A DNA stretch of 64,000 nucleotides from Streptosporangium becharense (GTDB lineage Bacteria; Actinomycetota; Actinomycetes; Streptosporangiales; Streptosporangiaceae), in contig NZ_JACHMP010000001.1 in the NCBI RefSeq assembly GCF_014204985.1, positions 7,006,001 through 7,070,000 on the forward strand, given 5' to 3'. The position numbers were made by a program, and so were the translations under genes. Of this stretch, positions 1-64,000 are shown in pieces (position 1 is the stretch's first letter; every line of letters starts with the position of its first letter). The notes under the pieces are model-generated. The model was not told where the DNA came from, made no database searches, and saw nothing but the letters and a program-made list of their open reading frames with translations.

Positions 1-13
1 CGAGATCCCCACC

Positions 14-62
14 GGTGCCCGGTGCCCGGTGCCCGGTGCCCGGTGCCCGGTGCCCGGTGCCC
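14..62. repeat. Seven tandem copies of a 7-bp unit
   Basis: The heptamer GGTGCCC is repeated seven times without a mismatch, just downstream of the stop codon of the M24-like gene. It is probably a slippage-prone simple repeat. No hairpin or coding function is visible. Confidence 0.9.
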
Positions 63-114
63 GGACCGGCGTACCGGGCCGCCCGTCCAGCCGCGTGCGG
101 GCCGCCCTGGGCGT

Positions 115-1089
115 TCAGTGGTCGAGGACGTACAGGGGTTGCGGGCTCGTGCTGAGCAGCCGGGCCCCCTCAGGATCGCACACCACGACGTCGGCGACCC
201 GGGCCCCGAACAGCTCCGGCAGGTAGATCGCCGGTTCCAGGCACACCGTCATGCCGGGGGCGAACACGGTCGTGTCGTCGGGGGTGAGCCACGGGCCCTC
301 CTCCCGGCCGAGGCCGACGCCGCGTCCGGGCCGTTCTCCCGCGTAGTCGCCGTACCCACTGTCGTCGATCGTCTCCCGGGCGGCCCGCCAGACCTCCGCC
401 GCCGTGGCGCCGGGCCGCAGCGTGTCGAGGGCGGCGCGCTGCGCGGAGAGGACGACGGAGTACATCGCCTCGAAGTCGTCGGGCGGCTCCGCCACCGCGA
501 ACACGCGGGCCACCTCCGAGTGGTAACCATCCCACCGGCCGCACACCGAGACCAGCAGCGCGTCACCCGGGTTGATCACGCGGTCGCACGGCACGTGCCG
601 GGGGAGCGCGGTGTGCTCGCCGGCCGCGACGAGCACCGACAGCACCTCCTCGCACCCGGTCTCGACCATCATGGCCCACAACCGCCGGGCCATCGCGCGC
701 TCGGTGGTGCCGAACCAGGCCAGCTCGCGGGTGACGAGCACGATCGCGTCCGCCGCGGAGGCCGCGCGTTCCATGGCCGCGACCTCCTCGGCCCCCCTGC
801 GCAGCCGCAGCGGCGCCAGCACGGTGGAGGCCAGCACGACCTCGGCCTCCACCCGCAGCGAGAACAACTCCCAGGCGCGCATCTCGGGATCCACGCCGAC
901 GCGGCGCGCGGAGGCGGGGATGAGCGCGGCGGCCTCCAGCGGGCCGGCCGCGGCGGCAGGGGGCCCGTCGCCGACCAGGACGAGGTACCCGTCCCCCCGG
1001 CCGCCCAGATATCGGAAGTCGGGGGAGGGACGCAGCACGAGGGCGTCGATCCCCTCCTGCGTCATCCTGCGGCGAACCTCGTCGATCAT
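115..1089 (-). CDS. M24 (creatinase/aminopeptidase P-like) protein lacking most metal ligands
   Basis: This 324-residue protein has the two-part layout of the M24 'pita-bread' family: an N-terminal domain (about 1-100) and a catalytic-fold domain with the GY (188-189) and LEP (284-286) landmarks. The five residues that bind the two metals in aminopeptidase P read as V182, E192, R256, E285 and A299, so only one normal ligand is kept. A metal-independent, creatinase-like reaction or a non-catalytic role is more likely than plain dipeptidase activity. The ATG lies 7 nt after the stop of the upstream ABC ATPase gene, so it is the last gene of the peptide-transport operon. The link to imported peptides or N-methylated amino acids is inference. 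Confidence 0.8.
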   Translation of the reverse strand: MIDEVRRRMTQEGIDALVLRPSPDFRYLGGRGDGYLVLVGDGPPAAAAGPLEAAALIPASARRVGVDPEMRAWELFSLRVEAEVVLASTVLAPLRLRRGAEEVAAMERAASAADAIVLVTRELAWFGTTERAMARRLWAMMVETGCEEVLSVLVAAGEHTALPRHVPCDRVINPGDALLVSVCGRWDGYHSEVARVFAVAEPPDDFEAMYSVVLSAQRAALDTLRPGATAAEVWRAARETIDDSGYGDYAGERPGRGVGLGREEGPWLTPDDTTVFAPGMTVCLEPAIYLPELFGARVADVVVCDPEGARLLSTSPQPLYVLDH

Positions 1090-1096
1090 GGACTAA

Positions 1097-2011
1097 TCAT
1101 GCGGGTTCGTGCAACCAGCAGGCGACCGGACCGAACGCGGGTTCACGCTCCCGGCAGACGTCCATCACCAGCGGGCACCGCGGGTGGAACCGGCAACCGG
1201 ACGGCGGGTCGGCCGGGTCGGGCACGTCTCCGGGCAGTTCGGCGGGGAGCACGCCCGCGCCGTCGGGTGCGGGGATGGCGCCCAGCAGCGCCCGGGTGTA
1301 CGGGTGGCGGGGGTCGTCCCACACCTCCGCGGTGCGGCCGATCTCCACGATCTTCCCGAGGTACATCACCGCGATCCGGTCGGCGATCAGCCGTACCACC
1401 GACAGGTCGTGGCTGATGAACAGCAGACCGGCGCCCGAGGAGACCGCGAGGTCCCGCATGAGCCTGGCCACCTGCGCCTGGGCGGAGGCGTCGAGCGCGG
1501 AGATCGGTTCGTCGCCGATCAGCAGGGACGGCCGGGCGGCGAGTGCCCTGGCGATCGCGATCCGCTGCCGCTGGCCGCCGGAGAACTCGTGCGGGTGCCG
1601 GTCGGCGAAGTCACGGGGCAGCCCGACCCGCTCCAGCATGTCGGCGGGCCTGGTCGTGGTGTCGCCCGCCGTGCGCAGGCCGTCGGCGATCTGCGCGCTC
1701 ACCCGGCGCCGCGGGTTCAGCGAGGCGTAGGGGTCCTGGAAGACCATCTGGATCCCGGCCAGCGCACGGTTCCTGCGGCGCAGGCCGAGCGGGGTCACCG
1801 GGTGCCCGTCGAAGGTGATCGTCCCGGACGCCGCCGGGTTGAGCCCGCACACCGCGCGGGCCAGGGTCGACTTGCCGCACCCCGACTCGCCCACCAGGCC
1901 GACGACCTCGCCCGCCGCGACGGTCAGGCTGGCTCCGGCCACGGCGCGCACCAGCGGACGGCCGGGGGTGCGGTGCTCGACGACGAGGTCGTCCACGCTC
2001 AGCAGCGTCAC
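1097..2011 (-). CDS. Oligopeptide/dipeptide ABC transporter ATPase (DppF/OppF type)
   Basis: This 304-residue ATPase would energise peptide import at the inner face of the membrane together with the neighbouring DppD-type subunit. Walker A (GESGCGKST), the signature (FSGGQRQR) and Walker B (LLIGDEP) are intact, followed by the C-terminal Cys-containing oligopeptide-transporter tail (CRFHPRCP) that is typical of OppF/DppF. It starts with GTG, and the GTGA at 2008-2011 overlaps the stop of the upstream ATPase gene, so translation is probably coupled. The family assignment is firm; the exact substrate cannot be read from an ATPase. Confidence 0.95.
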   Translation of the reverse strand: MTLLSVDDLVVEHRTPGRPLVRAVAGASLTVAAGEVVGLVGESGCGKSTLARAVCGLNPAASGTITFDGHPVTPLGLRRRNRALAGIQMVFQDPYASLNPRRRVSAQIADGLRTAGDTTTRPADMLERVGLPRDFADRHPHEFSGGQRQRIAIARALAARPSLLIGDEPISALDASAQAQVARLMRDLAVSSGAGLLFISHDLSVVRLIADRIAVMYLGKIVEIGRTAEVWDDPRHPYTRALLGAIPAPDGAGVLPAELPGDVPDPADPPSGCRFHPRCPLVMDVCREREPAFGPVACWLHEPA

Positions 2012-2778
2012 GAGGTCTCCCCGGGTAGTGAGTCCAGCAGGGCACGGGTGTAGGGGTGGGCCGGGTCGCGCAGCACCTTGCCGCGTGGGCCCGTCTCCAC
2101 GACCAGGCCGTCCTTCATCACGCTGACCTCGTCGGCGACCGCCGACATCACGCCGAGGTCGTGGGTGACGAGCAGCACGGCCAGGCCCAGGTCGTCGCAG
2201 AGGCCGCGCAGCAGCCGGAGGATCCCGGCCTGGACGGTCACGTCGAGGGCGGTCGTGGGTTCGTCGGCGATGAGCACCTTCGGCGAGCAGGCCAGCGCGA
2301 TGGCGATCGCGATGCGCTGGCGCATGCCGCCGGAGAACTGGTGCGGGTAGCGGTCGATCGCCGTCTCCGGGCCCGGGATGCGCACCTGGCCCAGCAGCTC
2401 GACGGCCCTGGCCCGTGCCTGCTTGCGGTCCAGGCCCAGGTGGTGGCGCATGTGCTCGGTGAGCTGGCGGCCGACCGAGAGCATCGGGTGCAGGCTGGTC
2501 GCCGGGTCCTGGAAGACCATGGCCACCTCGCCGCCGCGCACCGCGTTGAGCTCCTTGGCGGGCAGGGTGAGCAGGTCACGGTCTCCCAGGGCGATCCGGC
2601 CGCTGGTGCGGGCCCCGTGCGGGAGCAGGCCGAGCACGGCCAGGCCGGTCATGGTCTTGCCGGAGCCGCTCTCACCGGCCAGGCCGTGCACACGGCCGGC
2701 CTGGAGTTCGAGGTCGACCCCGTGCAGGATCTCCTTGTCGCCGACGGAGACCTTCAGCGCGGAGATGGTGAGGGTCAA
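2008..2778 (-). CDS. Oligopeptide/dipeptide ABC transporter ATPase (DppD type)
   Basis: This 256-residue ATPase is the partner of the DppF-type subunit. It carries Walker A (GESGSGKT), the signature FSGGMRQR and Walker B (VLIADEP). I chose the TTG at 2778 because its TTGA overlaps the permease stop and because homology begins at once with the canonical beta strand of ABC domains. The open frame runs upstream but the extra residues are Arg/Pro/Gly-rich and belong to another frame of the permease gene. It lacks the long Cys-rich tail that DppD proteins often have, so it is a little short. The rare TTG start may set a lower translation level relative to its partner. Confidence 0.92.
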
Positions 2779-3614
2779 AGCGCACGCTCCTTGATGGCGC
2801 GGGCCGTGCGGGGGTCGAGGGCGTCGCGCAGCGTGTCGCCCAGGAAGTTGAAGGCGAGCACGACGGTCAGGATGGCCAGGCCGGGGAAGGCCGCCACCCA
2901 CCAGCTGTCGAACACCTCGACGCCGGAGGCGACCATCGCACCCCACTCGGGAGACGGCGGCTTCGCGCCGAGCCCGAGGAACGACAGGCCCGAGAGCAGC
3001 AGCAGCGCGGTGCCGATGTCCAGGGTCGCGAGCACCAGGATCGGCCCGGTGACGTTCGGCAGCACGTCCACGCGCAGGGAACGCCAGGCGGAGAAGCCGA
3101 GCAGTCGCCCGGCCACCACGAACTCGCGTTCGCGCACGCCCAGCACCAGGCCGCGGGTCACCCGGGCGTAGGCGGGCCAGGCGACGACGAGGACGGCGAG
3201 GACGGCGTTGGTGAGGCTCGCGCCGAGCGCCGCGGCGACGACCATGGCCAGGATCACGGTGGGGAAGGCGAAGACGAGGTCCGCGAACCGCATGATCGTC
3301 TCGTCCACCCACTTGCCGAAGTATCCGGCGCAGGCGCCGAGCAGGCCGCCGACCAGCACCGACAGGGTGACCAGCAGCAGGGTCAGCGGGATCGACACGC
3401 GCGCGCCGTACAGGACGCGGCTGAGGACGTCGCGGCCGAGCTGGTCGGTGCCCATCCAGTGGCCCGGCCCCGGCGCCGCCAGCCGCGGCAGGTCCTGGGC
3501 GAGCGGGTCGTGCGGGGCCAGCCACGGGGCGGCCAGGGCGATCACGAGCCACGCGAGTGCCACGACCCCGCCGACGATCGCCAGCGGCTGCCGCCATGCT
3601 TTGGGAAGTTTCAC
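2775..3614 (-). CDS. Peptide ABC transporter permease (DppC type)
   Basis: This 279-residue inner-membrane subunit starts with an N-terminal membrane span (about 12-30), then the periplasm-type segment with the HWMGTDQLGRD motif that marks DppC/OppC permeases. Several more hydrophobic spans follow, along with a cytoplasmic EAA-type loop that would contact the ATPases. The GTG at 3614 is chosen because GTGA overlaps the DppB stop codon. Five transport genes are joined here by overlapping start and stop codons, which indicates a single transcript with coupled translation. Confidence 0.93.
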   Translation of the reverse strand: MKLPKAWRQPLAIVGGVVALAWLVIALAAPWLAPHDPLAQDLPRLAAPGPGHWMGTDQLGRDVLSRVLYGARVSIPLTLLLVTLSVLVGGLLGACAGYFGKWVDETIMRFADLVFAFPTVILAMVVAAALGASLTNAVLAVLVVAWPAYARVTRGLVLGVREREFVVAGRLLGFSAWRSLRVDVLPNVTGPILVLATLDIGTALLLLSGLSFLGLGAKPPSPEWGAMVASGVEVFDSWWVAAFPGLAILTVVLAFNFLGDTLRDALDPRTARAIKERAL

Positions 3615-4732
3615 GACATTCTCACTCGGGGGTCGATGATGCCGTACAGCACGTCGACGATCAGGTTGATGACGAGGTAGACGCAGCCCACCACCAGGCC
3701 GACGCCCATCACGGCGGGCAGGTCGAGGGAGGTGGCGCTCTTGTAGGCGTACTGCCCGACACCCGGCCAGGCGAAGATCGCCTCGACGAGTACCGTGCCG
3801 GACAGCAGGCTGCCGAAGGCCAGGCCCGCGACCGTGATGACCGGCACCAGGGCCGAGCGCAGCACGTAGCGGAACAGGATCACCCGGGGCGGCAGGCCCT
3901 TGGCCCGCGCGGCGCGCACGTAGTCCTGGCCGAGCACCTCCAGCACCGCCGACCGGGTGAACCGGGTCAGCAGGCCGATCGTGTAGAGGGCCAGCACCAG
4001 CGCGGGGGTCAGCAGGTGGCCGAGCGCCGAGGAGAACACGTCCCACTGCCCGGCCAGCGCGGCGTCGACCGTGTAGAGGCCGGTCACCGTGGGCGGCGGG
4101 CTCATGCCCGGGTCGATGCGACCGCTGCCCGGCGTGATCTGCAACCGGTAGAAGAAGACGTAGAAGGCGATCAGCGCCAGCCAGAACGTCGGCACCGAGA
4201 TGCCGACCAGGCTGACGACCCGCAGCACGTGGTCGGAGAGCCGGTCACGGCGCAGCGCGGCGACCACGCCGAACGCCACACCCAGCACGACGGAGATCAG
4301 GATCGCGGTGCCCGCCAGCTCCAGGGTGGCCGGGACCGCCTCCGCCAGGTCGTCCGCCACCGGGCGGTGGCTCTGCTGGCTCATCCCGAAGTCACCTTGG
4401 AGCACCCCCTGAAGGTGCAGGAGGTACTGCTGGGGGAGCGGCTTGTCCAGGCCGTGTTCCGCCCGCCACTGCGCGACGATCGCCGGGTCGCCGAGGGCCC
4501 GCTGACCGAGGTTGGCCGCGACCGGGTCGCCGGGGACCAGATTGGTCAGCACGAAGGTGACCAGCGTGATGCCCAGGGCCAGCAGGAGCGCGGTCACCAC
4601 CCGGCGGAACAGGAAGCGGGCCAGCGGGTGCCGCCGGCCGCCCCGGCCCGGGCGACCGGGCTTGGGCGGAGCGGCGGGGCTGTCCTTGACCGGCCCGGAC
4701 GGGTCCTTACTTGACACCGAGGTCGGCGACAT
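3611..4732 (-). CDS. Peptide ABC transporter permease (DppB type)
   Basis: This is a 373-residue DppB/OppB-family permease with about six membrane spans. After a charged, Pro/Gly-rich N-terminal tail of about 35 residues it has the family pattern FLFRRVVTALLLALGITLVT and then the NLVPGDP motif. The ATG at 4732 overlaps the end of the solute-binding protein gene by 26 bp. A GTG at 4717 would give a smaller overlap and cannot be excluded. No strong ribosome-binding site precedes either, which fits translational coupling to the upstream gene. Confidence 0.93.
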   Translation of the reverse strand: MSPTSVSSKDPSGPVKDSPAAPPKPGRPGRGGRRHPLARFLFRRVVTALLLALGITLVTFVLTNLVPGDPVAANLGQRALGDPAIVAQWRAEHGLDKPLPQQYLLHLQGVLQGDFGMSQQSHRPVADDLAEAVPATLELAGTAILISVVLGVAFGVVAALRRDRLSDHVLRVVSLVGISVPTFWLALIAFYVFFYRLQITPGSGRIDPGMSPPPTVTGLYTVDAALAGQWDVFSSALGHLLTPALVLALYTIGLLTRFTRSAVLEVLGQDYVRAARAKGLPPRVILFRYVLRSALVPVITVAGLAFGSLLSGTVLVEAIFAWPGVGQYAYKSATSLDLPAVMGVGLVVGCVYLVINLIVDVLYGIIDPRVRMS

Positions 4733-6317
4733 CGACGGTCCACACCGGGTGGAATTCCAGGCCCGTGACGGACGGGGCCGTCACGATGTTCTGGCTGGGC
4801 TGGATGAGCGTGACGAACGGGCCCGAGGCGTTCAGCTTGTTCTGGATGTCGACGTAGGCCTGCCTGCGGGCCTCGTCGCCGAGGGTGAGGGCCGCCTTGT
4901 CGCCGGCCGCCTCCAGCGCCCGGTCGGAGCCGGCCTTCCACCCGGCCCGCAGGCCGACCAGCTTGCCCGGCAGGAACGCCAGGTAGTCGCTGGGGTCGGG
5001 GTAGTCAGGGCCCCAGTACCACAGGCCCATCTCCTCCTTGCCGTTGCGGTAGTTGTCCAGGGCCGTGGCGACCGGCGCGGGGGCCAGTTCCACGGTGATG
5101 CCGACCTCCTTGAGGTTGGCCTGGATCCGCTCGGCGAGCGGCTGGAAGGACAGACCGTTGACGGTCAGCTCGCTGGGGTACTCCAGCTTGACCGTCGGGT
5201 TCGTCACGCCGCTCTCCCGGAGCGCGGCCTTGGCACCCTCGAGGTCGCGGGTGATCCCCGAGTCCGGCGGGAGAGCGCCGAGGAGCATCGACGGGATCAC
5301 ACCGGGAGCCTGGACCGAGCCGTCGCCGGCCAGTTCCAGCAGACCCGCGTAGTCGATGCCCTTGCGCACGGCCTCGGCGAACTTGGGGTTGGAGGTGACC
5401 TTGCTGATCGAGGGGTCCTGGTTGGCGAACAGGAAGATCACGTTGGCCGACGGGGTCTTCTTGACCTGCAGGGTGCCCGGGATGCCGGAGACCTGGTCGC
5501 CGGAGAGGTTCAGCGCCACCTGGCTGTCGCCGCGGGAGACGTTGAGCTTCTGCGTCGCCGCCTCGACGTTGCGGATCACGACCTTGTCGTAGACCGGCTT
5601 CTGCTGGCCCCAGTACTTCGCGTTGGCCTTGAGCACGACCTGGCTGCTGACGTTGAACGACTCGATCGTGTACGGCCCGGAGCCCGCCGAGGTGGAGTTG
5701 AGGTACTGCTCGGCCTTGTCGCCGGTGTCGGCGGTGGCGCCGTTCTCCTTGGCCACCTTGGAGTTGAGGATGCCCAGCGCGGGGTTGGGCAGGATGTACG
5801 GCAGCGCCGGGTTGGCCTTCTCCGAGGTGAGGGTGATCGTCGTGTCGTCGGTCTTCTCGACCTGGACGCCGTCGAGCAGGAAGGACGGCGTACCCTTCAT
5901 GTCGCGCACGCGGTTGAGCGAGAAGACGACGTCGTCGGCGGTCACCGGGGAGCCGTCGGCGAAGGTGACGCCCTGGCGGAGCTTGAGCGTCAGCGTCTTG
6001 CCGTCCTTGGACAGCTCGAACGACTCGGCGAGGGCCGGGACGGGCTTGGTGACGTTGGAGCCCTCGAAGGTGAGCAGGGTCTCGTAGGTCGCCTTGCCGA
6101 TGATCAGGCCGGTCGGCTCGTAGGTCCGGCCCGGGTCCGCCGTCTTCAGGTCGAAGGAGGTGTCGATCACGAGCGTCTTGGCGCCCGCGGGGGCGCCGCC
6201 GCTCTGAGGTGCCGGGGACGAACCGCCGCTTGAGCAGGCGGCGAGAGCGAGGGCGCCGGTGAGCAGCACCGGCAGCAGCGCCGCATTCGCTCCCGGACGC
6301 CGTGAACGGATCGTCAT
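4707..6317 (-). CDS. Peptide-binding lipoprotein of an ABC transporter (SBP family 5)
   Basis: This 536-residue extracellular receptor is anchored as a lipoprotein: a basic n-region (RSRRPG), a hydrophobic core and a lipobox ending in LAAC before a Ser/Gly linker. The body has the family 5 features of dipeptide, oligopeptide and nickel receptors, for example SFDLKTADPGRTYEP near the N-terminus and a Leu/Lys-rich ligand-binding lobe. The ATG at 6317 is supported by a GGAGG ribosome-binding site nine bases upstream. It is the first gene of the leftward operon and is divergent from an Lrp/AsnC regulator, which suggests control by amino-acid or peptide supply. Substrate is inferred only. Confidence 0.93.
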   Translation of the reverse strand: MTIRSRRPGANAALLPVLLTGALALAACSSGGSSPAPQSGGAPAGAKTLVIDTSFDLKTADPGRTYEPTGLIIGKATYETLLTFEGSNVTKPVPALAESFELSKDGKTLTLKLRQGVTFADGSPVTADDVVFSLNRVRDMKGTPSFLLDGVQVEKTDDTTITLTSEKANPALPYILPNPALGILNSKVAKENGATADTGDKAEQYLNSTSAGSGPYTIESFNVSSQVVLKANAKYWGQQKPVYDKVVIRNVEAATQKLNVSRGDSQVALNLSGDQVSGIPGTLQVKKTPSANVIFLFANQDPSISKVTSNPKFAEAVRKGIDYAGLLELAGDGSVQAPGVIPSMLLGALPPDSGITRDLEGAKAALRESGVTNPTVKLEYPSELTVNGLSFQPLAERIQANLKEVGITVELAPAPVATALDNYRNGKEEMGLWYWGPDYPDPSDYLAFLPGKLVGLRAGWKAGSDRALEAAGDKAALTLGDEARRQAYVDIQNKLNASGPFVTLIQPSQNIVTAPSVTGLEFHPVWTVDVADLGVK

Positions 6318-6445
6318 TTTGTATCCTCCGAAATAGTCCATGTGGACGTTTGGTCGCCGATCGTCCAGGATTGTCGGGCAGAAAGTCCAGGTCACACCGG
6401 TAACCTGAGACGAATCTGCACCGAGGGATAGGGTGGTGGCCGAAA
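6318..6445. promoter_or_regulatory. Divergent promoter region between peptide ABC operon and Lrp-type gene
   Basis: This 128-bp spacer must hold both promoters. It contains a 12-bp palindrome GTCCATGTGGAC at 6336-6347 and a wider inverted pair CAGGT/ACCTG at 6388-6392 and 6403-6407. Either could be a binding site for the adjacent Lrp-type protein, but neither matches a consensus I can name with certainty. Confidence 0.4.
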
Positions 6446-7075
6446 ATGTCAAGGAACGAGGCTCACGAGGGCGGTCAGCCTGGACGGATCGGCATCGGCC
6501 TGGAGCTCGACGCGACACATCTGAAGATCCTTGAGGTGTTGCGGGAGAACGGCAGGATCTCCGTGGCGGCTCTCGCCGAGCGGGTCGGGATCTCGCGGGC
6601 GAACGCCTACACGAGGTTCGAGGCGCTCCGTGCCGACGGCGCGATCAAGCGGTTCACCGCGGAGATCGACCACGTCCGCGCCGGTCTCGGCATCACCGCG
6701 CTGGTCTTCGTCACCGTCCGTCAGCAGATGTGGCGCCAGTTCCGCGCGCAACTCGCCCAGATGCCCGAGGTGGAGTACTGTGCGATCACCACCGGCCAGC
6801 ACGACGCGATGATCCAGGTGCGGATGGCCGACGTCGCCGCCGTCCACACCCTCGTGACCGAGCGGCTGGCCAACATCCCGGCGGTCAAGGCCACTGAGAC
6901 CGTCTTCATCCTCGACGAGGTGCTCAGGCGTCCGTACGTCCTGCCGACCGACCGAGGCGCCGGCCAGCAGGTCCGCCGCCCGGCCCCCGACCCGGCCGCC
7001 GCCGACGTGCCGCTGGGCAAGATGCGCTTCGTGGGCGCGGCCGAGGGCCGTGCCCAGCTCCAGCGGGGTGTCTGA
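6446..7075 (+). CDS. Lrp/AsnC-family transcriptional regulator
   Basis: This 209-residue protein has an N-terminal AsnC-type helix-turn-helix (about 25-70, with ISVAALAERVGISRANAY) followed by the RAM effector-sensing beta-alpha fold (about 85-160). The last ~40 residues are a polar, Ala/Pro-rich extension beyond the usual ~150-residue length. Such proteins bind DNA as octamers and respond to amino acids. Its position, divergent from the peptide ABC operon across a 128-bp spacer with inverted repeats, suggests that it controls that operon and itself; this is inference from arrangement. Confidence 0.92.
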   Translation: MSRNEAHEGGQPGRIGIGLELDATHLKILEVLRENGRISVAALAERVGISRANAYTRFEALRADGAIKRFTAEIDHVRAGLGITALVFVTVRQQMWRQFRAQLAQMPEVEYCAITTGQHDAMIQVRMADVAAVHTLVTERLANIPAVKATETVFILDEVLRRPYVLPTDRGAGQQVRRPAPDPAAADVPLGKMRFVGAAEGRAQLQRGV

Positions 7076-7209
7076 CCCGCCGGAGCGGTGACCCGGGATC
7101 CTCCGTGGTGATCCGGGCCGTCCTGCCGTGGGGGTCTGGGGCTCCTCCCGCGGGGACCCGGGCCCGGCCGGCTCCTCAGGGGGTGTTCCCCGGTGGCCGC
7201 GCGTCTCTC

Positions 7210-7557
7210 TCAGGCGACCTCGGTGCACACGCTGACGTGCACCGTGTCGTCACCGGCGAACTGGAACTCCTCGACCAGGCGCAGACGGCCGTCGGGAAGG
7301 GCCTCGATGCGGCTGCCGCTCTGCCCGGCGGCGCGCTCACCGCTCTTGAGCAGGTGGACGTAGTTCATCTTCAGCTGGTCGCCGTCCCGGGTGCCGATGA
7401 AATGCCCGTGGATCACGGTGTCGCCGGTGTAGTCACCCCACACCACCCCGCCGGCCTCCCGGTAGGAGAACTCGGTGGGCCCGTCCGGGTCGACCGTGCT
7501 CGCCGTCGAGCTGACCATGACGAACGTGCGGCCGTTGAGAAGATCGTTATCGCTCAC
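7210..7557 (-). CDS. Small conserved protein of the 'N-acetylglutamate synthase'-labelled beta-barrel family
   Basis: This 115-residue protein matches by pattern a small family often mislabelled N-acetylglutamate synthase: repeated strands with GGVVWGDYTGDTVIHGHFIG, then LKMNYVHL, then GRLRLVEEFQF. I see no acetyltransferase motif, so a ligand-binding or lipocalin-like barrel role is more likely. The GTG at 7557 is favoured over an upstream ATG at 7593 because the conserved part begins just after it. It has no operon partner; both neighbours face away or converge. Confidence 0.7.
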   Translation of the reverse strand: MSDNDLLNGRTFVMVSSTASTVDPDGPTEFSYREAGGVVWGDYTGDTVIHGHFIGTRDGDQLKMNYVHLLKSGERAAGQSGSRIEALPDGRLRLVEEFQFAGDDTVHVSVCTEVA

Positions 7558-8009
7558 GTCTCCGCATCGTGCCACCTCACCGTGTGCCCGCAACCGAGGT
7601 TAGACATTTCGCCTGTACGGGGGCGGGGACGGAATCATCCGTCCAGCAGGGCCGCCATCGGGGGCGGGCGGACGAGATCCGGGCACGGCGCCTCGCCGGG
7701 TGACGGCCGGATTCGACGATGCGAGGCGATCGCGATGCCCGGACACTGAGTCCGATCGCCGAGCCGGGGGAGCCCGGCGAGGCGAGGGCCGTGCCGAGGG
7801 CCGTGCCGAGGGCCGTGCCGAGGGCCGAGGCGGGCGACGGCCCTCCCGGCCGGACTCTGGCCCGCCGTCTCGACCGTGCCCGGGGCGAAGCCGCCGGAAG
7901 GACGCGGAGGAGTTCCCGCCGCAGTGTCGCCGACACTGTTGCCATCACCGTTCCGTCGTGGTGACAATCTGAAAAACCGATATTCGCATGACCGATATTC
8001 ATTCATCAG
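7558..8009. promoter_or_regulatory. Intergenic region upstream of the LysR gene with palindrome and direct repeats
   Basis: No convincing gene lies in these 452 bases. Near its right end it holds a perfect 8-bp inverted repeat with a 1-nt centre (CAGTGTCG-C-CGACACTG, 7922-7938) and two direct copies of ACCGATATTC (7977-7986 and 7991-8000) 14 bp apart, just before the LysR start. These are the best candidates for autoregulatory binding sites of the LysR-type protein. Confidence 0.5.
7784..7838. repeat. Four tandem copies of a 12-bp unit
   Basis: The unit GAGGGCCGTGCC is present four times without a mismatch (7784-7831) plus a partial fifth copy. It lies in a non-coding spacer. The period is a multiple of three, so frames across it stay open and produce spurious repeated peptides; I do not regard them as genes. 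Confidence 0.88.
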
Positions 8010-8954
8010 ATGGGCGACGTGGTGCGGCTGGACAGTCTGGATCTCAATCTCCTCAACGCCCTGCACGCGTTGCTGCAGGAGCGCAACGTCACCCGCGCCG
8101 GACGACGGATCGGGCTCAGTCAGCCCGCCATGAGCGGCTGCCTGAGCAGACTCCGCCGCCACTTCGGCGACGACCTGATGATCAGGGTCGGCGGCGGCTA
8201 CGAACTGACCCCGCTGGGCGTCTCCCTGGTCGACCCGGCCGCGCTGGCCGTACGCGTGGTGCAGCGGGTCTTCTCCGCCAGGCCGGAGTTCGACCCGGCG
8301 TCCTTCGAGCACGAGTTCACCGTCGCCACCTCCGACCACGCGCTCACCGTCCTGGGTGAGGCGCTCACCCGGACGTTGCGGGCCCAGGCGCCCCGGGTCC
8401 GGATCCGCTTCGTCCAGATCACTCCCGCGCTCGTCGACGACGCCGACACCGCGCTGCGTTCGGTGGACGGTCTGCTCATGCCGCACGGCTTCATCTCGGC
8501 CTACCCCGCCGTCGACGTCTACACCGACCGGTGGGTGGTCATCGCCGACCGGGACAACCCCGCCCTCCGGGAGGGCCTGACCACCGAGCACCTGCACTCC
8601 CTGCCCTGGGCGGCGGCCTCCCGCGGCCCGGCCGCCGTCGCCTCGGCAGCCCGTCGACCCCACATGCCCGGCGTCGAACCGAGGGCGGAGGTCGTCGTGG
8701 AGAACTTCCCAGCGCTGCCGTTCCTGGTCGCCGGCACCGACCGGGTCGCGCTGATCCAGGAGCGTCTGGCGAACCGCCTGCGCGGAGTCGCCGATTTCCG
8801 GATCCTGCCGTGTCCCGGTGAGGTCGCCCCCCTGCGGGAGGCGTTCTGGTACCACCCGGTGCGCCAGGCCGACGCCGCGCACCTGTGGTTGAGGGAGACC
8901 TTCGCGAGGGTGGGTGCCGGGCTGCCCCCGCTCGGCCCCGCCGAACCGTCCTGA
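8010..8954 (+). CDS. LysR-family transcriptional regulator (NodD-like group)
   Basis: This is a 314-residue LysR-type regulator. The N-terminal winged helix-turn-helix (about 5-65) includes NALHALLQERNVTRAGRRIG and the classical SQPAMSGCLSRLR recognition helix. A linker helix and a type 2 periplasmic-binding-like effector domain follow (about 95-305). The sequence LDSLDLNLLNALHALL at the start is typical of the NodD/PcaQ-like branch. No catabolic gene is divergent from it, so the target is unknown; the downstream penicillin-binding protein is 140 bp away on the same strand. The palindrome and direct repeats before the gene suggest autoregulation. Confidence 0.92.
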   Translation: MGDVVRLDSLDLNLLNALHALLQERNVTRAGRRIGLSQPAMSGCLSRLRRHFGDDLMIRVGGGYELTPLGVSLVDPAALAVRVVQRVFSARPEFDPASFEHEFTVATSDHALTVLGEALTRTLRAQAPRVRIRFVQITPALVDDADTALRSVDGLLMPHGFISAYPAVDVYTDRWVVIADRDNPALREGLTTEHLHSLPWAAASRGPAAVASAARRPHMPGVEPRAEVVVENFPALPFLVAGTDRVALIQERLANRLRGVADFRILPCPGEVAPLREAFWYHPVRQADAAHLWLRETFARVGAGLPPLGPAEPS

Positions 8955-8995
8955 AACACGGCCGGATACCAAATCGGTGAAGGAAAAGCCCCATA

Positions 8996-9023
8996 TTCAC
9001 TCGATGTCAGATGATTGAGTGAA
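8996..9023. promoter_or_regulatory. Inverted repeat between LysR gene and penicillin-binding protein gene
   Basis: TTCACTC and GAGTGAA form a perfect 7-bp inverted repeat with a 14-nt spacer in an AT-richer patch. It could be an operator or promoter-overlapping site for the downstream gene, or a weak hairpin after the LysR gene. There is no U-run after it, so I favour a protein-binding site. Confidence 0.4.
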
Positions 9024-9103
9024 AAGCCTGGTTCATCGCTGCACGGCGCCTTTACGATCTTTTCTCTGACGGGTACCCGGGGAGCACCAGGGGAGTGGAC
9101 GCG

Positions 9104-10711
9104 ATGCGCAGCCGGCGGTTCCTCGTGCTGATCGCCGTTGCGGTCGCGATCGCCGCGTTCGGCGTGTACGCGGTGCTGATGGCACCGGGCAGCGTGGGCG
9201 CCGCCCCCTCACCCCGGCCGGGCGGCTCGGCCGGGCAGGTCGTGGAGCTCTCCCCCGTCCCGGACCCCACCCCCAGCCCCGTCTTCGACCCCACGCCCAC
9301 CCCGGCCCCGCCGGACGGTCCCGAGCAGGTCGCGGCCAGATACTTCGACGCGTGGCGGGCCGGTGACCTCACCACCATGGCCGGTCTGGTCGCGGGCCCC
9401 CCGGCCGACTTCGCCGAGCGGCACCGCCGCTTCGACACCGAACTGCAGGTCTCCTCGCTCTCCCTGACCCCCGGGCAGCCGCACCGGGAGGGCGACACGG
9501 CCGAGGTCCCCTTCTCCGGGGTACGCGAGGTCGCCGGGCTGGGTGCGTGGGAGTTCTCGTCCGTCCTGCGCCTGGCTCCGCAGAACGGCACCTGGCAGGT
9601 GCTCTGGTCGGCCGAGACGCTCCACCCCTCGCTCAGGGACGGGGTGAGCCTGCGCCTGCGCGAGACCCGGGCCCGACGGCCGGCCACGCTCACCCGTGAG
9701 GGGACGCCGTTCCCCCGCGAGAGCAGGGCCGGCGACTACTACACCGGCCTGACCGGCACGGCGATCGACCTCGCCGTGGTGGAGGAGCCCGGCGGACGGG
9801 TGCTGCTGGCCTCGCCCGCCCGGCCGCCGGAGGGCACCCGGACCACGATCTCCCGGCCGGTGCAGGCCGCCGCCGCCCGCGCCTTGGACGGGGTCGGGCG
9901 GCCCGCCGCGATCGTGGCCGTGGACATCCCGACCGGGCAGGTGCGCGCGGTGGCGGACACGCTGGGTGGTGGGCGGCGGGCGTTCACCGGCCTCTACCCG
10001 CCGGGTTCGACGTTCAAGGCGGTGACCGCCGCGGCGCTGCTGCGCGCCGGGCTGACCCCCGACTCGCCCGTGCCCTGCCCGGCGTCCTACACCGCCCCCA
10101 ACGCCAAGCCCTTCACCAACGACCACGGCGCCGACCACGGCACCGTGCCTCTCACCCGGGCTTTCGCGCTCTCCTGCAACACCAGCTTCGTGCAGCAGGC
10201 CCACGAGCGGCTCCGCGACGGCCGGTTGCGCGCCGAGGCCGCCGACCGTTTCGGTTTCCGTGAGAAGCCCGGTGAGAGCACCTGCCGGATCGGGCAGGCC
10301 GCCACCCCCGACGAACTGGGCTCCGACGCCATCGGGCAGAACTCGGTGCTGGCCAGTCCGCTGTGCATGGCGGAGGTCGCCGCCGCGGTCGCGAGCGGAA
10401 CCTGGAGACCCGCGATCATGACCGAGGCGCCACCCGTCGACGCGCCGCCCGCGGTGCCGCTGGAGGAGAACGTGGCCGCCGGCCTGCGGACGATGATGGG
10501 TGCGGTGGTCACCCAGGGGACGGCGGCACAGGCCGGACTCCCGGAGGGGACCGCCGGGAAGACCGGCACCGCCGAGGTCGCGGGTAAGGAGTCCCACGCC
10601 TGGTTCATCGGCTATCGCGGCGATCTCGCCTTCGCGGTGCTCGTCGAGAACGGGGGCGGCGGCGGCGCCGTGGCGGCTCCCGTCGCCGCCAGGTTCCTCA
10701 AGGCGCTGTAG
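9104..10711 (+). CDS. Penicillin-binding protein with NTF2-like N-domain (MecA/PBP2a-like transpeptidase)
   Basis: This 535-residue protein has one N-terminal membrane anchor (about 7-30), a Pro-rich linker, an NTF2-like domain (about 70-165, with VAARYFDAW) and a C-terminal transpeptidase domain. The active-site motifs are complete: STFK with S302, SCN at 357-359 and KTG at 486-488. It would cross-link peptidoglycan outside the membrane. The NTF2-like domain is the type found in MecA and in actinobacterial class B PBPs that are often poorly inhibited by beta-lactams. I chose the ATG at 9104, which has AGGGGAG eight bases before it; a GTG at 9095 is possible. Confidence 0.93.
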   Translation: MRSRRFLVLIAVAVAIAAFGVYAVLMAPGSVGAAPSPRPGGSAGQVVELSPVPDPTPSPVFDPTPTPAPPDGPEQVAARYFDAWRAGDLTTMAGLVAGPPADFAERHRRFDTELQVSSLSLTPGQPHREGDTAEVPFSGVREVAGLGAWEFSSVLRLAPQNGTWQVLWSAETLHPSLRDGVSLRLRETRARRPATLTREGTPFPRESRAGDYYTGLTGTAIDLAVVEEPGGRVLLASPARPPEGTRTTISRPVQAAAARALDGVGRPAAIVAVDIPTGQVRAVADTLGGGRRAFTGLYPPGSTFKAVTAAALLRAGLTPDSPVPCPASYTAPNAKPFTNDHGADHGTVPLTRAFALSCNTSFVQQAHERLRDGRLRAEAADRFGFREKPGESTCRIGQAATPDELGSDAIGQNSVLASPLCMAEVAAAVASGTWRPAIMTEAPPVDAPPAVPLEENVAAGLRTMMGAVVTQGTAAQAGLPEGTAGKTGTAEVAGKESHAWFIGYRGDLAFAVLVENGGGGGAVAAPVAARFLKAL

Positions 10712-10716
10712 GCGCC

Positions 10717-11922
10717 TCACCCGGCGCGGTTCCGCCGCACCAGCCGGTCCGGCCCCAGGTCCGCGACGTCCACCGGAGGCGCCGTCCCCGCCACCAGGCA
10801 GCCGAGCGTCTCCGCCCACAGCGGTGCGAGGGTGAAGGCGCGGGTGCCGCCCGCGACGAGGAACCCGGGCATGCCCGGCACCTCGCCGATCACCGGCATC
10901 CCGTCCGGTGTGGCCGCCAGCGGCCCCGCCCACACCCGCAGCAGCCGCAGGTCCCGGATGAACGGCAGCATCCGCACGGCGAGCGCCATGTCGCCCACCA
11001 GGCCGTCCACCGCGGGCTCGCTCCGCCCGGCGAGGTTCACGGCTCCGGCCGACCGGCCGCCGACCAGCAGGTTGCCCGCGGCGGCCTGCTTGACCGACAG
11101 GCCAGCGCCGGCGTGCCGTACCAGGGGTCGCAGCGTGGCGGGAGCGCGTACGGTGGCGTGCATCTGGAGCGTCACCGGGGTCAATCGCAGCCCGACCCCG
11201 GTCAGCGCGGCGACCTCACCCAGCCACGGCCCGGCCGCGTCGACGACGACCGGTGCCTCCAGGGTCCGTCCGCCCGCTTCGACGCGCCACGTTCCGCCGG
11301 TCCGGGTGATCCGCTCGACCGGTGTGAACGGCACCAGTTCGGCCCCGTGCCGCGCCGCGTCGGCGAGGTAGGCGGGGGTGACCTTCAGCGGGTTGGCGTA
11401 ACCGTCGGAGGGGCACCAGGTCGCCGCCGCGACGGCCGGCCCCAGCAGCGGCAGCGCCGAGCGCGCGGCGTCACCGTCCAGGACCTCCGTCTCGACGCCG
11501 GCTGCGATCTCCCTGCCGTGCTTGTCATGCAGTTCCCGGACCTGCCCCTCGGTCTCGGCGACGGTGAAGCCGCCGCAGCGGCGCAACTCGACGGAGGCGC
11601 CCAGGTCGTCCTCGACGGTCTCCCACAGCGCGCTCGCGGCCCGTTGCAGCGGCAGGAGTCGCGCGCCGTCCGGCGGCGCGGTCTCCCCGGGACGGCGGAT
11701 GCGGGTGACCTGCACGTGCAGGTCACCCGCGATGGTGCCCGACCCCTCCCGGCCCGGGGCACCGCGCTCCAGCACGACCACCCGGTGCCCGTCGCGCGCC
11801 AGCCTGCTCGCCGTCGCGGCGCCCAGCACCCCGGCTCCGACGATCACCACGTCGGCGGTCCTGGTGAGGGGGGTGGGGGCGACGGGCCGGTGGCCGTGCC
11901 GGGTGACGTCGTCGCGCTCCAT
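10717..11922 (-). CDS. FAD-dependent amine/amino-acid oxidoreductase (DAO family)
   Basis: This is a 401-residue flavoenzyme of the D-amino-acid/sarcosine/glycine oxidase family (DAO fold). The N-terminal FAD-binding Rossmann motif is clear (VVIVGAGVLGAATASRLA) and is followed by a strand ending in VVVLER. The C-terminus has the usual second FAD contact (GTRAFTLAPLWAE region). It likely oxidises a secondary or D-amino acid in the cytoplasm. The ATG at 11922 follows GAGGAAGC, a good ribosome-binding site. It converges on the penicillin-binding protein gene with only 5 bp between the two stop codons. The substrate cannot be told from sequence. Confidence 0.9.
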   Translation of the reverse strand: MERDDVTRHGHRPVAPTPLTRTADVVIVGAGVLGAATASRLARDGHRVVVLERGAPGREGSGTIAGDLHVQVTRIRRPGETAPPDGARLLPLQRAASALWETVEDDLGASVELRRCGGFTVAETEGQVRELHDKHGREIAAGVETEVLDGDAARSALPLLGPAVAAATWCPSDGYANPLKVTPAYLADAARHGAELVPFTPVERITRTGGTWRVEAGGRTLEAPVVVDAAGPWLGEVAALTGVGLRLTPVTLQMHATVRAPATLRPLVRHAGAGLSVKQAAAGNLLVGGRSAGAVNLAGRSEPAVDGLVGDMALAVRMLPFIRDLRLLRVWAGPLAATPDGMPVIGEVPGMPGFLVAGGTRAFTLAPLWAETLGCLVAGTAPPVDVADLGPDRLVRRNRAG

Positions 11923-12111
11923 GCTTCCTCGGTCGGTGTCGCGGTACTGCCCCGGTTCCGCGGGATCGGTCGCACAAGGTCGTCGTACGGATCCGTCGCC
12001 GGGCCGTCGCCGAGGTCGCCCGGCGCCGACCATACCGGACGGTGACCGCGCCGACCCGGCGGGGGAGGCGGAGGGCGGGGAGGCGGGGCCGGCCGGGTGG
12101 GGGAGTGGAGG

Positions 12112-12155
12112 TCAGCCGGACGGGGTGGGAGCGGGGATCAGCCGGACGGGGTGAG
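12112..12155. repeat. Direct repeat duplicating the 3' end of the small lipoprotein gene
   Basis: The string TCAGCCGGACGGGGTG occurs twice, once as the final codons plus stop of the lipoprotein gene and once about 22 bp beyond it. It looks like a short tandem duplication that carries the stop codon, without effect on the protein. Confidence 0.7.
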
Positions 12156-12716
12156 AAGCGTGGGGTTCTCCCCGAAGACGCGCAACGGCGCCCGCCCGTA
12201 CCGTTCCGGCAGTTCCACGGTCGCCTTCGCGACCTCCCGGGTGCCGACCTCGACGGCGGTGCCGTCCGGGCGGGCGGCGACCGAGGTGATGGTGATCCCC
12301 TGGCGCCGCCAATGGTCGGCGTCGCCCCGGACTCGTTCGGCGAGCGCGTTCAGCTCCCGGGCCGAGTGCGGCGCGTCGCGCAGTCGCAAGGGGACGCCGG
12401 TGAACCTCCCGCGGAGTGCGGCGTCCAGTTCGGCGGACGCGCGGCGGTAGACGACCACCGCGGGGGCCGCGGTGTCGAGGACGACGCCCGCGTAGTGTCC
12501 GGGGTAGTCCCGCCGCAGGTAGTCGTCGATCCGCGTCGCCGCCGCGTCGAGTTCCGCGTGGCCGTACCGCGGGGAGCCGCCGCCCGGACTGGGGTCGGGG
12601 CCGTCGGCACCCGCCCGGCCGGGGGCTGCGCACGCGGCCACGGCGGTGAGGAGGCAGTAGAGGAGGGCCGCGGTGAGAACGGTGACCGCGCGGCTCGTGC
12701 GATGGTTCGAATCCAT
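12138..12716 (-). CDS. Small lipoprotein resembling a protease pro-region
   Basis: This is a 192-residue putative lipoprotein: hydrophobic segment 10-28 and lipobox VAAC with Cys29. From about 50 to 180 it can be aligned by eye with the pro-region of the serine protease encoded just upstream on the same strand. Shared blocks are YAGVV (75-79; YAGIV in the protease), HSAREL (117-122; HSARQL) and ITSVA followed by PDGT. It has no protease domain. Start ATG 12716 follows the GGAGG-like sequence in the leader. It may act in trans as a folding helper or inhibitor of the protease at the cell surface; this is inference. A terminator hairpin separates the two genes, so it has its own promoter. Confidence 0.8.
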   Translation of the reverse strand: MDSNHRTSRAVTVLTAALLYCLLTAVAACAAPGRAGADGPDPSPGGGSPRYGHAELDAAATRIDDYLRRDYPGHYAGVVLDTAAPAVVVYRRASAELDAALRGRFTGVPLRLRDAPHSARELNALAERVRGDADHWRRQGITITSVAARPDGTAVEVGTREVAKATVELPERYGRAPLRVFGENPTLLTPSG

Positions 12717-12840
12717 GGTTTCCTCCAGCCGGCAGAGACGAGGCTTGCCAACACACCTGAAACGGATCCGGTCGGGGAACCGTTCAGCCACGTGTGGGGG
12801 TTCGTGCCCGGAAAAGGGCGTGAGAAGAGGCTCGAAAAGG

Positions 12841-12870
12841 GGGAGGCCGGTGCGTGCGCACCGGCCTCCC
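12841..12870 (-). terminator. Rho-independent-like terminator after the serine protease gene
   Basis: A perfect 14-bp stem (GGGAGGCCGGTGCG and its complement) with a 2-nt loop lies 26 bp after the protease stop codon. On the minus strand the stem is followed by a short T-run (CCCCCTTTTC), so it fits a terminator for the protease transcript. Confidence 0.75.
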
Positions 12871-12895
12871 TGGGGTTATCGGTCAGGTCCGGGCG

Positions 12896-14182
12896 TCAGC
12901 CCAGGACGATGGAGATGCCGGGGAAGGCCGCCACCGCGTTGCTCCACGGGGCGTAGTACATCCGCCACGCGCAGGTCCGGCCGCTGGTGACGTAGCCGGT
13001 GCACGGCACCGCGGTGCTCGTGTCGATGGCGCTGTTCACACCCGCCGCGTACACCTGGGTGGTGTTGGCGGAGTTGACGACCTCGACCGGGCCACCGCTG
13101 TCACCCTGCCCGACGGCGTTGGTGTGCGCGACCTGCTCGGCCCGGACGGTGCCGGTGATCCAGTATCCGACCCAGATGCTCACGCCGGTCTGCTTGACCT
13201 GGACGTTGCAGTTGGTGCCGGAGTAGGCGCCGGAGGTGCACACCCACATGCCGACGTAGCTGCCGCTGGTGCCGATCACCGGGTTGCTGAACTCGGCGCT
13301 GGTGTTGCCGATGGCGTTGTTGAAGACCCGGCCGCCGGAGCGAGCGTTGATCAGCAGCACGTCCCGGCCGTCGTTGTCCTGGGAGATGGGACCCATGACC
13401 TCGCCGGTCGGGTCGGTGGCCGTGTTGCCCACCGAGCCGCAGTGACCGGCGGAGAGCATCTTGGTCACGCCCCCGTGCCAGACGGCGAAGCCGGTGGAGC
13501 AGCCGCCGCCGCTGCTGGCGTTACGCCAGGCCGCCCCGCCCCACCAGGGGGCGGAGTCGTTCCAGCGTGTCATCAGCTTCGGAGTGACGCCGACCTCGAC
13601 GGTGATCGGAACCGTCGAGTCGACGGCCGCGGCACGGGCCGCGGAGCGGACGGCGCTCGCGTTCGGGCCGGTCACGGTCAGACCGGTTCCGTCCGGGTGA
13701 GGCGCGACCGAGGTGATGGCACCACCGGCTCTCCGGGTGATCCGGGCGGCCTCGTTCGCCAGTTGGCGCGCGGAGTGCCGGGCCGGCATGACCCTGACGT
13801 TCGCCTCGTCGCGGAGCTCACTGGCGAGGGTGGCGACCGCCTGGGGGGCGTTCCCCTTCCAGTACACGCGCACCTCGCGGTTCTCCGGCGCGACGACGAT
13901 GCCGGCGTAGCCGTTGGCGCCCTGCGCCTGGGCCGTCGCCGCGACGCGGTCGGCGGCGCTGACCAGCCGCTCCTGGGTGGCCAGGAGCTCCTGCCACGAG
14001 GCGAAGCCTCCGGGCACCGGGCCGTCCTGCTTGATGGCCTGGGTCCGGGTGTCCTTGTCGGGGTCCTGTGCGGTGGCGGCCTGCGCGCCGCCCATCGCCG
14101 CGGCGACCAGGGTGGCTCCCAGGGTCACCGCGAGACGGCGGGTGAGCCGGCTGGGCTTTTGAGTGCTCGGGGGGATTTTCAC
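12896..14182 (-). CDS. Secreted S1-family serine protease with N-terminal pro-region
   Basis: This 428-residue pre-pro-enzyme has a signal peptide (basic n-region, core around 20-38, AQA-type cleavage site), a pro-region (about 40-200) and a chymotrypsin-fold protease domain. The triad is H247 in SAGHCG, D274 in DGRDVLL and S362 in GDSGGPV. Four or more Cys residues suit disulfides in the mature enzyme. The mature part resembles streptogrisin-like alkaline proteases. Start GTG 14182 follows GGAGGAAAT at good spacing; upstream residues of the open frame do not look like a signal peptide. An AT-rich promoter region lies upstream and a terminator downstream, so it is monocistronic. Confidence 0.93.
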   Translation of the reverse strand: MKIPPSTQKPSRLTRRLAVTLGATLVAAAMGGAQAATAQDPDKDTRTQAIKQDGPVPGGFASWQELLATQERLVSAADRVAATAQAQGANGYAGIVVAPENREVRVYWKGNAPQAVATLASELRDEANVRVMPARHSARQLANEAARITRRAGGAITSVAPHPDGTGLTVTGPNASAVRSAARAAAVDSTVPITVEVGVTPKLMTRWNDSAPWWGGAAWRNASSGGGCSTGFAVWHGGVTKMLSAGHCGSVGNTATDPTGEVMGPISQDNDGRDVLLINARSGGRVFNNAIGNTSAEFSNPVIGTSGSYVGMWVCTSGAYSGTNCNVQVKQTGVSIWVGYWITGTVRAEQVAHTNAVGQGDSGGPVEVVNSANTTQVYAAGVNSAIDTSTAVPCTGYVTSGRTCAWRMYYAPWSNAVAAFPGISIVLG

Positions 14183-14796
14183 TGGATTTCCTCCATGAGG
14201 GTGTTGGTGTGCGGAATCCGGTATCTCATTAAGCCCCAGGCAAATCAACGTCTTGACATTTTATGTAAATAAGATTGCCTCCATTAAATGTTATATATGC
14301 AATAAAGTACGATTTGAGGAGATGGATAGCGGCTCCGAGGTGCGGCGATGAGCCGGATTCGCTTTCCCGTAGGGGGAGGTGGACCTTCCTCGGGACTCTT
14401 CCGGGAGAGGCGGGGTGGGCCTGTGTCCACTTTCGGCCAAGGTGGTTTGAGAATAACTGTGAGTAGATTTAAATGGCTTCACCTGCTTTTCGGGGGGAGG
14501 GCCAGAATTTCAAGGGGTTTATGGATTAATGGTGAGGCGGTGAGATGTGGGGGCCTCGGGATGCGTCTCCGGCGCCTTTCCGTCCGGCCCTTCGGGGTCG
14601 TCCGGCCTCGTCCGGGGAGTCCGGGGTTGTCCGGGCTCGTCCGGCTCTTCGGGATCGTCCGGGCTGCCGGGGTCGTCCGAGGTGTCCGGATCCTCCGGCC
14701 TCCGCCGGTGGGCCACGTGATCATGGGTGTGGGTGGTCCGGGGCGAAGGCGTCGGCATCGGTCGCCGTCCTCCCGGCGGGGTGTTCCGGTGACAAG
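14183..14796. other. Gene-free region: AT-rich promoter zone and degenerate GTCCGG repeats
   Basis: The left part (about 14215-14330) is unusually AT-rich for this genome and probably contains the promoter of the leftward protease gene. The right part (about 14585-14700) is a run of degenerate repeats built on GTCCGG. On the minus strand these give an Asp/Pro/Glu-rich frame (about 14519-14758, ~79 codons) with no recognisable homology; I do not call it a gene. Confidence 0.6.
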
Positions 14797-14830
14797 AACT
14801 GGAGATTCGCTCTAGAGGGGCGCTCCAGTT
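14797..14830. promoter_or_regulatory. Inverted repeat upstream of the SDR gene
   Basis: AACTGGAG and CTCCAGTT are a perfect 8-bp inverted repeat with an 18-nt spacer, ending 18 bp before the SDR start. A TetR- or similar type repressor could bind here, but no regulator gene is adjacent. Confidence 0.45.
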
Positions 14831-14848
14831 TTCCCTACACTTCCGGCC

Positions 14849-15745
14849 ATGGACAGTGCGCAGACAGGCCGGTCGGTTCCCGCCCCGACGGCCGTGGTGA
14901 CGGGCGGCGGCCGGGGCATCGGGTACGCCGTCGCCGCGGAACTGCTGCGGAACGGGTGCGAGGTGGTGCTGGTCGCACGTGACGGGCAGCGGGGTGAGGC
15001 CGCGCGGAGCGCGCTCGCCGCCTCGGCGGGGACGCGCGTGCGCCTGGTCGTCGGCGACCTGTCCAGCGTCCGGACGGTGCGCGCGACCGCGCAGGCGCTC
15101 CGTGACAGCTGTCCCCGCATCGACGTGCTCGTCCACAACGCCGGTCTGTGGCCGAGCCGCCGAGTCCTCAACGAGGACGGGCTGGAGCAGGCGTTCGCCA
15201 CCAACCACCTCGCGCCGTTCCTGCTCAACCACGAGCTGGAGCCGCTGCTGACGGCCTCCGCCGCGCGGGTCGTGCAGGTCAGCGCCGGGCTCTACGTCAA
15301 GGGGCGGGTCGACCCCGAGCGCACGCCCACCGGGCTCGACTTCCATCCGGTGCGCACCTACGCCGACACCAAGCTGTGCAACCTGCTGCTGGTGCCGCGG
15401 TTCGCCGAGCGCTGGCAGGGCACCGGGGTGACCGTCAACGCCGTGCACCCCGGTGTGATCCGCACCGGGCTGGGAGACCGCGGCGGCCCACTGGGCTACC
15501 TGCTCAAGGCCGTGAAACTGCTGTGGAAGAGCCCGGAGGTCGGTGCCGGGCCCGTGGTCAGGCTGGCACTGGCCGACGAGGTCGCCGGGGTGACCGGACG
15601 CTACTTCGAGCTGGATCAGGAACGGCCACCGGCGCCGGTCGCCACCGACGCCGTGCTCGCCGGACGGCTCTGGACGCAGGCCCTGGAGCTCACCGGTCTG
15701 GAACAGACGCCGCCGGCCCGCTCCGACGCCGGTGGGCCGCCGTAG
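14849..15745 (+). CDS. Short-chain dehydrogenase/reductase (retinol-dehydrogenase-like)
   Basis: This is a 298-residue SDR. The NAD(P)-binding motif TGGGRGIG is at about 18-25, HNAG (variant of NNAG) at about 97, the catalytic Ser in VVQVSAG and the YADTK active-site Tyr/Lys at about 170. The spacing fits the retinol dehydrogenase/WW-oxidoreductase-like branch that reduces or oxidises hydrophobic carbonyl compounds. It stands alone; the downstream PIG-L gene starts 46 bp later on the same strand and may share the transcript. Confidence 0.9.
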   Translation: MDSAQTGRSVPAPTAVVTGGGRGIGYAVAAELLRNGCEVVLVARDGQRGEAARSALAASAGTRVRLVVGDLSSVRTVRATAQALRDSCPRIDVLVHNAGLWPSRRVLNEDGLEQAFATNHLAPFLLNHELEPLLTASAARVVQVSAGLYVKGRVDPERTPTGLDFHPVRTYADTKLCNLLLVPRFAERWQGTGVTVNAVHPGVIRTGLGDRGGPLGYLLKAVKLLWKSPEVGAGPVVRLALADEVAGVTGRYFELDQERPPAPVATDAVLAGRLWTQALELTGLEQTPPARSDAGGPP

Positions 15746-15791
15746 AGTGGCCGGGGGCGTGTGGCCCCTCGTACGGAGGAACCGGAGATCC

Positions 15792-16607
15792 ATGGTTGAC
15801 GAACTGACGCTGATGGCCGTGCACGCCCATCCCGACGACGAGGTGATCGGGACGGGCGGGATCCTCGCCCGATACGCGGACGAGGGCATCCGGACCGTCC
15901 TGGTCACCTGCACGAACGGTGAGCAGGGCGACGGCCCCGGCGGCGTGAAGCCAGGGGAGGAAGGCCACGACGAGGCCGACGTGAGCGCGCGGCGGCTGGA
16001 GGAGCTCCGCGAGTCCGTGGCCCACCTGGGGATCCACCACCTGGAGCTGCTCGGGCACCGCGACTCGGGAATGGTCGGCTGGGCCGCCAACCAGGCGCCG
16101 GACGCCTTCGCGAACGTCCCCGTCGAGCAGTCGGCCGCCCGGCTGGCCGCGCTGATGGAGCGCTACCGGCCGCAGGTGGTCGTCACCTACGACGAGAACG
16201 GCGGGTACGGCCACCCGGACCACATCCAGGCCCACCGGATCACCGTCGCGGCGGCCGAGCTGAGCGGGGTGCCCGCCAAGCTCTACTACACGGCCGTGCC
16301 CCGCGAGCGGATCGCCGAGCTGTTCGACTTCCTCCGGTCCAGCGGCGCCGCCCCCGAAGACCTGGAGCTCCCGCCGGACTTCGGTGTGCCGGAGGAGCAG
16401 ATCACCGCCGTCGTCGACGTGACACCCCATGTGGAGCGCAAGGTCAAGGCGCTGGAGGCGCACGCGAGCCAGGGCGAGAACATCTTCCTGCTGCGCATGC
16501 CCGCCGACGCCCAGCACCGGGTGTTCGCCCAGGAGGCGTTCATCCGCCACTTCAGCCGCGTCCCCGCCGCCGACCGGGAGGACGACCTTTTCGACGGTCT
16601 GCGGTGA
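15792..16607 (+). CDS. PIG-L family N-acetyl-sugar deacetylase (MshB/Mca-like)
   Basis: This 271-residue zinc enzyme belongs to the PIG-L/LmbE family that removes acyl groups from GlcNAc-type sugars. The metal motif HPDDE is at 13-17 and the third ligand lies in GHPDHIQAH near 140. The pattern GHRDSGM is shared with the mycothiol enzymes MshB and Mca. Actinobacteria carry several paralogs, so this may be a mycothiol conjugate amidase or an enzyme of natural-product metabolism; I cannot decide. The ATG at 15792 follows AGGAACCGGAG and gives the conserved N-terminus. It may be co-transcribed with the SDR upstream. Confidence 0.9.
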   Translation: MVDELTLMAVHAHPDDEVIGTGGILARYADEGIRTVLVTCTNGEQGDGPGGVKPGEEGHDEADVSARRLEELRESVAHLGIHHLELLGHRDSGMVGWAANQAPDAFANVPVEQSAARLAALMERYRPQVVVTYDENGGYGHPDHIQAHRITVAAAELSGVPAKLYYTAVPRERIAELFDFLRSSGAAPEDLELPPDFGVPEEQITAVVDVTPHVERKVKALEAHASQGENIFLLRMPADAQHRVFAQEAFIRHFSRVPAADREDDLFDGLR

Positions 16608-16707
16608 CGCCGCCTGATGCCCGGGGTTCCCGGTGGCCTCCGGTGGCCCGTCCGTCCCGTCCCGGATGACCGGAACGCGGTGGTGAACGCGGCCGTCCGT
16701 CCGCTGT

Positions 16708-17565
16708 TCAGCCGCCGGCCGCGTATCGGCGGTGCCTGGCGGTGGCGGCCAGCGCCGCGGCCCTGGCCGCGTCCAGCGGGGTGAACGGCAGGGCGGGGCG
16801 CCTGACCAGCAGGGTGCGCTCGGCGTGGACGGAGACCACCATGGTCGTGTTCAGGGTGCCGTCGTCGTCGACCGTGTCGCCCGGACGCCGCCACTCGACG
16901 TCCGGAGTGCGCAGCAGCTCCGACATGGCCTGGGGCAGCTGGTCGGGATCGTCGGCGACGCGGTGGGCGAGAACCAGGGCCTGGACGCCGGGGTCGACGA
17001 GGTCCTTGATCTGGGCCGGTACGACGATGATGTCGGCGCCGCCGGCACCGTCCACCGCGGATCGGAGATCCGCGGCGGTCAGCTCCGCGGGCGCCTCGAT
17101 CACGAACTCGTCGAGAGCGTCGCAGCCCGCGGGTGAGATGGCGGTGCCGCCGGTCGCCGCGATCTGCAGGGCGAGGACGTTGCACCGCAGGCGGGCGAAG
17201 GCACCGGCCAGCTCGGCCAGGCGGCCCGGCCGGTCCACCACGCGGGTGCGGATACGCCACAGGGTCATGTTCCGGTGCTCCTCCACGTCGGCGGCGCCGT
17301 TCTCCCGGGACGTCGCCGCCCGGCGCGGGTGGTGCCCGCGCCGGGCGGCGAGCCGCTTGTGGACGGCGGCGCCGCAGATGAGCGCCACCCCCAGCCCGAC
17401 CAGCACCACCGGCCCCGGGTCGTCGTGCCCGAGCAGGGTGGCGAGCAGGTGGGCGAGGCCGACCGCGACGAACAGGGCGGCGAGCTCGGCCACGTCGTGC
17501 TTCCAGGAGGCGGAGGTGCGGGGACGTGGAGGGCGTGCGGGGACCGTGTCATGTGCATCGCTCAT
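16708..17565 (-). CDS. Membrane-anchored ACT-domain protein
   Basis: This is a 285-residue protein with two hydrophobic segments near the N-terminus (about 26-44 and 49-67), then a basic stretch, then an ACT domain (about 100-170, beginning WRIRTRVVDRPGRLAELAGAFA). The C-terminal ~90 residues look like a second, degenerate ACT-like or N-acetyltransferase-like fold. ACT domains bind amino acids and control enzymes, so a membrane-tethered amino-acid sensor is plausible. No enzyme domain is visible. ATG 17565 is chosen over an ATG at 17622 because the upstream part is Arg-rich and lacks conservation signs. It converges with the PIG-L gene. Confidence 0.75.
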   Translation of the reverse strand: MSDAHDTVPARPPRPRTSASWKHDVAELAALFVAVGLAHLLATLLGHDDPGPVVLVGLGVALICGAAVHKRLAARRGHHPRRAATSRENGAADVEEHRNMTLWRIRTRVVDRPGRLAELAGAFARLRCNVLALQIAATGGTAISPAGCDALDEFVIEAPAELTAADLRSAVDGAGGADIIVVPAQIKDLVDPGVQALVLAHRVADDPDQLPQAMSELLRTPDVEWRRPGDTVDDDGTLNTTMVVSVHAERTLLVRRPALPFTPLDAARAAALAATARHRRYAAGG

Positions 17566-17726
17566 GCGGGCAGCCTGGCCGCCCGTTGTTTCACGGTCAC
17601 GATCGGGGCGATACGGCGCCATTAAACCGTGTTAACGTCCGGCCTCTCTCCGTCCGGTCCCTTCCCGGTCGCCTCTTTCCACTCGGCCCCTCTCCGTCCG
17701 GCCCTCTCCGTCCGGGGCGTGGAGGT

Positions 17727-18695
17727 TCAGTTCTTGGTCGCCCCGGCCAGCATGCCGGAGACCAGGGCCCGCTGGGAGAACAGGAAGACCAGCAGCACGG
17801 GGATGACGGTGACGATCGTCGCCAGCGCCAGTTCGGGCCGCATGATCTGGTTCCCCACGCCGCTGGAGGTGTTGAACACGGCCGAGGAGGTGAGCAGGTT
17901 GTTCAGCCCCACCTGGACCGGGTACTGCGCGCTGTCGGGGAGCATCACGAACGGCAGGAAGAAGTTGTTCCAGTTGCCGACGAAGCTGAAGAAGGCCACC
18001 AGCGCCACGATCGGCCTGGACAGCGGCAGCGCGATGCTCGTGAAGACCCGCCACTCCGAGCAGCCGTCGAGGCGGGCCGCCGACAGCAGATCCTGGGGGA
18101 TGGTGGAGGAGAAGTAGATGTAGGTGAGGTACACGCCGAAGGGGAAGAACGAGAACGGCAGGATGACCGACCAGATCGTCCCCGCCAGGCCGACGGCCTC
18201 CATCTCCAGGTAGAGCGGGAGGACCAGCGCCACGTTCGGCATGATCATCACCAGTAGCGTGGTGGTCAGCAGCAGCCGCCGCCCGGCGAACCGGGTGAGG
18301 GCCAGGCCGTACCCCGCCGGGATGCTCGTCACCAGTGTGATGAGCAGCGCGCCGAACGCGTACACCGCCGAGTTCTCCAGCCAGCTGACGATCACACCGT
18401 CCTGGAAGGAGTAGAGGTTGCGCCAGGCGGTGACGACGCCGTCCAGGGACCCGAAGGAGAACGGGTCGTCCCGGATGATCTGGCCGTCGGTCTTGGTGGG
18501 GGCCAGGAGCAACCACACCACGGGCAGCGCGAAGAAGACCAGGAACGCCCCGGTGACCAGCGTCCACAGCAGCCGGGCCGCGGCGGCGCGGGTACGGAGG
18601 CCGGTGCTCGCGCCGCCGCGCCGGCGGGGTGCCGCGGGCGACGGCCCCGTCGCGGCCGGACGGGTGGAGCCCGCGGGTGAGTCCACGATGTGCAC
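17727..18695 (-). CDS. Carbohydrate ABC transporter permease (MalG type)
   Basis: This is a 322-residue MalG-family inner-membrane permease with six predicted spans and the cytoplasmic EAA loop (SAARLDGCSEWRVF) that binds the ATPase. The N-terminal 40 residues are a basic, Pro-rich tail. It starts with GTG 4 bp after the stop of the MalF-type gene. No ATPase gene is present in the locus, so the transporter probably uses a shared MsiK-like ATPase encoded elsewhere, as is common for actinobacterial sugar importers. Confidence 0.94.
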   Translation of the reverse strand: MHIVDSPAGSTRPAATGPSPAAPRRRGGASTGLRTRAAAARLLWTLVTGAFLVFFALPVVWLLLAPTKTDGQIIRDDPFSFGSLDGVVTAWRNLYSFQDGVIVSWLENSAVYAFGALLITLVTSIPAGYGLALTRFAGRRLLLTTTLLVMIMPNVALVLPLYLEMEAVGLAGTIWSVILPFSFFPFGVYLTYIYFSSTIPQDLLSAARLDGCSEWRVFTSIALPLSRPIVALVAFFSFVGNWNNFFLPFVMLPDSAQYPVQVGLNNLLTSSAVFNTSSGVGNQIMRPELALATIVTVIPVLLVFLFSQRALVSGMLAGATKN

Positions 18696-18699
18696 GGTT

Positions 18700-19635
18700 T
18701 CAGTCCCTCTCGAAGAGCCCCGCGCGGAAGACCACGACCGACGCGCAGGCCAGGCCCACCACCATCAGGTTGACGGCGAGCGCGGCGGCTCCGTGGAAGT
18801 CGCCGGCCTGGAAGGCGTACAGGTAGGAGAGCTGGTTCGGCGACCAGCTGTCGGAGATCATCCCCCAGCTCACGGTGGAGACCAGTTGCGGCTCGACGAA
18901 GAGCTGCGTCCCGGCGGCGAATGCGAGGATGAGCATGTAGGCGATCCATTTGCGGAGCAGGGGGAGCTGGATGCGCAGCGCGGTCTGCACGACGCCCGCC
19001 CCGTCGATGCGCGCCGCTTCCAGGACCTCGTCCGGGATGTTGTTGAGCGCGGCGTACATGATCACGATCCAGCCGCCGGCGCCGGTCCAGAAGGCGATGA
19101 CCGTGAACAGCGCGGGCAGGTGGTCCGGGGCGATCACCTGGGCCAGGGTCTCCCAGCCGAAGGCGCGCAGCAGCCATCCGGCGGGGCTGGCGGCCGGGTC
19201 CAGCATGATCAGCCAGAGCAGGACGCTCGCCACCCCGGCCAGCGCACCCGGGATGTAGTACAGGAACCGCAGGGCGGCGCTGGTCCTGCGCATCCGGCCG
19301 TGCAGCATCAGGGCGAGCCCGACGACGAGCCCCATGAGCGTCCCCAGCCAGATGACCAGGTAGAGCAGCACGTGGCCGAACGCGGACAGGAACCGGTAGT
19401 CGGCGAAGGTCCGGATGAAGTTGCCGAGCCCGACGAGCTGCCCCCGGGAGTTGGAGATCGACAGCCACACGGCGTAGACCGTGGGCAGCACCCCGAAGGC
19501 GAGCAGCAGGACGACGTACCCGCTGACGAAGACGGCGCCCATCCGGCGCGACGGGTCACCCGCGCGGTGTGCGGGGCCGTCCGTCCCCCGGGCGCCGGAG
19601 CGGTGCCCGGGGGCGGATGCCGGAAGGGTCGTCAC
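18700..19635 (-). CDS. Carbohydrate ABC transporter permease (MalF type)
   Basis: This 311-residue MalF-family permease has a polar N-terminus, about six membrane spans and the EAA loop (EAARIDGAGVVQTALRIQLP). The GTG at 19635 overlaps the stop of the solute-binding-protein gene as GTGA, so I prefer it; the frame continues upstream but only inside the neighbouring gene in another frame. It forms the translocation channel with the MalG-type protein. Confidence 0.94.
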   Translation of the reverse strand: MTTLPASAPGHRSGARGTDGPAHRAGDPSRRMGAVFVSGYVVLLLAFGVLPTVYAVWLSISNSRGQLVGLGNFIRTFADYRFLSAFGHVLLYLVIWLGTLMGLVVGLALMLHGRMRRTSAALRFLYYIPGALAGVASVLLWLIMLDPAASPAGWLLRAFGWETLAQVIAPDHLPALFTVIAFWTGAGGWIVIMYAALNNIPDEVLEAARIDGAGVVQTALRIQLPLLRKWIAYMLILAFAAGTQLFVEPQLVSTVSWGMISDSWSPNQLSYLYAFQAGDFHGAAALAVNLMVVGLACASVVVFRAGLFERD

Positions 19636-21008
19636 GGAGATTCCACCGTGTAGCCGAGCGAGGCGGCCTTGTTCTTGATGGCCGTCTCCCAGGTCTCCAG
19701 GACCGAAGTGATCGTCTTGCCCTCGTTGAGCGCGGGCACGACGGTCGAGGCGTAGATCGCCTCCTGGCTGTACTGGGTCGCCGACCAGCCGGGCCAGACC
19801 AGCCCGGCGGCCTCGGTGAACACGGCGGAGACGTCCTCGGCGAAGTAGCCGCTCTCCTTCTGCTTCTCCAGCCAGGCGGTCGCCGCCTGCTTGAAGGCCG
19901 GGTAGGTGCCGGCGGTGGCCTGGTAGTCGTTCGAGGTCGTCACCCAGGTGACGAGGTCGGCCGCGGCCTTGAGGTTCTTGCTGTGGGAGCTGATGAACCA
20001 CACCCCGCCGCCGACGTTGCCCGTGTAGTTCGTCGGCTCGGCGGAGAACTTCAGGGGCGAGGCCGCGGCGATCTGCTTGTCGGGCGTCTTGAAGGTGGAG
20101 GCGAACAGGACCTGCCCGTACCAGGACGGGCCGGGCAGCATCAGGATCTTGTCCGCCTTTTCCTTGATGAAGCCGGCGCCGAACACGCTCTCCTTGGAGA
20201 TCGAACCGGTGGCGATCAGACTGTCGACCAGGGTGGCCATCCGGGTGCACTTGTCGCCGCCGAGGTCGACGGTGACCTTCTTGGGGGCGGTCAGCGTGCT
20301 GGCGGGGCACTGGCTGGCCCAGAAGTACACCTCCGGGGCCCACGGGTCGCCGGCCGTGCCGACCAGGTAACCGGGGTGCTCCTTGGCGACCTTCTCGCCG
20401 AGTGCCCGGTACTCCTCCCAGGTGGTGGGCACCTCGTAGCCGAAGTCGGCCATGAGCTTCTTGTTGTACCAGAGCACGTTCTGCGCCAGGTCGTTGCGCA
20501 CGCAGTAGACGTCACCGCCGACCGTGCACGGGTCGAGCGCGCCGGTGGCGAAACCGTCGAGGACGGACTTGTCGATCACTCCGCGGTTCACCGGAGCGGC
20601 GTACGGCTGCCTGCCCTGGGCGCCGCCCGCCGAGGCCCACGCCACGTCACCGAAGGTGGTGCTGAAGGCGACGTCGGGCCATCCGGAGCCGGTGCGGTCG
20701 AACAGCTGCACCTTGGTCTGGAGGTCGTTGGCCCCGTTCGCGTTCCCGCTGTAGGTGACGATCTTGATCTTCGCATCGGGATGGGCCTTCTGGTACTGCT
20801 CGACCGCGGGGACCCGGGTGGCGTCCGCCCAGACGAGGATCTCACCGCCGGTCTCCTGGGGCGCCGGGGTGAACGCCGCGGCGGCTCTGGGCTCCGCCGC
20901 TCCCGCGCCGGGGTCGGCGCTGCCGCAGGCCGCCGCGGCGAGGGCGGCGCAGGCGAGGACCGCGGTCAGGGCGGCCCGCCGGGTCCGCTTCGAATCGTTG
21001 GTGCTCAT
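19632..21008 (-). CDS. Sugar-binding lipoprotein of an ABC transporter (SBP family 1)
   Basis: This 458-residue extracellular sugar receptor has a signal peptide with lipobox ending LAAAAC, followed by a family 1 binding-protein fold (GEILVWADATRVPAVEQYQKAHP at the start of the mature region). It delivers a carbohydrate to the two permeases encoded next to it. The enolase-superfamily gene upstream is only 24 bp away on the same strand, so transport and the first catabolic step are probably on one transcript. The ligand is likely a sugar acid or modified sugar; this follows from the neighbours and not from the sequence itself. Confidence 0.93.
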   Translation of the reverse strand: MSTNDSKRTRRAALTAVLACAALAAAACGSADPGAGAAEPRAAAAFTPAPQETGGEILVWADATRVPAVEQYQKAHPDAKIKIVTYSGNANGANDLQTKVQLFDRTGSGWPDVAFSTTFGDVAWASAGGAQGRQPYAAPVNRGVIDKSVLDGFATGALDPCTVGGDVYCVRNDLAQNVLWYNKKLMADFGYEVPTTWEEYRALGEKVAKEHPGYLVGTAGDPWAPEVYFWASQCPASTLTAPKKVTVDLGGDKCTRMATLVDSLIATGSISKESVFGAGFIKEKADKILMLPGPSWYGQVLFASTFKTPDKQIAAASPLKFSAEPTNYTGNVGGGVWFISSHSKNLKAAADLVTWVTTSNDYQATAGTYPAFKQAATAWLEKQKESGYFAEDVSAVFTEAAGLVWPGWSATQYSQEAIYASTVVPALNEGKTITSVLETWETAIKNKAASLGYTVESP

Positions 21009-21032
21009 TGGTGACCTCTCTGAGGGGTCCGG

Positions 21033-22145
21033 CTAGGCTTTCGGCGCCGCCGAGTCCCGGTCGACGTACTGCTGGAGGACGGAGGGGTAGTCGAGACCGG
21101 CGGGGAGTGCCACGCCGGGTCCCGTCGGAGCGTGGACGAACCCCCTGTCGTCGATTCCGCTCTCCCGGGTGATCGGATTGCCGAACACCAGCGACTCGTA
21201 GTAGGTGGTGTTGGAGATCGCCATGCAGAGGTGCCGGTTGGGGATCTCCGGGCCGTGCACCTCCGCCCGCAGCCGGTAGGCGTCGGCCAGGTGGGCCGTG
21301 CGCATGGAACCGGTGAAGCCTCCCCGGAGCTGGGTGCCGGCCCGGACGCCGAAGGTCGCGGCGCCGGCGTGGATGAAGTCCGCCGAGTTCATGTGCGCGC
21401 CGTCGGAGGTCTCGGCGACCAGCAGCGGCACGGTCACCGCGTCGGCGAGGCGCTTGTAGGCGGTGACGCTGAACTCCCGCATGGGCTCCTCGTACCAGAG
21501 GTAGCCGGCGTCGGAGAGCGCGTGCCCGAGGTGGACGGCGTCGGGCAGGTCGAAGCCGGCCGATCCGTCGAACATCAGCGGGACGTCGTCGCCCACGTGC
21601 TCGCGCAGCGCGATCGACAGCTTGGCGTCCCTGCGGGCGTCGCCCCAGGCGTGCAGCTTGATCGCCGGGTAGCCCAGTTCGAGCGCCTGGTCGGCGATGT
21701 CGAGGTACTCCTTGATCGAGGAGTAGGTGACGGTCGACGCGTAGGCGGGGATCGAGGTGCGGTATCCGCCGAGCAGCTGCCAGACCGGCAGCCCCGCGTG
21801 CCGGCCGGCGAGGTCCCACAGCGCCACGTCCACCAGGCCGAGGAGGTAGAGCGGGAACTCCTCGGTGCGGTCCAGCTCCCACATGCGGTGCCAGAGCCAC
21901 TCGCGCCGGAGGGGGTCCTGGCCGACCAGCTCCGCGCGGAGCACCCGCTCGACCAGGTCCTCCAGCAGCGGGCCGGTGCCCCGCCGCGGCGCGAGCGCCA
22001 CCCCTTCGACGCCCTCGTCCGTGGCGATGCGCAACACGGCGCCTTCGCCGTCCGGCGGACTTCCGAGCAGGCCGTCACGCCACACGAAGCCGGGCTCCGT
22101 GGCGGGCTGGAAGATCCGGTAACTCTCAACATGGGTGATGCGCAA
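21033..22145 (-). CDS. Enolase-superfamily (mandelate racemase/muconate lactonizing) sugar-acid dehydratase
   Basis: This 370-residue protein has the capping domain (1-125) and TIM barrel of the mandelate-racemase-like enzymes, including DVALWDLAGRHAGLPVWQLLGG. The second-strand base motif reads KLH where many members have KxK. The metal ligands appear to be D in MFDGSAG, E in YEEP and E in VAET. A late His (VHGPEIP) could serve as general acid. Such enzymes dehydrate aldonic or uronic acids to 2-keto-3-deoxy acids. It is the first gene of the leftward ABC operon and is divergent from a GntR regulator. Confidence 0.88.
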   Translation of the reverse strand: MRITHVESYRIFQPATEPGFVWRDGLLGSPPDGEGAVLRIATDEGVEGVALAPRRGTGPLLEDLVERVLRAELVGQDPLRREWLWHRMWELDRTEEFPLYLLGLVDVALWDLAGRHAGLPVWQLLGGYRTSIPAYASTVTYSSIKEYLDIADQALELGYPAIKLHAWGDARRDAKLSIALREHVGDDVPLMFDGSAGFDLPDAVHLGHALSDAGYLWYEEPMREFSVTAYKRLADAVTVPLLVAETSDGAHMNSADFIHAGAATFGVRAGTQLRGGFTGSMRTAHLADAYRLRAEVHGPEIPNRHLCMAISNTTYYESLVFGNPITRESGIDDRGFVHAPTGPGVALPAGLDYPSVLQQYVDRDSAAPKA

Positions 22146-22165
22146 GAAACACCCCTCAATAACCG

Positions 22166-22198
22166 CGAAATTTCGATGTAACGTAAGTCGTCATACGT
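22166..22198. promoter_or_regulatory. Palindromes in the divergent region before the GntR gene
   Basis: Two palindromic elements lie between the divergent enolase-superfamily and GntR genes: CGAAATTTCG (22166-22175) and ACGTA with its complement TACGT (22181-22185 and 22194-22198, 8-nt spacer). They are plausible binding sites for the FCD-type GntR protein encoded at 22263. Confidence 0.45.
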
Positions 22199-22262
22199 CT
22201 GCTGTCAAGGGTTCCTGGCGTACCATGGAGCGGACATCCGTGCGGAGAAGGCGGTCAGGTTG

Positions 22263-23021
22263 ATGGCGGTTTCCCCCACCGGGGCGGGTCTGGAGTCGCT
22301 CCTGCCGGAGCGGTGGCCCAAACGCCCCAGGCGGCTGGCCTCGGTCGTGGTGAGCACACTGGTCGACCGGATCGTCGCCGGCCACTTCCCGCCGGGCACG
22401 CCGCTGCCGCCCGAGCCCGTCCTGTGCGAGACGTTCGACGTGAGCCGCACGACGATCCGTGAGGCCGTGAAGGTCCTGGAGGAGAAGGGGCTGGTGCGGG
22501 CCAGGCAGGGATCGGGCACGAGCGTGACCGATGAGGACGACTGGAACCTCCTCGACCCCATGGTGCTGTCCGCCACCGTGCGGCACGACGACGAGCTGCG
22601 GACGCTCGACCAGCTCGTCGACGTCCGGCAGGCGCTGGAGTCGCAGATGGCCGCGCAGGCCGCCCTGGCCGCGACCGACGCCGACCTGCGCGAGATCGAG
22701 GCGGTCCTGGAGCGGCTGACCGCCCAGACCCGTACCCCGGAGCTGTTCGTCGAGACCGACGTGGCCTTCCACGAGCGGGTGATGACGGCCTCGGGCAACC
22801 GGCTCGGCCGGGCCGTCGTCCGCACCGTGCACGCCGAGGCGCGCACCAGCCTCCGCTACACCGGGCACCCCCGGCCCGAAGACTGTGAGCTGTCCAACGC
22901 CGGCCACGCCGAGGTGTACCGCTGTCTGCTCGCCCGCGACCCCGACGGGGCGGCGAGCGCCATGTCCACGCACATCCTGGAGGCCTGGCGGCGCCGTCGC
23001 CCGGCGCCGCGCTCCTCCTGA
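22263..23021 (+). CDS. GntR-family regulator, FadR/FCD type
   Basis: This is a 252-residue regulator with an N-terminal winged helix (about 22-92; PEPVLCETFDVSRTTIREAVKVLEEKGLV) and a C-terminal all-helical FCD effector domain (about 110-240; the D...H...H metal-site pattern includes FVETDVAFHERVM). FCD-type GntR proteins sense sugar acids, oxo-acids or fatty acyl compounds. It is divergent from the enolase-superfamily/ABC operon, which it probably represses. ATG 22263 is preferred; a TTG one codon upstream is also in frame. Confidence 0.93.
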   Translation: MAVSPTGAGLESLLPERWPKRPRRLASVVVSTLVDRIVAGHFPPGTPLPPEPVLCETFDVSRTTIREAVKVLEEKGLVRARQGSGTSVTDEDDWNLLDPMVLSATVRHDDELRTLDQLVDVRQALESQMAAQAALAATDADLREIEAVLERLTAQTRTPELFVETDVAFHERVMTASGNRLGRAVVRTVHAEARTSLRYTGHPRPEDCELSNAGHAEVYRCLLARDPDGAASAMSTHILEAWRRRRPAPRSS

Positions 23022-23085
23022 CCCGCGCGGAAGCTCATACGAGCGTCCCGCGTGGCCGCCCGCGCGGAAGCCTCCGCGTGAAGGC

Positions 23086-23147
23086 CGCGCACAGGCCCCC
23101 GCGTGGCCGTCCGTGTGAAGGTCGCCCGCGCACAGGCCCCCGCGTGG
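23086..23147. repeat. Degenerate tandem repeat between converging genes
   Basis: A 21-bp core (CGCGCACAGGCCCCCGCGTG plus G) occurs at 23086-23106 and again at 23127-23147, a 41-bp period, inside a longer degenerate GC-rich stretch between the GntR and FAH-type genes. It may act as a bidirectional transcription barrier. No gene is visible in it. Confidence 0.7.
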
Positions 23148-23207
23148 ACGCCTCCGATCGGGCCGCGCACAGGACGCCTCCGCGCGGGTCCCGGCCGCGG
23201 CCGGTCC

Positions 23208-24089
23208 CTACAGGTCCGCGAGCGGGCCCATGCCGGCCTTGCCGTGGACGACCGTGCTGGTCAGGCTGCCCACCTCGCCGATCGCGATCGTGATCTCGTC
23301 GTCCGGCAGGAGGGTGAACGGCAGCTCGGGGACCAGGCTCGTGCCGGTGGCGAGCACGGCCCCGTCCGGGAAGACGTCCTCGCGGAACAGGTATCCGGCC
23401 AGCTCGTCGAGCTTGCGGTGCAGCTCGGAGGTCGACGACCTGCCGTCCCACACCACCCCGTCCCCGCGGCGGATGGCGAGCGTGATCTCCAGGGCGTACG
23501 GGTCGGGGACCTCCCAGGCCGGGCGGATCGCCGGTCCGACCGCGCAGCCGCCCAGGTAGATCTTGGCCTGCGGCAGGTAGAGCGGGTTCTCGCCCTCGAT
23601 GCTGCGGGAGCTCATGTCGTTGCAGACGGTGTAGCCCACGATCTCGCCGTGCCGGTTGAGCACCAGGGCCAGCTCGGGCTCGGGGACGTTCACCGGGGAG
23701 TCGGCGCGGACGGACACCCGCCCGCCGTCCCCGGTCACCCGCCACGCCGCCGACTTGAAGAACAACTCCGGCCGATCGGCGTCGTAGACCAGCTCGTACA
23801 CGCTCGCCGCCCGCTCGCTCTCGGCGACCCGGGCCTCCCTGGACCGCCGGTAGGTGACCCCGGCCGCCCAGACCTCCATCCGGCCGTCGACCGGGGGCAG
23901 CAGCCGCGCGTCACCGGCCGCGGGGCCGGGGCCGCTCTCGCAGCGCTCCCGGATCTCCGGCAGGCGCAGCCGGAGCAGCTCGCCGAGGGTGGCGACCCCG
24001 CCGAGCTCCCGCACCTCCCCGGGGATCCGCTCCGCGAGACCGACCCGCGCCGGGCCGCCGTCGCCGGTGGTGTAACGCACGATGTGCAC
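23208..24089 (-). CDS. Fumarylacetoacetate-hydrolase-family protein
   Basis: This 293-residue protein has the FAH fold used by hydrolases, decarboxylases and dehydratases of acyl-pyruvate or 2-keto-3-deoxy sugar acids. Metal ligands fit E/E in VPEPELALVL (about 145-154) and a later D in CNDMSSRSIEGEN. The sequence resembles the branch that acts on 2-keto-3-deoxy sugar derivatives, which suits the enolase-type dehydratase and SDR nearby. GTG 24089 is preceded by GGAG; the frame runs upstream but only through Arg/Gly-rich, non-conserved codons. It is divergent from the MocA-type gene across the twin operator. Confidence 0.88.
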   Translation of the reverse strand: MHIVRYTTGDGGPARVGLAERIPGEVRELGGVATLGELLRLRLPEIRERCESGPGPAAGDARLLPPVDGRMEVWAAGVTYRRSREARVAESERAASVYELVYDADRPELFFKSAAWRVTGDGGRVSVRADSPVNVPEPELALVLNRHGEIVGYTVCNDMSSRSIEGENPLYLPQAKIYLGGCAVGPAIRPAWEVPDPYALEITLAIRRGDGVVWDGRSSTSELHRKLDELAGYLFREDVFPDGAVLATGTSLVPELPFTLLPDDEITIAIGEVGSLTSTVVHGKAGMGPLADL

Positions 24090-24438
24090 GGCTTCTCCTT
24101 CGCTGCCGGGCTCCGCCGGCGACCTCGCCGGCGACTTCGCCGACGCCTGCCGACGGCCGGTCGGGGGTCCGTCGGCGACTCGGCCGAGGCTCCCGCCGGT
24201 CCGTCGGCGCCTTGGCCGGAAGCCCCCGCCGCCGCGCTCCGGCGGCCGGTCGGGTCCTTTGGCCCCATGGGCAAGACGGTAGGCGGGCCCTCTCCGCCGG
24301 GTCAAGGTTCATCAGATGATCGAAAAACTTCATCTGATGAAAGGTCTAGTCATTCCGTCGTGCTCCGGGCTACGCTCCCGGCAGTGAAACCGCTCACACC
24401 CCGGTAATCGCCCTGGTTAGGGCGCTCTAGGAGGAAGC
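24090..24438. promoter_or_regulatory. Divergent promoter region with twin operator
   Basis: This 349-bp spacer separates the FAH-type gene from the rightward catabolic operon. The part next to the FAH gene (24090-24290) is a degenerate repeat of CGGCGAC-like elements with no gene. The right part is AT-richer and contains the twin operator at 24309-24340 and, further on, the leader of the MocA-type gene. Confidence 0.6.
24309..24340. promoter_or_regulatory. Twin palindromic operator TCATCAGATGA / TCATCTGATGA
   Basis: Two 11-bp palindromes, TCATCAGATGA (24309-24319) and TCATCTGATGA (24330-24340), lie 21 bp apart centre to centre, two turns of the helix. Together they also form a larger perfect inverted repeat (11-bp arms, 12-nt spacer). 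The size suits an FCD-type GntR dimer at each site. Either the regulator at 22263 or that at 26545 could bind. Confidence 0.7.
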
Positions 24439-25530
24439 GTGGGGGAAACCACAGGACTGCTGCCGGACCCGCCCATCCGGTGCAGGGACTTCGGGATCGG
24501 GGCGATCGGCGCGGGATTCATCATGGCCGACGTCCAGCTCGACGCCTACCGCCGGGCGGGCTTCACCGTACGGGCCCTCGCGTCGCGGACCGGGGAACGG
24601 GCCGCGGAGGTCGCGCGGCGCTGGGACATCCCCACCGTGCACGCCACACCGGAGGAGCTGATCGAGGACGAGCAGGTCGAGATCCTCGACATCGCCTACC
24701 CGCCGCACCTGCAGCCCGACCTGATCCGCCGGGCGCTGCGGCAGCCGCACATCAAGGGCATCCTCGCCCAGAAGCCCTTCGCGCTGTCCCTCGCGGACGC
24801 CCAAGCCCTCGTCGAGGAGGCCGAGGCGGCCGGCAAGACCCTCTCGATCAACCAGAACATGCGCTACGACCAGTCGATGCGGGTCCTGCGGCAGCTCATC
24901 GACCGGGGAGAGCTGGGCGAGATCGTCACCGCGACGATCGACATGCGGGCGGTGCCCCACTGGCAGCCGTTCCTGGCCGACTACGGCCGCCTGACCCTGC
25001 TCAACATGAGCATCCACCACCTCGACGTGCTGCGCTTCCTGCTCGGCGAACCCGTCGACGTCTACACGGCGGCCCGGACCGACCCGCGCACCCCCTTCGC
25101 GCACACCGACGGCGTGGTCGTCTCGACCATCCGGTTCGAGAGCGGCGCGCTCGCGGTCAGCCTCGACGACGTCTGGACCGGCCCGGTCGACCAGGGCGTC
25201 GACTCCGACACCGGGATCCGGTGGCGGGTGGAGGGCACCGACGGGCTGGCCCAGGGCACCATCGGCTGGCCCGACTACCCCGACGGCTCACCGAGCACGC
25301 TGCGCTACAGCAGCAAGAACACCGGCGGGAGCTGGGTCGAGCCCACCTGGTCCACGTGCTGGTTCCCCGACGCCTTCGCCGGGGTGATGGAGCAGCTCCA
25401 GTACGCCGTGGCCCGGGGCGAGCGTCCCGCGCTCGACGCCCGCGACAACCTGCGCACCATGGCGCTGGTCGAGGCGGCGTACCGCTCGCTCGCCGAGCAC
25501 CGCGCCGTGCCCCTGGCCGAATTCCTCTAG
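24439..25530 (+). CDS. Gfo/Idh/MocA-family oxidoreductase
   Basis: This 363-residue protein has an N-terminal NAD(P)-binding Rossmann domain (GIGAIGAGFIMADVQ at about 19-33) and a C-terminal alpha/beta substrate domain. The usual EKP motif reads QKP (AQKPF near 116), which keeps the key Lys. Such enzymes oxidise or reduce a sugar hydroxyl, often at C3 in glycoside breakdown. GTG 24439 follows AGGAGGAAGC, an excellent ribosome-binding site. It is the first gene of the rightward operon and is followed after 32 bp by a TIM-barrel isomerase, a pairing seen in inositol and 3-keto-glycoside pathways. Confidence 0.9.
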   Translation: MGETTGLLPDPPIRCRDFGIGAIGAGFIMADVQLDAYRRAGFTVRALASRTGERAAEVARRWDIPTVHATPEELIEDEQVEILDIAYPPHLQPDLIRRALRQPHIKGILAQKPFALSLADAQALVEEAEAAGKTLSINQNMRYDQSMRVLRQLIDRGELGEIVTATIDMRAVPHWQPFLADYGRLTLLNMSIHHLDVLRFLLGEPVDVYTAARTDPRTPFAHTDGVVVSTIRFESGALAVSLDDVWTGPVDQGVDSDTGIRWRVEGTDGLAQGTIGWPDYPDGSPSTLRYSSKNTGGSWVEPTWSTCWFPDAFAGVMEQLQYAVARGERPALDARDNLRTMALVEAAYRSLAEHRAVPLAEFL

Positions 25531-25562
25531 AACCGTTCCAGCCCCCACCAAGGAGGTCCACA

Positions 25563-26465
25563 GTGCTCCAGGTCGGCATCTTCTCCGGTATCTACCAACA
25601 CGATCTGGCGGAGACCGCGCGCCGGATCCGCGCGCACGGGTTCAACGCCGTGCAGTTCGACCTCGACTTCGCCGACCCCGCGTACGCGGAGGGAGAGCTG
25701 AGCGAGCGGCAGTGCCGGGAGATCCGCGACACCTACCGGCGGCACGACCTGCCCATCGTGAGCGTCTCCGGCTACACCAACATCGTCCACCCCGACCTGG
25801 AGGAGCGGAAGCGGCGCAACGAGCGGCTCAAGTCGCTGATCCGCAACGGCCGTGCCCTCGGCACGCCGTACGTGATCAGTGAGACCGGCACGTTCAACAC
25901 CGACAGCGACTGGGCCCCGCACCCGCGCAACACCACCGAGGCGGGCTACGCCGAGTGCCTGGAGGCGGTGGGCGAGCTGGTCGAGGTGGCCCGCGAGCAC
26001 GACGCGGTCTTCTGCGTGGAGACCTACGTCAACAACGTGATCGGTTCCATCGACGCCACGCTCCGGCTCTTCCGCGACATCGACAGCCCGCACCTCGGCC
26101 TGGTGATGGACCCCACCAACTACTACGAGGACCACAACCTCGACGACATGGACGGGGTGATGCGCCGGTTGTTCGCCGACCTCGGTGACAAGATCCGCAT
26201 CGCGCACGCCAAGGACGTCGCCCGCGCCACCGACACCGGGGAGAAGCACGCGGAGACCGGCGCGGCGGAGTACCTCTCCTTCCGCGGGGTCGGCGCCATG
26301 GAGCTGCACGGGCCGGGCCAGGGGGCGTTGAACTACCCCCTGTTCTTCGAGCTGCTGGCCGCGCGGCACCCCAACATGACGGTGATCATCGAGCACGTGA
26401 CCGAGGACGAGGCCCCGGCGGCCAAGCAGTTCGTCGACGACAAGATGATCGAGGTCGGTGTCTGA
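25563..26465 (+). CDS. Sugar phosphate isomerase/epimerase-family TIM-barrel protein
   Basis: This 300-residue AP-endonuclease-2-like TIM barrel is used by inositol, 3-keto-sugar and sugar epimerase enzymes. Likely metal ligands lie at the strand ends: E in VISETG, D in VMDPTN, H in IAHAKD and E in VIIEHV. GTG 25563 is set by a full AAGGAGGT ribosome-binding site six bases upstream. Together with the MocA-type enzyme it could epimerise, isomerise or eliminate an oxidised sugar. The exact reaction is not predictable. Confidence 0.88.
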   Translation: MLQVGIFSGIYQHDLAETARRIRAHGFNAVQFDLDFADPAYAEGELSERQCREIRDTYRRHDLPIVSVSGYTNIVHPDLEERKRRNERLKSLIRNGRALGTPYVISETGTFNTDSDWAPHPRNTTEAGYAECLEAVGELVEVAREHDAVFCVETYVNNVIGSIDATLRLFRDIDSPHLGLVMDPTNYYEDHNLDDMDGVMRRLFADLGDKIRIAHAKDVARATDTGEKHAETGAAEYLSFRGVGAMELHGPGQGALNYPLFFELLAARHPNMTVIIEHVTEDEAPAAKQFVDDKMIEVGV

Positions 26466-26544
26466 TCTGATGGGGACCGTCACCGTCCAGCCCCCGGCGG
26501 GTCTTCCCCCCGCCGGGCTCCCGACAAGGACCTGAGGAGACCAG

Positions 26545-27267
26545 GTGGTCACTCGCCCGTACCCGGAAGGCCCCCGGCACGCCCGTGTGGTGCACACGCT
26601 CGGACAGCGGATCGTGACGGGCGAACTCGACCCGGGCAACCCGCTGCCGACCGAGGAGCAACTCGTCGCCGAACTCGGCGTCGGGCGGTCCGCGGTCCGC
26701 GAAGGCGTGAAGGTGCTCGCGGGCAAGGGGCTGCTGGCCAGCCGGACCAGCGCCGGAACCCGGGTGCGTCCGCGTGACTCCTGGAACCTCCTCGACCCCG
26801 ACGTGCTGAGCTGGCGGTTCGTCCCCACCCCTGAACCGCGCGACGTCCGGATGCTGGCGGATCTGCGGATCGCGCTGGAGCCCGGCGCGGCGCGGGTCGC
26901 CGCCGAGCGGGCGGACGCCGAGGGTGTCCGCGGCATCGACGAGGCCCTGGCCGCGCTGTACGCGACCGCCGACGACCCGGACGCCTTCATCGAGGCCGAC
27001 CTCGGCTTCCACCGGGCGGTGTTCGCGGCCAGCGGCAACGACCTGCTCCTCTACATCTACGAGATGATCAGCATCGCCCTGCGCTCGGTGCGGCAGGTGC
27101 ACACCCGGGCGATCGCCCACAACAAGGAGACGCTGCCCAACCACGAGCGGGTGGCGGTGGCCATCCGCCGCCACCACCACCGCAAGGCGGAGGAGGCCAT
27201 GCGCGACGTGGTCGAGGTCGCGCGGGCCGACGCCGAGCAGCACATCCGGCTCTGCTGCGGCGGCTGA
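26545..27267 (+). CDS. GntR-family regulator, FadR/FCD type (second copy)
   Basis: This 240-residue regulator has an N-terminal winged helix (about 12-80, EEQLVAELGVGRSAVREGVKVLAGKGLL) and a C-terminal FCD domain (about 95-230) with the metal-site pattern FIEADLGFHRAVF. It is a paralog of the regulator at 22263: both share the WNLLDP segment after the wing. GTG 26545 follows GAGGAGA. It sits inside the rightward operon and is followed by a double hairpin, so genes beyond it may be partly separate in expression. It is a candidate for binding the twin operator at 24309. Confidence 0.93.
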   Translation: MVTRPYPEGPRHARVVHTLGQRIVTGELDPGNPLPTEEQLVAELGVGRSAVREGVKVLAGKGLLASRTSAGTRVRPRDSWNLLDPDVLSWRFVPTPEPRDVRMLADLRIALEPGAARVAAERADAEGVRGIDEALAALYATADDPDAFIEADLGFHRAVFAASGNDLLLYIYEMISIALRSVRQVHTRAIAHNKETLPNHERVAVAIRRHHHRKAEEAMRDVVEVARADAEQHIRLCCGG

Positions 27268-27347
27268 GAGCCGGCACGACGGGGCCGCGCATCCCCGGCC
27301 CGCCGTACATCCCCCATACCCGTACATACGTACTCCGTGACGAACCA

Positions 27348-27397
27348 CCCCCGGGGCGTGACCCACGCCCCGGGGGCGGGCAGGCGCGTGCCTGCCC
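27348..27397 (+). terminator. Double hairpin between GntR and enoyl-CoA hydratase genes
   Basis: Two adjacent hairpins: CCCCCGGGGCGTG with its complement (13-bp stem, 3-nt loop, 27348-27376) and GGGCAGGC with GCCTGCCC (8-bp stem, 4-nt loop, 27378-27397). There is no U-run. They probably terminate or attenuate the upstream transcript 80 bp after the GntR stop and only 26 bp before the next start codon, or they stabilise the mRNA end. Confidence 0.65.
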
Positions 27398-27422
27398 CGG
27401 ACCAGCGAGGTGACACCACCCC

Positions 27423-28199
27423 ATGAGCGAACCGACGGGCGTCGTGCTCGACGTCGACGGCCCGGTCGCCGTCCTGACCCTGAACCGGCCGGCCAAGCTG
27501 AACGCCGTCACCCCGGAGATGGCCGACGCCCTGCGCGACCACGCGGAGGCGGTGAACGAGGACCCGGCCGTCCGCGTGGTCGTGCTGACCGGGGCCGGGC
27601 AGCGGTCCTTCTGCGTCGGCAGCGACATCCGCGAGCTCGACGGCTACGACACCGCCTGGCGGTTCCGCAACCGCCGCGACTACGGCGACAGCGTGCGCTC
27701 CATCCGCAAGCCGGTGATCGCGGCGGTCAACGGCTACGCCTACGGAGGCGGCCTGGAGCTGGCCATGTCGTGCGACATCCGGCTGGCCGCGGCCGGCGCG
27801 ACCTTCGCCGCACCCGAGATCAAACTCGGGTGGATCGGCGGCACGGGGCAGTCCGCCCTGCTCGCGCACAGCGCCGGGCCGAGCAACGCCGCGCTCATGC
27901 TGCTCACCGGCGACCCGATCGACGCGCCGCAGGCGCTCGCCTGGGGGCTGGTCAGCCGGGTCGTCGAACCGGACGACCTGCTGCCGACCGCCCGGGAGCT
28001 GGCCGGCCGCATCGCGGCCCAGGCCCCGATCGCGGCGCAGACCGCCAAGGCCAACCTGCACGCGACCTACTCGATGCCGCTCGACCAGGCCATCCAGTAC
28101 GAGCGTGACCTGCAGACCATCTGTTTCGCGACACAGGACGCGGCCGAGGGACGACAGGCGTTCGCGCAGCGGCGCGAACCCCGCTTCACCGGCCGCTGA
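27423..28199 (+). CDS. Enoyl-CoA hydratase/isomerase-family protein
   Basis: This is a 258-residue crotonase-fold enzyme. The oxyanion-hole segment (SFCVGSDIREL, about 62-72) and the two catalytic glutamates of true hydratases, E112 in GGGLELA and E132 in PEIKLG, are both present, so hydratase activity is credible. It is followed 5 bp later by a class III CoA-transferase gene. Together they suggest that the sugar-derived acid or an aromatic part of the substrate is activated as a CoA thioester and hydrated. Confidence 0.92.
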   Translation: MSEPTGVVLDVDGPVAVLTLNRPAKLNAVTPEMADALRDHAEAVNEDPAVRVVVLTGAGQRSFCVGSDIRELDGYDTAWRFRNRRDYGDSVRSIRKPVIAAVNGYAYGGGLELAMSCDIRLAAAGATFAAPEIKLGWIGGTGQSALLAHSAGPSNAALMLLTGDPIDAPQALAWGLVSRVVEPDDLLPTARELAGRIAAQAPIAAQTAKANLHATYSMPLDQAIQYERDLQTICFATQDAAEGRQAFAQRREPRFTGR

Positions 28200-28204
28200 G
28201 GGGG

Positions 28205-29404
28205 ATGAGCATGGGAATCCTGGACGGCTACCGCGTGATCGACCTGTCGATCGCGATGGCCGGGCCGCTCGCCGCGATGCGCCTGGGCGACCTGGGCGCC
28301 GACGTGGTGAAGGTCGAACCGGTGACCGGGGAGTGGCAGCGCCACGCCCCGGCCGGCGGGGCCACGGGCAAGCGCGTGAACGCGTCCTTCCTGTCGCTGA
28401 ACCGGAACAAGCGCAGTCTCGCGGTGAACCTCAAGTCGGAGGAGGGCCGCCGGATCGTCCACGACCTCGCCCGCACCGCCGACGTCTTCCTGCAGAACTA
28501 CCGGCCCGGCGTGGCCGAACGGCTCGGCATGGACTACGAGACGATCCGCGGGATCAACCCGCGCATCGTCTACGTGTCGATGTCGGGGTACGGCGAGTCC
28601 GGCCCCTACGCCACCCGGCCGGGCCAGGACCTGCTGCTGCAGGCGATGAGCGGGGCCATGTTCAGCACCGGGCGGGAGTCGGACGCCCCGCTGCCCTCCG
28701 GCACCTACGCCATCGACGCGATCACCGCCTACAGCGCCTTCGAGGGTGCGCTCGCCGCCCTGCTCCACCGGGAGCGGACCGGCGAGGGGCAGCGGGTGAC
28801 GGTCAACATGCTGGACGCCGCCATCGCCGTGCAGATGCAGGAACTGTCGATCTTCACCGTGGGGGGCGTGCCGCAGCGCCGCGGCGCCGAACCGCACGGA
28901 CACACCTACATCCGCGCGCCGTACGGCGTGTTCGCGACCGCGGACGGCTATCTGGCGCTGGCGATGCCGCCGCTGCCCGAGCTCGCCGCGGTCCTCGACG
29001 CGCCGGAGTTGGCCGGTCTCGACACGGACGTCGACGGCCACACCCGCCGGGACGAGATCACCGCCGTCGTCCGCGAGCGGCTGTTGCGGCGCACCGCGGC
29101 CGAGTGGCTGGAGCTGTTCACCGCGCACGGCATCTGGGCGGGCCCGGTCCACTCCTACGCCGACGTCGTGGACGACCCGCAGGTGCGGCACAACGGGTCC
29201 TTCGTCACCTACGACCATCCGACGGAAGGGCAGGTGACGACCCCGGGGTTCCCGTACGGGTTCAGCGCGACGCCGCCCGAGGTGCGGCGGGGCGCCCCGC
29301 TGGCCGGGCAGCACACCCGGGAGATCCTGGCCGAGCTCGGCCTGCCCGCCGACCGGCTCGACGGCCTGGTGGAGGCCGGCGTCGTGGCCGTGGAGGAGGA
29401 GTGA
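28205..29404 (+). CDS. CaiB/BaiF-family (class III) CoA transferase
   Basis: This 399-residue CoA transferase has the family start (GYRVIDLSIAMAGPLAAMRLGDLGADVVKVE) and the catalytic Asp D142 in GQDLLLQAMSG. The C-terminal part follows the usual interlocked-dimer fold. It moves CoA between carboxylic acids without ATP. ATG 28205 is 5 bp after the hydratase stop; an ATG two codons later has better spacing from GAGGGG. Its stop overlaps the next gene as GTGA, so translation is coupled. Confidence 0.93.
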   Translation: MSMGILDGYRVIDLSIAMAGPLAAMRLGDLGADVVKVEPVTGEWQRHAPAGGATGKRVNASFLSLNRNKRSLAVNLKSEEGRRIVHDLARTADVFLQNYRPGVAERLGMDYETIRGINPRIVYVSMSGYGESGPYATRPGQDLLLQAMSGAMFSTGRESDAPLPSGTYAIDAITAYSAFEGALAALLHRERTGEGQRVTVNMLDAAIAVQMQELSIFTVGGVPQRRGAEPHGHTYIRAPYGVFATADGYLALAMPPLPELAAVLDAPELAGLDTDVDGHTRRDEITAVVRERLLRRTAAEWLELFTAHGIWAGPVHSYADVVDDPQVRHNGSFVTYDHPTEGQVTTPGFPYGFSATPPEVRRGAPLAGQHTREILAELGLPADRLDGLVEAGVVAVEEE

Positions 29405-30708
29405 CGGGAGTGACGGCGGCCGGACCACCCGGGGGAGGGCGGACGGCGGGGCTCCCCGGCGGCGGTGACGCGGCGGCGGGCGGGCTTCTCGGCGGTGACG
29501 CGGCGGTGAGTGGGCTTACCGGTGGGGGAGACGCGGCGGCGGGCGGGCTCCTCGGCCTCACCTGGGATCACCCGCGCGGTTACGCGCCGCTGCTGCGGCT
29601 GGCCCGCCTCGACGAGGCCGGGACGCACCGGTACGGCCCCGCCGTCGGCGCGCTGCGCTGGGAACGCCAGTCGCTGGAGGGGTTCGAGGCCGAGCCGATC
29701 GCCCTGCTGGCGCAGCGGTACGACCTGCTGGTCGTCGACCATCCCGGGCTGGGTGCCGCCGTCGAGTCCGGCTGCCTGGTGGCGATGGACGAGCTGTTCG
29801 GCGCGGACGAGCTCGCCGGGTGGCGGGCCCGCACGGTCGGGCCGTCGTTCGACAGCTACACCCTCGACGGCCGGACCTGGGCACTGCCGCTCGACGCGGC
29901 CACCCAGGTGGCGGTGGCCCGGCCCGACCTGCTCGCCGGGGAACTCCCGCAGACCTGGGAGGAGGTCGCCGGCCTGGCGCGTTCGGCGCCGGTGGCGCTC
30001 TGCCTCGGCGGACCGCACGCCTTCCTGACGTTCTGCGCCGTCGCCGTCTCCGCCGGTGCGGAACCGGGGACCCGGGACGAGGAGTTCGTGCCCCGCACCA
30101 CCGGCCTGGCCGTGCTCGACCTGCTCGCGCAGCTCGCCGCGCTGACCGACCCGGAGGTGTCGCGGCGCAACCCCATCGGGGTCCTCTCCGCGATGGCCGG
30201 CGACGGGGGGCCCGCCTACTGCCCGCTCGTCTACGGGTACGCCTCCTACCACCGCGCGCGCGAGGGGCACCGCCGCCTCACCGCCGCCGGGGCACCCGTG
30301 TGGCGGCCCGGCCGGCGGCCCGGCAGCGTGCTCGGCGGCACCGGCCTCGCCGTGTCGGCCCGGGTGGCGGGTCCCGGCGAGCGCGACGCGGTCCGCGCGC
30401 ACCTGCGCAGGCTGCTGTCCGAGCCGGTCCAGACGGAGCTCTTCCCGGCGGAGGACGGCCAGCCCGCCGCCCTCGCCGCCTGGACCGACGACGGGGTGAA
30501 CGCCCGGTTCGGCGGTTTCTACCGCGACACCCTGCCCACGCTGAAGGCCGCCTGGATCCGGCCGCGCTTCCCCGGTTTCATCGGTTTCCAGGCCGGGGCG
30601 TCGGCCGTCGTCCGCGACGGGCTCGCCGCGGGGACGCCGCACCCCGCCCTGCTCGACCGGCTCGACGCGCTCTGGCGTGCCGCGCGGCCCGTGACCGGCC
30701 GCCGATGA
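29401..30708 (+). CDS. Solute-binding-protein-like protein without a signal peptide
   Basis: This 435-residue protein begins with a Gly/Ala-rich low-complexity segment (GGGDAAAGG repeated, about 15-52) in place of a signal peptide or lipobox. The rest has the look of an ABC family 1 solute-binding protein: LLVVDHPGLGAAVESG, then LDGRTWALPLDAATQVAVARPDLL, then TWEEVAGLA. It is coupled to the CoA transferase by a GTGA overlap. Without export it should stay in the cytoplasm, where it might sequester or present a ligand, or regulate an enzyme. A second GTG lies three codons inside. No function can be assigned with confidence. Confidence 0.75.
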   Translation: MTGVTAAGPPGGGRTAGLPGGGDAAAGGLLGGDAAVSGLTGGGDAAAGGLLGLTWDHPRGYAPLLRLARLDEAGTHRYGPAVGALRWERQSLEGFEAEPIALLAQRYDLLVVDHPGLGAAVESGCLVAMDELFGADELAGWRARTVGPSFDSYTLDGRTWALPLDAATQVAVARPDLLAGELPQTWEEVAGLARSAPVALCLGGPHAFLTFCAVAVSAGAEPGTRDEEFVPRTTGLAVLDLLAQLAALTDPEVSRRNPIGVLSAMAGDGGPAYCPLVYGYASYHRAREGHRRLTAAGAPVWRPGRRPGSVLGGTGLAVSARVAGPGERDAVRAHLRRLLSEPVQTELFPAEDGQPAALAAWTDDGVNARFGGFYRDTLPTLKAAWIRPRFPGFIGFQAGASAVVRDGLAAGTPHPALLDRLDALWRAARPVTGRR

Positions 30709-30789
30709 CAAGGGAGCTGTGAGACTGATGTGGTTTTTGCCGGATTTAAAGAACATAAGTAATAGATGTCGGAATTTGGGAGGCGAGAT
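30709..30789. other. AT-rich spacer before the SDR gene
   Basis: These 81 bases are markedly AT-richer than the flanking genes (for example GGATTTAAAGAACATAAG) and may contain an internal promoter for the SDR and DUF4432 genes. I see no palindrome. Confidence 0.35.
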
Positions 30790-31527
30790 ATGACGACGGC
30801 ACTCGTCACCGGAGCGGGCGGCGCCCTCGGCCGGTCGATCGCCCTCAGGCTCGCGTCGGACGGCCACGCCGTGGCCGTGCTCGACATCACCGCCGCCGCG
30901 GTCGAGGAGACGGCGCGGCTGGTGGAGAAGCAGGGCGGCACGGCCCTCCCCCTCACCGTGGACCTGCGGGACGCCACCGCCATCGACGGCGCGTTCGCCC
31001 GCACCGCGGAGGAGCTGGGCCCGGTGGGGATCCTGGTGAACAACGCGGCCGTCTACCCCAGCCGTCCGTTCCGTGAGGTCCCGCTCGCCGAGTACGACGA
31101 CGTCGTCGCCGTCAACCAGCGGGCGTACTGGATCGCCGCGCAGGCCGCGACCGCCCAGATGGTCCCCACCGGGGGAGGGGCGATCGTGAACATCGCGTCG
31201 ATCACCATGCACGGCGGCTGGGCCGACCTCGCGGCCTACGTCTCGACGAAGGGTGCCGCCGCCGCGCTCACCAGAGCGCTGGCCCGGGAGCTCGGGCCGC
31301 ACGAGATCCGGGTCAACTGCGTCTCCCCGGGAGCCTTCCCGACGGACGCGGAGAAGATCCACCCGGATCCGGAGGAGTACCACCGCTTCGTGCTGGAGCG
31401 GCAGTCGCTGAAGCGGCGCGGCCGGGGAGAGGAGCTGGCGGCGGTCGTGTCCTTCCTCGCCGGGCCCGACGCGTCGTTCGTCACCGGCCAGACGGTCGAG
31501 GTCAACGGAGGATGGGTGATGTCGTGA
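30790..31527 (+). CDS. Short-chain dehydrogenase/reductase of the sugar locus
   Basis: This is a 245-residue classical SDR. The cofactor motif TGAGGALG is at about 8-15, the NNAA (variant NNAG) segment at about 83 and the active site Ser (IASIT), Tyr and Lys (AYVSTKGA). The end GQTVEVNGGWVMS is typical of FabG-like enzymes. ATG 30790 follows GGGAGGCGAG. With an enolase-type dehydratase and FAH hydrolase nearby, a role as 2-keto-3-deoxy-sugar-acid dehydrogenase, as in L-fuconate or L-rhamnonate breakdown, is a reasonable guess. Its stop overlaps the next start. Confidence 0.92.
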   Translation: MTTALVTGAGGALGRSIALRLASDGHAVAVLDITAAAVEETARLVEKQGGTALPLTVDLRDATAIDGAFARTAEELGPVGILVNNAAVYPSRPFREVPLAEYDDVVAVNQRAYWIAAQAATAQMVPTGGGAIVNIASITMHGGWADLAAYVSTKGAAAALTRALARELGPHEIRVNCVSPGAFPTDAEKIHPDPEEYHRFVLERQSLKRRGRGEELAAVVSFLAGPDASFVTGQTVEVNGGWVMS

Positions 31528-32627
31528 GGATGCACGGGCAGGATCTGGGCAGGCAGGACCTCGCCGCGCGGGCGGGCGACCTGAGCGCCGCCGGAGGGGT
31601 GCGGCTCGTCACGCTGGGCGACGGAGTCGAGCGGGGCATCCGGACCCTGGAGTTCCGCACCGGCAGCGGCCTGGCGTTCGACGTGCTCGTCGACCGCTGC
31701 ATGGACATCGGCGCCGCCGAGCACGCGGGCCGGGCCTTCGGCTGGCGGTCCGCCACCGGTTTCCGCCACCCCGGGCTGCACGAGCACGCCGACGAGGACG
31801 GGCTGTCGTGGCTGCGTTCCTTCTCCGGCCTGATCGTCACCGCCGGTCTCGACCACACGCTGTTCGGCGGCGAGGTGGACGCGACGGCGTACCGGTACCC
31901 GCCGCGGCGCACGGCCCGGCACGGCCTGCACGGCAGGGTCGGCAACATCCCCGCCCGGCTGACCGGGTACGGCGAGCGGTGGGACGGCGAGCGGTGCGTG
32001 CTCTGGGCGGAGGGCGAGGTCCGGCAGGCCGCGATCTTCGGCGAGCGCCTCCGGCTGACCCGGCGGATCGAGGCCGACCTCGGCGGGGACGAGATCCGCC
32101 TGGTCGACACCGTGGTCAACGCCGGGTTCGACCCCACCCCGCACATGTACCTGTACCACATCAACCTCGGCTGGCCGCTGCTCGACGAGGGGTCCCGTGT
32201 CCTCGCACCGGTGGTGAAGACGCTGTGGCACAGCGACAGCGTCGCCGAGCAGGGCGTGGACAACCGGGTGATGCCGCCCCCGCTGCCGGGCTTCGTGGAG
32301 CAGGTCTACGAGCACGCCCTCGCCGCCGACGGGGACGGGCTCACCGGGGCGGCGGTCGTCAACGACCGGCTGGAGACGGCGGTCAGCGTCACCTGGCGGG
32401 CCGAGGAGTTCCCGTGCTTCTTCCAGTGGCTCAATCTGCGCGCCGGAGACTACGCCGTCGGCCTGGAGCCGTCGACGCACCACGTGGCCGGTGACGCGGC
32501 GGCCCGCGAGGACGGCAGCATGATCTGGCTGGGCCCCGGCGAATCCCGGACGTACCACACCGCGTTCCGGGTGCACCGGGGCGCCGAGGAGATCGAGGTT
32601 CTGGAGCGGCGGCTGGCCACCCCCTGA
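31524..32627 (+). CDS. DUF4432 aldose-1-epimerase-like protein
   Basis: This is a 367-residue protein of the DUF4432 family, which shares the galactose mutarotase beta-sandwich fold. Likely sugar-contact residues are in HGLHGRVGNIPA and in MYLYHINLGWPLL. I chose the GTG at 31524, which overlaps the SDR stop (GTGA) and lies 12 bases after GGAGG; an ATG at 31512 would lie directly on the ribosome-binding site. It probably interconverts anomers of the sugar or of a sugar acid imported by the ABC system. Confidence 0.85.
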   Translation: MRMHGQDLGRQDLAARAGDLSAAGGVRLVTLGDGVERGIRTLEFRTGSGLAFDVLVDRCMDIGAAEHAGRAFGWRSATGFRHPGLHEHADEDGLSWLRSFSGLIVTAGLDHTLFGGEVDATAYRYPPRRTARHGLHGRVGNIPARLTGYGERWDGERCVLWAEGEVRQAAIFGERLRLTRRIEADLGGDEIRLVDTVVNAGFDPTPHMYLYHINLGWPLLDEGSRVLAPVVKTLWHSDSVAEQGVDNRVMPPPLPGFVEQVYEHALAADGDGLTGAAVVNDRLETAVSVTWRAEEFPCFFQWLNLRAGDYAVGLEPSTHHVAGDAAAREDGSMIWLGPGESRTYHTAFRVHRGAEEIEVLERRLATP

Positions 32628-32639
32628 GGTCGGGCCATC

Positions 32640-32707
32640 CGCGCAGAGGACCGGCCGCGCAGAGGACCGGCCGCGCAGACGGCCACCCGCGCAGACGGAC
32701 GGCCGGC
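32640..32707. repeat. Degenerate 16-bp tandem repeats between converging genes
   Basis: CGCGCAGAGGACCGGC occurs twice in tandem (32640-32671), followed by more divergent copies (CGCGCAGACGG). The repeats lie between the DUF4432 gene and the converging cyclase gene. A second set of short repeats (GTGATCGG) follows near 32780. No gene is visible here. Confidence 0.75.
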
Positions 32708-32834
32708 CCGCGGGCGGCACCCGGCGTTCCGGAGGGGGCGCCGGGTGCTCCGGCGGAACGGCTCCGCGACCGGGCCCGTGATCGGGTTCACGATCAGGTC
32801 CGTGATCGGATCAGTCTTGGGTGACGCGGCCGGG

Positions 32835-33797
32835 TCAGCCCCGGGTGATGAGGAACGGGACGAGCTCGCCCAGCCCGCGCACGGTGAGGCGGTCGACCGG
32901 GTGGAGCGCGAACGCCGCGTCGCCTTCCAGTTCCTCGGCCATCGCGGGGTCGGCGAGCACGGCGTCGGCCGGGGCGAGTGCGGTGAGCCTGCTGGCCAGG
33001 TTCACCGTGGTGCCGAACACGTCGCCCATCCGGCCGATCACCTGGCCGACGGCCAGGCCCACCCGGAGCGCGGGCATGGTCTTCGCCCTGGCGTGCAGCT
33101 CCACCAGCCGCAGGCCGATGTCGGCCGCCGTGGCGGCGGTCTCGGTGACGAACAGCACCGAGTCGCCGAGCGTCTTCACCACCCGGCCGCCCGAGGAGGT
33201 GACGACGTCGGCGGATCGGCTCTCGAAACGTTCGACGAGGCGGGCCAGCTCGGGTTCGGTGATCTGGCGGCTCAGCCGGGTGAACCCGACCAGGTCGGCG
33301 AAGCCCACGGCCAGCCGTACGGTGCTGATCTCCTGGTCCACGATGCGGCCCGCGGCGGAGGCCAGCTGGCGTCGCCAGGCGTAGACGAGCAGCTGTTCGA
33401 GGTCGGGAACCACCCGGTCCGCGCGGGTGCGCCAGGCGGCGGCGCGGTCCTGGAGCGGGACCCCCGCCTGGTCGAGCGTCTCGGCGCCCAGCTCGGCCTG
33501 CGACTCCGCCAGCCGGGCGGTCGCCCTGCCCAGCGAGCGGGTCATCAACAGCACGCGCTCCTCGTCGTACGTCCCGTCCTGGGCCAGGCCGACCAAGGTC
33601 TTGAGCGCCTCGACGTCGGCGTCGGTGAACTCCACCGCGTCGTCGGGGACGTTGGCGAAGCCGAGGGCACGCCAGAAGCGGCGGGCGCGGTAGACCGGCA
33701 CGCCCGCCATCGCGGCCACCTGATGGCTCGTGTAGCGGCGGTTCTGCCGGAGGAACGCCTCCGTCAGCCCGTCCGCCAACGGATCCTCGACCGTCAT
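32835..33797 (-). CDS. Class III adenylate/guanylate cyclase with N-terminal regulatory domain
   Basis: This is a 320-residue cytosolic cyclase. Residues 20-70 (YTSHQVAAMAGVPVYRARRFWRALGF, then FTDADVEALKTL) resemble a MerR-like helix-turn-helix or the pH-sensing regulatory domain of mycobacterial cyclases such as Rv1264. The catalytic domain (about 165-315) has both metal Asp residues (FADLVGF and KTLGDSV) and the Asn/Arg transition-state pair (VNLASRL), so it should be active and form cAMP or cGMP. No membrane span is present. ATG 33797 is the best start; upstream codons look non-coding. Confidence 0.9.
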   Translation of the reverse strand: MTVEDPLADGLTEAFLRQNRRYTSHQVAAMAGVPVYRARRFWRALGFANVPDDAVEFTDADVEALKTLVGLAQDGTYDEERVLLMTRSLGRATARLAESQAELGAETLDQAGVPLQDRAAAWRTRADRVVPDLEQLLVYAWRRQLASAAGRIVDQEISTVRLAVGFADLVGFTRLSRQITEPELARLVERFESRSADVVTSSGGRVVKTLGDSVLFVTETAATAADIGLRLVELHARAKTMPALRVGLAVGQVIGRMGDVFGTTVNLASRLTALAPADAVLADPAMAEELEGDAAFALHPVDRLTVRGLGELVPFLITRG

Positions 33798-33982
33798 CAC
33801 TTCTATCCGTTCTTGGACCCACGCCAGAATCGCAACATACATCCCGTGAGCGGTCGGAGGCCAGCGCGGGCGCTCCGGCCGCGATTCCCCTCCCGTGCGG
33901 GACGGGCCCGCGCTCCCGCGGGAACATGCCGCCTGAACCACGAGAATCCCTTCCCTGTGGGGTGGGTCCGCACTCCGGCGGC

Positions 33983-35056
33983 TCAGGGGCGTACGGCCAC
34001 CGAGCCGCGTTCGACGAGTGTCGAGGTCAGCCGCACGTGGCGCGGCTCGGCCGTGTCGCCCTGGAGCCGGTTGATCAGCAGGGTGGTCGCGCGGGCCCCC
34101 AGCTCGTAGACCGGTTGGGCGATCACCGTCAGCGGCGGGTTCAGCACCTCCGCCCACTCGGTGTCGTCGAAGGAGATCAGTGAGACGTCGTCCGGGATGC
34201 GCCGGCCCGCCGCCCGCACGGCCTGGATCACACCGAGGGCGATGACGCTGTCCGTGGCGAGGATCGCGGTCGGCGGCGTGCCGAGCTCCAGCAGCGACAT
34301 GGTCTGCACGAACGCGTCCTGGCGCCGGGGGCCGCCGACGCGCACGTAGTCGCCCGCCAGGTCGCCCGCCAGCCCGGCCTCCTTCAGCGCCTGGCGGTAG
34401 CCGGTCAGCCGGTCGCCGCCGGTGGAGATGGCACGCGGCCGGCCGGCGGTCGCCCCGCCCTCCCGGCGCACGGCCATGGCGCCGCTGACGTAGCCGATCC
34501 GCCGGTGCCCGGCGGCGACGAGGTGCCGGACCGCGTCGCGGGCGGCCGCCCGGTTGTGCACCAGGACCGTGTCGAAGTCGGTGCCCCGGACACGGCGGTC
34601 GACGAGCACGACGTGGGCACCGGTGGCCCGCGCCTCCGCCAGGTGCGCGCCGTCGTCGTTGGACGCCGCCGCCACGATCAGGCCGTCCACCCTCTTGTCG
34701 AGGAACAGCTTGACGGCGGCCCGTTCGGCCTCCAGGTCCTCGTCGGAGTTGGCGAGGACGACCTCGAACCCGGACGCGCGCGCGACGTCGGTGATCGCCC
34801 GGGTGACGCGGGCGAAGAACGGGTTCTCGATGTCCGCGACGATCACCCCGATCGTCTGCGTCCGTCCCGTGATCATGCTGCGGGCCAGGGCGTTCGGCCG
34901 GTACCCCAGCTCGGAGGCCGCGGCGGTCACCCGCTCCAGGGTGTCGCGCCGCACCGTCCCGTAACCGCCGAGGGCACGCGCGGCCGTCGCCGTCGACACG
35001 CCGGCCGCGCGGGCGACGTCGGCGATCGTGACGGAGGTCGCTGGTCTGTTTCTCAT
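33983..35056 (-). CDS. LacI-family transcriptional regulator
   Basis: This 357-residue regulator has an N-terminal LacI helix-turn-helix (VTIADVARAAGVSTATAARALGG, about 9-31), hinge helix and a periplasmic-binding-like sensor domain (about 65-355). It is divergent from the SIS-domain gene. Two identical 14-bp palindromes with a central CG lie between the genes, as expected for LacI-family operators. It therefore most likely represses the SIS gene, and possibly itself, and responds to a sugar or Amadori compound. Confidence 0.95.
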   Translation of the reverse strand: MRNRPATSVTIADVARAAGVSTATAARALGGYGTVRRDTLERVTAAASELGYRPNALARSMITGRTQTIGVIVADIENPFFARVTRAITDVARASGFEVVLANSDEDLEAERAAVKLFLDKRVDGLIVAAASNDDGAHLAEARATGAHVVLVDRRVRGTDFDTVLVHNRAAARDAVRHLVAAGHRRIGYVSGAMAVRREGGATAGRPRAISTGGDRLTGYRQALKEAGLAGDLAGDYVRVGGPRRQDAFVQTMSLLELGTPPTAILATDSVIALGVIQAVRAAGRRIPDDVSLISFDDTEWAEVLNPPLTVIAQPVYELGARATTLLINRLQGDTAEPRHVRLTSTLVERGSVAVRP

Positions 35057-35103
35057 GTCGGCCACGAGTGTAGGGCAGGGGGGTTGACAGTGGAACGACC
35101 GGC

Positions 35104-35141
35104 TGAGAACGTTCTCATTCAGATTACTGAGAACGTTCTCA
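35104..35141. promoter_or_regulatory. Twin LacI-type operators TGAGAACGTTCTCA
   Basis: The perfect palindrome TGAGAACGTTCTCA occurs at 35104-35117 and again at 35128-35141, 24 bp centre to centre. The second copy ends ten bases before the SIS start codon and should block its promoter or ribosome entry. The AACGTT core with a central CG step is typical of LacI-family operators. Confidence 0.88.
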
Positions 35142-35151
35142 ATGGAGTGAG

Positions 35152-36213
35152 ATGGCACCCGCAGCACCCGGAACCCCGAACCCGGCCGTCCGCGCCCCGC
35201 GCCCCGTGGAGGCCGACTTCCTGCCCACCCTCGACCACGCGCTGGCGCAGCGCGCCACGATCGGGGCCTTCGTCGGCGACGTCCTGGCCGACGGGATCAG
35301 CGACGTCTTCTTCCTCGGCTGCGGCGGCTCCTACGCCTCCAGCGTCCACGCCGCCACCACCCTCGCCGACCGCGTCGGCGGCCTGGCCGTGCACAACCTC
35401 TTCAGCACCGACGTGGCCGCGACGGCGCCGGCGCGGCTCGGCCCCCGCTCCCTCGTGATCGCCTCGGCGCACTCCGGCGCGACCCCCGAGACGGTCGCCG
35501 CCACCAAGGCCGCGCGGCAGGCCGGCGCGAAGGTGATCTCGCTGTCCCAGCGGGCCGACTCCCCCCTCGGCAGGCTGGCCGACCTGGCGCTCGACTACCG
35601 CAGCGAGCGCACCATCACCTCGGCCAAGCAGATCCTGCTCTCCCACATCACCTGGGCCCTGCTGGAGGGCGGCGGCGATACGCCCGCCGAGACGGCCGCC
35701 GCCGTCCGCGAGGCGTACGACGCGCTGCCGGGTGCGCTGCGCGCGAGCCTGGACGAGGCCGACGAGAAGCTGGGCCGTGTCGCCGCCGACCTGGCCGCGA
35801 GCCCGTTCGTCTTCGTCCTCGGGGCCGGCCCCACCTTCGGCGCCGCCTACCTGCTGTCCATGTGCTATCTCATGGAGATGCAGTGGAAGCGCTCGGCGTC
35901 CTTCCGGGCCGGCGAGTTCTTCCACGGCGCGTTCGAGATGGTCGAGGGCGACGCGGGTGTCATCACCTTCGTCGGTGAAGACCTCACCCGCCCGGCCGCC
36001 GAGCGGGCCGCCAGGTTCGCCGGCCGCTACACCGCCCACGCGCACCACGTCGACTCCCGAGACCTCACCCTGCCCGGCGTCCCGCCGGTGCTGCGCGCTG
36101 AGGTCGCCCCGATCGCCCTCGGCGTCCTCGCCGGCAGGCTCGCCGAGCACTTCGAGGCCGTCACCGGCCACTCCCTCGACGAACGCCGTTACATGTACAA
36201 GGTCGACTACTGA
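35152..36213 (+). CDS. SIS-domain fructosamine-phosphate deglycase-like protein (FrlB-like)
   Basis: This 353-residue protein has two SIS domains, as in glucosamine-6-phosphate deaminase-like enzymes. Markers are LGCGGSYASS (about 54-63) and SAHSGATPETV (about 105-115) in the first domain and GRYTAHAHHVD later. The C-terminus (RRYMYKVDY) resembles fructoselysine-6-phosphate deglycase FrlB. It would split a phosphorylated Amadori product into amine and sugar phosphate. It is governed by twin LacI operators. Its TGA stop is the first three bases of an IS terminus, so any partner genes (kinase, transporter) that once followed have been cut off or displaced. Confidence 0.88.
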   Translation: MAPAAPGTPNPAVRAPRPVEADFLPTLDHALAQRATIGAFVGDVLADGISDVFFLGCGGSYASSVHAATTLADRVGGLAVHNLFSTDVAATAPARLGPRSLVIASAHSGATPETVAATKAARQAGAKVISLSQRADSPLGRLADLALDYRSERTITSAKQILLSHITWALLEGGGDTPAETAAAVREAYDALPGALRASLDEADEKLGRVAADLAASPFVFVLGAGPTFGAAYLLSMCYLMEMQWKRSASFRAGEFFHGAFEMVEGDAGVITFVGEDLTRPAAERAARFAGRYTAHAHHVDSRDLTLPGVPPVLRAEVAPIALGVLAGRLAEHFEAVTGHSLDERRYMYKVDY

Positions 36214-36228
36214 GCCTTTTTCATCCTG
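36209..36228. repeat. 20-bp direct repeat, copy 1 (IS terminus)
   Basis: ACTGAGCCTTTTTCATCCTG occurs here and at 40415-40434 in the same orientation. The two copies bracket the terpene/P450 island. It is the 3' terminus of an IS5-type element. Confidence 0.92.
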
Positions 36229-36345
36229 TGCAGCGCTCGTCTTCGAGGGCTTGCAGGACGAGGACGGCCTGCAGGACGGCGGTGGGGTGGTGGGGTGGTG
36301 GGGGCTGCAGCGGAGCTTCGGCAAAAGCTTCCACGCTTCCGGGGG
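36209..36345 (-). mobile_element. 3' end fragment of an IS5-type (DDE_4) insertion sequence
   Basis: On the minus strand this stretch encodes the C-terminal tail of an IS5-like transposase (AWKLLPKLRCSP, then in a shifted frame AVLQAVLVLQALEDE and stop). The stop codon lies within the terminal sequence whose plus-strand form is ACTGAGCCTTTTTCATCCTG (36209-36228). A frameshift in a CCCCACCA repeat separates the two pieces. The rest of the gene is missing here; the middle part of a similar transposase lies at 40435-40735. Confidence 0.75.
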
Positions 36346-36409
36346 CCGATGGCGTGTTCGCCGAGGGCCCGGATACGGGCGTGGGCACGGTTGACGTTCT
36401 TCCGGCCGC

Positions 36410-37027
36410 GACGACACCACCCGCCGCAGCCGCCGCAAGAGCGCCAACCTGCCCAACGGCAAGACCTTCGAGTCCTGAAAGAGCGAGCTGTCGTCCATCC
36501 CGCAGGCCACCCGGAACGCCCTGCGCACCCCGGAACGGATCAGCCGCCGAGAGAAGTGCGTGATCTCCGGCCCGTCCGGCACCGGCAGGCCTGACTTCAT
36601 GGAAGCCCTCTGTCACGAGGCCATCGACGCCGACCTGCGCGTGTCCCGGTTCCCCCTGGAAACCCTGGCCGTCACCATCGGCCGCGCCGAAGCCGACAGC
36701 GGCGTCGCCCGGACCATCGCCAGGATCTGCCGCTCCGACATCGTCGTGGTCGACGGCATCGGCCTGCCGCCGGTAAGCCACGAGACCGCCGAAGCCTTCT
36801 ACCGCTTGGTGGACGCCGCTTACGAACGCGGCGGCCTCGCCGTCACCAGCGACATCCATCCCTCCGGCTTCGACGCGATCATGCCCGAGACCGTGGCCAC
36901 TGCCACCGTCGACCGCCTCATGCACCGCGTTCACATGGTCGAGACCGGCGGCGAGTCCCGCCGCCTGGCCAAGGCATTGGCCGGGAAGGGACGGGAAGGG
37001 AATCGTCCCCTCGATGTGATCGGCTGA
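36410..37027 (+). pseudogene. istB: istB-like IS21 helper ATPase, interrupted by one in-frame stop
   Basis: In one frame this encodes an IstB-family ATPase fragment: RRKSANLPNGKTFES, a TGA at 36476-36478, then KSELSSIP, a Walker A region read as GPSGTGRPD (the Lys is lost), DIVVVDGIGL as Walker B, VTSDIHPSGFD and ATATVDRLMHRVHM. The stop replaces a position that is usually Trp in this family, consistent with a TGG to TGA change. The N-terminus and the partner istA are missing. It is clearly a dead IS21 relic. Confidence 0.85.
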
Positions 37028-37104
37028 TGACCTCAGTCGGGACTCACGGTCGTGACCGTCGTCCATCCTCCCTCACGGCCGCCTACCGGCATTTCCGCTG
37101 ACCG

Positions 37105-37374
37105 TCAGACCGCACTGCGGTGACCGTCCAGCAGCAGATCATCCCGTCCGTCCACAATCTGATGCGGACAGGTATCGGGCCGGTGCGTGCGGTCAGCCAG
37201 GTCGCCGCCGCGATACCGACGCATCCCACGTGTGCACCGACTGCCGCGCACCCCGTCCCGCTCGATGACCTTGGTCACCGGACACCCCGCTTCCACTTCC
37301 GACACAGCGCGATACCGCTGCTCCACGACGCTCAGCTCCACCAGCGCCGACCCGCACCCCCATGTGATCGCCAC
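37105..37374 (-). pseudogene. N-terminal fragment of an IS481-family transposase
   Basis: The minus strand encodes ELSVVEQRYRAVSEVEAG, PVTKVIERDGV and then RYRGGDLADRTHRPDTCPHQ, the helix-turn-helix start of IS481-type transposases. The DDE catalytic domain is absent, so it is a truncated relic. Confidence 0.8.
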
Positions 37375-37864
37375 CGATCACATGAAAGGCAGGTCAACCG
37401 ACGGGGTGAATGTCTGCTGAGGCCGCCGCGTCAGGCGTCGATCGAGACGGGACAACAGGCCGACGCGGCCACTCCAAGAACTTCACATATGCTTTCAAAT
37501 TTCTTCCAGTCAGCCGCAAGGGTGCCCTCATAAAATAACTGCGCTATTCGCCCGTCACTCCACGAGTATTTGTTCGGATGATTCACGAGAAGTCGAGATC
37601 TTTTGAATCGGTCGCAGGATTATTATCTTCAAGGCGTGCCGAGAGACCGGTTCCGCACCCGCATGTCCGCCGCACTTTCGGCGCCATGCGGAAGCCTCAG
37701 TGCTCAACTGAATCTGAATGCTCGAAATGGTTCGACGAGCTGGTCGGCGGCCGGGGGCCGCCGACTGAATTGGCTACACGGCTCCGGAACGGGATGATCG
37801 AGTTCACGGAAGCAAAGAGAACAGACCGAAGTCGATCGGAAACCACAAGACGGAGGATCGATCA
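37375..37864. other. AT-richer leader region upstream of the P450 gene
   Basis: About 490 bases without a convincing gene. The stretch 37480-37640 is the most AT-rich part of the island (runs such as ATTATTATCTTC) and is the likely promoter zone of the P450-terpene synthase pair. A short open frame (37603-37797, 64 codons) shows no homology that I recognise. Confidence 0.5.
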
Positions 37865-39259
37865 GTGTCAAGCACGCATGCAGGCTCGACGGCCGCCAGT
37901 GGAAAGCCAATTCTCAAGAGCGTGCCCAGGCTCAGCCTCAGGGAGAACCTGGCCGCCGTATCCGCCATCCGGCGCGACCAGCTGGAGTTCATGCAAAACG
38001 CGGTGCGGAACCACGGGGACATCTTTCACATGCGCCTCGGCGGACTCCCGATGATCATGGTGAATCATCCCGACCACTTCCAGCGCGTCCTGGTTGACAA
38101 CCACCCGAACTACGACAAAGACAACTTCCTCTACCGTGCGGTGCGTAGCGTTCTCCGGGAAGGGCTCATCGGAAACATCGGAGGTGAGTCATGGCGTCAT
38201 CACCGTCGACTGATGCAACCCTCCTTCCATCGCTCGCGGGTAGCCGATTTCGTAGTGAACATCACCGACCTCACCGCGGAGCTGTTTCGGAGATGGGAGT
38301 CCCAGCTGTATGTCGACGACCTCGTGGACGTGACAACGGAAATCGCCGACCTGGCCCTGAGGATCGTGCTGCGCTCTCTGTTCGGCGTTGACATGGACGA
38401 GCGCAGCAGGAAATTCGCCGAGGAGTTCGTGGAGGTAAATACCATTGTAGGGGATTTTTTCCGGTTCCCCTTCCCGCCGCTGAGCTGGCGGACTCCCTCC
38501 CGGAATCGGCTGCGAACCCTCATCAAGGAGATGGACGGCTTCGTCTCGCACCTGATCCAAGCGCGAACAAGTGACGACAGCGAGCGGAACGATCTGTTCA
38601 CGCGGCTGCTCAACGCGAGAGATGCGAAGACCGGGACCGGGCTCACTCCCGGCCAGCTCGCCAACGAGATTTTGGCGATGATCGTGGCCGGCTATGAGAC
38701 GTCCAGTAACTCCATCTCCTGGATCTTCTATCAGCTCGCAGAGCATCAAGAGATCCAAAGGCGCGTACAGGACGAGGTGGACGACGTATTGGGCGGTCGC
38801 CCTCCAACCTTCGACGATCTCCCAAAACTGACGTATACCGGAATGGTCATCGACGAGACGCTCCGTCTGTTCACCCCGGCCTGGCACACGATGCGGCACG
38901 CAATAGAGGAGGATGTGATCGGCGGATATCACATCCCGAAGGGCAGCAACATATATCTGAACCTGTTCATCTATCATCGGCACCCCGACTTCTGGCCGGA
39001 ACCGACACGCTTCAATCCCGAACGCTTCTCCCCGGAGGAGGTCGCAAAGCGCCCCCGTAACCTCTACCAGCCCTACGGGAGCGGACCGCGCTTGTGCATC
39101 GGAAAGCACTTCGCTCAGGCGGAGCTCCTCATCATGGCTGCGATGTTCGCTCAAACCTTCCATGTCACCAGGCCGCAGGGTCAGCCTCCCGTCGGTTTCG
39201 CCCCCTTGATCACGCTGCACCCCAAGGGGGGAATACACCTTCGGCTGCGTCGCCGCTGA
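37865..39259 (+). CDS. Cytochrome P450, partner of the terpene synthase
   Basis: This 464-residue soluble P450 has all core motifs: C-helix WRHHRRLMQP (110-119), I-helix oxygen motif AGYETSS (275-281), K-helix ETLR (331-334) and the heme loop with Cys411 (PYGSGPRLCIG). The normally invariant Phe seven residues before the Cys is Tyr404. GTG 37865 follows GGAGG at eight bases. The terpene synthase gene starts 41 bp after its stop on the same strand, so it most likely oxidises the terpene product, as CYP170 and PtlI-type enzymes do. It needs ferredoxin and reductase from elsewhere. Hand-counted G+C of a 60-base sample is 57%, well below the 70% or more of nearby chromosomal genes. Confidence 0.95.
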   Translation: MSSTHAGSTAASGKPILKSVPRLSLRENLAAVSAIRRDQLEFMQNAVRNHGDIFHMRLGGLPMIMVNHPDHFQRVLVDNHPNYDKDNFLYRAVRSVLREGLIGNIGGESWRHHRRLMQPSFHRSRVADFVVNITDLTAELFRRWESQLYVDDLVDVTTEIADLALRIVLRSLFGVDMDERSRKFAEEFVEVNTIVGDFFRFPFPPLSWRTPSRNRLRTLIKEMDGFVSHLIQARTSDDSERNDLFTRLLNARDAKTGTGLTPGQLANEILAMIVAGYETSSNSISWIFYQLAEHQEIQRRVQDEVDDVLGGRPPTFDDLPKLTYTGMVIDETLRLFTPAWHTMRHAIEEDVIGGYHIPKGSNIYLNLFIYHRHPDFWPEPTRFNPERFSPEEVAKRPRNLYQPYGSGPRLCIGKHFAQAELLIMAAMFAQTFHVTRPQGQPPVGFAPLITLHPKGGIHLRLRRR

Positions 39260-39300
39260 CTCCGCATGAGACCCGGTGCAGCTGAGCTCCTGCGCCTTCC

Positions 39301-40371
39301 ATGCGACATGGATCCCTTTTGTCGTCCACGAGCAGAATAAGACCGGAAATCATCGTGACTGATTATTTAGCCGACATACTCTGCCCCTTCCCGTTCCAGC
39401 TGAATCCACGAGTGGAAACTGCTCGCAAGCACCTCGACGAATGGGTGGGTGTTAGAAATCTCGTACGGCGCGAATCCGCCAGGATACGGTTTGATCGGGC
39501 GGACTTCGGCTGGTTTGTCGCAGTGGTTCATCCCACCGCCGATGCTGAGCGACTGGCTTTGATGGCGGACTGGTTCGCCTGGCTGTTCCTGGTGGATGAC
39601 CAACTCGACGACGGTGATGTGGGACGGAGGCTGGAGCAGGTCGGAGAGGTGTTCGTCGGCATGCGCGAGGTGCTGGAAAGCCCCGACTTCGGGGCCGCCA
39701 TCGCCAGACGCACTGATATCCCGACTGCCGTTTCCGCGCTCGCCGACCTGTGGCAGCGCACTGCCCGGGAGGCCACTCCCCAATGGAGACGCCGGTTCGT
39801 GCAACACCTCGACTCCTGCCTCACGACGGCCGCTACATGGGAGGCCGGGAACAGAGTCAGAGGAATCGTTCCCACGGAGGAGACATACATCGTCAATCGT
39901 CGGCACACCGGCGCCATATATGTATGCATGGATTTCATCGAGATTGTCGAACGCATCGACATGCCCGACCATATATACAAGAGTCCGCAATTCATTGGAA
40001 CGCTGGACGCGGCCTGCAACGTCGTATGCTGGACAAATGATGTGTTCTCGCTCGAAAAGGAACGATCTCGGGGTGAGATCCACAACCTCGTGTACGTGGT
40101 GCAGCACCATCAGGGGATAAGCCAGGACGAGGCGCTGCGCAAGGTCTGCAACACCATTTCTGTGGAGACCGAACTGTTCATGGAGCGAGAAAGGGAGCTC
40201 CTCCGCACCTACACGGAGCATTCGGAGACGCTCCTCGCCTACCTCGCGGGAATGCGCACGTGGATGCGCGGAAACCTCGACTGGTCCAGTCGGACAAAGC
40301 GTTATCAGTCAATAGATTACGCGGGCGAAGTCCAGCCGGGAGACTACCTGGAATCCACCCTCATGGGCTGA
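39301..40371 (+). CDS. Class I terpene synthase (sesqui- or diterpene cyclase)
   Basis: This protein has up to 356 residues with the full bacterial class I terpene cyclase signature: the acidic metal motif D99-D100-Q-L-D103-D104, the pyrophosphate-sensor Arg pair near 200-201, the NSE triad N246/S250/E254 (NDVFSLEKE) and the C-terminal RY pair R334-Y335. FPFQLNPRVE near the start is also typical. It should ionise and cyclise a linear prenyl diphosphate, most likely farnesyl or geranylgeranyl diphosphate. Product cannot be told from sequence. ATG 39301 or a GTG at 39355 may be the real start; neither has a strong ribosome-binding site. Lower G+C (about 60% in a sampled line) and IS debris on both sides point to transfer. 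Confidence 0.95.
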   Translation: MRHGSLLSSTSRIRPEIIVTDYLADILCPFPFQLNPRVETARKHLDEWVGVRNLVRRESARIRFDRADFGWFVAVVHPTADAERLALMADWFAWLFLVDDQLDDGDVGRRLEQVGEVFVGMREVLESPDFGAAIARRTDIPTAVSALADLWQRTAREATPQWRRRFVQHLDSCLTTAATWEAGNRVRGIVPTEETYIVNRRHTGAIYVCMDFIEIVERIDMPDHIYKSPQFIGTLDAACNVVCWTNDVFSLEKERSRGEIHNLVYVVQHHQGISQDEALRKVCNTISVETELFMERERELLRTYTEHSETLLAYLAGMRTWMRGNLDWSSRTKRYQSIDYAGEVQPGDYLESTLMG

Positions 40372-40414
40372 AACCTTACATGCCACGGGACGCGCCGACG
40401 GACAGGCTGCCTCA

Positions 40415-40434
40415 ACTGAGCCTTTTTCATCCTG
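40415..40434. repeat. 20-bp direct repeat, copy 2 (IS terminus)
   Basis: This is identical to 36209-36228 and in the same orientation. It lies 43 bp after the terpene synthase stop codon and joins directly to a transposase fragment. Confidence 0.92.
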
Positions 40435-40735
40435 CCAGGGCGGAATCGACTGGTCGTCGCGACACCTCCATTCTCGAGGAGATCGGCGAAGGTCAGCACG
40501 CCGTCGGCCGTCAGGGCGTCGATCAGGCCCGCCGTGCGGGCTGCGATCAGGTCGTGCACCGCCCCGGTAGGAGTGGGAGAGGCCCGGACCCGGCGGCCGA
40601 CGGGGCCGGCGAGGACCTGGACGGTCGTCCTGTGGCGCTTGTGCTTGCCGGAGTAGTACGGCTTGTGGCCGGCGACGGGGACGAGGGTGCCTCCGGTCGC
40701 CCGTCCCTGCCGGACGCAAGTGGTCCGCAAGTGAT
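40415..40735 (-). mobile_element. Truncated IS5-type (DDE_4) transposase remnant
   Basis: The minus strand encodes HKPYYSGKHKRH, VQVLAGPVGRRVRASP, GAVHDLIAARTAGLIDAL and VLTFAD, the middle of an IS5-like DDE transposase. The N-terminal helix-turn-helix and the C-terminal third are missing, and the frame then joins abruptly to the 3' terminus at 40415. It could be the other half of the element whose tail lies at 36209-36345, or a separate copy. Confidence 0.82.
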
Positions 40736-40799
40736 CGGCGCCAGACTCGGGCGGTCGGACAGGCCCGTCGCGGCGGGTCGAGCGCAGTGGAAGGGGACC

Positions 40800-41198
40800 A
40801 TGACCGTGTCGCGGAGTGAGCCCGAAGACGAGCCCTTCATTCCCGCAAGGCTCCGTGACCCCGCCGACGATCCGCCACCGCCGCCGGCTCCGCCGATGAA
40901 CCGCTGGGTCCGTCTCGCCCTGATGGTGCTCCTGCTCGTCATCTTCGCCGCAGTGGTGGGGGTCTCCCTGCGGGGGGTGCGCTTCTCCTCCTCGTCATCC
41001 GGAGAGGAGAGGGCCCGGTGCGTGGACACGAGCTCGCAACAGTCCGACGGCACACATCTGGTCGTCGACGACCGTAACTGTGAGAGCGGGGGCGACGAGG
41101 CCGGCCGCCGTTACCGCTGGGAGGGCACCGGCTCCTCGGACGGCCTCGGCCGCTCGGTTCTGGAACTGATCCGGGAGTTGCTGGACGGGCGCCGCTGA
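40800..41198 (+). CDS. Small single-span membrane protein
   Basis: This is a 132-residue protein with an acidic, Pro-rich cytoplasmic N-terminus (about 1-33), one membrane span (about 35-57, VRLALMVLLLVIFAAVVGV) and a Ser/Glu-rich extracellular tail with two Cys (CVDTSS and NCESGG). ATG 40800 follows AAGGGGACC. No family is recognised. It starts just beyond the IS remnant, so its promoter may lie in or next to IS sequence. Confidence 0.7.
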   Translation: MTVSRSEPEDEPFIPARLRDPADDPPPPPAPPMNRWVRLALMVLLLVIFAAVVGVSLRGVRFSSSSSGEERARCVDTSSQQSDGTHLVVDDRNCESGGDEAGRRYRWEGTGSSDGLGRSVLELIRELLDGRR

Positions 41199-41267
41199 AG
41201 GCTCCGCTTGCCGCCCGGCCGATGGCCGAGCGGCCGCCGGACGACGACACGCGGTCCTGGCGGTGTC

Positions 41268-41651
41268 TCAGGGAGCGGTCCGCGCGGCGCGCTGCGTGAG
41301 AGCCTCGTCCAGCAGGTGCCGCAGCTCATGGCCTTCGATGAGAGCCGAGTCCGGCGTCTTGCCGTACTCGAGCCGCGAGAGCACCCAGATCTCCGTGCGG
41401 CCCAGTTCCTCCGCGGTGTGTTCATCGAGCTCCGGAGGGATGTCATCCGGCTGCTCGGCCCGGTAGGCCACGAAGAAGTCCGGAATATTCATTCCGTCGC
41501 CCTCGGGGGAGAAACGCTCCGCGAAGTCCTCGACGGGAGGACGTTTGTAGATGTTCTCCAACGAGAGGGCACAGCTCACGAAGTCACCGATGACCTTGAG
41601 CGGGTCGTCGGTCACCTTGTAGGTGAAGTTTTCAAGGCGAACGGTGCGCAT
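41268..41651 (-). CDS. Hypothetical acidic protein
   Basis: This is a 127-residue soluble, acidic protein (VRLENFTYKVTDDPLKVIGDFV at the start, PPELDEHTAEELG later). I do not recognise a family. It is divergent from trpF with a 67-bp spacer between the start codons. The ATG at 41651 gives a natural N-terminus; longer readings run into the trpF gene region in another frame. Confidence 0.65.
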   Translation of the reverse strand: MRTVRLENFTYKVTDDPLKVIGDFVSCALSLENIYKRPPVEDFAERFSPEGDGMNIPDFFVAYRAEQPDDIPPELDEHTAEELGRTEIWVLSRLEYGKTPDSALIEGHELRHLLDEALTQRAARTAP

Positions 41652-41718
41652 ATCCGATGCAGAGTACCGTTGTCTCCGTCTTCGGTAGCTGAACGGCGTC
41701 GGTACTAGTCTGCACAGG

Positions 41719-42318
41719 GTGTACGTGAAGATCTGCGGGCTGCGCGAGCCCGAGCATGTGACGGCCGCCGTGGAGGTGGGTGCGGACGCCGTCGGTTTCG
41801 TCCTGACCAGGAGCCCGCGGCGGATCACCCCCGCGCTGGCGCGCGAGCTGGCCGCGGCGGTTCCCCCGCACGTGCTGACCGTGGCGGTCTTCGCCGGTGA
41901 GAGCACCGAGGAGGTCCGGGCGGTCACGGCGGAGGCGGGGGTGCGCGCCGTGCAGCTCCACGGCGACCATCCGCACGCCGACTTCGTCGCGTTGAAGGAC
42001 CTCGGCGTCACGCTGGTGCGGGCCGGGGCCGCGGCCGGTGACCTGCGCTGCGGCGCCTACGACGAGGATCTGCTCATCGTCGACGCTCCCAGGCCGGGCT
42101 CGGGGGAGCCGTGGGACTGGGCGGCGGTGCGCGGGCGCCCGGAGGGCCGCTGGATGCTCGCCGGCGGTCTGGACCCGTCGAACGTGGCCGGAGCCGTCGC
42201 CGCCGCCCGGCCGTGGGGGGTCGACGTGTCGAGCGGCGTGGAGGTCGCACCCGGGGTGAAGGACTCCGGACTGATCAGGGACTTCGTCGCCGCCGCCCGC
42301 GGGACCGCCGCCGGCTGA
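41719..42318 (+). CDS. trpF: Phosphoribosylanthranilate isomerase
   Basis: This 199-residue TIM barrel catalyses the Amadori rearrangement of N-(5'-phosphoribosyl)anthranilate in tryptophan synthesis. The family start VKICGLREPEHV (catalytic Cys near residue 6), VGFVLTRSPRRI, AVQLHGDHP, a strand with the catalytic Asp (LLIVDAP) and the phosphate-binding ends AGGLDPSNV and DVSSGVE are all in order. Length is normal. It stands apart from other trp genes, which is common in actinobacteria. Start is GTG 41719. Confidence 0.96.
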   Translation: MYVKICGLREPEHVTAAVEVGADAVGFVLTRSPRRITPALARELAAAVPPHVLTVAVFAGESTEEVRAVTAEAGVRAVQLHGDHPHADFVALKDLGVTLVRAGAAAGDLRCGAYDEDLLIVDAPRPGSGEPWDWAAVRGRPEGRWMLAGGLDPSNVAGAVAAARPWGVDVSSGVEVAPGVKDSGLIRDFVAAARGTAAG

Positions 42319-42430
42319 CCTCGGTCGGTGTTCGCGGCCGACGGGTGACCGGGTCGGTCTTCGCGGCTGACGGCTGGCCTCGGTCGGTGTTCGCGGCCGA
42401 CGGGCCGCCCCGGTCACCGTTTGCGGCCGA
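42319..42430. repeat. Degenerate repeat between trpF and the methyltransferase gene
   Basis: Four imperfect copies of a unit containing CGGTGTTCGCGGCCGACGG fill the gap between two converging genes and run into the 3' end of the methyltransferase gene (its last codons are the fourth copy). No gene is visible in the repeat itself. Confidence 0.75.
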
Positions 42431-43217
42431 CGCCGGCGAGGACCCACATCCTGGCCGGGTCGACCTTCCCGCCGATGCCCGGCCGCCATTCCGGTGCGGT
42501 GACCAGGCCGGGCTCGACCAGCTCGAAGTCGCCGAAGAACTCCATGATCTCGGCGCGGGTGCGGGCGACCCATGGCGCGCCGGCCCTGGTGGAGGTCGCG
42601 GCGAGCCCGGCCGTCCGCCCGGGTTCCGGGTCGGAGGTCACATGGGAGATCACCAGGTGGCTGCCCGGCGCCATGGCGTTCCGCAGCCGCGCCACGACCC
42701 CGTACGGGTCCTCGCTGTCCGGGACGAAGTGCAGGATGGCGACCAGCAGCACCGCGACCGGCCGGCCCGTGTCGATGAGCCGCCGTAGCTCCGGGTCGTC
42801 CAGGACCTTGTCGATCTCGCGGAGGTCGCCGCGGACGAAGGCCACGTTGTCCGCCGCGGCGATGAGCGCCTCGCCGTGCACGGCGACGATCGGGTCGTTG
42901 TCCACGTAGACGACCCGCGCCTGCGGCGCGACCTCCAGGGCGACCTGGTGGACGTTCTGCTGGGTCGGCAGCCCCGAGCCGATGTCGAGGAACTGGCGGA
43001 TGCCCGCCTCCGCCGCGAGGTGACGCACCGCGCGGACCAGGAACGCGCGGTTCTGCCGGGCCATCAGCGGCATCTCCGGCGCGAGTGAGAAGACCTTGTC
43101 CGCGACGATCCGGTCGACGGCGTAGTTGTCCTTGCCGCCCAGCGCGTAGTCGTACATACGCGCGGCGCTCGGCGTGTTCTGGTCGATTCCGGCCGGTACC
43201 GGGCCCTGGCCTGACAT
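42414..43217 (-). CDS. SAM-dependent methyltransferase of the DUF574 family
   Basis: This 267-residue protein belongs to the S-adenosyl methyltransferase family (DUF574) that is greatly expanded in actinomycetes. Markers are IDQNTPSAARMYDYALGGKDNY at the N-terminus, the SAM-binding strand FLDIGSGLPT (about 88-97) and VVYVDNDPIVAVHG. Substrates of this family are generally unknown. ATG 43217 follows GGAGGAGAAACG. It converges on trpF. Confidence 0.92.
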   Translation of the reverse strand: MSGQGPVPAGIDQNTPSAARMYDYALGGKDNYAVDRIVADKVFSLAPEMPLMARQNRAFLVRAVRHLAAEAGIRQFLDIGSGLPTQQNVHQVALEVAPQARVVYVDNDPIVAVHGEALIAAADNVAFVRGDLREIDKVLDDPELRRLIDTGRPVAVLLVAILHFVPDSEDPYGVVARLRNAMAPGSHLVISHVTSDPEPGRTAGLAATSTRAGAPWVARTRAEIMEFFGDFELVEPGLVTAPEWRPGIGGKVDPARMWVLAGVGRKR

Positions 43218-43434
43218 CGTTTCTCCTCCGCCGCCGCGCACCGTCGGGTACGGACGTGCACACCCCGGGTGCGTGTGCCGACCGGCACGTCCAAGATGAT
43301 CATAACCGCGACCCGTTGCCGCTTTCCCGGGTCTTTCAGGACGGGCCGCCGGGCGGGTGCCGGTCGCGGGACGGGCCCGCGTACCGGCGTTCCGGTGCCG
43401 CGGGCCGGTGTCGTGTGCCGGTGCCGTGCGCCGG

Positions 43435-44562
43435 TCAGGCGGAGGAGCCGGCGGACGCCTGCTCTGCCGCGGCCCCGGCGGCGCGCCGGGCGAGCAGGGA
43501 CGCGTGCGTCGGGGCGTCCGGTACCCGGGCGGGCCGGCCGATCGCGAACTCCCTGCGCAGCACGGGCACGACCTCTTCGCCGAGGATGTCGAGCTGTTCC
43601 AGCACGGTCCTCAGCGGCAGCCCGGCGTGGTCCATGAGGAACAACTGCCGCTGGTAGTCGCCGAAGTGCTCCCGGAACTCCAGTGTCCTGTCGATGACCT
43701 GCTGCGGGCTGCCCACGGTCAGCGGGGTCTCGGCCGTGAACCGCTCCAGCGACGGGCCGTGGCCGTAGACGGGCGCGTTGTCGAAGTACGGCCGGAACTC
43801 GCGCACCGCGTCCTGGGAGTTCCTGCGCATGAACACCTGTCCGCCGAGCCCGACGATCGCCTGCTCCGGGGTGCCGTGGCCGTAGTGGGCGAAGCGCTCC
43901 CGGTAGAGGTCGACCAGGCGGATGAAGTGCTCCTTCGGCCAGAAGATGTTGTTGGCGAAGAAACCGTCCCCGTAGTAGGCGGCCTGCTCGGCGATCTCCG
44001 GGCTGCGGATCGAGCCGTGCCAGACGAACGGCGGGACGCCGTCCAGCGGCCGGGGCGTCGAGGTGAACGACTGCAGGGGGGTGCGGAAGCGGCCCTCCCA
44101 GTCGACGACGTCCTGGCGCCACAGCCGGTGCAGCAGCGCGTAGTTCTCGACGGCCAACGGGATGCCGTTGCGGATGTCCTGGCCGAACCAGGGATAGACC
44201 GGGCCGGTGTTGCCGCGGCCCATCATCAGGTCGACGCGTCCGTCGGCCAGGTGCTGGAGCATCGCGTAGTCTTCGGCGATCTTGACCGGGTCGTTCGTGG
44301 TGATCAGCGTCGTGGCCGTGGAGAGGATGAGCCGCTCGGTGCGGGCGGCGATGTAGCCGAGCATGGTCGTCGGCGACGACGGCACGAAGGGCGGGTTGTG
44401 GTGCTCGCCGGTCGCGAAGACGTCCAGGCCCACCTCCTCGGCCTTGAGTGCGATGGCGACCATCGCCTTGATCCGTTCACGCTCGCTCGGCGTCCTGCCC
44501 GTGGTGGGGTCGGTCGTGACGTCGCCGACGGTGAAGATGCCGAACTGCATCGGGCTCACCAT
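43435..44562 (-). CDS. Luciferase-like (LLM) flavin-dependent oxidoreductase
   Basis: This 375-residue protein has the bacterial-luciferase TIM barrel. Typical segments are MQFGIFTVGD, DVFATGEHHNPPFVPSSP, LSTATTLITTNDPVKIAEDYAMLQHLADGRVDLMMGRG and GSIRSPEIAEQAAYYGDGFF. It should use FMNH2 or F420 from a separate reductase and oxidise a small organic compound. The end is an Ala-rich tail. Exact start is uncertain among ATG 44562, GTG 44559 and ATG 44550. A 16-bp palindrome lies ten bases before the first of these, which indicates control by a MarR- or PadR-like repressor not encoded nearby. Confidence 0.9.
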   Translation of the reverse strand: MVSPMQFGIFTVGDVTTDPTTGRTPSERERIKAMVAIALKAEEVGLDVFATGEHHNPPFVPSSPTTMLGYIAARTERLILSTATTLITTNDPVKIAEDYAMLQHLADGRVDLMMGRGNTGPVYPWFGQDIRNGIPLAVENYALLHRLWRQDVVDWEGRFRTPLQSFTSTPRPLDGVPPFVWHGSIRSPEIAEQAAYYGDGFFANNIFWPKEHFIRLVDLYRERFAHYGHGTPEQAIVGLGGQVFMRRNSQDAVREFRPYFDNAPVYGHGPSLERFTAETPLTVGSPQQVIDRTLEFREHFGDYQRQLFLMDHAGLPLRTVLEQLDILGEEVVPVLRREFAIGRPARVPDAPTHASLLARRAAGAAAEQASAGSSA

Positions 44563-44571
44563 TCTCCATCT

Positions 44572-44587
44572 CGTTGAAGGTTCAACG
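44572..44587. promoter_or_regulatory. Palindrome CGTTGAAGGTTCAACG upstream of the LLM gene
   Basis: A perfect inverted repeat with 7-bp arms and a GG centre lies immediately upstream of the flavin-oxidoreductase start. The TTGAA-N2-TTCAA form is common for MarR-type or related dimeric repressors. It is close enough to block ribosome or polymerase access. Confidence 0.7.
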
Positions 44588-44589
44588 AT

Positions 44590-44700
44590 TCTAAGTGCGG
44601 CGACGCCCGGGTTGTTCCCCGCCCGGAGACCGCCGGGTCGTTCCCCGCTTGGGGACCGCCGGCTCGTTCCCCGGCCCCGGGACCCGGCTCGCCGGCCGGG
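44590..44700. repeat. Degenerate ~26-bp repeats between LLM gene and lipoprotein gene
   Basis: Three imperfect units built on GTTCCCCG and GACCGCCGG follow each other in the gap. It is similar in style to the other GC-rich spacer repeats in this window. Confidence 0.6.
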
Positions 44701-44721
44701 ATGGCACAGCCCGCCCGGAGG

Positions 44722-45480
44722 CTACGGCAGCACGGCCCGCCAAGAGGCGATCAGCGTCCGCCCGCCCACCCGCACGGCCACCTCGTCCAGGGCCGTGCCC
44801 AGCGCGGCGCGCACCGCGGCGGCCTCCTCGCCCCGGTACTCCCGCTCGGCGACGGCACGGGGATCCGAGGGCATGGCTGGCGCCGGGACGCCGGCGGGCC
44901 AGGTCGCCTGCCGCGCGGGCTCGACGTCCTCGTCCTCGTACATCGACACCTCGATCGGCGCTTTGCGGTCGACCTTCCCGGTGGCGAGGATCCGGCCGGT
45001 CAGGGCACTCAGGCGCTCCTGCTCGGCGACGAACCACTCGTCCTCGACCAGCGGTCCCCCCTCCAGCCTGGTCTCGTGGACCCGCCCGTCCGCAGCCACC
45101 GCGGTGATGACGGCGTACGGCTGGTCGCTGAGCCCCCGAGTGCGGTCGAGCGTTCCCGGCCGGCGGGCCAGGGACTTCACCAGACGGCCCCGCATGTCCT
45201 CGACCTCGGACACGGGGATCTGCAGGACCACCAGTTCGCCGTCCCGCCGGGTGAGGGCCCTGCCGTCGCCGGTGACGCTCATCCGGCCGCTCTCGGCGCA
45301 GCCTCCCTCGGCGTTGAGGCATTCCAGGAAGCGGATCACGGCGTCGCCCGGCTCCGGCGCGGCCTGGGGCGGGGCCGGTGACGCGGCGGCCGATCCGGCA
45401 GGGGAGGCGCCCCCGCCGCAGCCGGCGAGCGACAGGGCGACGACGAGCAACAGGACGGTGGCGAGCGGCATGCGGGTCAC
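44722..45480 (-). CDS. Putative lipoprotein of unknown function
   Basis: This is a 252-residue secreted protein with a short signal peptide ending in the lipobox LAGC, then a Gly/Ser/Ala/Pro linker. The mature part has two segments rich in charged residues (VTGDGRALTRRDGELVVLQIP and LEGGPLVEDEWFVAEQERLSALTG). No known domain is visible. GTG 45480 is preferred because it adds an Arg to the n-region; ATG 45471 is the alternative. Confidence 0.75.
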   Translation of the reverse strand: MTRMPLATVLLLVVALSLAGCGGGASPAGSAAASPAPPQAAPEPGDAVIRFLECLNAEGGCAESGRMSVTGDGRALTRRDGELVVLQIPVSEVEDMRGRLVKSLARRPGTLDRTRGLSDQPYAVITAVAADGRVHETRLEGGPLVEDEWFVAEQERLSALTGRILATGKVDRKAPIEVSMYEDEDVEPARQATWPAGVPAPAMPSDPRAVAEREYRGEEAAAVRAALGTALDEVAVRVGGRTLIASWRAVLP

Positions 45481-45634
45481 ACCCGCTACGACGCCACGAG
45501 TGCCCACTTGGTTCACGACGGTTCCACGCGTCTCAAGCGGATCGCGTGTACCGGCCCGGATGGCCGCTTTCGCCCGTACCGGTGGATGACGACGTCGCCG
45601 AGGTGCTCGGCGGGCGAGCTGAGATGCTGGTCTC

Positions 45635-46180
45635 ATGACCGAGAACGCTTCCCGGAAACTGATCGTGGTGCGCCACGCCAAGTCGGCCTGGCCGGCGGGG
45701 GTGGACGACTTCGACCGGCCGCTCGCGCCGCGGGGCCGCCGTGACGCCCCGGCCGTCGGGAGGTGGCTGCGCGGAGCGGGCCCGCCGCCGGACCGTGTCG
45801 TCTCCTCACCGGCCCTGCGCACCCGTGAGACCTGGGAACTCGTCGCCGGGGAACTGGGCACCGAGGTGCCCGTCTCCTACGACGAGCGGGTGTACGAGGC
45901 GAGCGTCCCCGGGCTGCTCGGCATCGTGCACGAGGTGCCGGACGGCGTGCGGACCCTGCTGCTGCTCGGGCACAACCCGGGCCTGGAGGAACTGGTCACG
46001 GCGCTGGCGGGCGAGGCGGCGGGGGACGCGCTGGAGCGGGTCCGGGAGAAGTTCCCGACGTCGGCGATCGCGGTCCTGGCCGTTCCGGGGCCCTGGTCCG
46101 GGCTGGCTCCGGGGACGGCCGTGCTGACCGACTTCGCCGTCCCGCGCGGTGTGAAGACCGCGAAGTCTCACAAATCCTGA
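45635..46180 (+). CDS. SixA-like histidine phosphatase family protein
   Basis: This 181-residue phosphatase of the histidine-phosphatase superfamily has the catalytic RHA motif in VVRHAKSAW (about 11-15), a second Arg in SSPALRTRETW and the second His in LLGHNPGLEE. The RHA form and the compact size match SixA phosphohistidine phosphatases. It could remove phosphate from phosphohistidine or a small phospho-compound in the cytoplasm. It stands alone. Confidence 0.9.
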   Translation: MTENASRKLIVVRHAKSAWPAGVDDFDRPLAPRGRRDAPAVGRWLRGAGPPPDRVVSSPALRTRETWELVAGELGTEVPVSYDERVYEASVPGLLGIVHEVPDGVRTLLLLGHNPGLEELVTALAGEAAGDALERVREKFPTSAIAVLAVPGPWSGLAPGTAVLTDFAVPRGVKTAKSHKS

Positions 46181-46251
46181 AGTCGACGCTCCCAGTCGCT
46201 TCAAGTGGATCACTGACGAATCTCAAACGGCTTCCCTTACCCTTGCCGACC

Positions 46252-47790
46252 GTGATTTTCAACATAAGAAACACTGCCGTGGCAGCCGCGGTGGGAGCCG
46301 CGCTCTGCGGCGTTCTGGCGGCCACGCCGGCCGCCGCTGTCGCCGCTCCCGGCGGCCCGGTGACCGTCTCGGCGACCAAGGCGTCACCGGCCCGTTACAA
46401 CGGCGACTGCCCGGTAGATGTCGGCTTCGCCGCGACCATCAAGGCCGGCCCGGGTAGCAAGGTCAAGTACCGCTGGCTGTACGAGGGCGGCAAGGCGGGG
46501 GCGGTGCGCACGGTCCTCGTCAAGGGACGCCAGGTCACCGTCTGGGACCGGCGCACGTTCACCGCCGACACCCGTGGCTGGCAGGCGCTGCAGGTGCTCG
46601 GCACTCGGCGCAAGACGGGGGCCAAGACCACCTTCCGGGTGGGCTGTCACGGCCCGGTGATCGTCCAGTCAGGTTCGACGCCCGCGCCCGTTCCCACCTC
46701 GTCGCCCACGCGCAAGCCCGAGCCGAGCACCCCGCCGGCCACCGCCCAGCCGACCGCGACGCCCACGACGTCCGGAACGCCCGACCCCGACCCGGTGAAG
46801 GTCACCGCGACGGCGACCGGCATCACGAACGGGAACTACGAGGGCTCCTGCTGGAACCCGCGTTACTGGACCACCTCCGGAACGCTCAAGGTCTCCCGGG
46901 TCCCGGCGACCGTCAAGTACCGGTGGGTCGACAGCAACGGATGGAAGTCCGGGGAGTTCACCCAGGAGTTCGCCGCCGGCGGCGCGACCGAGGTGCCGGT
47001 CAAGTACGAGGAGAAGGTGGCCTTCGACACCCGGACGGGCTGGCGGGCCATCGAGGTCGTCTCCCCGGGCGCACCCACGCTCTCCAACAAGGTCGACTAC
47101 GACATCAAGTGCACCGACGCGACCGACGCCAAGGTCACGGTGACCGCGCTCCGGCCGTCCTACGACGGGGTCTGTCCGCCGCCCACCGGTGACCCGGGCG
47201 TCGGCGACCTGCCGTTCACCGTGCGGATCGAGGCGGAGAAGACGCCGGCGATCGTCAAGTTCCGGCGGATCTGGAACGGCACGCCGGGCCCCGTGGAGGA
47301 GGTCAGGCTCAACGAGCCGTACCGGACCTTCGCCGCGCACAAGCCCATCACCGGCGCGGGTACCGTCACGCTGGCCATCGAGGTCAACGGGGTCAGGTCG
47401 AACACCGCCACCTCCACGGTGACCTGCCAGAACGGCCCTCTCCCCGAGGCCGAGGCGCAGGTGGAGAAGGTCACGGCGCCGGAGAAGGCGGAGTACCTCT
47501 ACTACTGCGGCTGGAACCCCGACTACCGCCACTACCTCTCCGGGGCCATCACCGCCAAGGGGCCCGGCCGGGTGCCCTACCGCTGGGTGATCGACCACGG
47601 TTCCGTCAAGGAGAAGTCCGCGGTGGGATACGTGTACTTCCACGGTCAGGGCAGCCAGACCCAGCACGCGGTGTGGGCCACCCAGCCGACCTACAACGCG
47701 AGCGCGTCCGTCTGGCTGGAGTTGTTCCCCGACACGCCGAAGGCGGTCACCTCGAACGTGGGCCTCTACCGGGCTGTCTGCCGGCTGTGA
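46252..47790 (+). CDS. Secreted protein with four Cys-paired Ig-like repeats
   Basis: This 512-residue exported protein has a signal peptide (about 1-32, ending in a run of Ala) and four related domains at about 36-133, 183-288, 294-392 and 403-512. Each repeat has a Cys near its start and one near its end (53/132, 200/287, 308/392, 419/510) and a central VKYRW-like strand (VKYRWLY, VKYRWVD, VKFRRIW, VPYRWVI). A Pro/Thr-rich linker (about 143-180) follows repeat 1. One disulfide per beta-sandwich is likely. Function is unknown; an adhesin or cell-wall ligand-binding role is possible. Start may be GTG 46252 or TTG 46243; no clear ribosome-binding site. Confidence 0.85.
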   Translation: MIFNIRNTAVAAAVGAALCGVLAATPAAAVAAPGGPVTVSATKASPARYNGDCPVDVGFAATIKAGPGSKVKYRWLYEGGKAGAVRTVLVKGRQVTVWDRRTFTADTRGWQALQVLGTRRKTGAKTTFRVGCHGPVIVQSGSTPAPVPTSSPTRKPEPSTPPATAQPTATPTTSGTPDPDPVKVTATATGITNGNYEGSCWNPRYWTTSGTLKVSRVPATVKYRWVDSNGWKSGEFTQEFAAGGATEVPVKYEEKVAFDTRTGWRAIEVVSPGAPTLSNKVDYDIKCTDATDAKVTVTALRPSYDGVCPPPTGDPGVGDLPFTVRIEAEKTPAIVKFRRIWNGTPGPVEEVRLNEPYRTFAAHKPITGAGTVTLAIEVNGVRSNTATSTVTCQNGPLPEAEAQVEKVTAPEKAEYLYYCGWNPDYRHYLSGAITAKGPGRVPYRWVIDHGSVKEKSAVGYVYFHGQGSQTQHAVWATQPTYNASASVWLELFPDTPKAVTSNVGLYRAVCRL

Positions 47791-47879
47791 CGTCACCGTC
47801 GTGACCTCCCGGCCGCCGGGCCGGGGGGTGGAACCCCGCCTCCCGAAGGAGACACTGTTGGCGAAGTAGATCAAAAAGC

Positions 47880-47917
47880 AGCGACCCCATGATCATGTCT
47901 GTGATCATGGGGTCGCT
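47880..47917. terminator. Strong hairpin at the left side of the IS1182 remnant
   Basis: A perfect 16-bp stem (AGCGACCCCATGATCA and complement) has a 6-nt loop. On the minus strand it is followed by GCTTTTTGATC, so it can terminate leftward transcription; it also lies 90 bp after the secreted-repeat gene and could end that transcript. It may be the protective terminator of the dead IS. Confidence 0.75.
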
Positions 47918-47984
47918 GTCGTCGTTCTTGCTCACGGTTGGAGTCGTGGGTGTCGCTGTGTTGAACAGGTCCAGATCGAATCCC

Positions 47985-48318
47985 GGCGGTCACCCTGACG
48001 GTGGCCAGCGCGGCCTTTCCGAAGGGCAGCCTGGCGATCCGGATCCGAGATGAGTCAGGTGTCCTGCTCCGGGACGAGGACTTCGCTGCGGCGTTCTCCA
48101 CCCGCGGGCGGCCCGTACTGGCCGCCGCCACGCCTGAATGGCTGTGCTCAGGCCGAACCGGCCTGGTTCGAGCGCTGTGAGGCCCGCATCGAGGACTACC
48201 GGCTCCCCAAGAACAAGACCGAACGCATCCGGCTCGGCCACGAGATCGGTGCCGACGGAAAGGCCGTGCTGGACGCCGTCTACTCTGAGGGCACCCCGCG
48301 GTGGCTGCGCGGGCGAGG
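47985..48318 (+). pseudogene. IS1182-family transposase remnant with internal deletion
   Basis: The first part encodes ASAAFPKGSLAIRIRDESGV, then LLRDEDFAAAF and STRGRPV, the N-terminus of IS1182 transposases. It then jumps, with a frame change, to PAWFERCEARIEDYRLPKNK and GADGKAVLDAVYSEGTPRWL, a segment normally more than 150 residues further on. The catalytic domain is missing, so it is dead. Confidence 0.82.
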
Positions 48319-48372
48319 ACGGGTCCGGCGGGCGATGATGCTCATGGCCGTCGACGAGCAGGAGGAGCCAGG

Positions 48373-49335
48373 ATGCGGCATGCCGACTGGGGTGTGCGGT
48401 CCCCGCGATGGGCCGGGATCCGCAGTGAGGAGATCGACGTCTGCGGCACCGCCGTCCACTACCTGAGCACCGGCGCCAGCCGGGGCGGGCCCACCCACCT
48501 GCTGGTCCACCCAATGGCGGGCAGCGCGTCGATGTGGCTCGACCTCATCGGCCCGCTGAGCGCCCTCGGGCCGGTCGTTGCCCCCGACCTGCCGGGCACA
48601 CTGTTCGGGCACACCGGCTCACCACACCCCCAGGCGGTCAGGGCTGAGCCGAGCGCGCGCTTCCTGAAGGCGTTCGCCGCCCGGCTCGGCATCGAGGAAG
48701 CGGTCGTCCACGGCTGGTCCATGGGCGGGCTGGTGGCGCTGCTGTTCGCCGACGCGGCCCTGGACCGGGTCGGGCGACTGGTGCTCACCTGCCCCGCGCT
48801 GCCCGGCCCGCTGCCCGCCGACGAGGTGTTGTTCTGGCGCGCTCTTGGCAGGCCACTGCTCGCGGTCGCGCCGCCGGTCGCGCAGGCCGTGTTGCGGCTG
48901 ACCGGCCGACGGCTGCTCGATTTCAAGTTGAGCCGCTACGCCGACCCCAGCGCCTGGTCAGCCGACGCGATCGGCGGCGACCTGTCGCGGCTGTCGCCGG
49001 ACATGACCGCGCTGCTGGCCGACGAACTGCGCGCTGCCCAGCCCCGCAGACTCGGTGCGGCCGTCACGGCCTTCGCCTCGGTCCTGTCGGCCCTGTTCGT
49101 CGACCAGCGTCCCGTCCACCAGGCGATCGCCCGGGTGGGCACACCCACGCTGCTGCTCTGGGGTGACCAGGACGGCCTGATCACCCGGAACACCGTCGAC
49201 GACCTCGCCACCCGCCGGCCCGACTGGGAGCGGCAGGTCTTCCCGACGGTCGGGCATCTCCTGCCGCTGGAGACACCGCGCGGCTACGTCGAGGCGGTCG
49301 CGCGGTGGCTGGCTCCGCAGGGCTCCCGGCGCTGA
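48373..49335 (+). CDS. Alpha/beta hydrolase
   Basis: This is a 320-residue alpha/beta-hydrolase-fold enzyme. The nucleophile elbow is GWSMGG (Ser near 115), the acid is D in LLWGDQDGLI and the His is in VGHLLPLE, so the triad is complete. It has no signal peptide. ATG 48373 follows AGGAGGAGCC. It begins only 55 bp after the IS1182 remnant, so it may use a promoter from IS sequence or have been brought next to it by rearrangement. The substrate (ester, lactone or epoxide) is unknown. Confidence 0.9.
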   Translation: MRHADWGVRSPRWAGIRSEEIDVCGTAVHYLSTGASRGGPTHLLVHPMAGSASMWLDLIGPLSALGPVVAPDLPGTLFGHTGSPHPQAVRAEPSARFLKAFAARLGIEEAVVHGWSMGGLVALLFADAALDRVGRLVLTCPALPGPLPADEVLFWRALGRPLLAVAPPVAQAVLRLTGRRLLDFKLSRYADPSAWSADAIGGDLSRLSPDMTALLADELRAAQPRRLGAAVTAFASVLSALFVDQRPVHQAIARVGTPTLLLWGDQDGLITRNTVDDLATRRPDWERQVFPTVGHLLPLETPRGYVEAVARWLAPQGSRR

Positions 49336-50181
49336 CCGGGCTCGGGTACCCGAGAGCTCAGGCCGACCCACGTCCGGTGAACTGAACACGAACGGGTCCG
49401 GCTCGCCCGCGGCCAGGAAGCCCCCGGGAACTCCGCTGCCGACTCCAGCCGCCGCAGTTCCTACTCGGGCAGTACCACGTTCACCGCATTCAGGTCGTCG
49501 GCGAGTTGCTCCGTGCCGCCGCGCACCTTATCTCACCAGGTCAATGCCTACAGGCACGGATGTGTGACCCGTTCTGGCGCATGCCGCACCCCGGCATAAC
49601 CTAATGATCAATTTGCCGACAGCGTCCCGGAGGGAGGCGGGGCCCGCCCACAGACCGATCTTCTCTCCTCAGGAGCTCCGGGGTCCCGTTCCTGTCCGGG
49701 GCCTGCCCTGACGTACCTCCCGACCGGCGCACCGCGCGCTTCTGCCCGGGGGGTCGGTCCGGACCGAGGTTCGGGAGATGCCGTCATGACCGTGTGGGAG
49801 GAGATCCGCGACCTCGTCGGCACCGGTGACGCGTTCAAGGTCGCGGCCGGGCAGCTCCCGGCGAACACCGCGCAGCCGGCCGGCCGCGACCTTCGGCGGG
49901 GAATTCCGGTAGGACCGCCTGCCACGCGGGGCCGCCGTCGCAGGGTGGTGAAGCGGCAAGACAACGGCCGTGAAGCGAGAAGACAACGGCGCTGAAGGTC
50001 CACGTTCGTCTCGGGACAAGAACGCGTCATAAAGCGTTCAGCAATGATAAGGGATTCTTCACCGCTAACCATTACTCATCCTATTTAAACCTGTTATGCC
50101 GATACGTCATCGACGTCAGTAAATGCTTGCCCTCGCGTGGGGCGGAAGGGAGACTGCGGCCGGGTTGATCTTGGAGGGTGC
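49336..50181. other. Gene-poor region with decayed coding fragments
   Basis: Over these 846 bases I find no firm gene. Near 49465-49530 the minus strand reads VRGGTEQLADDLNAVNVVLPE and stops, which looks like the end of a lost gene. A 69-codon frame (49786-49995) is listed separately. The last 100 bases (50020-50110) are AT-rich and should contain the promoter for the secreted protein gene at 50182. Confidence 0.5.
49786..49995 (+). CDS. Possible small or truncated protein
   Basis: A 69-residue frame begins MTVWEEIRDLVGTGDAFKV, a believable soluble N-terminus, after GGGAG at about 8 bases. From residue ~35 it becomes Arg-rich and looks non-coding, so it may be a gene truncated by deletion. 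No family is recognised. Confidence 0.25.
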   Translation: MTVWEEIRDLVGTGDAFKVAAGQLPANTAQPAGRDLRRGIPVGPPATRGRRRRVVKRQDNGREARRQRR

Positions 50182-51681
50182 ATGGGGAAGTGGCGGACCA
50201 CGGCCGTCGCGACGCTGGCGCTGCTCGCGCTCGGCACGGCGGGAACAGCGGGGGCGGCGGGAACGTGGGAGAAGGCCGGGACGGTGAAGACCGCGTCTGC
50301 CGGAGCGGACGCGGCGTCGGGAGCCGCGGCTGCCCCGGGGGCGGCGGAGGCCACCCTGGGAACGGCGGGAAGAACGGGGAAGGCCGCGGAGAAGGCGGGA
50401 AGCGCCGCGGGGAGAGCGGCCGGAACGACCGCCGAGGCCGCCGAGGCCAAGGGCGGATATGAGATCTGGCTGGTCGACCAGTCCGACACCACCGGACTCG
50501 GCCACGGCGGCGCCGTCCACATCTACTCGGGGGAACAGGTCACCCGGGAGCTGTCCGCCACCCGGCCCGCAGACGTGATCCAACTGGGCGGCGCCACCTC
50601 GGCCCTCTGCCTGGCGAGTACGGGAAGGGCACCCGTACGCCCCCACATGATCGTTTTCAACAAGGCCGACACCCACGCCGCGCTGGCCTTCGTCGCCAGT
50701 GGCCATGTGGTCGTCTTCGACGCCCGCACCCGGCGGCCGCTGGCCTGCCTGAGCACCGAGGTCGGCGCGGGAGGTGCCCGCCAGGCCCACGCCCTCTGGC
50801 CGACCGAGGACGACAGGTATCTGGTCATCGCAAACCAGAACGGCAAGAAGCTGGAGCGCGTCGCCACCGACTACGCCTCCGGCGTCTTCACCCCCGAACC
50901 GGCCGCGACGCTCGATCTGGCCGGCTGCACCACCCCGAACGGGCAACCGTGCCAGGCCCCCGCGCTCCGACCGGACAACGCGCCGATCTGCCCGTTCATC
51001 GCCTCCGACAACGGCCCGGTCTTCGTCAGCCTCCGGGGCGGCGGGCTGCTCGTGGTCGACTGGCGTACGACGCCGATGTCCATCGTCGGCGAGTACGACA
51101 CGGGAGAGGTGCCCGCCAACGGGTGCGGGTTCGCCCAGGCGCAGGGCACCGTCTTCGGCAACGGCGGCGGCGGCACGCCCGCCAATCTCGACCAGTTCAC
51201 CGTCTTCCGGCTGCCGATGAGCGGTTACTCACCGGCCAACCCGCCGAACACGCCGACCGTCCAGAAGCTCTTCGACGACGAGTCGCCGGACCGCGACGCC
51301 CACGGCGTCCTGGTCTCCGCCAAGGAGCGCTACGTCTGGGCCGGCGACCGTGACGCCAACGTGGCCGAGGTCTTCGACGGGCGGACCGGCGCCCACGCCG
51401 GCACGGTCGACCTCGTCTCACCGTTCAGCGCGGACCCCACGGTCGACCTCTTCGCCGTCTCGCCCGACGCCAAGTGGGCGTTCGCCTCGACGCGCGGCCC
51501 CAACCCGCTCTCCGGCGACCCGCACTCCTCCCACGGCACCGACCCCGGAATGCTCATCGTCAGGCTGACCGGCAACGGCAGGACGGGCCAGGTCAGGGGG
51601 CTGGTCCCCATCTCCAACGTCGACGCCTCCGGTGTGCAGCGCGCCGACGCCCACGGCATCCGGATCCGGCGGACGGACTGA
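50182..51681 (+). CDS. Secreted beta-propeller-like protein
   Basis: This 499-residue protein has a signal peptide (about 1-26) and an Ala/Gly/Thr-rich low-complexity stretch (about 27-90). A repeat-type beta structure follows, with segments such as GGYEIWLVDQSDTTG, HVVVFDARTRRPLACL, GVLVSAKERYVWAGDRDANVAEVFD and LFAVSPDAKWAFASTRGPNP that recall YncE/lactonase-type propellers. It probably binds a ligand or acts as an enzyme outside the cell. ATG 50182 follows GGAGG. No operon partner. Confidence 0.82.
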   Translation: MGKWRTTAVATLALLALGTAGTAGAAGTWEKAGTVKTASAGADAASGAAAAPGAAEATLGTAGRTGKAAEKAGSAAGRAAGTTAEAAEAKGGYEIWLVDQSDTTGLGHGGAVHIYSGEQVTRELSATRPADVIQLGGATSALCLASTGRAPVRPHMIVFNKADTHAALAFVASGHVVVFDARTRRPLACLSTEVGAGGARQAHALWPTEDDRYLVIANQNGKKLERVATDYASGVFTPEPAATLDLAGCTTPNGQPCQAPALRPDNAPICPFIASDNGPVFVSLRGGGLLVVDWRTTPMSIVGEYDTGEVPANGCGFAQAQGTVFGNGGGGTPANLDQFTVFRLPMSGYSPANPPNTPTVQKLFDDESPDRDAHGVLVSAKERYVWAGDRDANVAEVFDGRTGAHAGTVDLVSPFSADPTVDLFAVSPDAKWAFASTRGPNPLSGDPHSSHGTDPGMLIVRLTGNGRTGQVRGLVPISNVDASGVQRADAHGIRIRRTD

Positions 51682-51961
51682 CCGGACGGGCCCCGCGGAA
51701 GAGCCGGCAGGACCGGCGGTGCACCTGATCCGTGCCCCCGCGAGGCGCATCATGTGTGCCGCTTGAAAGGCGTCATGTCGCGCACAAGTGCCGTACAGAG
51801 ACCATCAGTGAATCACATGCCGAGCTCGGCATATTGGGCGGCGCTCGCCCCGAAATTCGCAGCTCTCCCTTTACTGGGCCCCGGCGGTCGCCTTTCACGG
51901 TAGCCGTCGGCATGGCGCCGGTACCGATCCACGACACTCACCCGACCTTTAAGGACGTCTC
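51682..51961. other. Spacer upstream of the aldoxime dehydratase gene
   Basis: The 280 bases between the two genes show no open frame of interest and no strong palindrome. The middle part (51790-51880) is somewhat AT-richer and probably contains the promoter of the downstream gene. Confidence 0.4.
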
Positions 51962-52987
51962 ATGACGAAAAACCGGCCTGCCGATTTCCAGAACCCCTAT
52001 CCGGCGTACAGTCTGCGCCTGCCCGAGACGCTTGCGGGCGTCACCGTGCGACAGCTGGCGGTCCAGCATCGGGCGGCGGCGGAGGCCGCCGACGTGACGG
52101 CGGCGATCACCGGCGGCCTGCACGGCGCCCACGCCCCCGTGACGTACGAGCGTGCCGTCCACGTCGACGGCCTCGGCCACACCAACGAGATCTTCCTCGC
52201 GTACTGGCTCGACGCCGAGACCGAGAAGGCCTGGGCCGCCGACCATCCCCTCGACTCGTGGGCCGCACCGGAGCTGACCGCGGAAGGCGGGCCGATCGGT
52301 CTGTGGTCCGAGACCCTGTGGGCACCGGTGGACCATTTCGAGACGTCGTACTCCTACGACTCCCCGTCGTGGGGCCTCGCGTCGCGCTTCCCGGCGGAAC
52401 CGAACGTCTACCACTCCTACCACGGGGCGATGCGGGACCGCATCGCCGCCGCCGAGGACGGCGGGCTCGCCGGTGAGGCCGAGTACCCGCCGCGGACGGG
52501 GCCGGTGGAGTCGGCGGGCCGCCATCTGGTGGTGACCACGCCGGGGAACCTCTGCCTCATCCGCAGCCCGCAGGGCTGGAAACAGTGCCCGGACGAGGAA
52601 CGTGCCTGGTTCGAACAGCGCGTCGTGCCCGTCTACCGGGAGGGCGTCGACTATCTCGCCGGTAATCCCCGAGAGAGCGGGTGCCTGTCTGCTCGCCTCG
52701 TCGACATGACCGCGTCGAACGACGACCGGATGCAGACCGCGACGCTGGCGTGGTTCCTGAGCCTGTCCCACCTCGAACGGTGGACGCACAGCCACCCGAC
52801 GCATATCGCCATCTACCGCAGTTTCGGCGAGTTCGCGGCCCAGTTCGCTCCCGACATCCACATGACGCTCGGGCACGAGGTCTACGTGGCACCGGAAGGC
52901 ACCGCCATGGAATACCTCAACTGCCACGACCGGACCGGTCTCCTGCCGCACTTCCCGGCGGCGGAGTGGGGAGGAGCGCTCCGCTAG
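51962..52987 (+). CDS. Aldoxime dehydratase (phenylacetaldoxime dehydratase family, heme enzyme)
   Basis: This 341-residue protein matches the OxdA/OxdRE family that converts aldoximes to nitriles on a ferrous heme. Typical segments are GHTNEIFLAYWLDAE, the Tyr/Ser-rich VDHFETSYSYDSPSWGL and the heme-ligand region FLSLSHLERWTHSHPTHIAIY with the candidate proximal His and the distal catalytic His near by. Length is usual (about 350). Such genes commonly sit next to nitrilase or nitrile hydratase genes; none is in this window. It may instead serve natural-product nitrile formation. Confidence 0.9.
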   Translation: MTKNRPADFQNPYPAYSLRLPETLAGVTVRQLAVQHRAAAEAADVTAAITGGLHGAHAPVTYERAVHVDGLGHTNEIFLAYWLDAETEKAWAADHPLDSWAAPELTAEGGPIGLWSETLWAPVDHFETSYSYDSPSWGLASRFPAEPNVYHSYHGAMRDRIAAAEDGGLAGEAEYPPRTGPVESAGRHLVVTTPGNLCLIRSPQGWKQCPDEERAWFEQRVVPVYREGVDYLAGNPRESGCLSARLVDMTASNDDRMQTATLAWFLSLSHLERWTHSHPTHIAIYRSFGEFAAQFAPDIHMTLGHEVYVAPEGTAMEYLNCHDRTGLLPHFPAAEWGGALR

Positions 52988-53214
52988 GCGAACCACCACC
53001 GCCCGCCCGTCGTCCGCCCCGTGCCCCTGCTCCCCGCCCGCAGGGCACGGGGCGGACCTCGTGATCGAGGACCTCGCCGGCAGGGCGTGGCAGGGGGGCC
53101 GCCCGCCGCGGTCCGGCCGCCGTCACCGCTGGGTACCGGATTGTCGGTGAAGACCGTTAACGTTCCGCGCATCGCCGTTGCGGGTGACCGAATCCCCGTG
53201 GGCGCTGGAAATCC
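52988..53214. other. Spacer upstream of the DUF4132 operon
   Basis: The 227 bases contain a GC-rich part after the dehydratase gene and an AT-richer part near 53140-53160 that probably holds the promoter of the operon. No palindrome stands out. Confidence 0.4.
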
Positions 53215-54105
53215 GTGCGTGGTGAAAGGCGGGGACCGTTGGGCTGGGTGTCGGCGGGCGACGGGTATGAGATCGCCCTGATTGAAGGCCGGGTGGCCGC
53301 CAGGCCCACCGCCGGCCGGGCGGCGGGACGGCGGCTGAAGTCGCTGCCGAAACAGCTACGGGACCACCCCGAGGTGGAGCGGCTGCGCCGGCTGGCGGAG
53401 TGGCTCGACCGGCACGCCGAGGCGTGCCTGTCGCAGGTGGACACCTGGATGGTGTCGTCCCTGCCCGTGCCGACCGGCCTGGTGGCCGAGGTCTGGCCGG
53501 ACGAGGCGTGGCGGTCCGTCCTGCGTGACCTGGTGGTCGTCGGGGACGATCCGGACGAGCCCGGATTCCTGCGCGACGTCACCGCCGAGGGTGAGCTGCG
53601 CGTGGTGAACCTCGACGGTGAGACCGTCCGGCTCTCCCCGGCGACGGTGACCCTTCCCCACCCGGTGCTGCTGTCCGACCTTGCGGACCTGCGGGAGTTC
53701 GCCGCCGAGCTCGGTGTGGTCCAGCGCGTCGAGCAGATCCACCGATCGACCTGGGAGAAGCCGGACGATCTGGCGGAGCAGGCCACCCAGGTGACGGAGT
53801 TCGCCGGGGCGAAGTTCACCTCCCGGTTCGGCCTCGCCGCCCGCGCCACCTCCCTCGGCTACCGGGTGTCCGGCGGCTACGCCACCTGCACGGTGCGCGA
53901 CGCCGGGTGCACGGTCGAGGCGTCGGTGTGGATCGGCGAGCCCTACTGGGACGGCGACACCGAGACGGGCGGCCTGAGCTGGAACGACCGCGGCGGCAGA
54001 CCGCTGCCGCTGCGGGAGGTCGGCCCGGTGGCCTGGTCGGAGGGGATGCGCATGGCGGCGGCGCTGTACGCCGGTCGGACTGTCGAGGAAGGAACGGACG
54101 CGTGA
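53215..54105 (+). CDS. DUF4132-domain protein (MolR-like)
   Basis: This 296-residue protein corresponds to the DUF4132 domain found at the C-terminus of the E. coli MolR-type proteins: LGWVSAGDGYEIALIEG, GRRLKSLPKQLRDHPEVERL, WLDRHAEACLSQVDTWM and LPHPVLLSDLADLREFAAELGV. Here it stands as a separate protein. The start is not certain: GTG 53215 gives the full frame; TTG 53239 would start right at the domain. Its TGA overlaps the next gene (GTGA), so translation is coupled. It belongs to a locus with MoxR ATPase, DUF5682 and VWA parts. Confidence 0.82.
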   Translation: MRGERRGPLGWVSAGDGYEIALIEGRVAARPTAGRAAGRRLKSLPKQLRDHPEVERLRRLAEWLDRHAEACLSQVDTWMVSSLPVPTGLVAEVWPDEAWRSVLRDLVVVGDDPDEPGFLRDVTAEGELRVVNLDGETVRLSPATVTLPHPVLLSDLADLREFAAELGVVQRVEQIHRSTWEKPDDLAEQATQVTEFAGAKFTSRFGLAARATSLGYRVSGGYATCTVRDAGCTVEASVWIGEPYWDGDTETGGLSWNDRGGRPLPLREVGPVAWSEGMRMAAALYAGRTVEEGTDA

Positions 54106-57100
54106 GCGGCGCCATGTCGTCAACGAACGGACCGGCGGAGCAGCCGGTCACCGCAACGGGCACGCAGGCCGTCACCGGGACCGGTGCCGTGACCGGCGCG
54201 GCCGGGCGGTCGGCGGGTGGCGCCGGAGACGGGGCCGGGGCCCGGGAGGCGCTGGAGGCCGGGGCGGTGCTCCCGCCGGGCACGACGGGCGCCGGTGAGC
54301 GCGCGGTGCCGCTGACCGCCCGCGCCTACCGGCACCCCGGGCTGGACGACCGGGTGGTGGTACGCCTGGTCGCCGGGGAACTTGGCGCTGCGGAGGACGC
54401 CGCCGCGGCCTTCCTCGGCATGGAACCGGCCGGTGAGCCCGCCGTGGTCGGGCTGGGCCTGCGACGCTCCCTCGGGTTCCCCGAGTGGGTGCTGGTCCAC
54501 CACCCGCGAGACGGCCACCACGCGCTCGCCCTGGTGCCGGAGCTGGAGCGGGCCGGCCGGCAGGTGAGGACCAAGCCGAAGGCCACCCTCGACGCCTACC
54601 ACGGGCTCGCCGCCCGGCTGGCCGGTTCCGTGCCGCACTTCCTGCCGACGTTCTTCGAGCAGGCGGCCCGGGTCTTCCTGTCGGCGGACAACGCCACCTA
54701 CGCGGCGCAGATGTTCACCCAGGCGCGCCGGGCGGAGGCCGAGCACGGGCTGGAGGTGGACGAGGAGCGGCTCGACGCGGTCTTCCTGGAGTTCGCGCTT
54801 GCCGGAGCCCTGCCGGTGAAGGCGTTGACCGGCTACGGCAGGGAGCTGGCCGCGCGTGTCCCCGCGGACGAGGCCCTGCGCAGGTTCCGCACGTTGTGCG
54901 CGCGCCGTACCGCGGGCGGCCTGTCGCCGTCCGCCCAGATGGCCACGGAGCTGCGCCGCCTGGCCAGGGCGGCCGGACGCGACGCCGACGTCGAGGAACG
55001 GTCGTACCTCGCCGAGATGCTCGACCTGCCCGCCACCCTCGCGGCGCCGACAGGGTGGTGGAAGGCGCACCGCCCGGCCCTGCTGGCGCTCGCCGCCGAC
55101 GACCCCGGGGTGCGCGGCACGCTGCTGAACGTGATGCCCCGCAACGGCGACGACGACATGCCCGCCTTCTGGGTGGAACTGCTGGAAGACTCCGGCGCCA
55201 CCGCCGGCCTGGGTGAGGGGGAGGTGACCGCGCGGGAACGTCCCGCCGACGGCACGGCCGGATGGCTGAGGCGTTTCCTGCGGATCTGGAAGCCGCAGCG
55301 GTGGCGGGAGTCACGGCTGCCCGTCCTGTACGCGCTGCTGGAGCGGGTCGCGGACCGGCTGCGCGCCGAGCTCACGGCGTCCGGCGCGGCCGTGGAGGTC
55401 AAGCCCGACGTCGACCTGATCGATCTGCTGCTCACGCTGGACGTCCCGGTCGCCGACCCCGACGAGAAGCTGATCCTGCTGCTGGAGGCGTGGGCCTGCG
55501 GGGAAGGACAACGTGACCTGCTCGCCCTGTCGACCGACCCCCGGTTCGTCCCCGCGTTCCACCGCACCGCCGACCGGTTCACCCCCGACGCCGCCGGGCA
55601 GCGGGCCGTACGCCGCCTCGCGGCCTCACCCGGCGGCCGGCCGATGCTGACCGCGTGGATGCGCACGGTCGCCCGGCGCTCCGTCGCGGCCGGCCTGCCG
55701 CAGCTGCCCGACGCGCTCCGCCGGCTGACCTGGCTGCCCGGTGAGGCGCTCATCCTCGCCGAGGAGGAGGTCGCCGCGGCCGCCGGCGCCGACCTGGCCG
55801 CCGAGCTCGCCCGTACGCTCCGCGCCGGGCTGGTCGACGAGCTGGGCTGGCCCGCCTGGGAGGAGGCGGTCGCCGCCCTCGTCGGGCCCGACAAGGTCGG
55901 CGACATCGAGGTCGCCGACGCCTGGCCGCACCTGGTCGTCGCCGGCCCGACCCAGGCCAGGGTCATCGGCCCGGAGGGCACCGTGCTCACCCACGACCTG
56001 CGTCCGGCGCCGAGCAACTCCTACGGAGACTGCGGTTTCCACTACGTGGACGGCGAACTGCTCGTCTACTGGATCGTCTACGGCGGCGGCCACGACCTCC
56101 TCGGCTACTGGCACTCCTCCGCCGGGGCGATGCTGCCGCTGGAGGCCGCTTCCAGCATCTGGGGAGCACGCGTCGACACGGTCACCCTGCCGTTGCCCGG
56201 CGGCGGGCGGGCCCTGGGCGGCGGTGTGCTCCATCCCGGTGACACCGCCCTGCCCGAGCGGCGCCACGTCATCAGTGACGGCGTCGCCTACTGGGTGCCC
56301 GCCGACTCGAACGACGACGACGGCGGCGGCTGGCGCGAGTACGACCCCGCGGGATCCGTGTACGGCAGGTCGAGCCTGCCCGGCTTCCTGGCCGACGCGC
56401 TGCGCTCGGCCCCGGCGGGCAGCGCCTTCCACAGCGGCTGGGTGCTGCCCGTGCCCGGTGAGGAGGCCACCCCGGCCGGCGTCCCGGTGGGAGGCCTGCT
56501 CGGCTGGCGGGTGATCAAGCTGCCCGACGGGTCGTTCCGCGGCGAGGACCTCGCCGGGCGGACCGTCACCCTGCGCGGCGGCGAGAACGGTCCCGGAGTG
56601 CCGGTGCGCGCGGTGACCTTCCCCGGCGACGACCGGCCCCGTGCCCTCACCAGCGGCTACCGCAAGATCGAGCTGGTCGATCCGGAAGGCGTCGTCACCG
56701 CCGAGGTCGCCATGGAGGGCGGGCCCGGCGCGTTCGCGGAGGGCACCGCGCTGCTGCCGCCGCTGCGCTACTGGCGGTGCATGCGGCCGCGCGACCCGGA
56801 GGGCTCCCTGGCCCTGCGCCGGATCGACCACGAGACGGCCGCGTCCCTGCTCAAGGCCGCGGCCTCGGTCGAGGCCACCCGGTCCGCGCAGCCGGGACAG
56901 CCGGTGCGCGCCGCACAGACGGCACGCGAGGAGCTGCGCGCGCTGGTGCGCGCACTGCTGCCACGGGTCACCGACGACGCGTTGATCGCGGGGATCGCCG
57001 GGGTGGCCCGCTACGCCGCCGCCCAGCAGGCGACGCTGGACGCCGTGGCCGCCCGGCTCGCCGACGCCGTCTCCGGCGGCGGAGCCGACCAGGCCCCGGA

Positions 57101-59219
57101 CGGGCCCGACGACAAGCTGACCCTGCGGGCGCTCAACGGCCTGGGCGTCTCCGGCCCCTCATGGTGGTACGACCAGCCGTCCCACGGCGCCTTCGCGCAG
57201 ATACGGGCGATCCGGCGGATGATGGAGGCCGTCTCCGACCCCGCCGCCCCCGCGGCGGGGTCCGCGGCGACCGCCGGGGCCGGGCCGGCCGGAGCCTCCG
57301 GAACCGCGGGACCGGCCGTCCCCATCCACCTGGACGGTCCGGAGCTCCCGTACAGCCGCGTGCGATGGGAGCAGCTGCTGACCCGGCCGGCGTCGGTCGC
57401 CTACCGGGCCGCCTCCGCGACGACCGCACCGCAGGAGGCGGACGTCCTGGAGGAACTGCTGCGCCGGATCGAGGAACTCGGGATGGCCTCCGCCGACCCG
57501 GCCCACTGGCGCCGCTTCACCCTCCACCTCGACCAGGTGTGGCTGCACGACGCCGCGGGGCGGCCCCGCGGCGGTTCCCAGCACGCGCTCCTCCCGCTCG
57601 GCGACGGCGCGTTCGCCGCTTTCACCGACGCCGAATCGGAGAACGGCGGCAGCGTCTTCACGACGTTCCTCCACGACCCGGCCGGACGCTTCCGGATTCC
57701 CCACCCCTACACCGAGCGTTCCTCCGGCCCGGTCGGCGAGGCCCGGGAGGCGGGCTGGCTCGCGGAGTTCCTCGCTGCGCGCGCCGAGCGGGGGCCCGCT
57801 CCCTGGCGTCCGGAGGCGGCCGAGGAGTTCGCGCGGCTCACCGGCGTGACCTCGACGGTCGCCAGGCTCGTCGTCGCCGGCCTGCCGTACGTCGACAGCC
57901 ACGACCGGGCGTTCCTGCCGTCCGAGGTGCGGGTCGCGCTCGGCCTGAAGGTCGCCGAGGCCGCCGTCGCCAGGGACGAACTGCGCGAGCTCGACGGCGA
58001 CGCCCGCCGCGAGGTCGTCGCCGCCCTGCTGCCGGCGAACCCGGCGGCGCTGTGGACCGACGGCCCGGACGTCGCCGCCGCCGCGCGGGTCTGGAACGCC
58101 AGGATGGGCCGCCGGACCGCCGTTCCCGAGTGGCTGCTCGCCGAGGCGGCCCGCGTGACGCGCGTCCGATGGCGTTCCGGCGACGCGGTGCGCGCCTTGC
58201 TCGACCCGGCCTCGGCACCGGAGCTCACCCACGACCTGCGCTGGCACGTCCACCGCGACCGGGTCGTCCCGGTCGACGCGCAGGCCACCGGGTTCACGGC
58301 CGACACGCTGACCGGGGCGGTCGCCCTGTGCGCGTGGCTCGCCCACCGGCTGCCCGCCGGCGACCCGTTCCGGGCCGCGCTGCCCGCGGCGCTCACCGCG
58401 GTACGCGCCCGGCTGGCCAACCCCGACCTCATGCTCGACCTGGGCAGCTACATCGACCTGCCCGCGTTCCGCAAGGTCGCCGGGGCTCCCACGGAGGTCA
58501 CCGACGGCTGGGAACGCTACGGTGCCGTGATCATGGCCACCCATGACAGCCGGCCCGCGCCGGGCGTCCGCACCGCCCTGCTCGACGCCTCCGGCGCTGA
58601 CCCGTACCTCCCCGCCCTGCGTGCCCTGCTGGGAAGGGCGGACGGTCCCCTGCCGGTGGAGGTGGCGCTCCGCCTGGCCCGCGACCCCCGCTTCGAGGCG
58701 CTCCTGGCCGACCCCGGAGATCCCGGGGCGGGGGAGCGTGCGGCCGACGGCACCTGGTGGCCGCAGGACCCGGCCCGTTCCGTGCCCGACCTGGTCGCCC
58801 AGGTCGCCCGGGAACACGGTCTCGGTCAGGACGCCGCGGTCCTGTACCTGACGCTGCTCGCCATGCCCGACCCCACCGACAAGAACGTCACCCGGTGGAC
58901 CGGCTGGAAGCCCGCCCGGTTCAAGGCCGCCCGCGCCGAGCTGGCCGCCACCGCCCTCGTGGTCGAGGCCACCCGCACCCGGGCCGGGCGGTCGCTCTTC
59001 CTGCCGGGCGGCTGGCTCGACCCCAGGTCCCCGCACGTCCCGCTCGAACAGTGGAAGACCCCGCTGTTCGAGTCGCTGGCCGAGGGGAGCGCCCCGCTCG
59101 GCGTGGTCGCCCCCACCGAACCCGCCGCGGTCCTGTACGCCAGGGCCTGGCAGCGTGTCCGCGACGGTGACGTGCCCCGCCTGGAGGAGCTCCGCGTCCG
59201 CCGGGGCAGGCGCCGCTGA
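54102..59219 (+). CDS. Very large protein of the MoxR/DUF5682 locus, function unknown
   Basis: This is a 1705-residue soluble protein without signal peptide or membrane span. The first ~60 residues are Gly/Ala/Thr-rich; the rest is Leu/Ala/Arg-rich and probably built mainly of helical repeats, with a beta-rich middle (about 590-900, including YGDCGFHYVDGELLVYWIV and GGVLHPGDTALP). The C-terminal third has LTGVTSTVARLVVAGLP and WTGWKPARFKAARAEL. I recognise no catalytic motif. It is linked to the DUF4132 gene by a GTGA overlap. The size and setting suggest a scaffold or the target-recognition part of the system. A second in-frame ATG at 54114 is an alternative start. Confidence 0.85.
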   Translation: MSGAMSSTNGPAEQPVTATGTQAVTGTGAVTGAAGRSAGGAGDGAGAREALEAGAVLPPGTTGAGERAVPLTARAYRHPGLDDRVVVRLVAGELGAAEDAAAAFLGMEPAGEPAVVGLGLRRSLGFPEWVLVHHPRDGHHALALVPELERAGRQVRTKPKATLDAYHGLAARLAGSVPHFLPTFFEQAARVFLSADNATYAAQMFTQARRAEAEHGLEVDEERLDAVFLEFALAGALPVKALTGYGRELAARVPADEALRRFRTLCARRTAGGLSPSAQMATELRRLARAAGRDADVEERSYLAEMLDLPATLAAPTGWWKAHRPALLALAADDPGVRGTLLNVMPRNGDDDMPAFWVELLEDSGATAGLGEGEVTARERPADGTAGWLRRFLRIWKPQRWRESRLPVLYALLERVADRLRAELTASGAAVEVKPDVDLIDLLLTLDVPVADPDEKLILLLEAWACGEGQRDLLALSTDPRFVPAFHRTADRFTPDAAGQRAVRRLAASPGGRPMLTAWMRTVARRSVAAGLPQLPDALRRLTWLPGEALILAEEEVAAAAGADLAAELARTLRAGLVDELGWPAWEEAVAALVGPDKVGDIEVADAWPHLVVAGPTQARVIGPEGTVLTHDLRPAPSNSYGDCGFHYVDGELLVYWIVYGGGHDLLGYWHSSAGAMLPLEAASSIWGARVDTVTLPLPGGGRALGGGVLHPGDTALPERRHVISDGVAYWVPADSNDDDGGGWREYDPAGSVYGRSSLPGFLADALRSAPAGSAFHSGWVLPVPGEEATPAGVPVGGLLGWRVIKLPDGSFRGEDLAGRTVTLRGGENGPGVPVRAVTFPGDDRPRALTSGYRKIELVDPEGVVTAEVAMEGGPGAFAEGTALLPPLRYWRCMRPRDPEGSLALRRIDHETAASLLKAAASVEATRSAQPGQPVRAAQTAREELRALVRALLPRVTDDALIAGIAGVARYAAAQQATLDAVAARLADAVSGGGADQAPDGPDDKLTLRALNGLGVSGPSWWYDQPSHGAFAQIRAIRRMMEAVSDPAAPAAGSAATAGAGPAGASGTAGPAVPIHLDGPELPYSRVRWEQLLTRPASVAYRAASATTAPQEADVLEELLRRIEELGMASADPAHWRRFTLHLDQVWLHDAAGRPRGGSQHALLPLGDGAFAAFTDAESENGGSVFTTFLHDPAGRFRIPHPYTERSSGPVGEAREAGWLAEFLAARAERGPAPWRPEAAEEFARLTGVTSTVARLVVAGLPYVDSHDRAFLPSEVRVALGLKVAEAAVARDELRELDGDARREVVAALLPANPAALWTDGPDVAAAARVWNARMGRRTAVPEWLLAEAARVTRVRWRSGDAVRALLDPASAPELTHDLRWHVHRDRVVPVDAQATGFTADTLTGAVALCAWLAHRLPAGDPFRAALPAALTAVRARLANPDLMLDLGSYIDLPAFRKVAGAPTEVTDGWERYGAVIMATHDSRPAPGVRTALLDASGADPYLPALRALLGRADGPLPVEVALRLARDPRFEALLADPGDPGAGERAADGTWWPQDPARSVPDLVAQVAREHGLGQDAAVLYLTLLAMPDPTDKNVTRWTGWKPARFKAARAELAATALVVEATRTRAGRSLFLPGGWLDPRSPHVPLEQWKTPLFESLAEGSAPLGVVAPTEPAAVLYARAWQRVRDGDVPRLEELRVRRGRRR

Positions 59220-59267
59220 GGCGGGCGCCTCGGCGTGGGACTCCGGAGTGACGCCTCCTGTGGCACC

Positions 59268-59305
59268 CCGGGTGCGGTGCCCGCCGCGGCGGGCACCGCA
59301 CCCGG
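59268..59305 (+). terminator. 38-bp perfect palindrome after the 1705-residue gene
   Basis: CCGGGTGCGGTGCCCGCCG is followed directly by its exact complement, giving a 19-bp stem with no spacer, 48 bp after the stop codon. No U-run follows. It may act as a transcription terminator or attenuator in the middle of the operon, or as an mRNA end stabiliser. Confidence 0.7.
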
Positions 59306-59309
59306 TCCG

Positions 59310-59530
59310 GATCGAGGCTCACCGGCCCTTTTCCGGGCCACCCGGCCCCGATCGGGCCCCGTGCCCGTCCCGCTCCGGGGCCCACCGGTCCTTCCCGGAA
59401 CCCATCGTCCCTTCCAGAGCCCACCCGGCCCTTCCCGGAGCCCCACCCATCCCGTTCCGGGACCCACCCGCCCTTCTCTCCACCGACCTTTCCACCGGCA
59501 GACCCGGTCACCGGTCCGGCACGTCCCGTG
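59310..59530. repeat. Degenerate repeats upstream of the MoxR-type gene
   Basis: A series of imperfect units based on CCCACCCGGCCCTTCCCGGA fills the rest of the 352-bp gap. I see no gene in it. It is the widest gap of the locus, so it may contain a promoter for the last two genes. Confidence 0.65.
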
Positions 59531-59571
59531 CCCGGCGCCGGACGACCCGGCATACCAGAAGGATCCTCCCC

Positions 59572-60762
59572 ATGACCAAGACGGAGCAGACGGCCGCACC
59601 CGCGGCCCTTCCCGCCCGGCAGGCGCTGCCGGCCGAGGAGCGCCACGCCACCGAACTCGCCTTCCTCGCCGCGTACGACGACGGCCCCCGCCCGCCCGGC
59701 TGGGCGCTCACCCCACGCGCGGTGGTCACCTTCGTCTGCGGCAGCGGCGGTGAGACCCTGGAACTGCCCGCGTCCCGGCGGGCACCGGCCGGGGACGGCC
59801 CCGGGCTTCCGGCCGGGCTCATGGTGGCACCGAAGTTCGTCGGCGAGCGCGCTCTGGTGGAGCGCTGCGTCGTCACCCTCGCCGGCGAGCGCGGCCTGCT
59901 GCTGGTCGGCGAGCCCGGCACCGCCAAGTCGATGCTCTCCGAACTGCTCGCCGCCGCCGTCTGCGGTACGAGCGCGCTCACCGTGCAGGGCACCGCGGGG
60001 ACCACCGAGGACGCCTTCCGCTACGGATGGAACTACGCCCTGCTGCTGGCGCAGGGGCCGAGCCGCCAGGCGCTGGTCGACTCACCCGTGCTCGCCGCCA
60101 TGCGTTCCGGACGCGTCGCCCGGGTCGAGGAGATCACCCGCTGCCTGCCCGAGGTGCAGGACGCCCTGGTGTCCATCCTGTCCGACCGCCGGCTCAGCGT
60201 TCCCGAGCTCGCCGGCACCGCCGACGCCCTGGTGGGCGCCGCCCCCGGCTTCGGCGTCATCGCCACGGCCAACCTGCGCGACCGCGGCGTCTCGGAGATG
60301 TCGGCGGCGCTCAAACGCCGGTTCAACTTCGAGACCGTCGCCCCCATCGCCGACGCCGACGCCGAGACCGCCCTGGTACGGGGGCAGGCCACCGCCGTGG
60401 TGGAACGGGCCGGCGCCTCCTTCGCCGTGGACGACGCCGTGCTGGACGCGCTCGTCACCGTCTTCCGCGACCTGCGTTCCGGCCGGTCGGCCGAGGGCTG
60501 GGACGTGGAGCGTCCCGGGACGGTGATGTCCACCGCCGAGGCGGTGCAGGTCGCCGCCTCCCTCGGCGTGTCGGCCGCCTACCTGCCCGGGGGTGACGTC
60601 CTCGACCTGGTGCCCGGTCACCTGCTCGGCGTGGTCCGCAAGGACGACCCGGCCGACCACGCCCGCCTCCTCGGTTACTGGGACGGTCCGGTGCGCCGCC
60701 GCGCCGAGGACGGCTCCGCCATGTGGCGCCGCCTCTGGGACCTGCGGGAGAACCTCCGTTGA
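59572..60762 (+). CDS. MoxR-type AAA ATPase (YehL-like)
   Basis: This is a 396-residue AAA+ ATPase. Walker A is GEPGTAKS (113-120); the Walker B acidic pair is in RVARVEEI; sensor 1 is IATANLRDRG; the Arg finger region is ALKRRFNFE. The N-terminal ~85 residues are specific to this subgroup. It resembles YehL of E. coli and other MoxR proteins that remodel VWA-domain partners. The gene starts with ATG 59572 and its TGA overlaps the next start (TTGA). With the DUF5682/VWA protein it should form a chaperone-like pair. Confidence 0.92.
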   Translation: MTKTEQTAAPAALPARQALPAEERHATELAFLAAYDDGPRPPGWALTPRAVVTFVCGSGGETLELPASRRAPAGDGPGLPAGLMVAPKFVGERALVERCVVTLAGERGLLLVGEPGTAKSMLSELLAAAVCGTSALTVQGTAGTTEDAFRYGWNYALLLAQGPSRQALVDSPVLAAMRSGRVARVEEITRCLPEVQDALVSILSDRRLSVPELAGTADALVGAAPGFGVIATANLRDRGVSEMSAALKRRFNFETVAPIADADAETALVRGQATAVVERAGASFAVDDAVLDALVTVFRDLRSGRSAEGWDVERPGTVMSTAEAVQVAASLGVSAAYLPGGDVLDLVPGHLLGVVRKDDPADHARLLGYWDGPVRRRAEDGSAMWRRLWDLRENLR

Positions 60763-63700
60763 CCGGCCACTCCGAGACGGACACCGCGGGCGGGGCGGCT
60801 CCGGGGGCGGACGGCCCCGCCGGTCCCCGGGAGGCGGTCGCCGCGCTCGCCGGGTCCACCCGGCCGTACCTGCTCGGCGTGCGCCACCACAGCCCCGCGC
60901 TGGCCGCGGCCGTCCCGGCCCTGCTGGACGCCGCCGGGGCCGAGGTGGTCTGCGTGGAACTGCCGGCCGACTTCCAGCCGTGGCTGGCCCACCTGGCGGC
61001 CCCGGCCACCGTCGCGCCGGTCGCCCTCGCCGGGACCGGCGCGGACGGCCGGCTCGGTTTCTACCCCTTCGCCGACTTCTCACCGGAGCTGGCCGCGCTC
61101 CGCTGGGCACGTGACCGCGGGGCCGAGGTGCTCTGCTGCGACCTGCCGCTCTCCGCCGCGGCCTGGTCGTCCGGTGCCGACGCTCCCGGGTCGGACGGTG
61201 CCGGCCTGGATGACGGCGGTCCGGCACATCACCACCCCGAGTCCGCCGACACCGGCGAGACCGCGACCTCCCCCGGCGGCGGTTTCGCCGACGCGCTCGC
61301 GGCGGCCTCCACCGGCCGCGACGGCGACGACATGTGGGACCGCGCCGTCGAGGTGCTCGCCCCCGCAAGCCCGCCGGAGGCGTTGCGGCGGGCGGCGCTG
61401 GGGGTCGGCTGGGCACTGCGCCGGGACGCGGCGGCCCGCGGCGGCGTGCCCGCCCGGGACCTCGCCCGTGAGGCGCACATGCGCCGGGTACTCGCCGGGG
61501 CGACCGCGGGTGGCCGGCGGGTCGCCGCGGTGGTCGGCGCCTTCCACGCCCCCGCGCTGCTCACCCTGCCCGAAGCCGGGGAGACGGCCGAGGGCACGGC
61601 AGGGGGGACGGAAGGTCTCCCGTCCGCGGACGAGCCCGCCGTCACCTCGCTCGTGCCCTACGCCTTCGACCTGCTCGACTCCCGGTCCGGCTATCCGGCG
61701 GGCATCCGCGACCCGCGCTGGCAGCAGGCGGTCTTCGCCGCCGCCGGTGACCCGGAGAAGCTCCGGGACGCCGCCGCGCGGGCCGTCACCGCCGTGTGCC
61801 GGGAACTGCGCGCCGCCGGGCACACCGCCGGCACCGGGGAGGCCACCGAGACGCTACGGGTCGCCTGCGACCTGGCCCGGCTGCGCGGCCTGCCCGCGCC
61901 GGGACGCGGCGAACTGCTGGAGGCGGTGACCACCGTGCTCGGTCAGGGTGAGCCGCTGGGACGCGGCCGGGCGCTCGCCCGTGCCCTTGAGACGGTGCTC
62001 GTCGGCACCGACCGTGGCAGGACCGCTCCCGGCACGCCGAGATCCGGGCTCGGGCCCGCCGTCGAGGTGGAGCTCACGGCGCTGCGGCTGCCCCGCCCGG
62101 ACGACCCGGAACCCCGTGAGGTCCGCCTCGACCCGCTCCGCTCCGACCTGGACCGCCGCCGGGAGATCCTGCTGCAGCGCCTGGCGGTGTGCGGCGTCGG
62201 TTACGGCGAGCCGACCGAGGTGGCCGGAACCGGTGACGGGGCCGCGCTCACCACCAGGTGGCGCCTGTCGTGGACGCCGTCGGTGGCCGCCCTCCTCGAC
62301 CTGGCGGGCATCCGTGGCGTCACCCCCGGGCTCGCCGCCGCCGGCACCCTGCGTGAGACCTTCCGCCGCGAGTCGGCGGCCGGCGGGCCGACCTGCGAGC
62401 TGGTCCTCGCGGCCCTGCGCGCCGCAGCCGCCTGCGACCTGCCCGACCTGGTCGCCGACCGCCTCACCGACGCCGCCGCCGTGCTCCCCGCCACCGCCGG
62501 GCTCACCGAGCTTCTCCAGGGCCTCGACCTGTTGGACGCGTTGCGCCGCGAGCACCTTCCCGGCACCACCCCCGGCATCCGGGAACAGGCCACCGCGCTG
62601 GCCGAGACCCTGCTGGAGGCCGCCGTCCGCGCACTGCCCGGCCTGGCCGGCAGCGATCGGCCCGAGGACGCCGACGCTCTGATCGCGTTCGTCACCCGGG
62701 CCGGTGAGAACCGGCTGGGGCTGCGGCTGGACGCCACGCTGGCCGGTCTCGCCCGGACCGGCTCGCCGCTCATGCAGGGGGCCGCCCCGGCGGCGAGGGT
62801 CCTGCTCGACCTGGACGCACCGGCCGCCCTCGGCGCCCGCGCCGCCGGGTGGGTCGACGCCGCCACCGACCCGGGCGGGCGGCACCGCCTGTCCCGGCTG
62901 CTCACCGGCCTGCTCACCGCGGCGGGGCCGCTTCTGCAGGCGTCTCCGGCGATCCTCGACCCGCTGCTCGACCGCATCGACGCGCTGCCCGACCAAGGGT
63001 TCCTCGACCGGCTGCCCGCGCTGCGCGGCGGCTTCGACACCCTGGCCCCGGCCGCGCGCGACCGGCTGCTGACGGCCGTCACCGACCGGCTCGGCGACCG
63101 GCTCGACCTGTCGCTGGACGCCCCGCCCGCGCTCCTGGCCCTGTGGACCGCGGCGGACGCCGCCGGGCTGGCCGCCCTGGACGCCCTGCGACTGCCCGTA
63201 CCGAACCCCTCGCGTCCCGAGCCCGCGTTCGCCGCGCCGGGCCGCCGGGCCACACCGGGCGCCGGGACGGACGCCCCGCGGCGGCTCGGCCCGGCCGACC
63301 GGTGGCGGCTGCTGCTCGGCAGACAGGCCGAGCGGCTCCCCGCCGACGCCCGGCGTTACGCCTACGCCCTGGACGAGCTGTACGGGGCGGGGCGGGGCGA
63401 GGGAGCACAGGACTTCGGCTCCGGGACGCGTCCCGGGGCGGGTGGCGGCCAGGGAACCTCCTTCCCCACCGCCCGTGAGTGGGCACAGGAGCTGGAGGCC
63501 CTGTTCGGCACGGAGGTGCGGGAGGAGGTGCTGGCGCGGGCCGCCGACACCGGGCGGACCGACGTGCTGCCCGTTCTCGACCCGGACGCCGTGCGGCCCT
63601 CGGTCGAACTGCTCACCTCGGTCCTGTCGCTGGCCGGAGGTCTGCCCGAGCAGCAGCTGGCCCGGTTGCGGCCACTGGTCCGCCGCCTGGTCGCCGAGCT

Positions 63701-64000
63701 CACCCGTGAGCTCGCCACCCGGCTCCGTCCCGCGCTGACGGGGCTGGCGACGCCGCGTCCGACCCGTCGTCCGGGCGGCCGACTCAACCTCCCCGCGACG
63801 CTGCGCGCCAACCTGGCGCACACCCACCGGACCGGCGACGGCCGGCTGATCGTCGTCCCGGAGCGGCCGGTCTTCACCACGCGGGCCCGCACCGAGTCCG
63901 ACTGGCGGCTGATCTTCGTGGTCGACGTGTCCGGCTCGATGGAGGCGTCCGTGGTCTGGTCCGCGCTGACGGCGGCCGTCCTCGGTGGTGTGCCCACCCT
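60759..64000 (+). CDS. DUF5682-VWA fusion protein, runs off the window
   Basis: One open frame without a stop runs from TTG 60759 (TTGA overlap with the ATPase gene) to the window end, 1080 codons so far. The first ~800 residues are DUF5682-like: LLGVRHHSPALAAAV near the start, FADFSPELAALRWA, and VGAFHAPAL. A helical linker follows, then a VWA domain with the MIDAS motif DVSGSM (D1056, S1058, S1060). In E. coli the equivalents YehM and YehP are separate. The VWA part should bind the MoxR ATPase partner through a metal ion. The 3' end lies outside, so the total length is unknown. Confidence 0.88.
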   Translation, partial: MTGHSETDTAGGAAPGADGPAGPREAVAALAGSTRPYLLGVRHHSPALAAAVPALLDAAGAEVVCVELPADFQPWLAHLAAPATVAPVALAGTGADGRLGFYPFADFSPELAALRWARDRGAEVLCCDLPLSAAAWSSGADAPGSDGAGLDDGGPAHHHPESADTGETATSPGGGFADALAAASTGRDGDDMWDRAVEVLAPASPPEALRRAALGVGWALRRDAAARGGVPARDLAREAHMRRVLAGATAGGRRVAAVVGAFHAPALLTLPEAGETAEGTAGGTEGLPSADEPAVTSLVPYAFDLLDSRSGYPAGIRDPRWQQAVFAAAGDPEKLRDAAARAVTAVCRELRAAGHTAGTGEATETLRVACDLARLRGLPAPGRGELLEAVTTVLGQGEPLGRGRALARALETVLVGTDRGRTAPGTPRSGLGPAVEVELTALRLPRPDDPEPREVRLDPLRSDLDRRREILLQRLAVCGVGYGEPTEVAGTGDGAALTTRWRLSWTPSVAALLDLAGIRGVTPGLAAAGTLRETFRRESAAGGPTCELVLAALRAAAACDLPDLVADRLTDAAAVLPATAGLTELLQGLDLLDALRREHLPGTTPGIREQATALAETLLEAAVRALPGLAGSDRPEDADALIAFVTRAGENRLGLRLDATLAGLARTGSPLMQGAAPAARVLLDLDAPAALGARAAGWVDAATDPGGRHRLSRLLTGLLTAAGPLLQASPAILDPLLDRIDALPDQGFLDRLPALRGGFDTLAPAARDRLLTAVTDRLGDRLDLSLDAPPALLALWTAADAAGLAALDALRLPVPNPSRPEPAFAAPGRRATPGAGTDAPRRLGPADRWRLLLGRQAERLPADARRYAYALDELYGAGRGEGAQDFGSGTRPGAGGGQGTSFPTAREWAQELEALFGTEVREEVLARAADTGRTDVLPVLDPDAVRPSVELLTSVLSLAGGLPEQQLARLRPLVRRLVAELTRELATRLRPALTGLATPRPTRRPGGRLNLPATLRANLAHTHRTGDGRLIVVPERPVFTTRARTESDWRLIFVVDVSGSMEASVVWSALTAAVLGGVPT

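Follow-up and report, generated by a model that had tools for sequence, protein, structure and literature searches.

How does an intact pair of genes for a cytochrome P450 and a terpene synthase come to lie between two identical 20-bp sequences in the genome of Streptosporangium becharense? We addressed this question for a stretch of 64,000 nucleotides (contig NZ_JACHMP010000001.1, positions 7,006,001 to 7,070,000), hereafter called the window, to whose first letter all coordinates refer. The reading we favour, at a probability of about 0.72, sees the pair as a minimal terpene cluster that was acquired horizontally and lies in the scar of decayed insertion sequences (IS) just downstream of a SIS-domain gene, most probably left by two IS5-type copies in the same orientation and immobile now.

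The 20-bp repeat consists of an IS target and an IS end

The 20-mer occurs in two exact copies on the plus strand, at 36209-36228 and 40415-40434, as the first-pass annotation had reported, and none of 100 shuffles contained two matches even at up to three mismatches. Within the whole genome (7.82 Mb in two contigs, searched at up to two mismatches), these two exact copies were accompanied by only one place with two mismatches (C1:5351857), where no transposase was recognised by eye. The repeat is composed of ACT, a 3-bp IS target, and the 17-bp inverted end GAGCCTTTTTCATCCTG of an IS5-type element. The first target (36209..36211), known as such from the target duplications of two-ended relatives, adjoins the first IS end, while the second target and inverted repeat together occupy 40415..40434 on the plus strand, as assigned by the exact 20-mer match and the same relatives. 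That the pair represents a chance or generic genomic repeat with no relation to the genes, an idea to which the shortness of the 20-mer and nothing more lends itself, is almost certainly wrong: the sequence has two exact copies in 7.8 Mb, it is identical to the ends of two-ended IS copies, and a reversed control pattern matched none of 150 genomes of the family. The suspicion of a common unrelated repeat can thus be dismissed. A 19-base form of the IS end was found in 31 of the same 150 genomes (at most one mismatch, own genome counted), and identical ends therefore need no special event.

Among the fetched loci, we picked 17 elements in which 780-1050 bp separate two inverted ends; four of these come from one genome (G138). 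These two-ended relatives measure 883-926 bp and carry 17-bp inverted ends; an exact 3-bp duplication flanks 12 of them, with the form ANT in ten, and is absent in five. G138 contains three 913-bp copies with the 17-bp repeat inverted at both ends, one end showing one mismatch. Relatives of the right-hand fragment described below were detected in 62 of 72,556 plasmid records. Of the 150 family genomes (drawn from 341; own included), 34 contain such relatives at E 1e-10. The query taken from the left-hand side had matches in 72 plasmid records; as it reached into istB, part of these are istB matches. On the plasmids of Streptomyces sp. 3211 and Alt1, both parts sit within one element of ~0.9 kb. 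In the reference copy L213 (genome G102; same as L205), the transposase frame is open over 276 residues, and a left repeat was not found at up to four mismatches.

The 17-bp inverted ends, the mostly 3-bp ANT duplications of the relatives and a weak match of an IS5-type fragment to the NCBIfam model IS5_4 (E 1.3e-4, 21.5 bits vs a cut-off of 140) liken the element to the ISL2-like group of the IS5 family, a group with ANT duplications. In contrast to elements of this family, both copies in the window are fragments without a working transposase. Instead of an intact DDE transposase, residues 217-276 (frameshifted) and 100-192 are all that remains, and the terminal repeats are right ends only, each beside an ACT, with no left end.

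The first IS end abuts an intact SIS-domain gene

The gene preceding the repeat (35152..36213, plus strand) encodes a SIS-domain protein resembling sugar isomerases/deglycases (Pfam SIS, E 5.3e-14). Its TGA stop is shared with the IS, the T being contributed by the target and the GA by the IS end. All six SIS relatives that were fetched, 38-49% identical to the window protein, stop right after the same residue and, judged by these relatives, the SIS gene is therefore intact and not truncated. An IS type that targets stop codons was also considered, and rejected, as the junctions of the 17 two-ended copies follow no consistent rule. Behind the SIS stop of the six relatives there is no IS; the next gene encodes a PfkB kinase in four (immediately downstream), a HAD hydrolase in one and a LacI regulator in one, the latter 46% like the LacI regulator of the window itself. 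Two of the PfkB kinases (L221 and L035) were searched against the window without a match, and the SIS gene may therefore have lost its PfkB partner.

An empty site in close relatives, proposed at the outset as the means to date and define the insertion, was not found in 16 genomes of the genus, in which neither the SIS gene nor trpF keeps the same neighbours. The best SIS match among the 15 congeners amounts to 39%. The trpF gene is present in 15 of the 16 genomes, and in the 14 trpF regions fetched no other tested flank gene scored above 60 bits beside it, except for distant SDR paralogues in two. Because no syntenic empty site was found, we infer the insertion rather than see it.

Two IS5-type fragments flank the segment

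The left-hand fragment (36212..36416, minus strand) comprises the right end with its 17-bp inverted repeat and the frameshifted C-terminal part of the transposase gene, as delimited by alignment to the G102 copy and by tblastn pieces. It is 81.7% identical to this copy over 208 alignment columns, covering bases 501-699 of the L213 locus, and extends to ~36416, well beyond the tail at 36209-36345 of the first-pass annotation. The right-hand fragment (40482..40739, minus strand) represents the middle of the transposase gene without residues 1-99 and without the left inverted repeat, as seen from alignment to the G133 and G102 copies, tblastn and the weak IS5_4 match. With the G133 copy it aligns over 202 bp (88.6% identity) and with the G102 copy over 201 bp (83.1%), covering locus bases 768-968 of L213. 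The body had been placed at 40435-40735; IS5-like sequence begins at 40482, and the 47 bases between the IS end and the body (40435..40481) appear to be of other origin, having no informative match among the fetched IS copies. Read as an inverted left end, the IS end with 40435-40481 bore no resemblance by eye to the left ends of other copies. No full further copy of the IS-bearing stretches exists in the genome; the right stretch has three matches of 31-35 bp.

Are these fragments the remains of one copy or of two? A single IS5-type copy behind the SIS gene might have been split into tail and body by the foreign segment, as the first-pass annotation had offered as its second option. Indeed, the fragments lie in order and in one orientation, their transposase parts are complementary without overlap, and both are nearest to copies from G102 and G133, which belong to the same genus. 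However, a split copy does not account for the further complete terminal repeat, flanked by an ACT of its own, at 40415 or for the 47 bases of other origin behind it, and neither fragment contains 68 bp of the element (bases 700-767 of L213). Moreover, tail and body disagree at diagnostic sites: agreement with L205 (G102) versus L181 (G133) was 18:4 in the tail and 1:12 in the body (Fisher p 4e-5), 11:4 and 1:12 with the terminal repeat excluded (p 6e-4), and 18:11 and 3:14 when L182, another G102 copy, replaced L205 (p 0.005), all these counts resting on a handful of reference copies, each of which may be mosaic. Overall identities to the L205/G102 vs L181/G133 type copies are 82 vs 75% for the tail and 83 vs 89% for the body; in trees of the two parts, the tail's place was not resolved. 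Because the diagnostic sites link tail and body to different reference copies, two IS copies are favoured, though not decisively, and we regard a single split copy as doubtful.

IS21 and IS481 relics and a domain of low G+C content

The segment contains relics of two further IS families, so that all three families first noted at this locus could be identified. Beside the left IS5-type fragment lies an IS21 istB relic without its start (36402..37027, plus strand), which aligns with a Streptomyces plasmid over 590 bp at 71.6% DNA identity, has other matches annotated as istB and covers positions 97-234 of the 238-position Pfam profile IstB_IS21 (E 2.9e-20). It is followed by an IS481-type transposase relic (37105..37374, minus strand), which gave no match in a Pfam search and was recognised by tblastn to an annotated IS481 family transposase (50.7%, E 3e-9) in one of two matching plasmid records.

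The best two change-points delimit a low-G+C domain at ~37360-40485 (ranges 36965-37485 on the left and 40375-40550 on the right) with 59.0% vs 71.7% outside and a log-likelihood gain of 73.7. A lower G+C content had been ascribed to the entire 4.2 kb; this holds for the domain just given, but not for the left-hand IS relics, which at 0.67-0.70 (200-bp steps up to 37000) are close to host composition. Similarly, the GC3 values of the P450 (0.77) and the synthase (0.71) are lower than the 0.86-0.96 of eight neighbouring genes and the 0.84 of a small gene at ~40800. In 11 related loci, the G+C content of the cluster stretch is 65-72% and 1.3-5.0 points under that of the own flanks, so that low G+C content may in part be typical of these genes, but in none does it fall to the 59.5% of the cluster in the window.

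An intact P450-terpene synthase pair

Both genes have open frames and catalytic motifs, in line with their initial description as an intact pair. The P450 (37865..39259, plus strand, 464 aa) belongs to the type found in first place in related terpene clusters (type A, see below), according to its Pfam match (p450, E 5.5e-86), its position in the A clade and its motifs AGYETS, ETLR and YGSGPRLCIG. The class I terpene synthase (39355..40371, plus strand; ORF open from 39301) matches Terpene_syn_C_2 (E 3.2e-48) and contains the aspartate-rich motif (DDxxD/E; here DDQLD), the NSE triad (NDVFSLEKE) and the C-terminal RY. Its probable start is the GTG at 39355, in frame with the listed start at 39301, as this codon agrees better with the N-termini of relatives. 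No second copy of the synthase or the segment was detected in the genome.

The best PDB match of the synthase by sequence is 9m25 ('Terpene synthase', 314 bits), in which the motifs are conserved and for which no paper was found. None of the NCBIfam equivalogs reached its cut-off in product prediction. The synthase scored 188 bits with the isoafricanol synthase model and 167 bits with the delta-cadinene model, below the cut-offs of 500 and 400, respectively. For the P450, the best models were pentalenene oxygenase (NF045812, 232 bits) and albaflavenone monooxygenase (NF051859, 231 bits), and with cut-offs of 800 and 700 bits it is not the same enzyme as either. Synthase relatives from the S. 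griseus group are 52-57% identical, and our guess is that these could be epi-cubenol synthases. The pair probably makes and oxidises a sesquiterpene: farnesyl diphosphate would be ionised and cyclised by the predicted synthase, whose product the predicted P450 would then oxidise.

Related clusters differ in their P450 genes

At E 1e-75 or better, synthase matches were found in six of the 341 family genomes, own included; the best of these, at 64%, is in G263, which all 290 of 290 sampled 40-mers shared with locus L067 identify as Nonomuraea longispora. None of the 15 congeners has a synthase reaching this threshold, the best-scoring match among them being 30% identical. Named kin with synthases 65-68% identical to that of the window are Nocardia transvalensis (L065, 68%), Streptomyces sparsogenes (L064, 65%) and N. 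longispora (L067, 65%). The P450-synthase pair looks foreign, because its G+C content is 59%, the synthase is absent from 15 congeners and its nearest kin, at 64-68%, are found in Nonomuraea, Nocardia and Streptomyces; it was thus probably acquired horizontally.

We scanned the neighbourhoods of the best 80 of 133 synthase relatives. A P450 passing the filter was present at 24 loci, namely four with P450-A, P450-B and the synthase as consecutive genes (A-B-TS), two with A-TS (Streptosporangium sp. KLBMP 9127 and Sphaerisporangium rufum) and 18 whose P450s are all of the B clade, one of these having two; the other 56 loci, some of them incomplete, had no P450 match. L064, L065, L068 and L069 carry both P450s ahead of the synthase and L067 only B, whereas the window has only A and hence lacks the A-B-TS row. 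Phylogenetic trees were built from 35 of 81 synthases and from 30 P450s. They pair the window synthase with that of N. longispora (100/97), whose locus has B only, and place the window P450 in the A clade (100/100), where its neighbour, with weaker support (89/67), is the Nocardia A protein. The window P450 is 61-65% identical to the first of the two P450s in L064 and L065.

No P450-B was found in the genome, where the best match (49%) is P450-A itself and the next reaches 38%. A P450-B relic in the 39260-39354 gap was sought and discarded, as comparison with eight related loci matched the synthase start only. An A/B recombination chimera was likewise rejected, with an A-type sequence being the single best match in 11 of 12 alignment segments; B-type leads in residues 201-240 (60 vs 55%), and in residues 121-160 B is ahead of A in two of four clusters. 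The simplest reading, although not proven, is reciprocal loss from an A-B-TS ancestor, by which the window cluster would have lost its second P450.

Origin of the segment

One possible explanation for the arrangement is a composite transposon, in which two direct IS5-type copies moved the P450-synthase segment as a unit to the site after the SIS stop, the right copy losing its left half later. The window indeed holds two equally oriented right ends of one IS type, with ACT beside both, and two transposase fragments; the genes in between look foreign, and the left outer end abuts the intact SIS gene exactly at its stop. However, a left repeat was not found at up to six mismatches within 35900-41400, so that there are no intact outer ends and no terminal duplication to compare. 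In addition, IS21 and IS481 relics lie inside the segment, its low-G+C part starts only ~0.9 kb (0.55-1.07 kb) past the left IS relic, and the genome is without a second copy of the segment when searched with the IS-bearing ends and the synthase. The earlier proposal therefore stands insofar as ends of the same IS type and IS fragments flank a pair that looks acquired, but not as to composite movement, which we consider unlikely.

We return to two decayed IS5-type copies as the preferred reading. Two separate copies in the same orientation would once have flanked or entered the segment, one keeping its right 0.2 kb and the other its right tip and middle. IS21 and IS481 elements would also have inserted and then decayed. 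We infer that the segment entered by way of such IS elements, through recombination or transposition between them. The decay of the IS elements may have preceded or followed the arrival of the P450-synthase pair. Today, the segment should be immobile on its own, because there is no whole transposase and no full pair of ends, no left end having survived.

Among the matches listed, nothing was found in the literature on this locus. Spread of terpene synthase genes by transfer in Streptomyces was inferred from trees in PMC6604706, and PMC12860625 concerns a different Streptomyces cluster. In kind, the locus is probably ordinary: a minimal terpene cluster, probably acquired, in an IS scar. It nevertheless provides a concrete case of such a cluster adjoining identifiable IS ends, and by identification of the IS an anonymous 20-bp repeat is now assigned to a known kind of element. 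A more far-reaching scenario, which we hold to be rather improbable, has a complete minimal terpene pathway travelling from one actinobacterial family to another on a composite IS5/ISL2-type transposon, after which sister clusters kept different P450s (A in the window, B in N. longispora and both in N. transvalensis). If true, different products would have arisen from one ancestral oxidised sesquiterpene through IS-linked transfer together with the reciprocal loss of P450s. The clusters with P450 A, B or both represent a natural set for studying change in product oxidation.

Genomic surroundings of the terpene synthase cassette

To the right of the cassette (P450, 37865-39259; terpene synthase, 39355-40371 with its probable start at 39355) lies a gene at 41719-42318, which we take to be trpF-like. 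It is present in 15 of 16 genus genomes, at 82-91% in those besides the window's own, and its neighbours there differ from those in the window, so that the right flank of the cassette is itself rearranged.

The right-end fragment of the IS5-type element (36212-36416, minus strand) carries a GTGGTGGGG-type expansion at about 36279-36305, adding 8 alignment columns compared with the four other copies aligned. Elsewhere in the genome, an isolated IS-end-like sequence with 2 mismatches occurs at G000:C1:5351857 (positions 1501-1520 of the fetched locus L003), around which inspection by eye recognised no transposase. Upstream of the SIS gene, the perfect palindrome TGAGAACGTTCTCA occurs twice (35104-35117 and 35128-35141), with the LacI-type and SIS genes diverging around both; the pair is probably an operator pair.

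Immediately ahead of the window start (7006001), a second P450-synthase cluster is located about 38 kb from the cassette (G000:C1:6995803-7005971). Its terpene synthase (7003537-7004487; 28% to the cassette synthase) is flanked by P450 genes on either side (7001900-7003207 and 7004727-7005971), with an additional P450 nearby (6995803-6997014).
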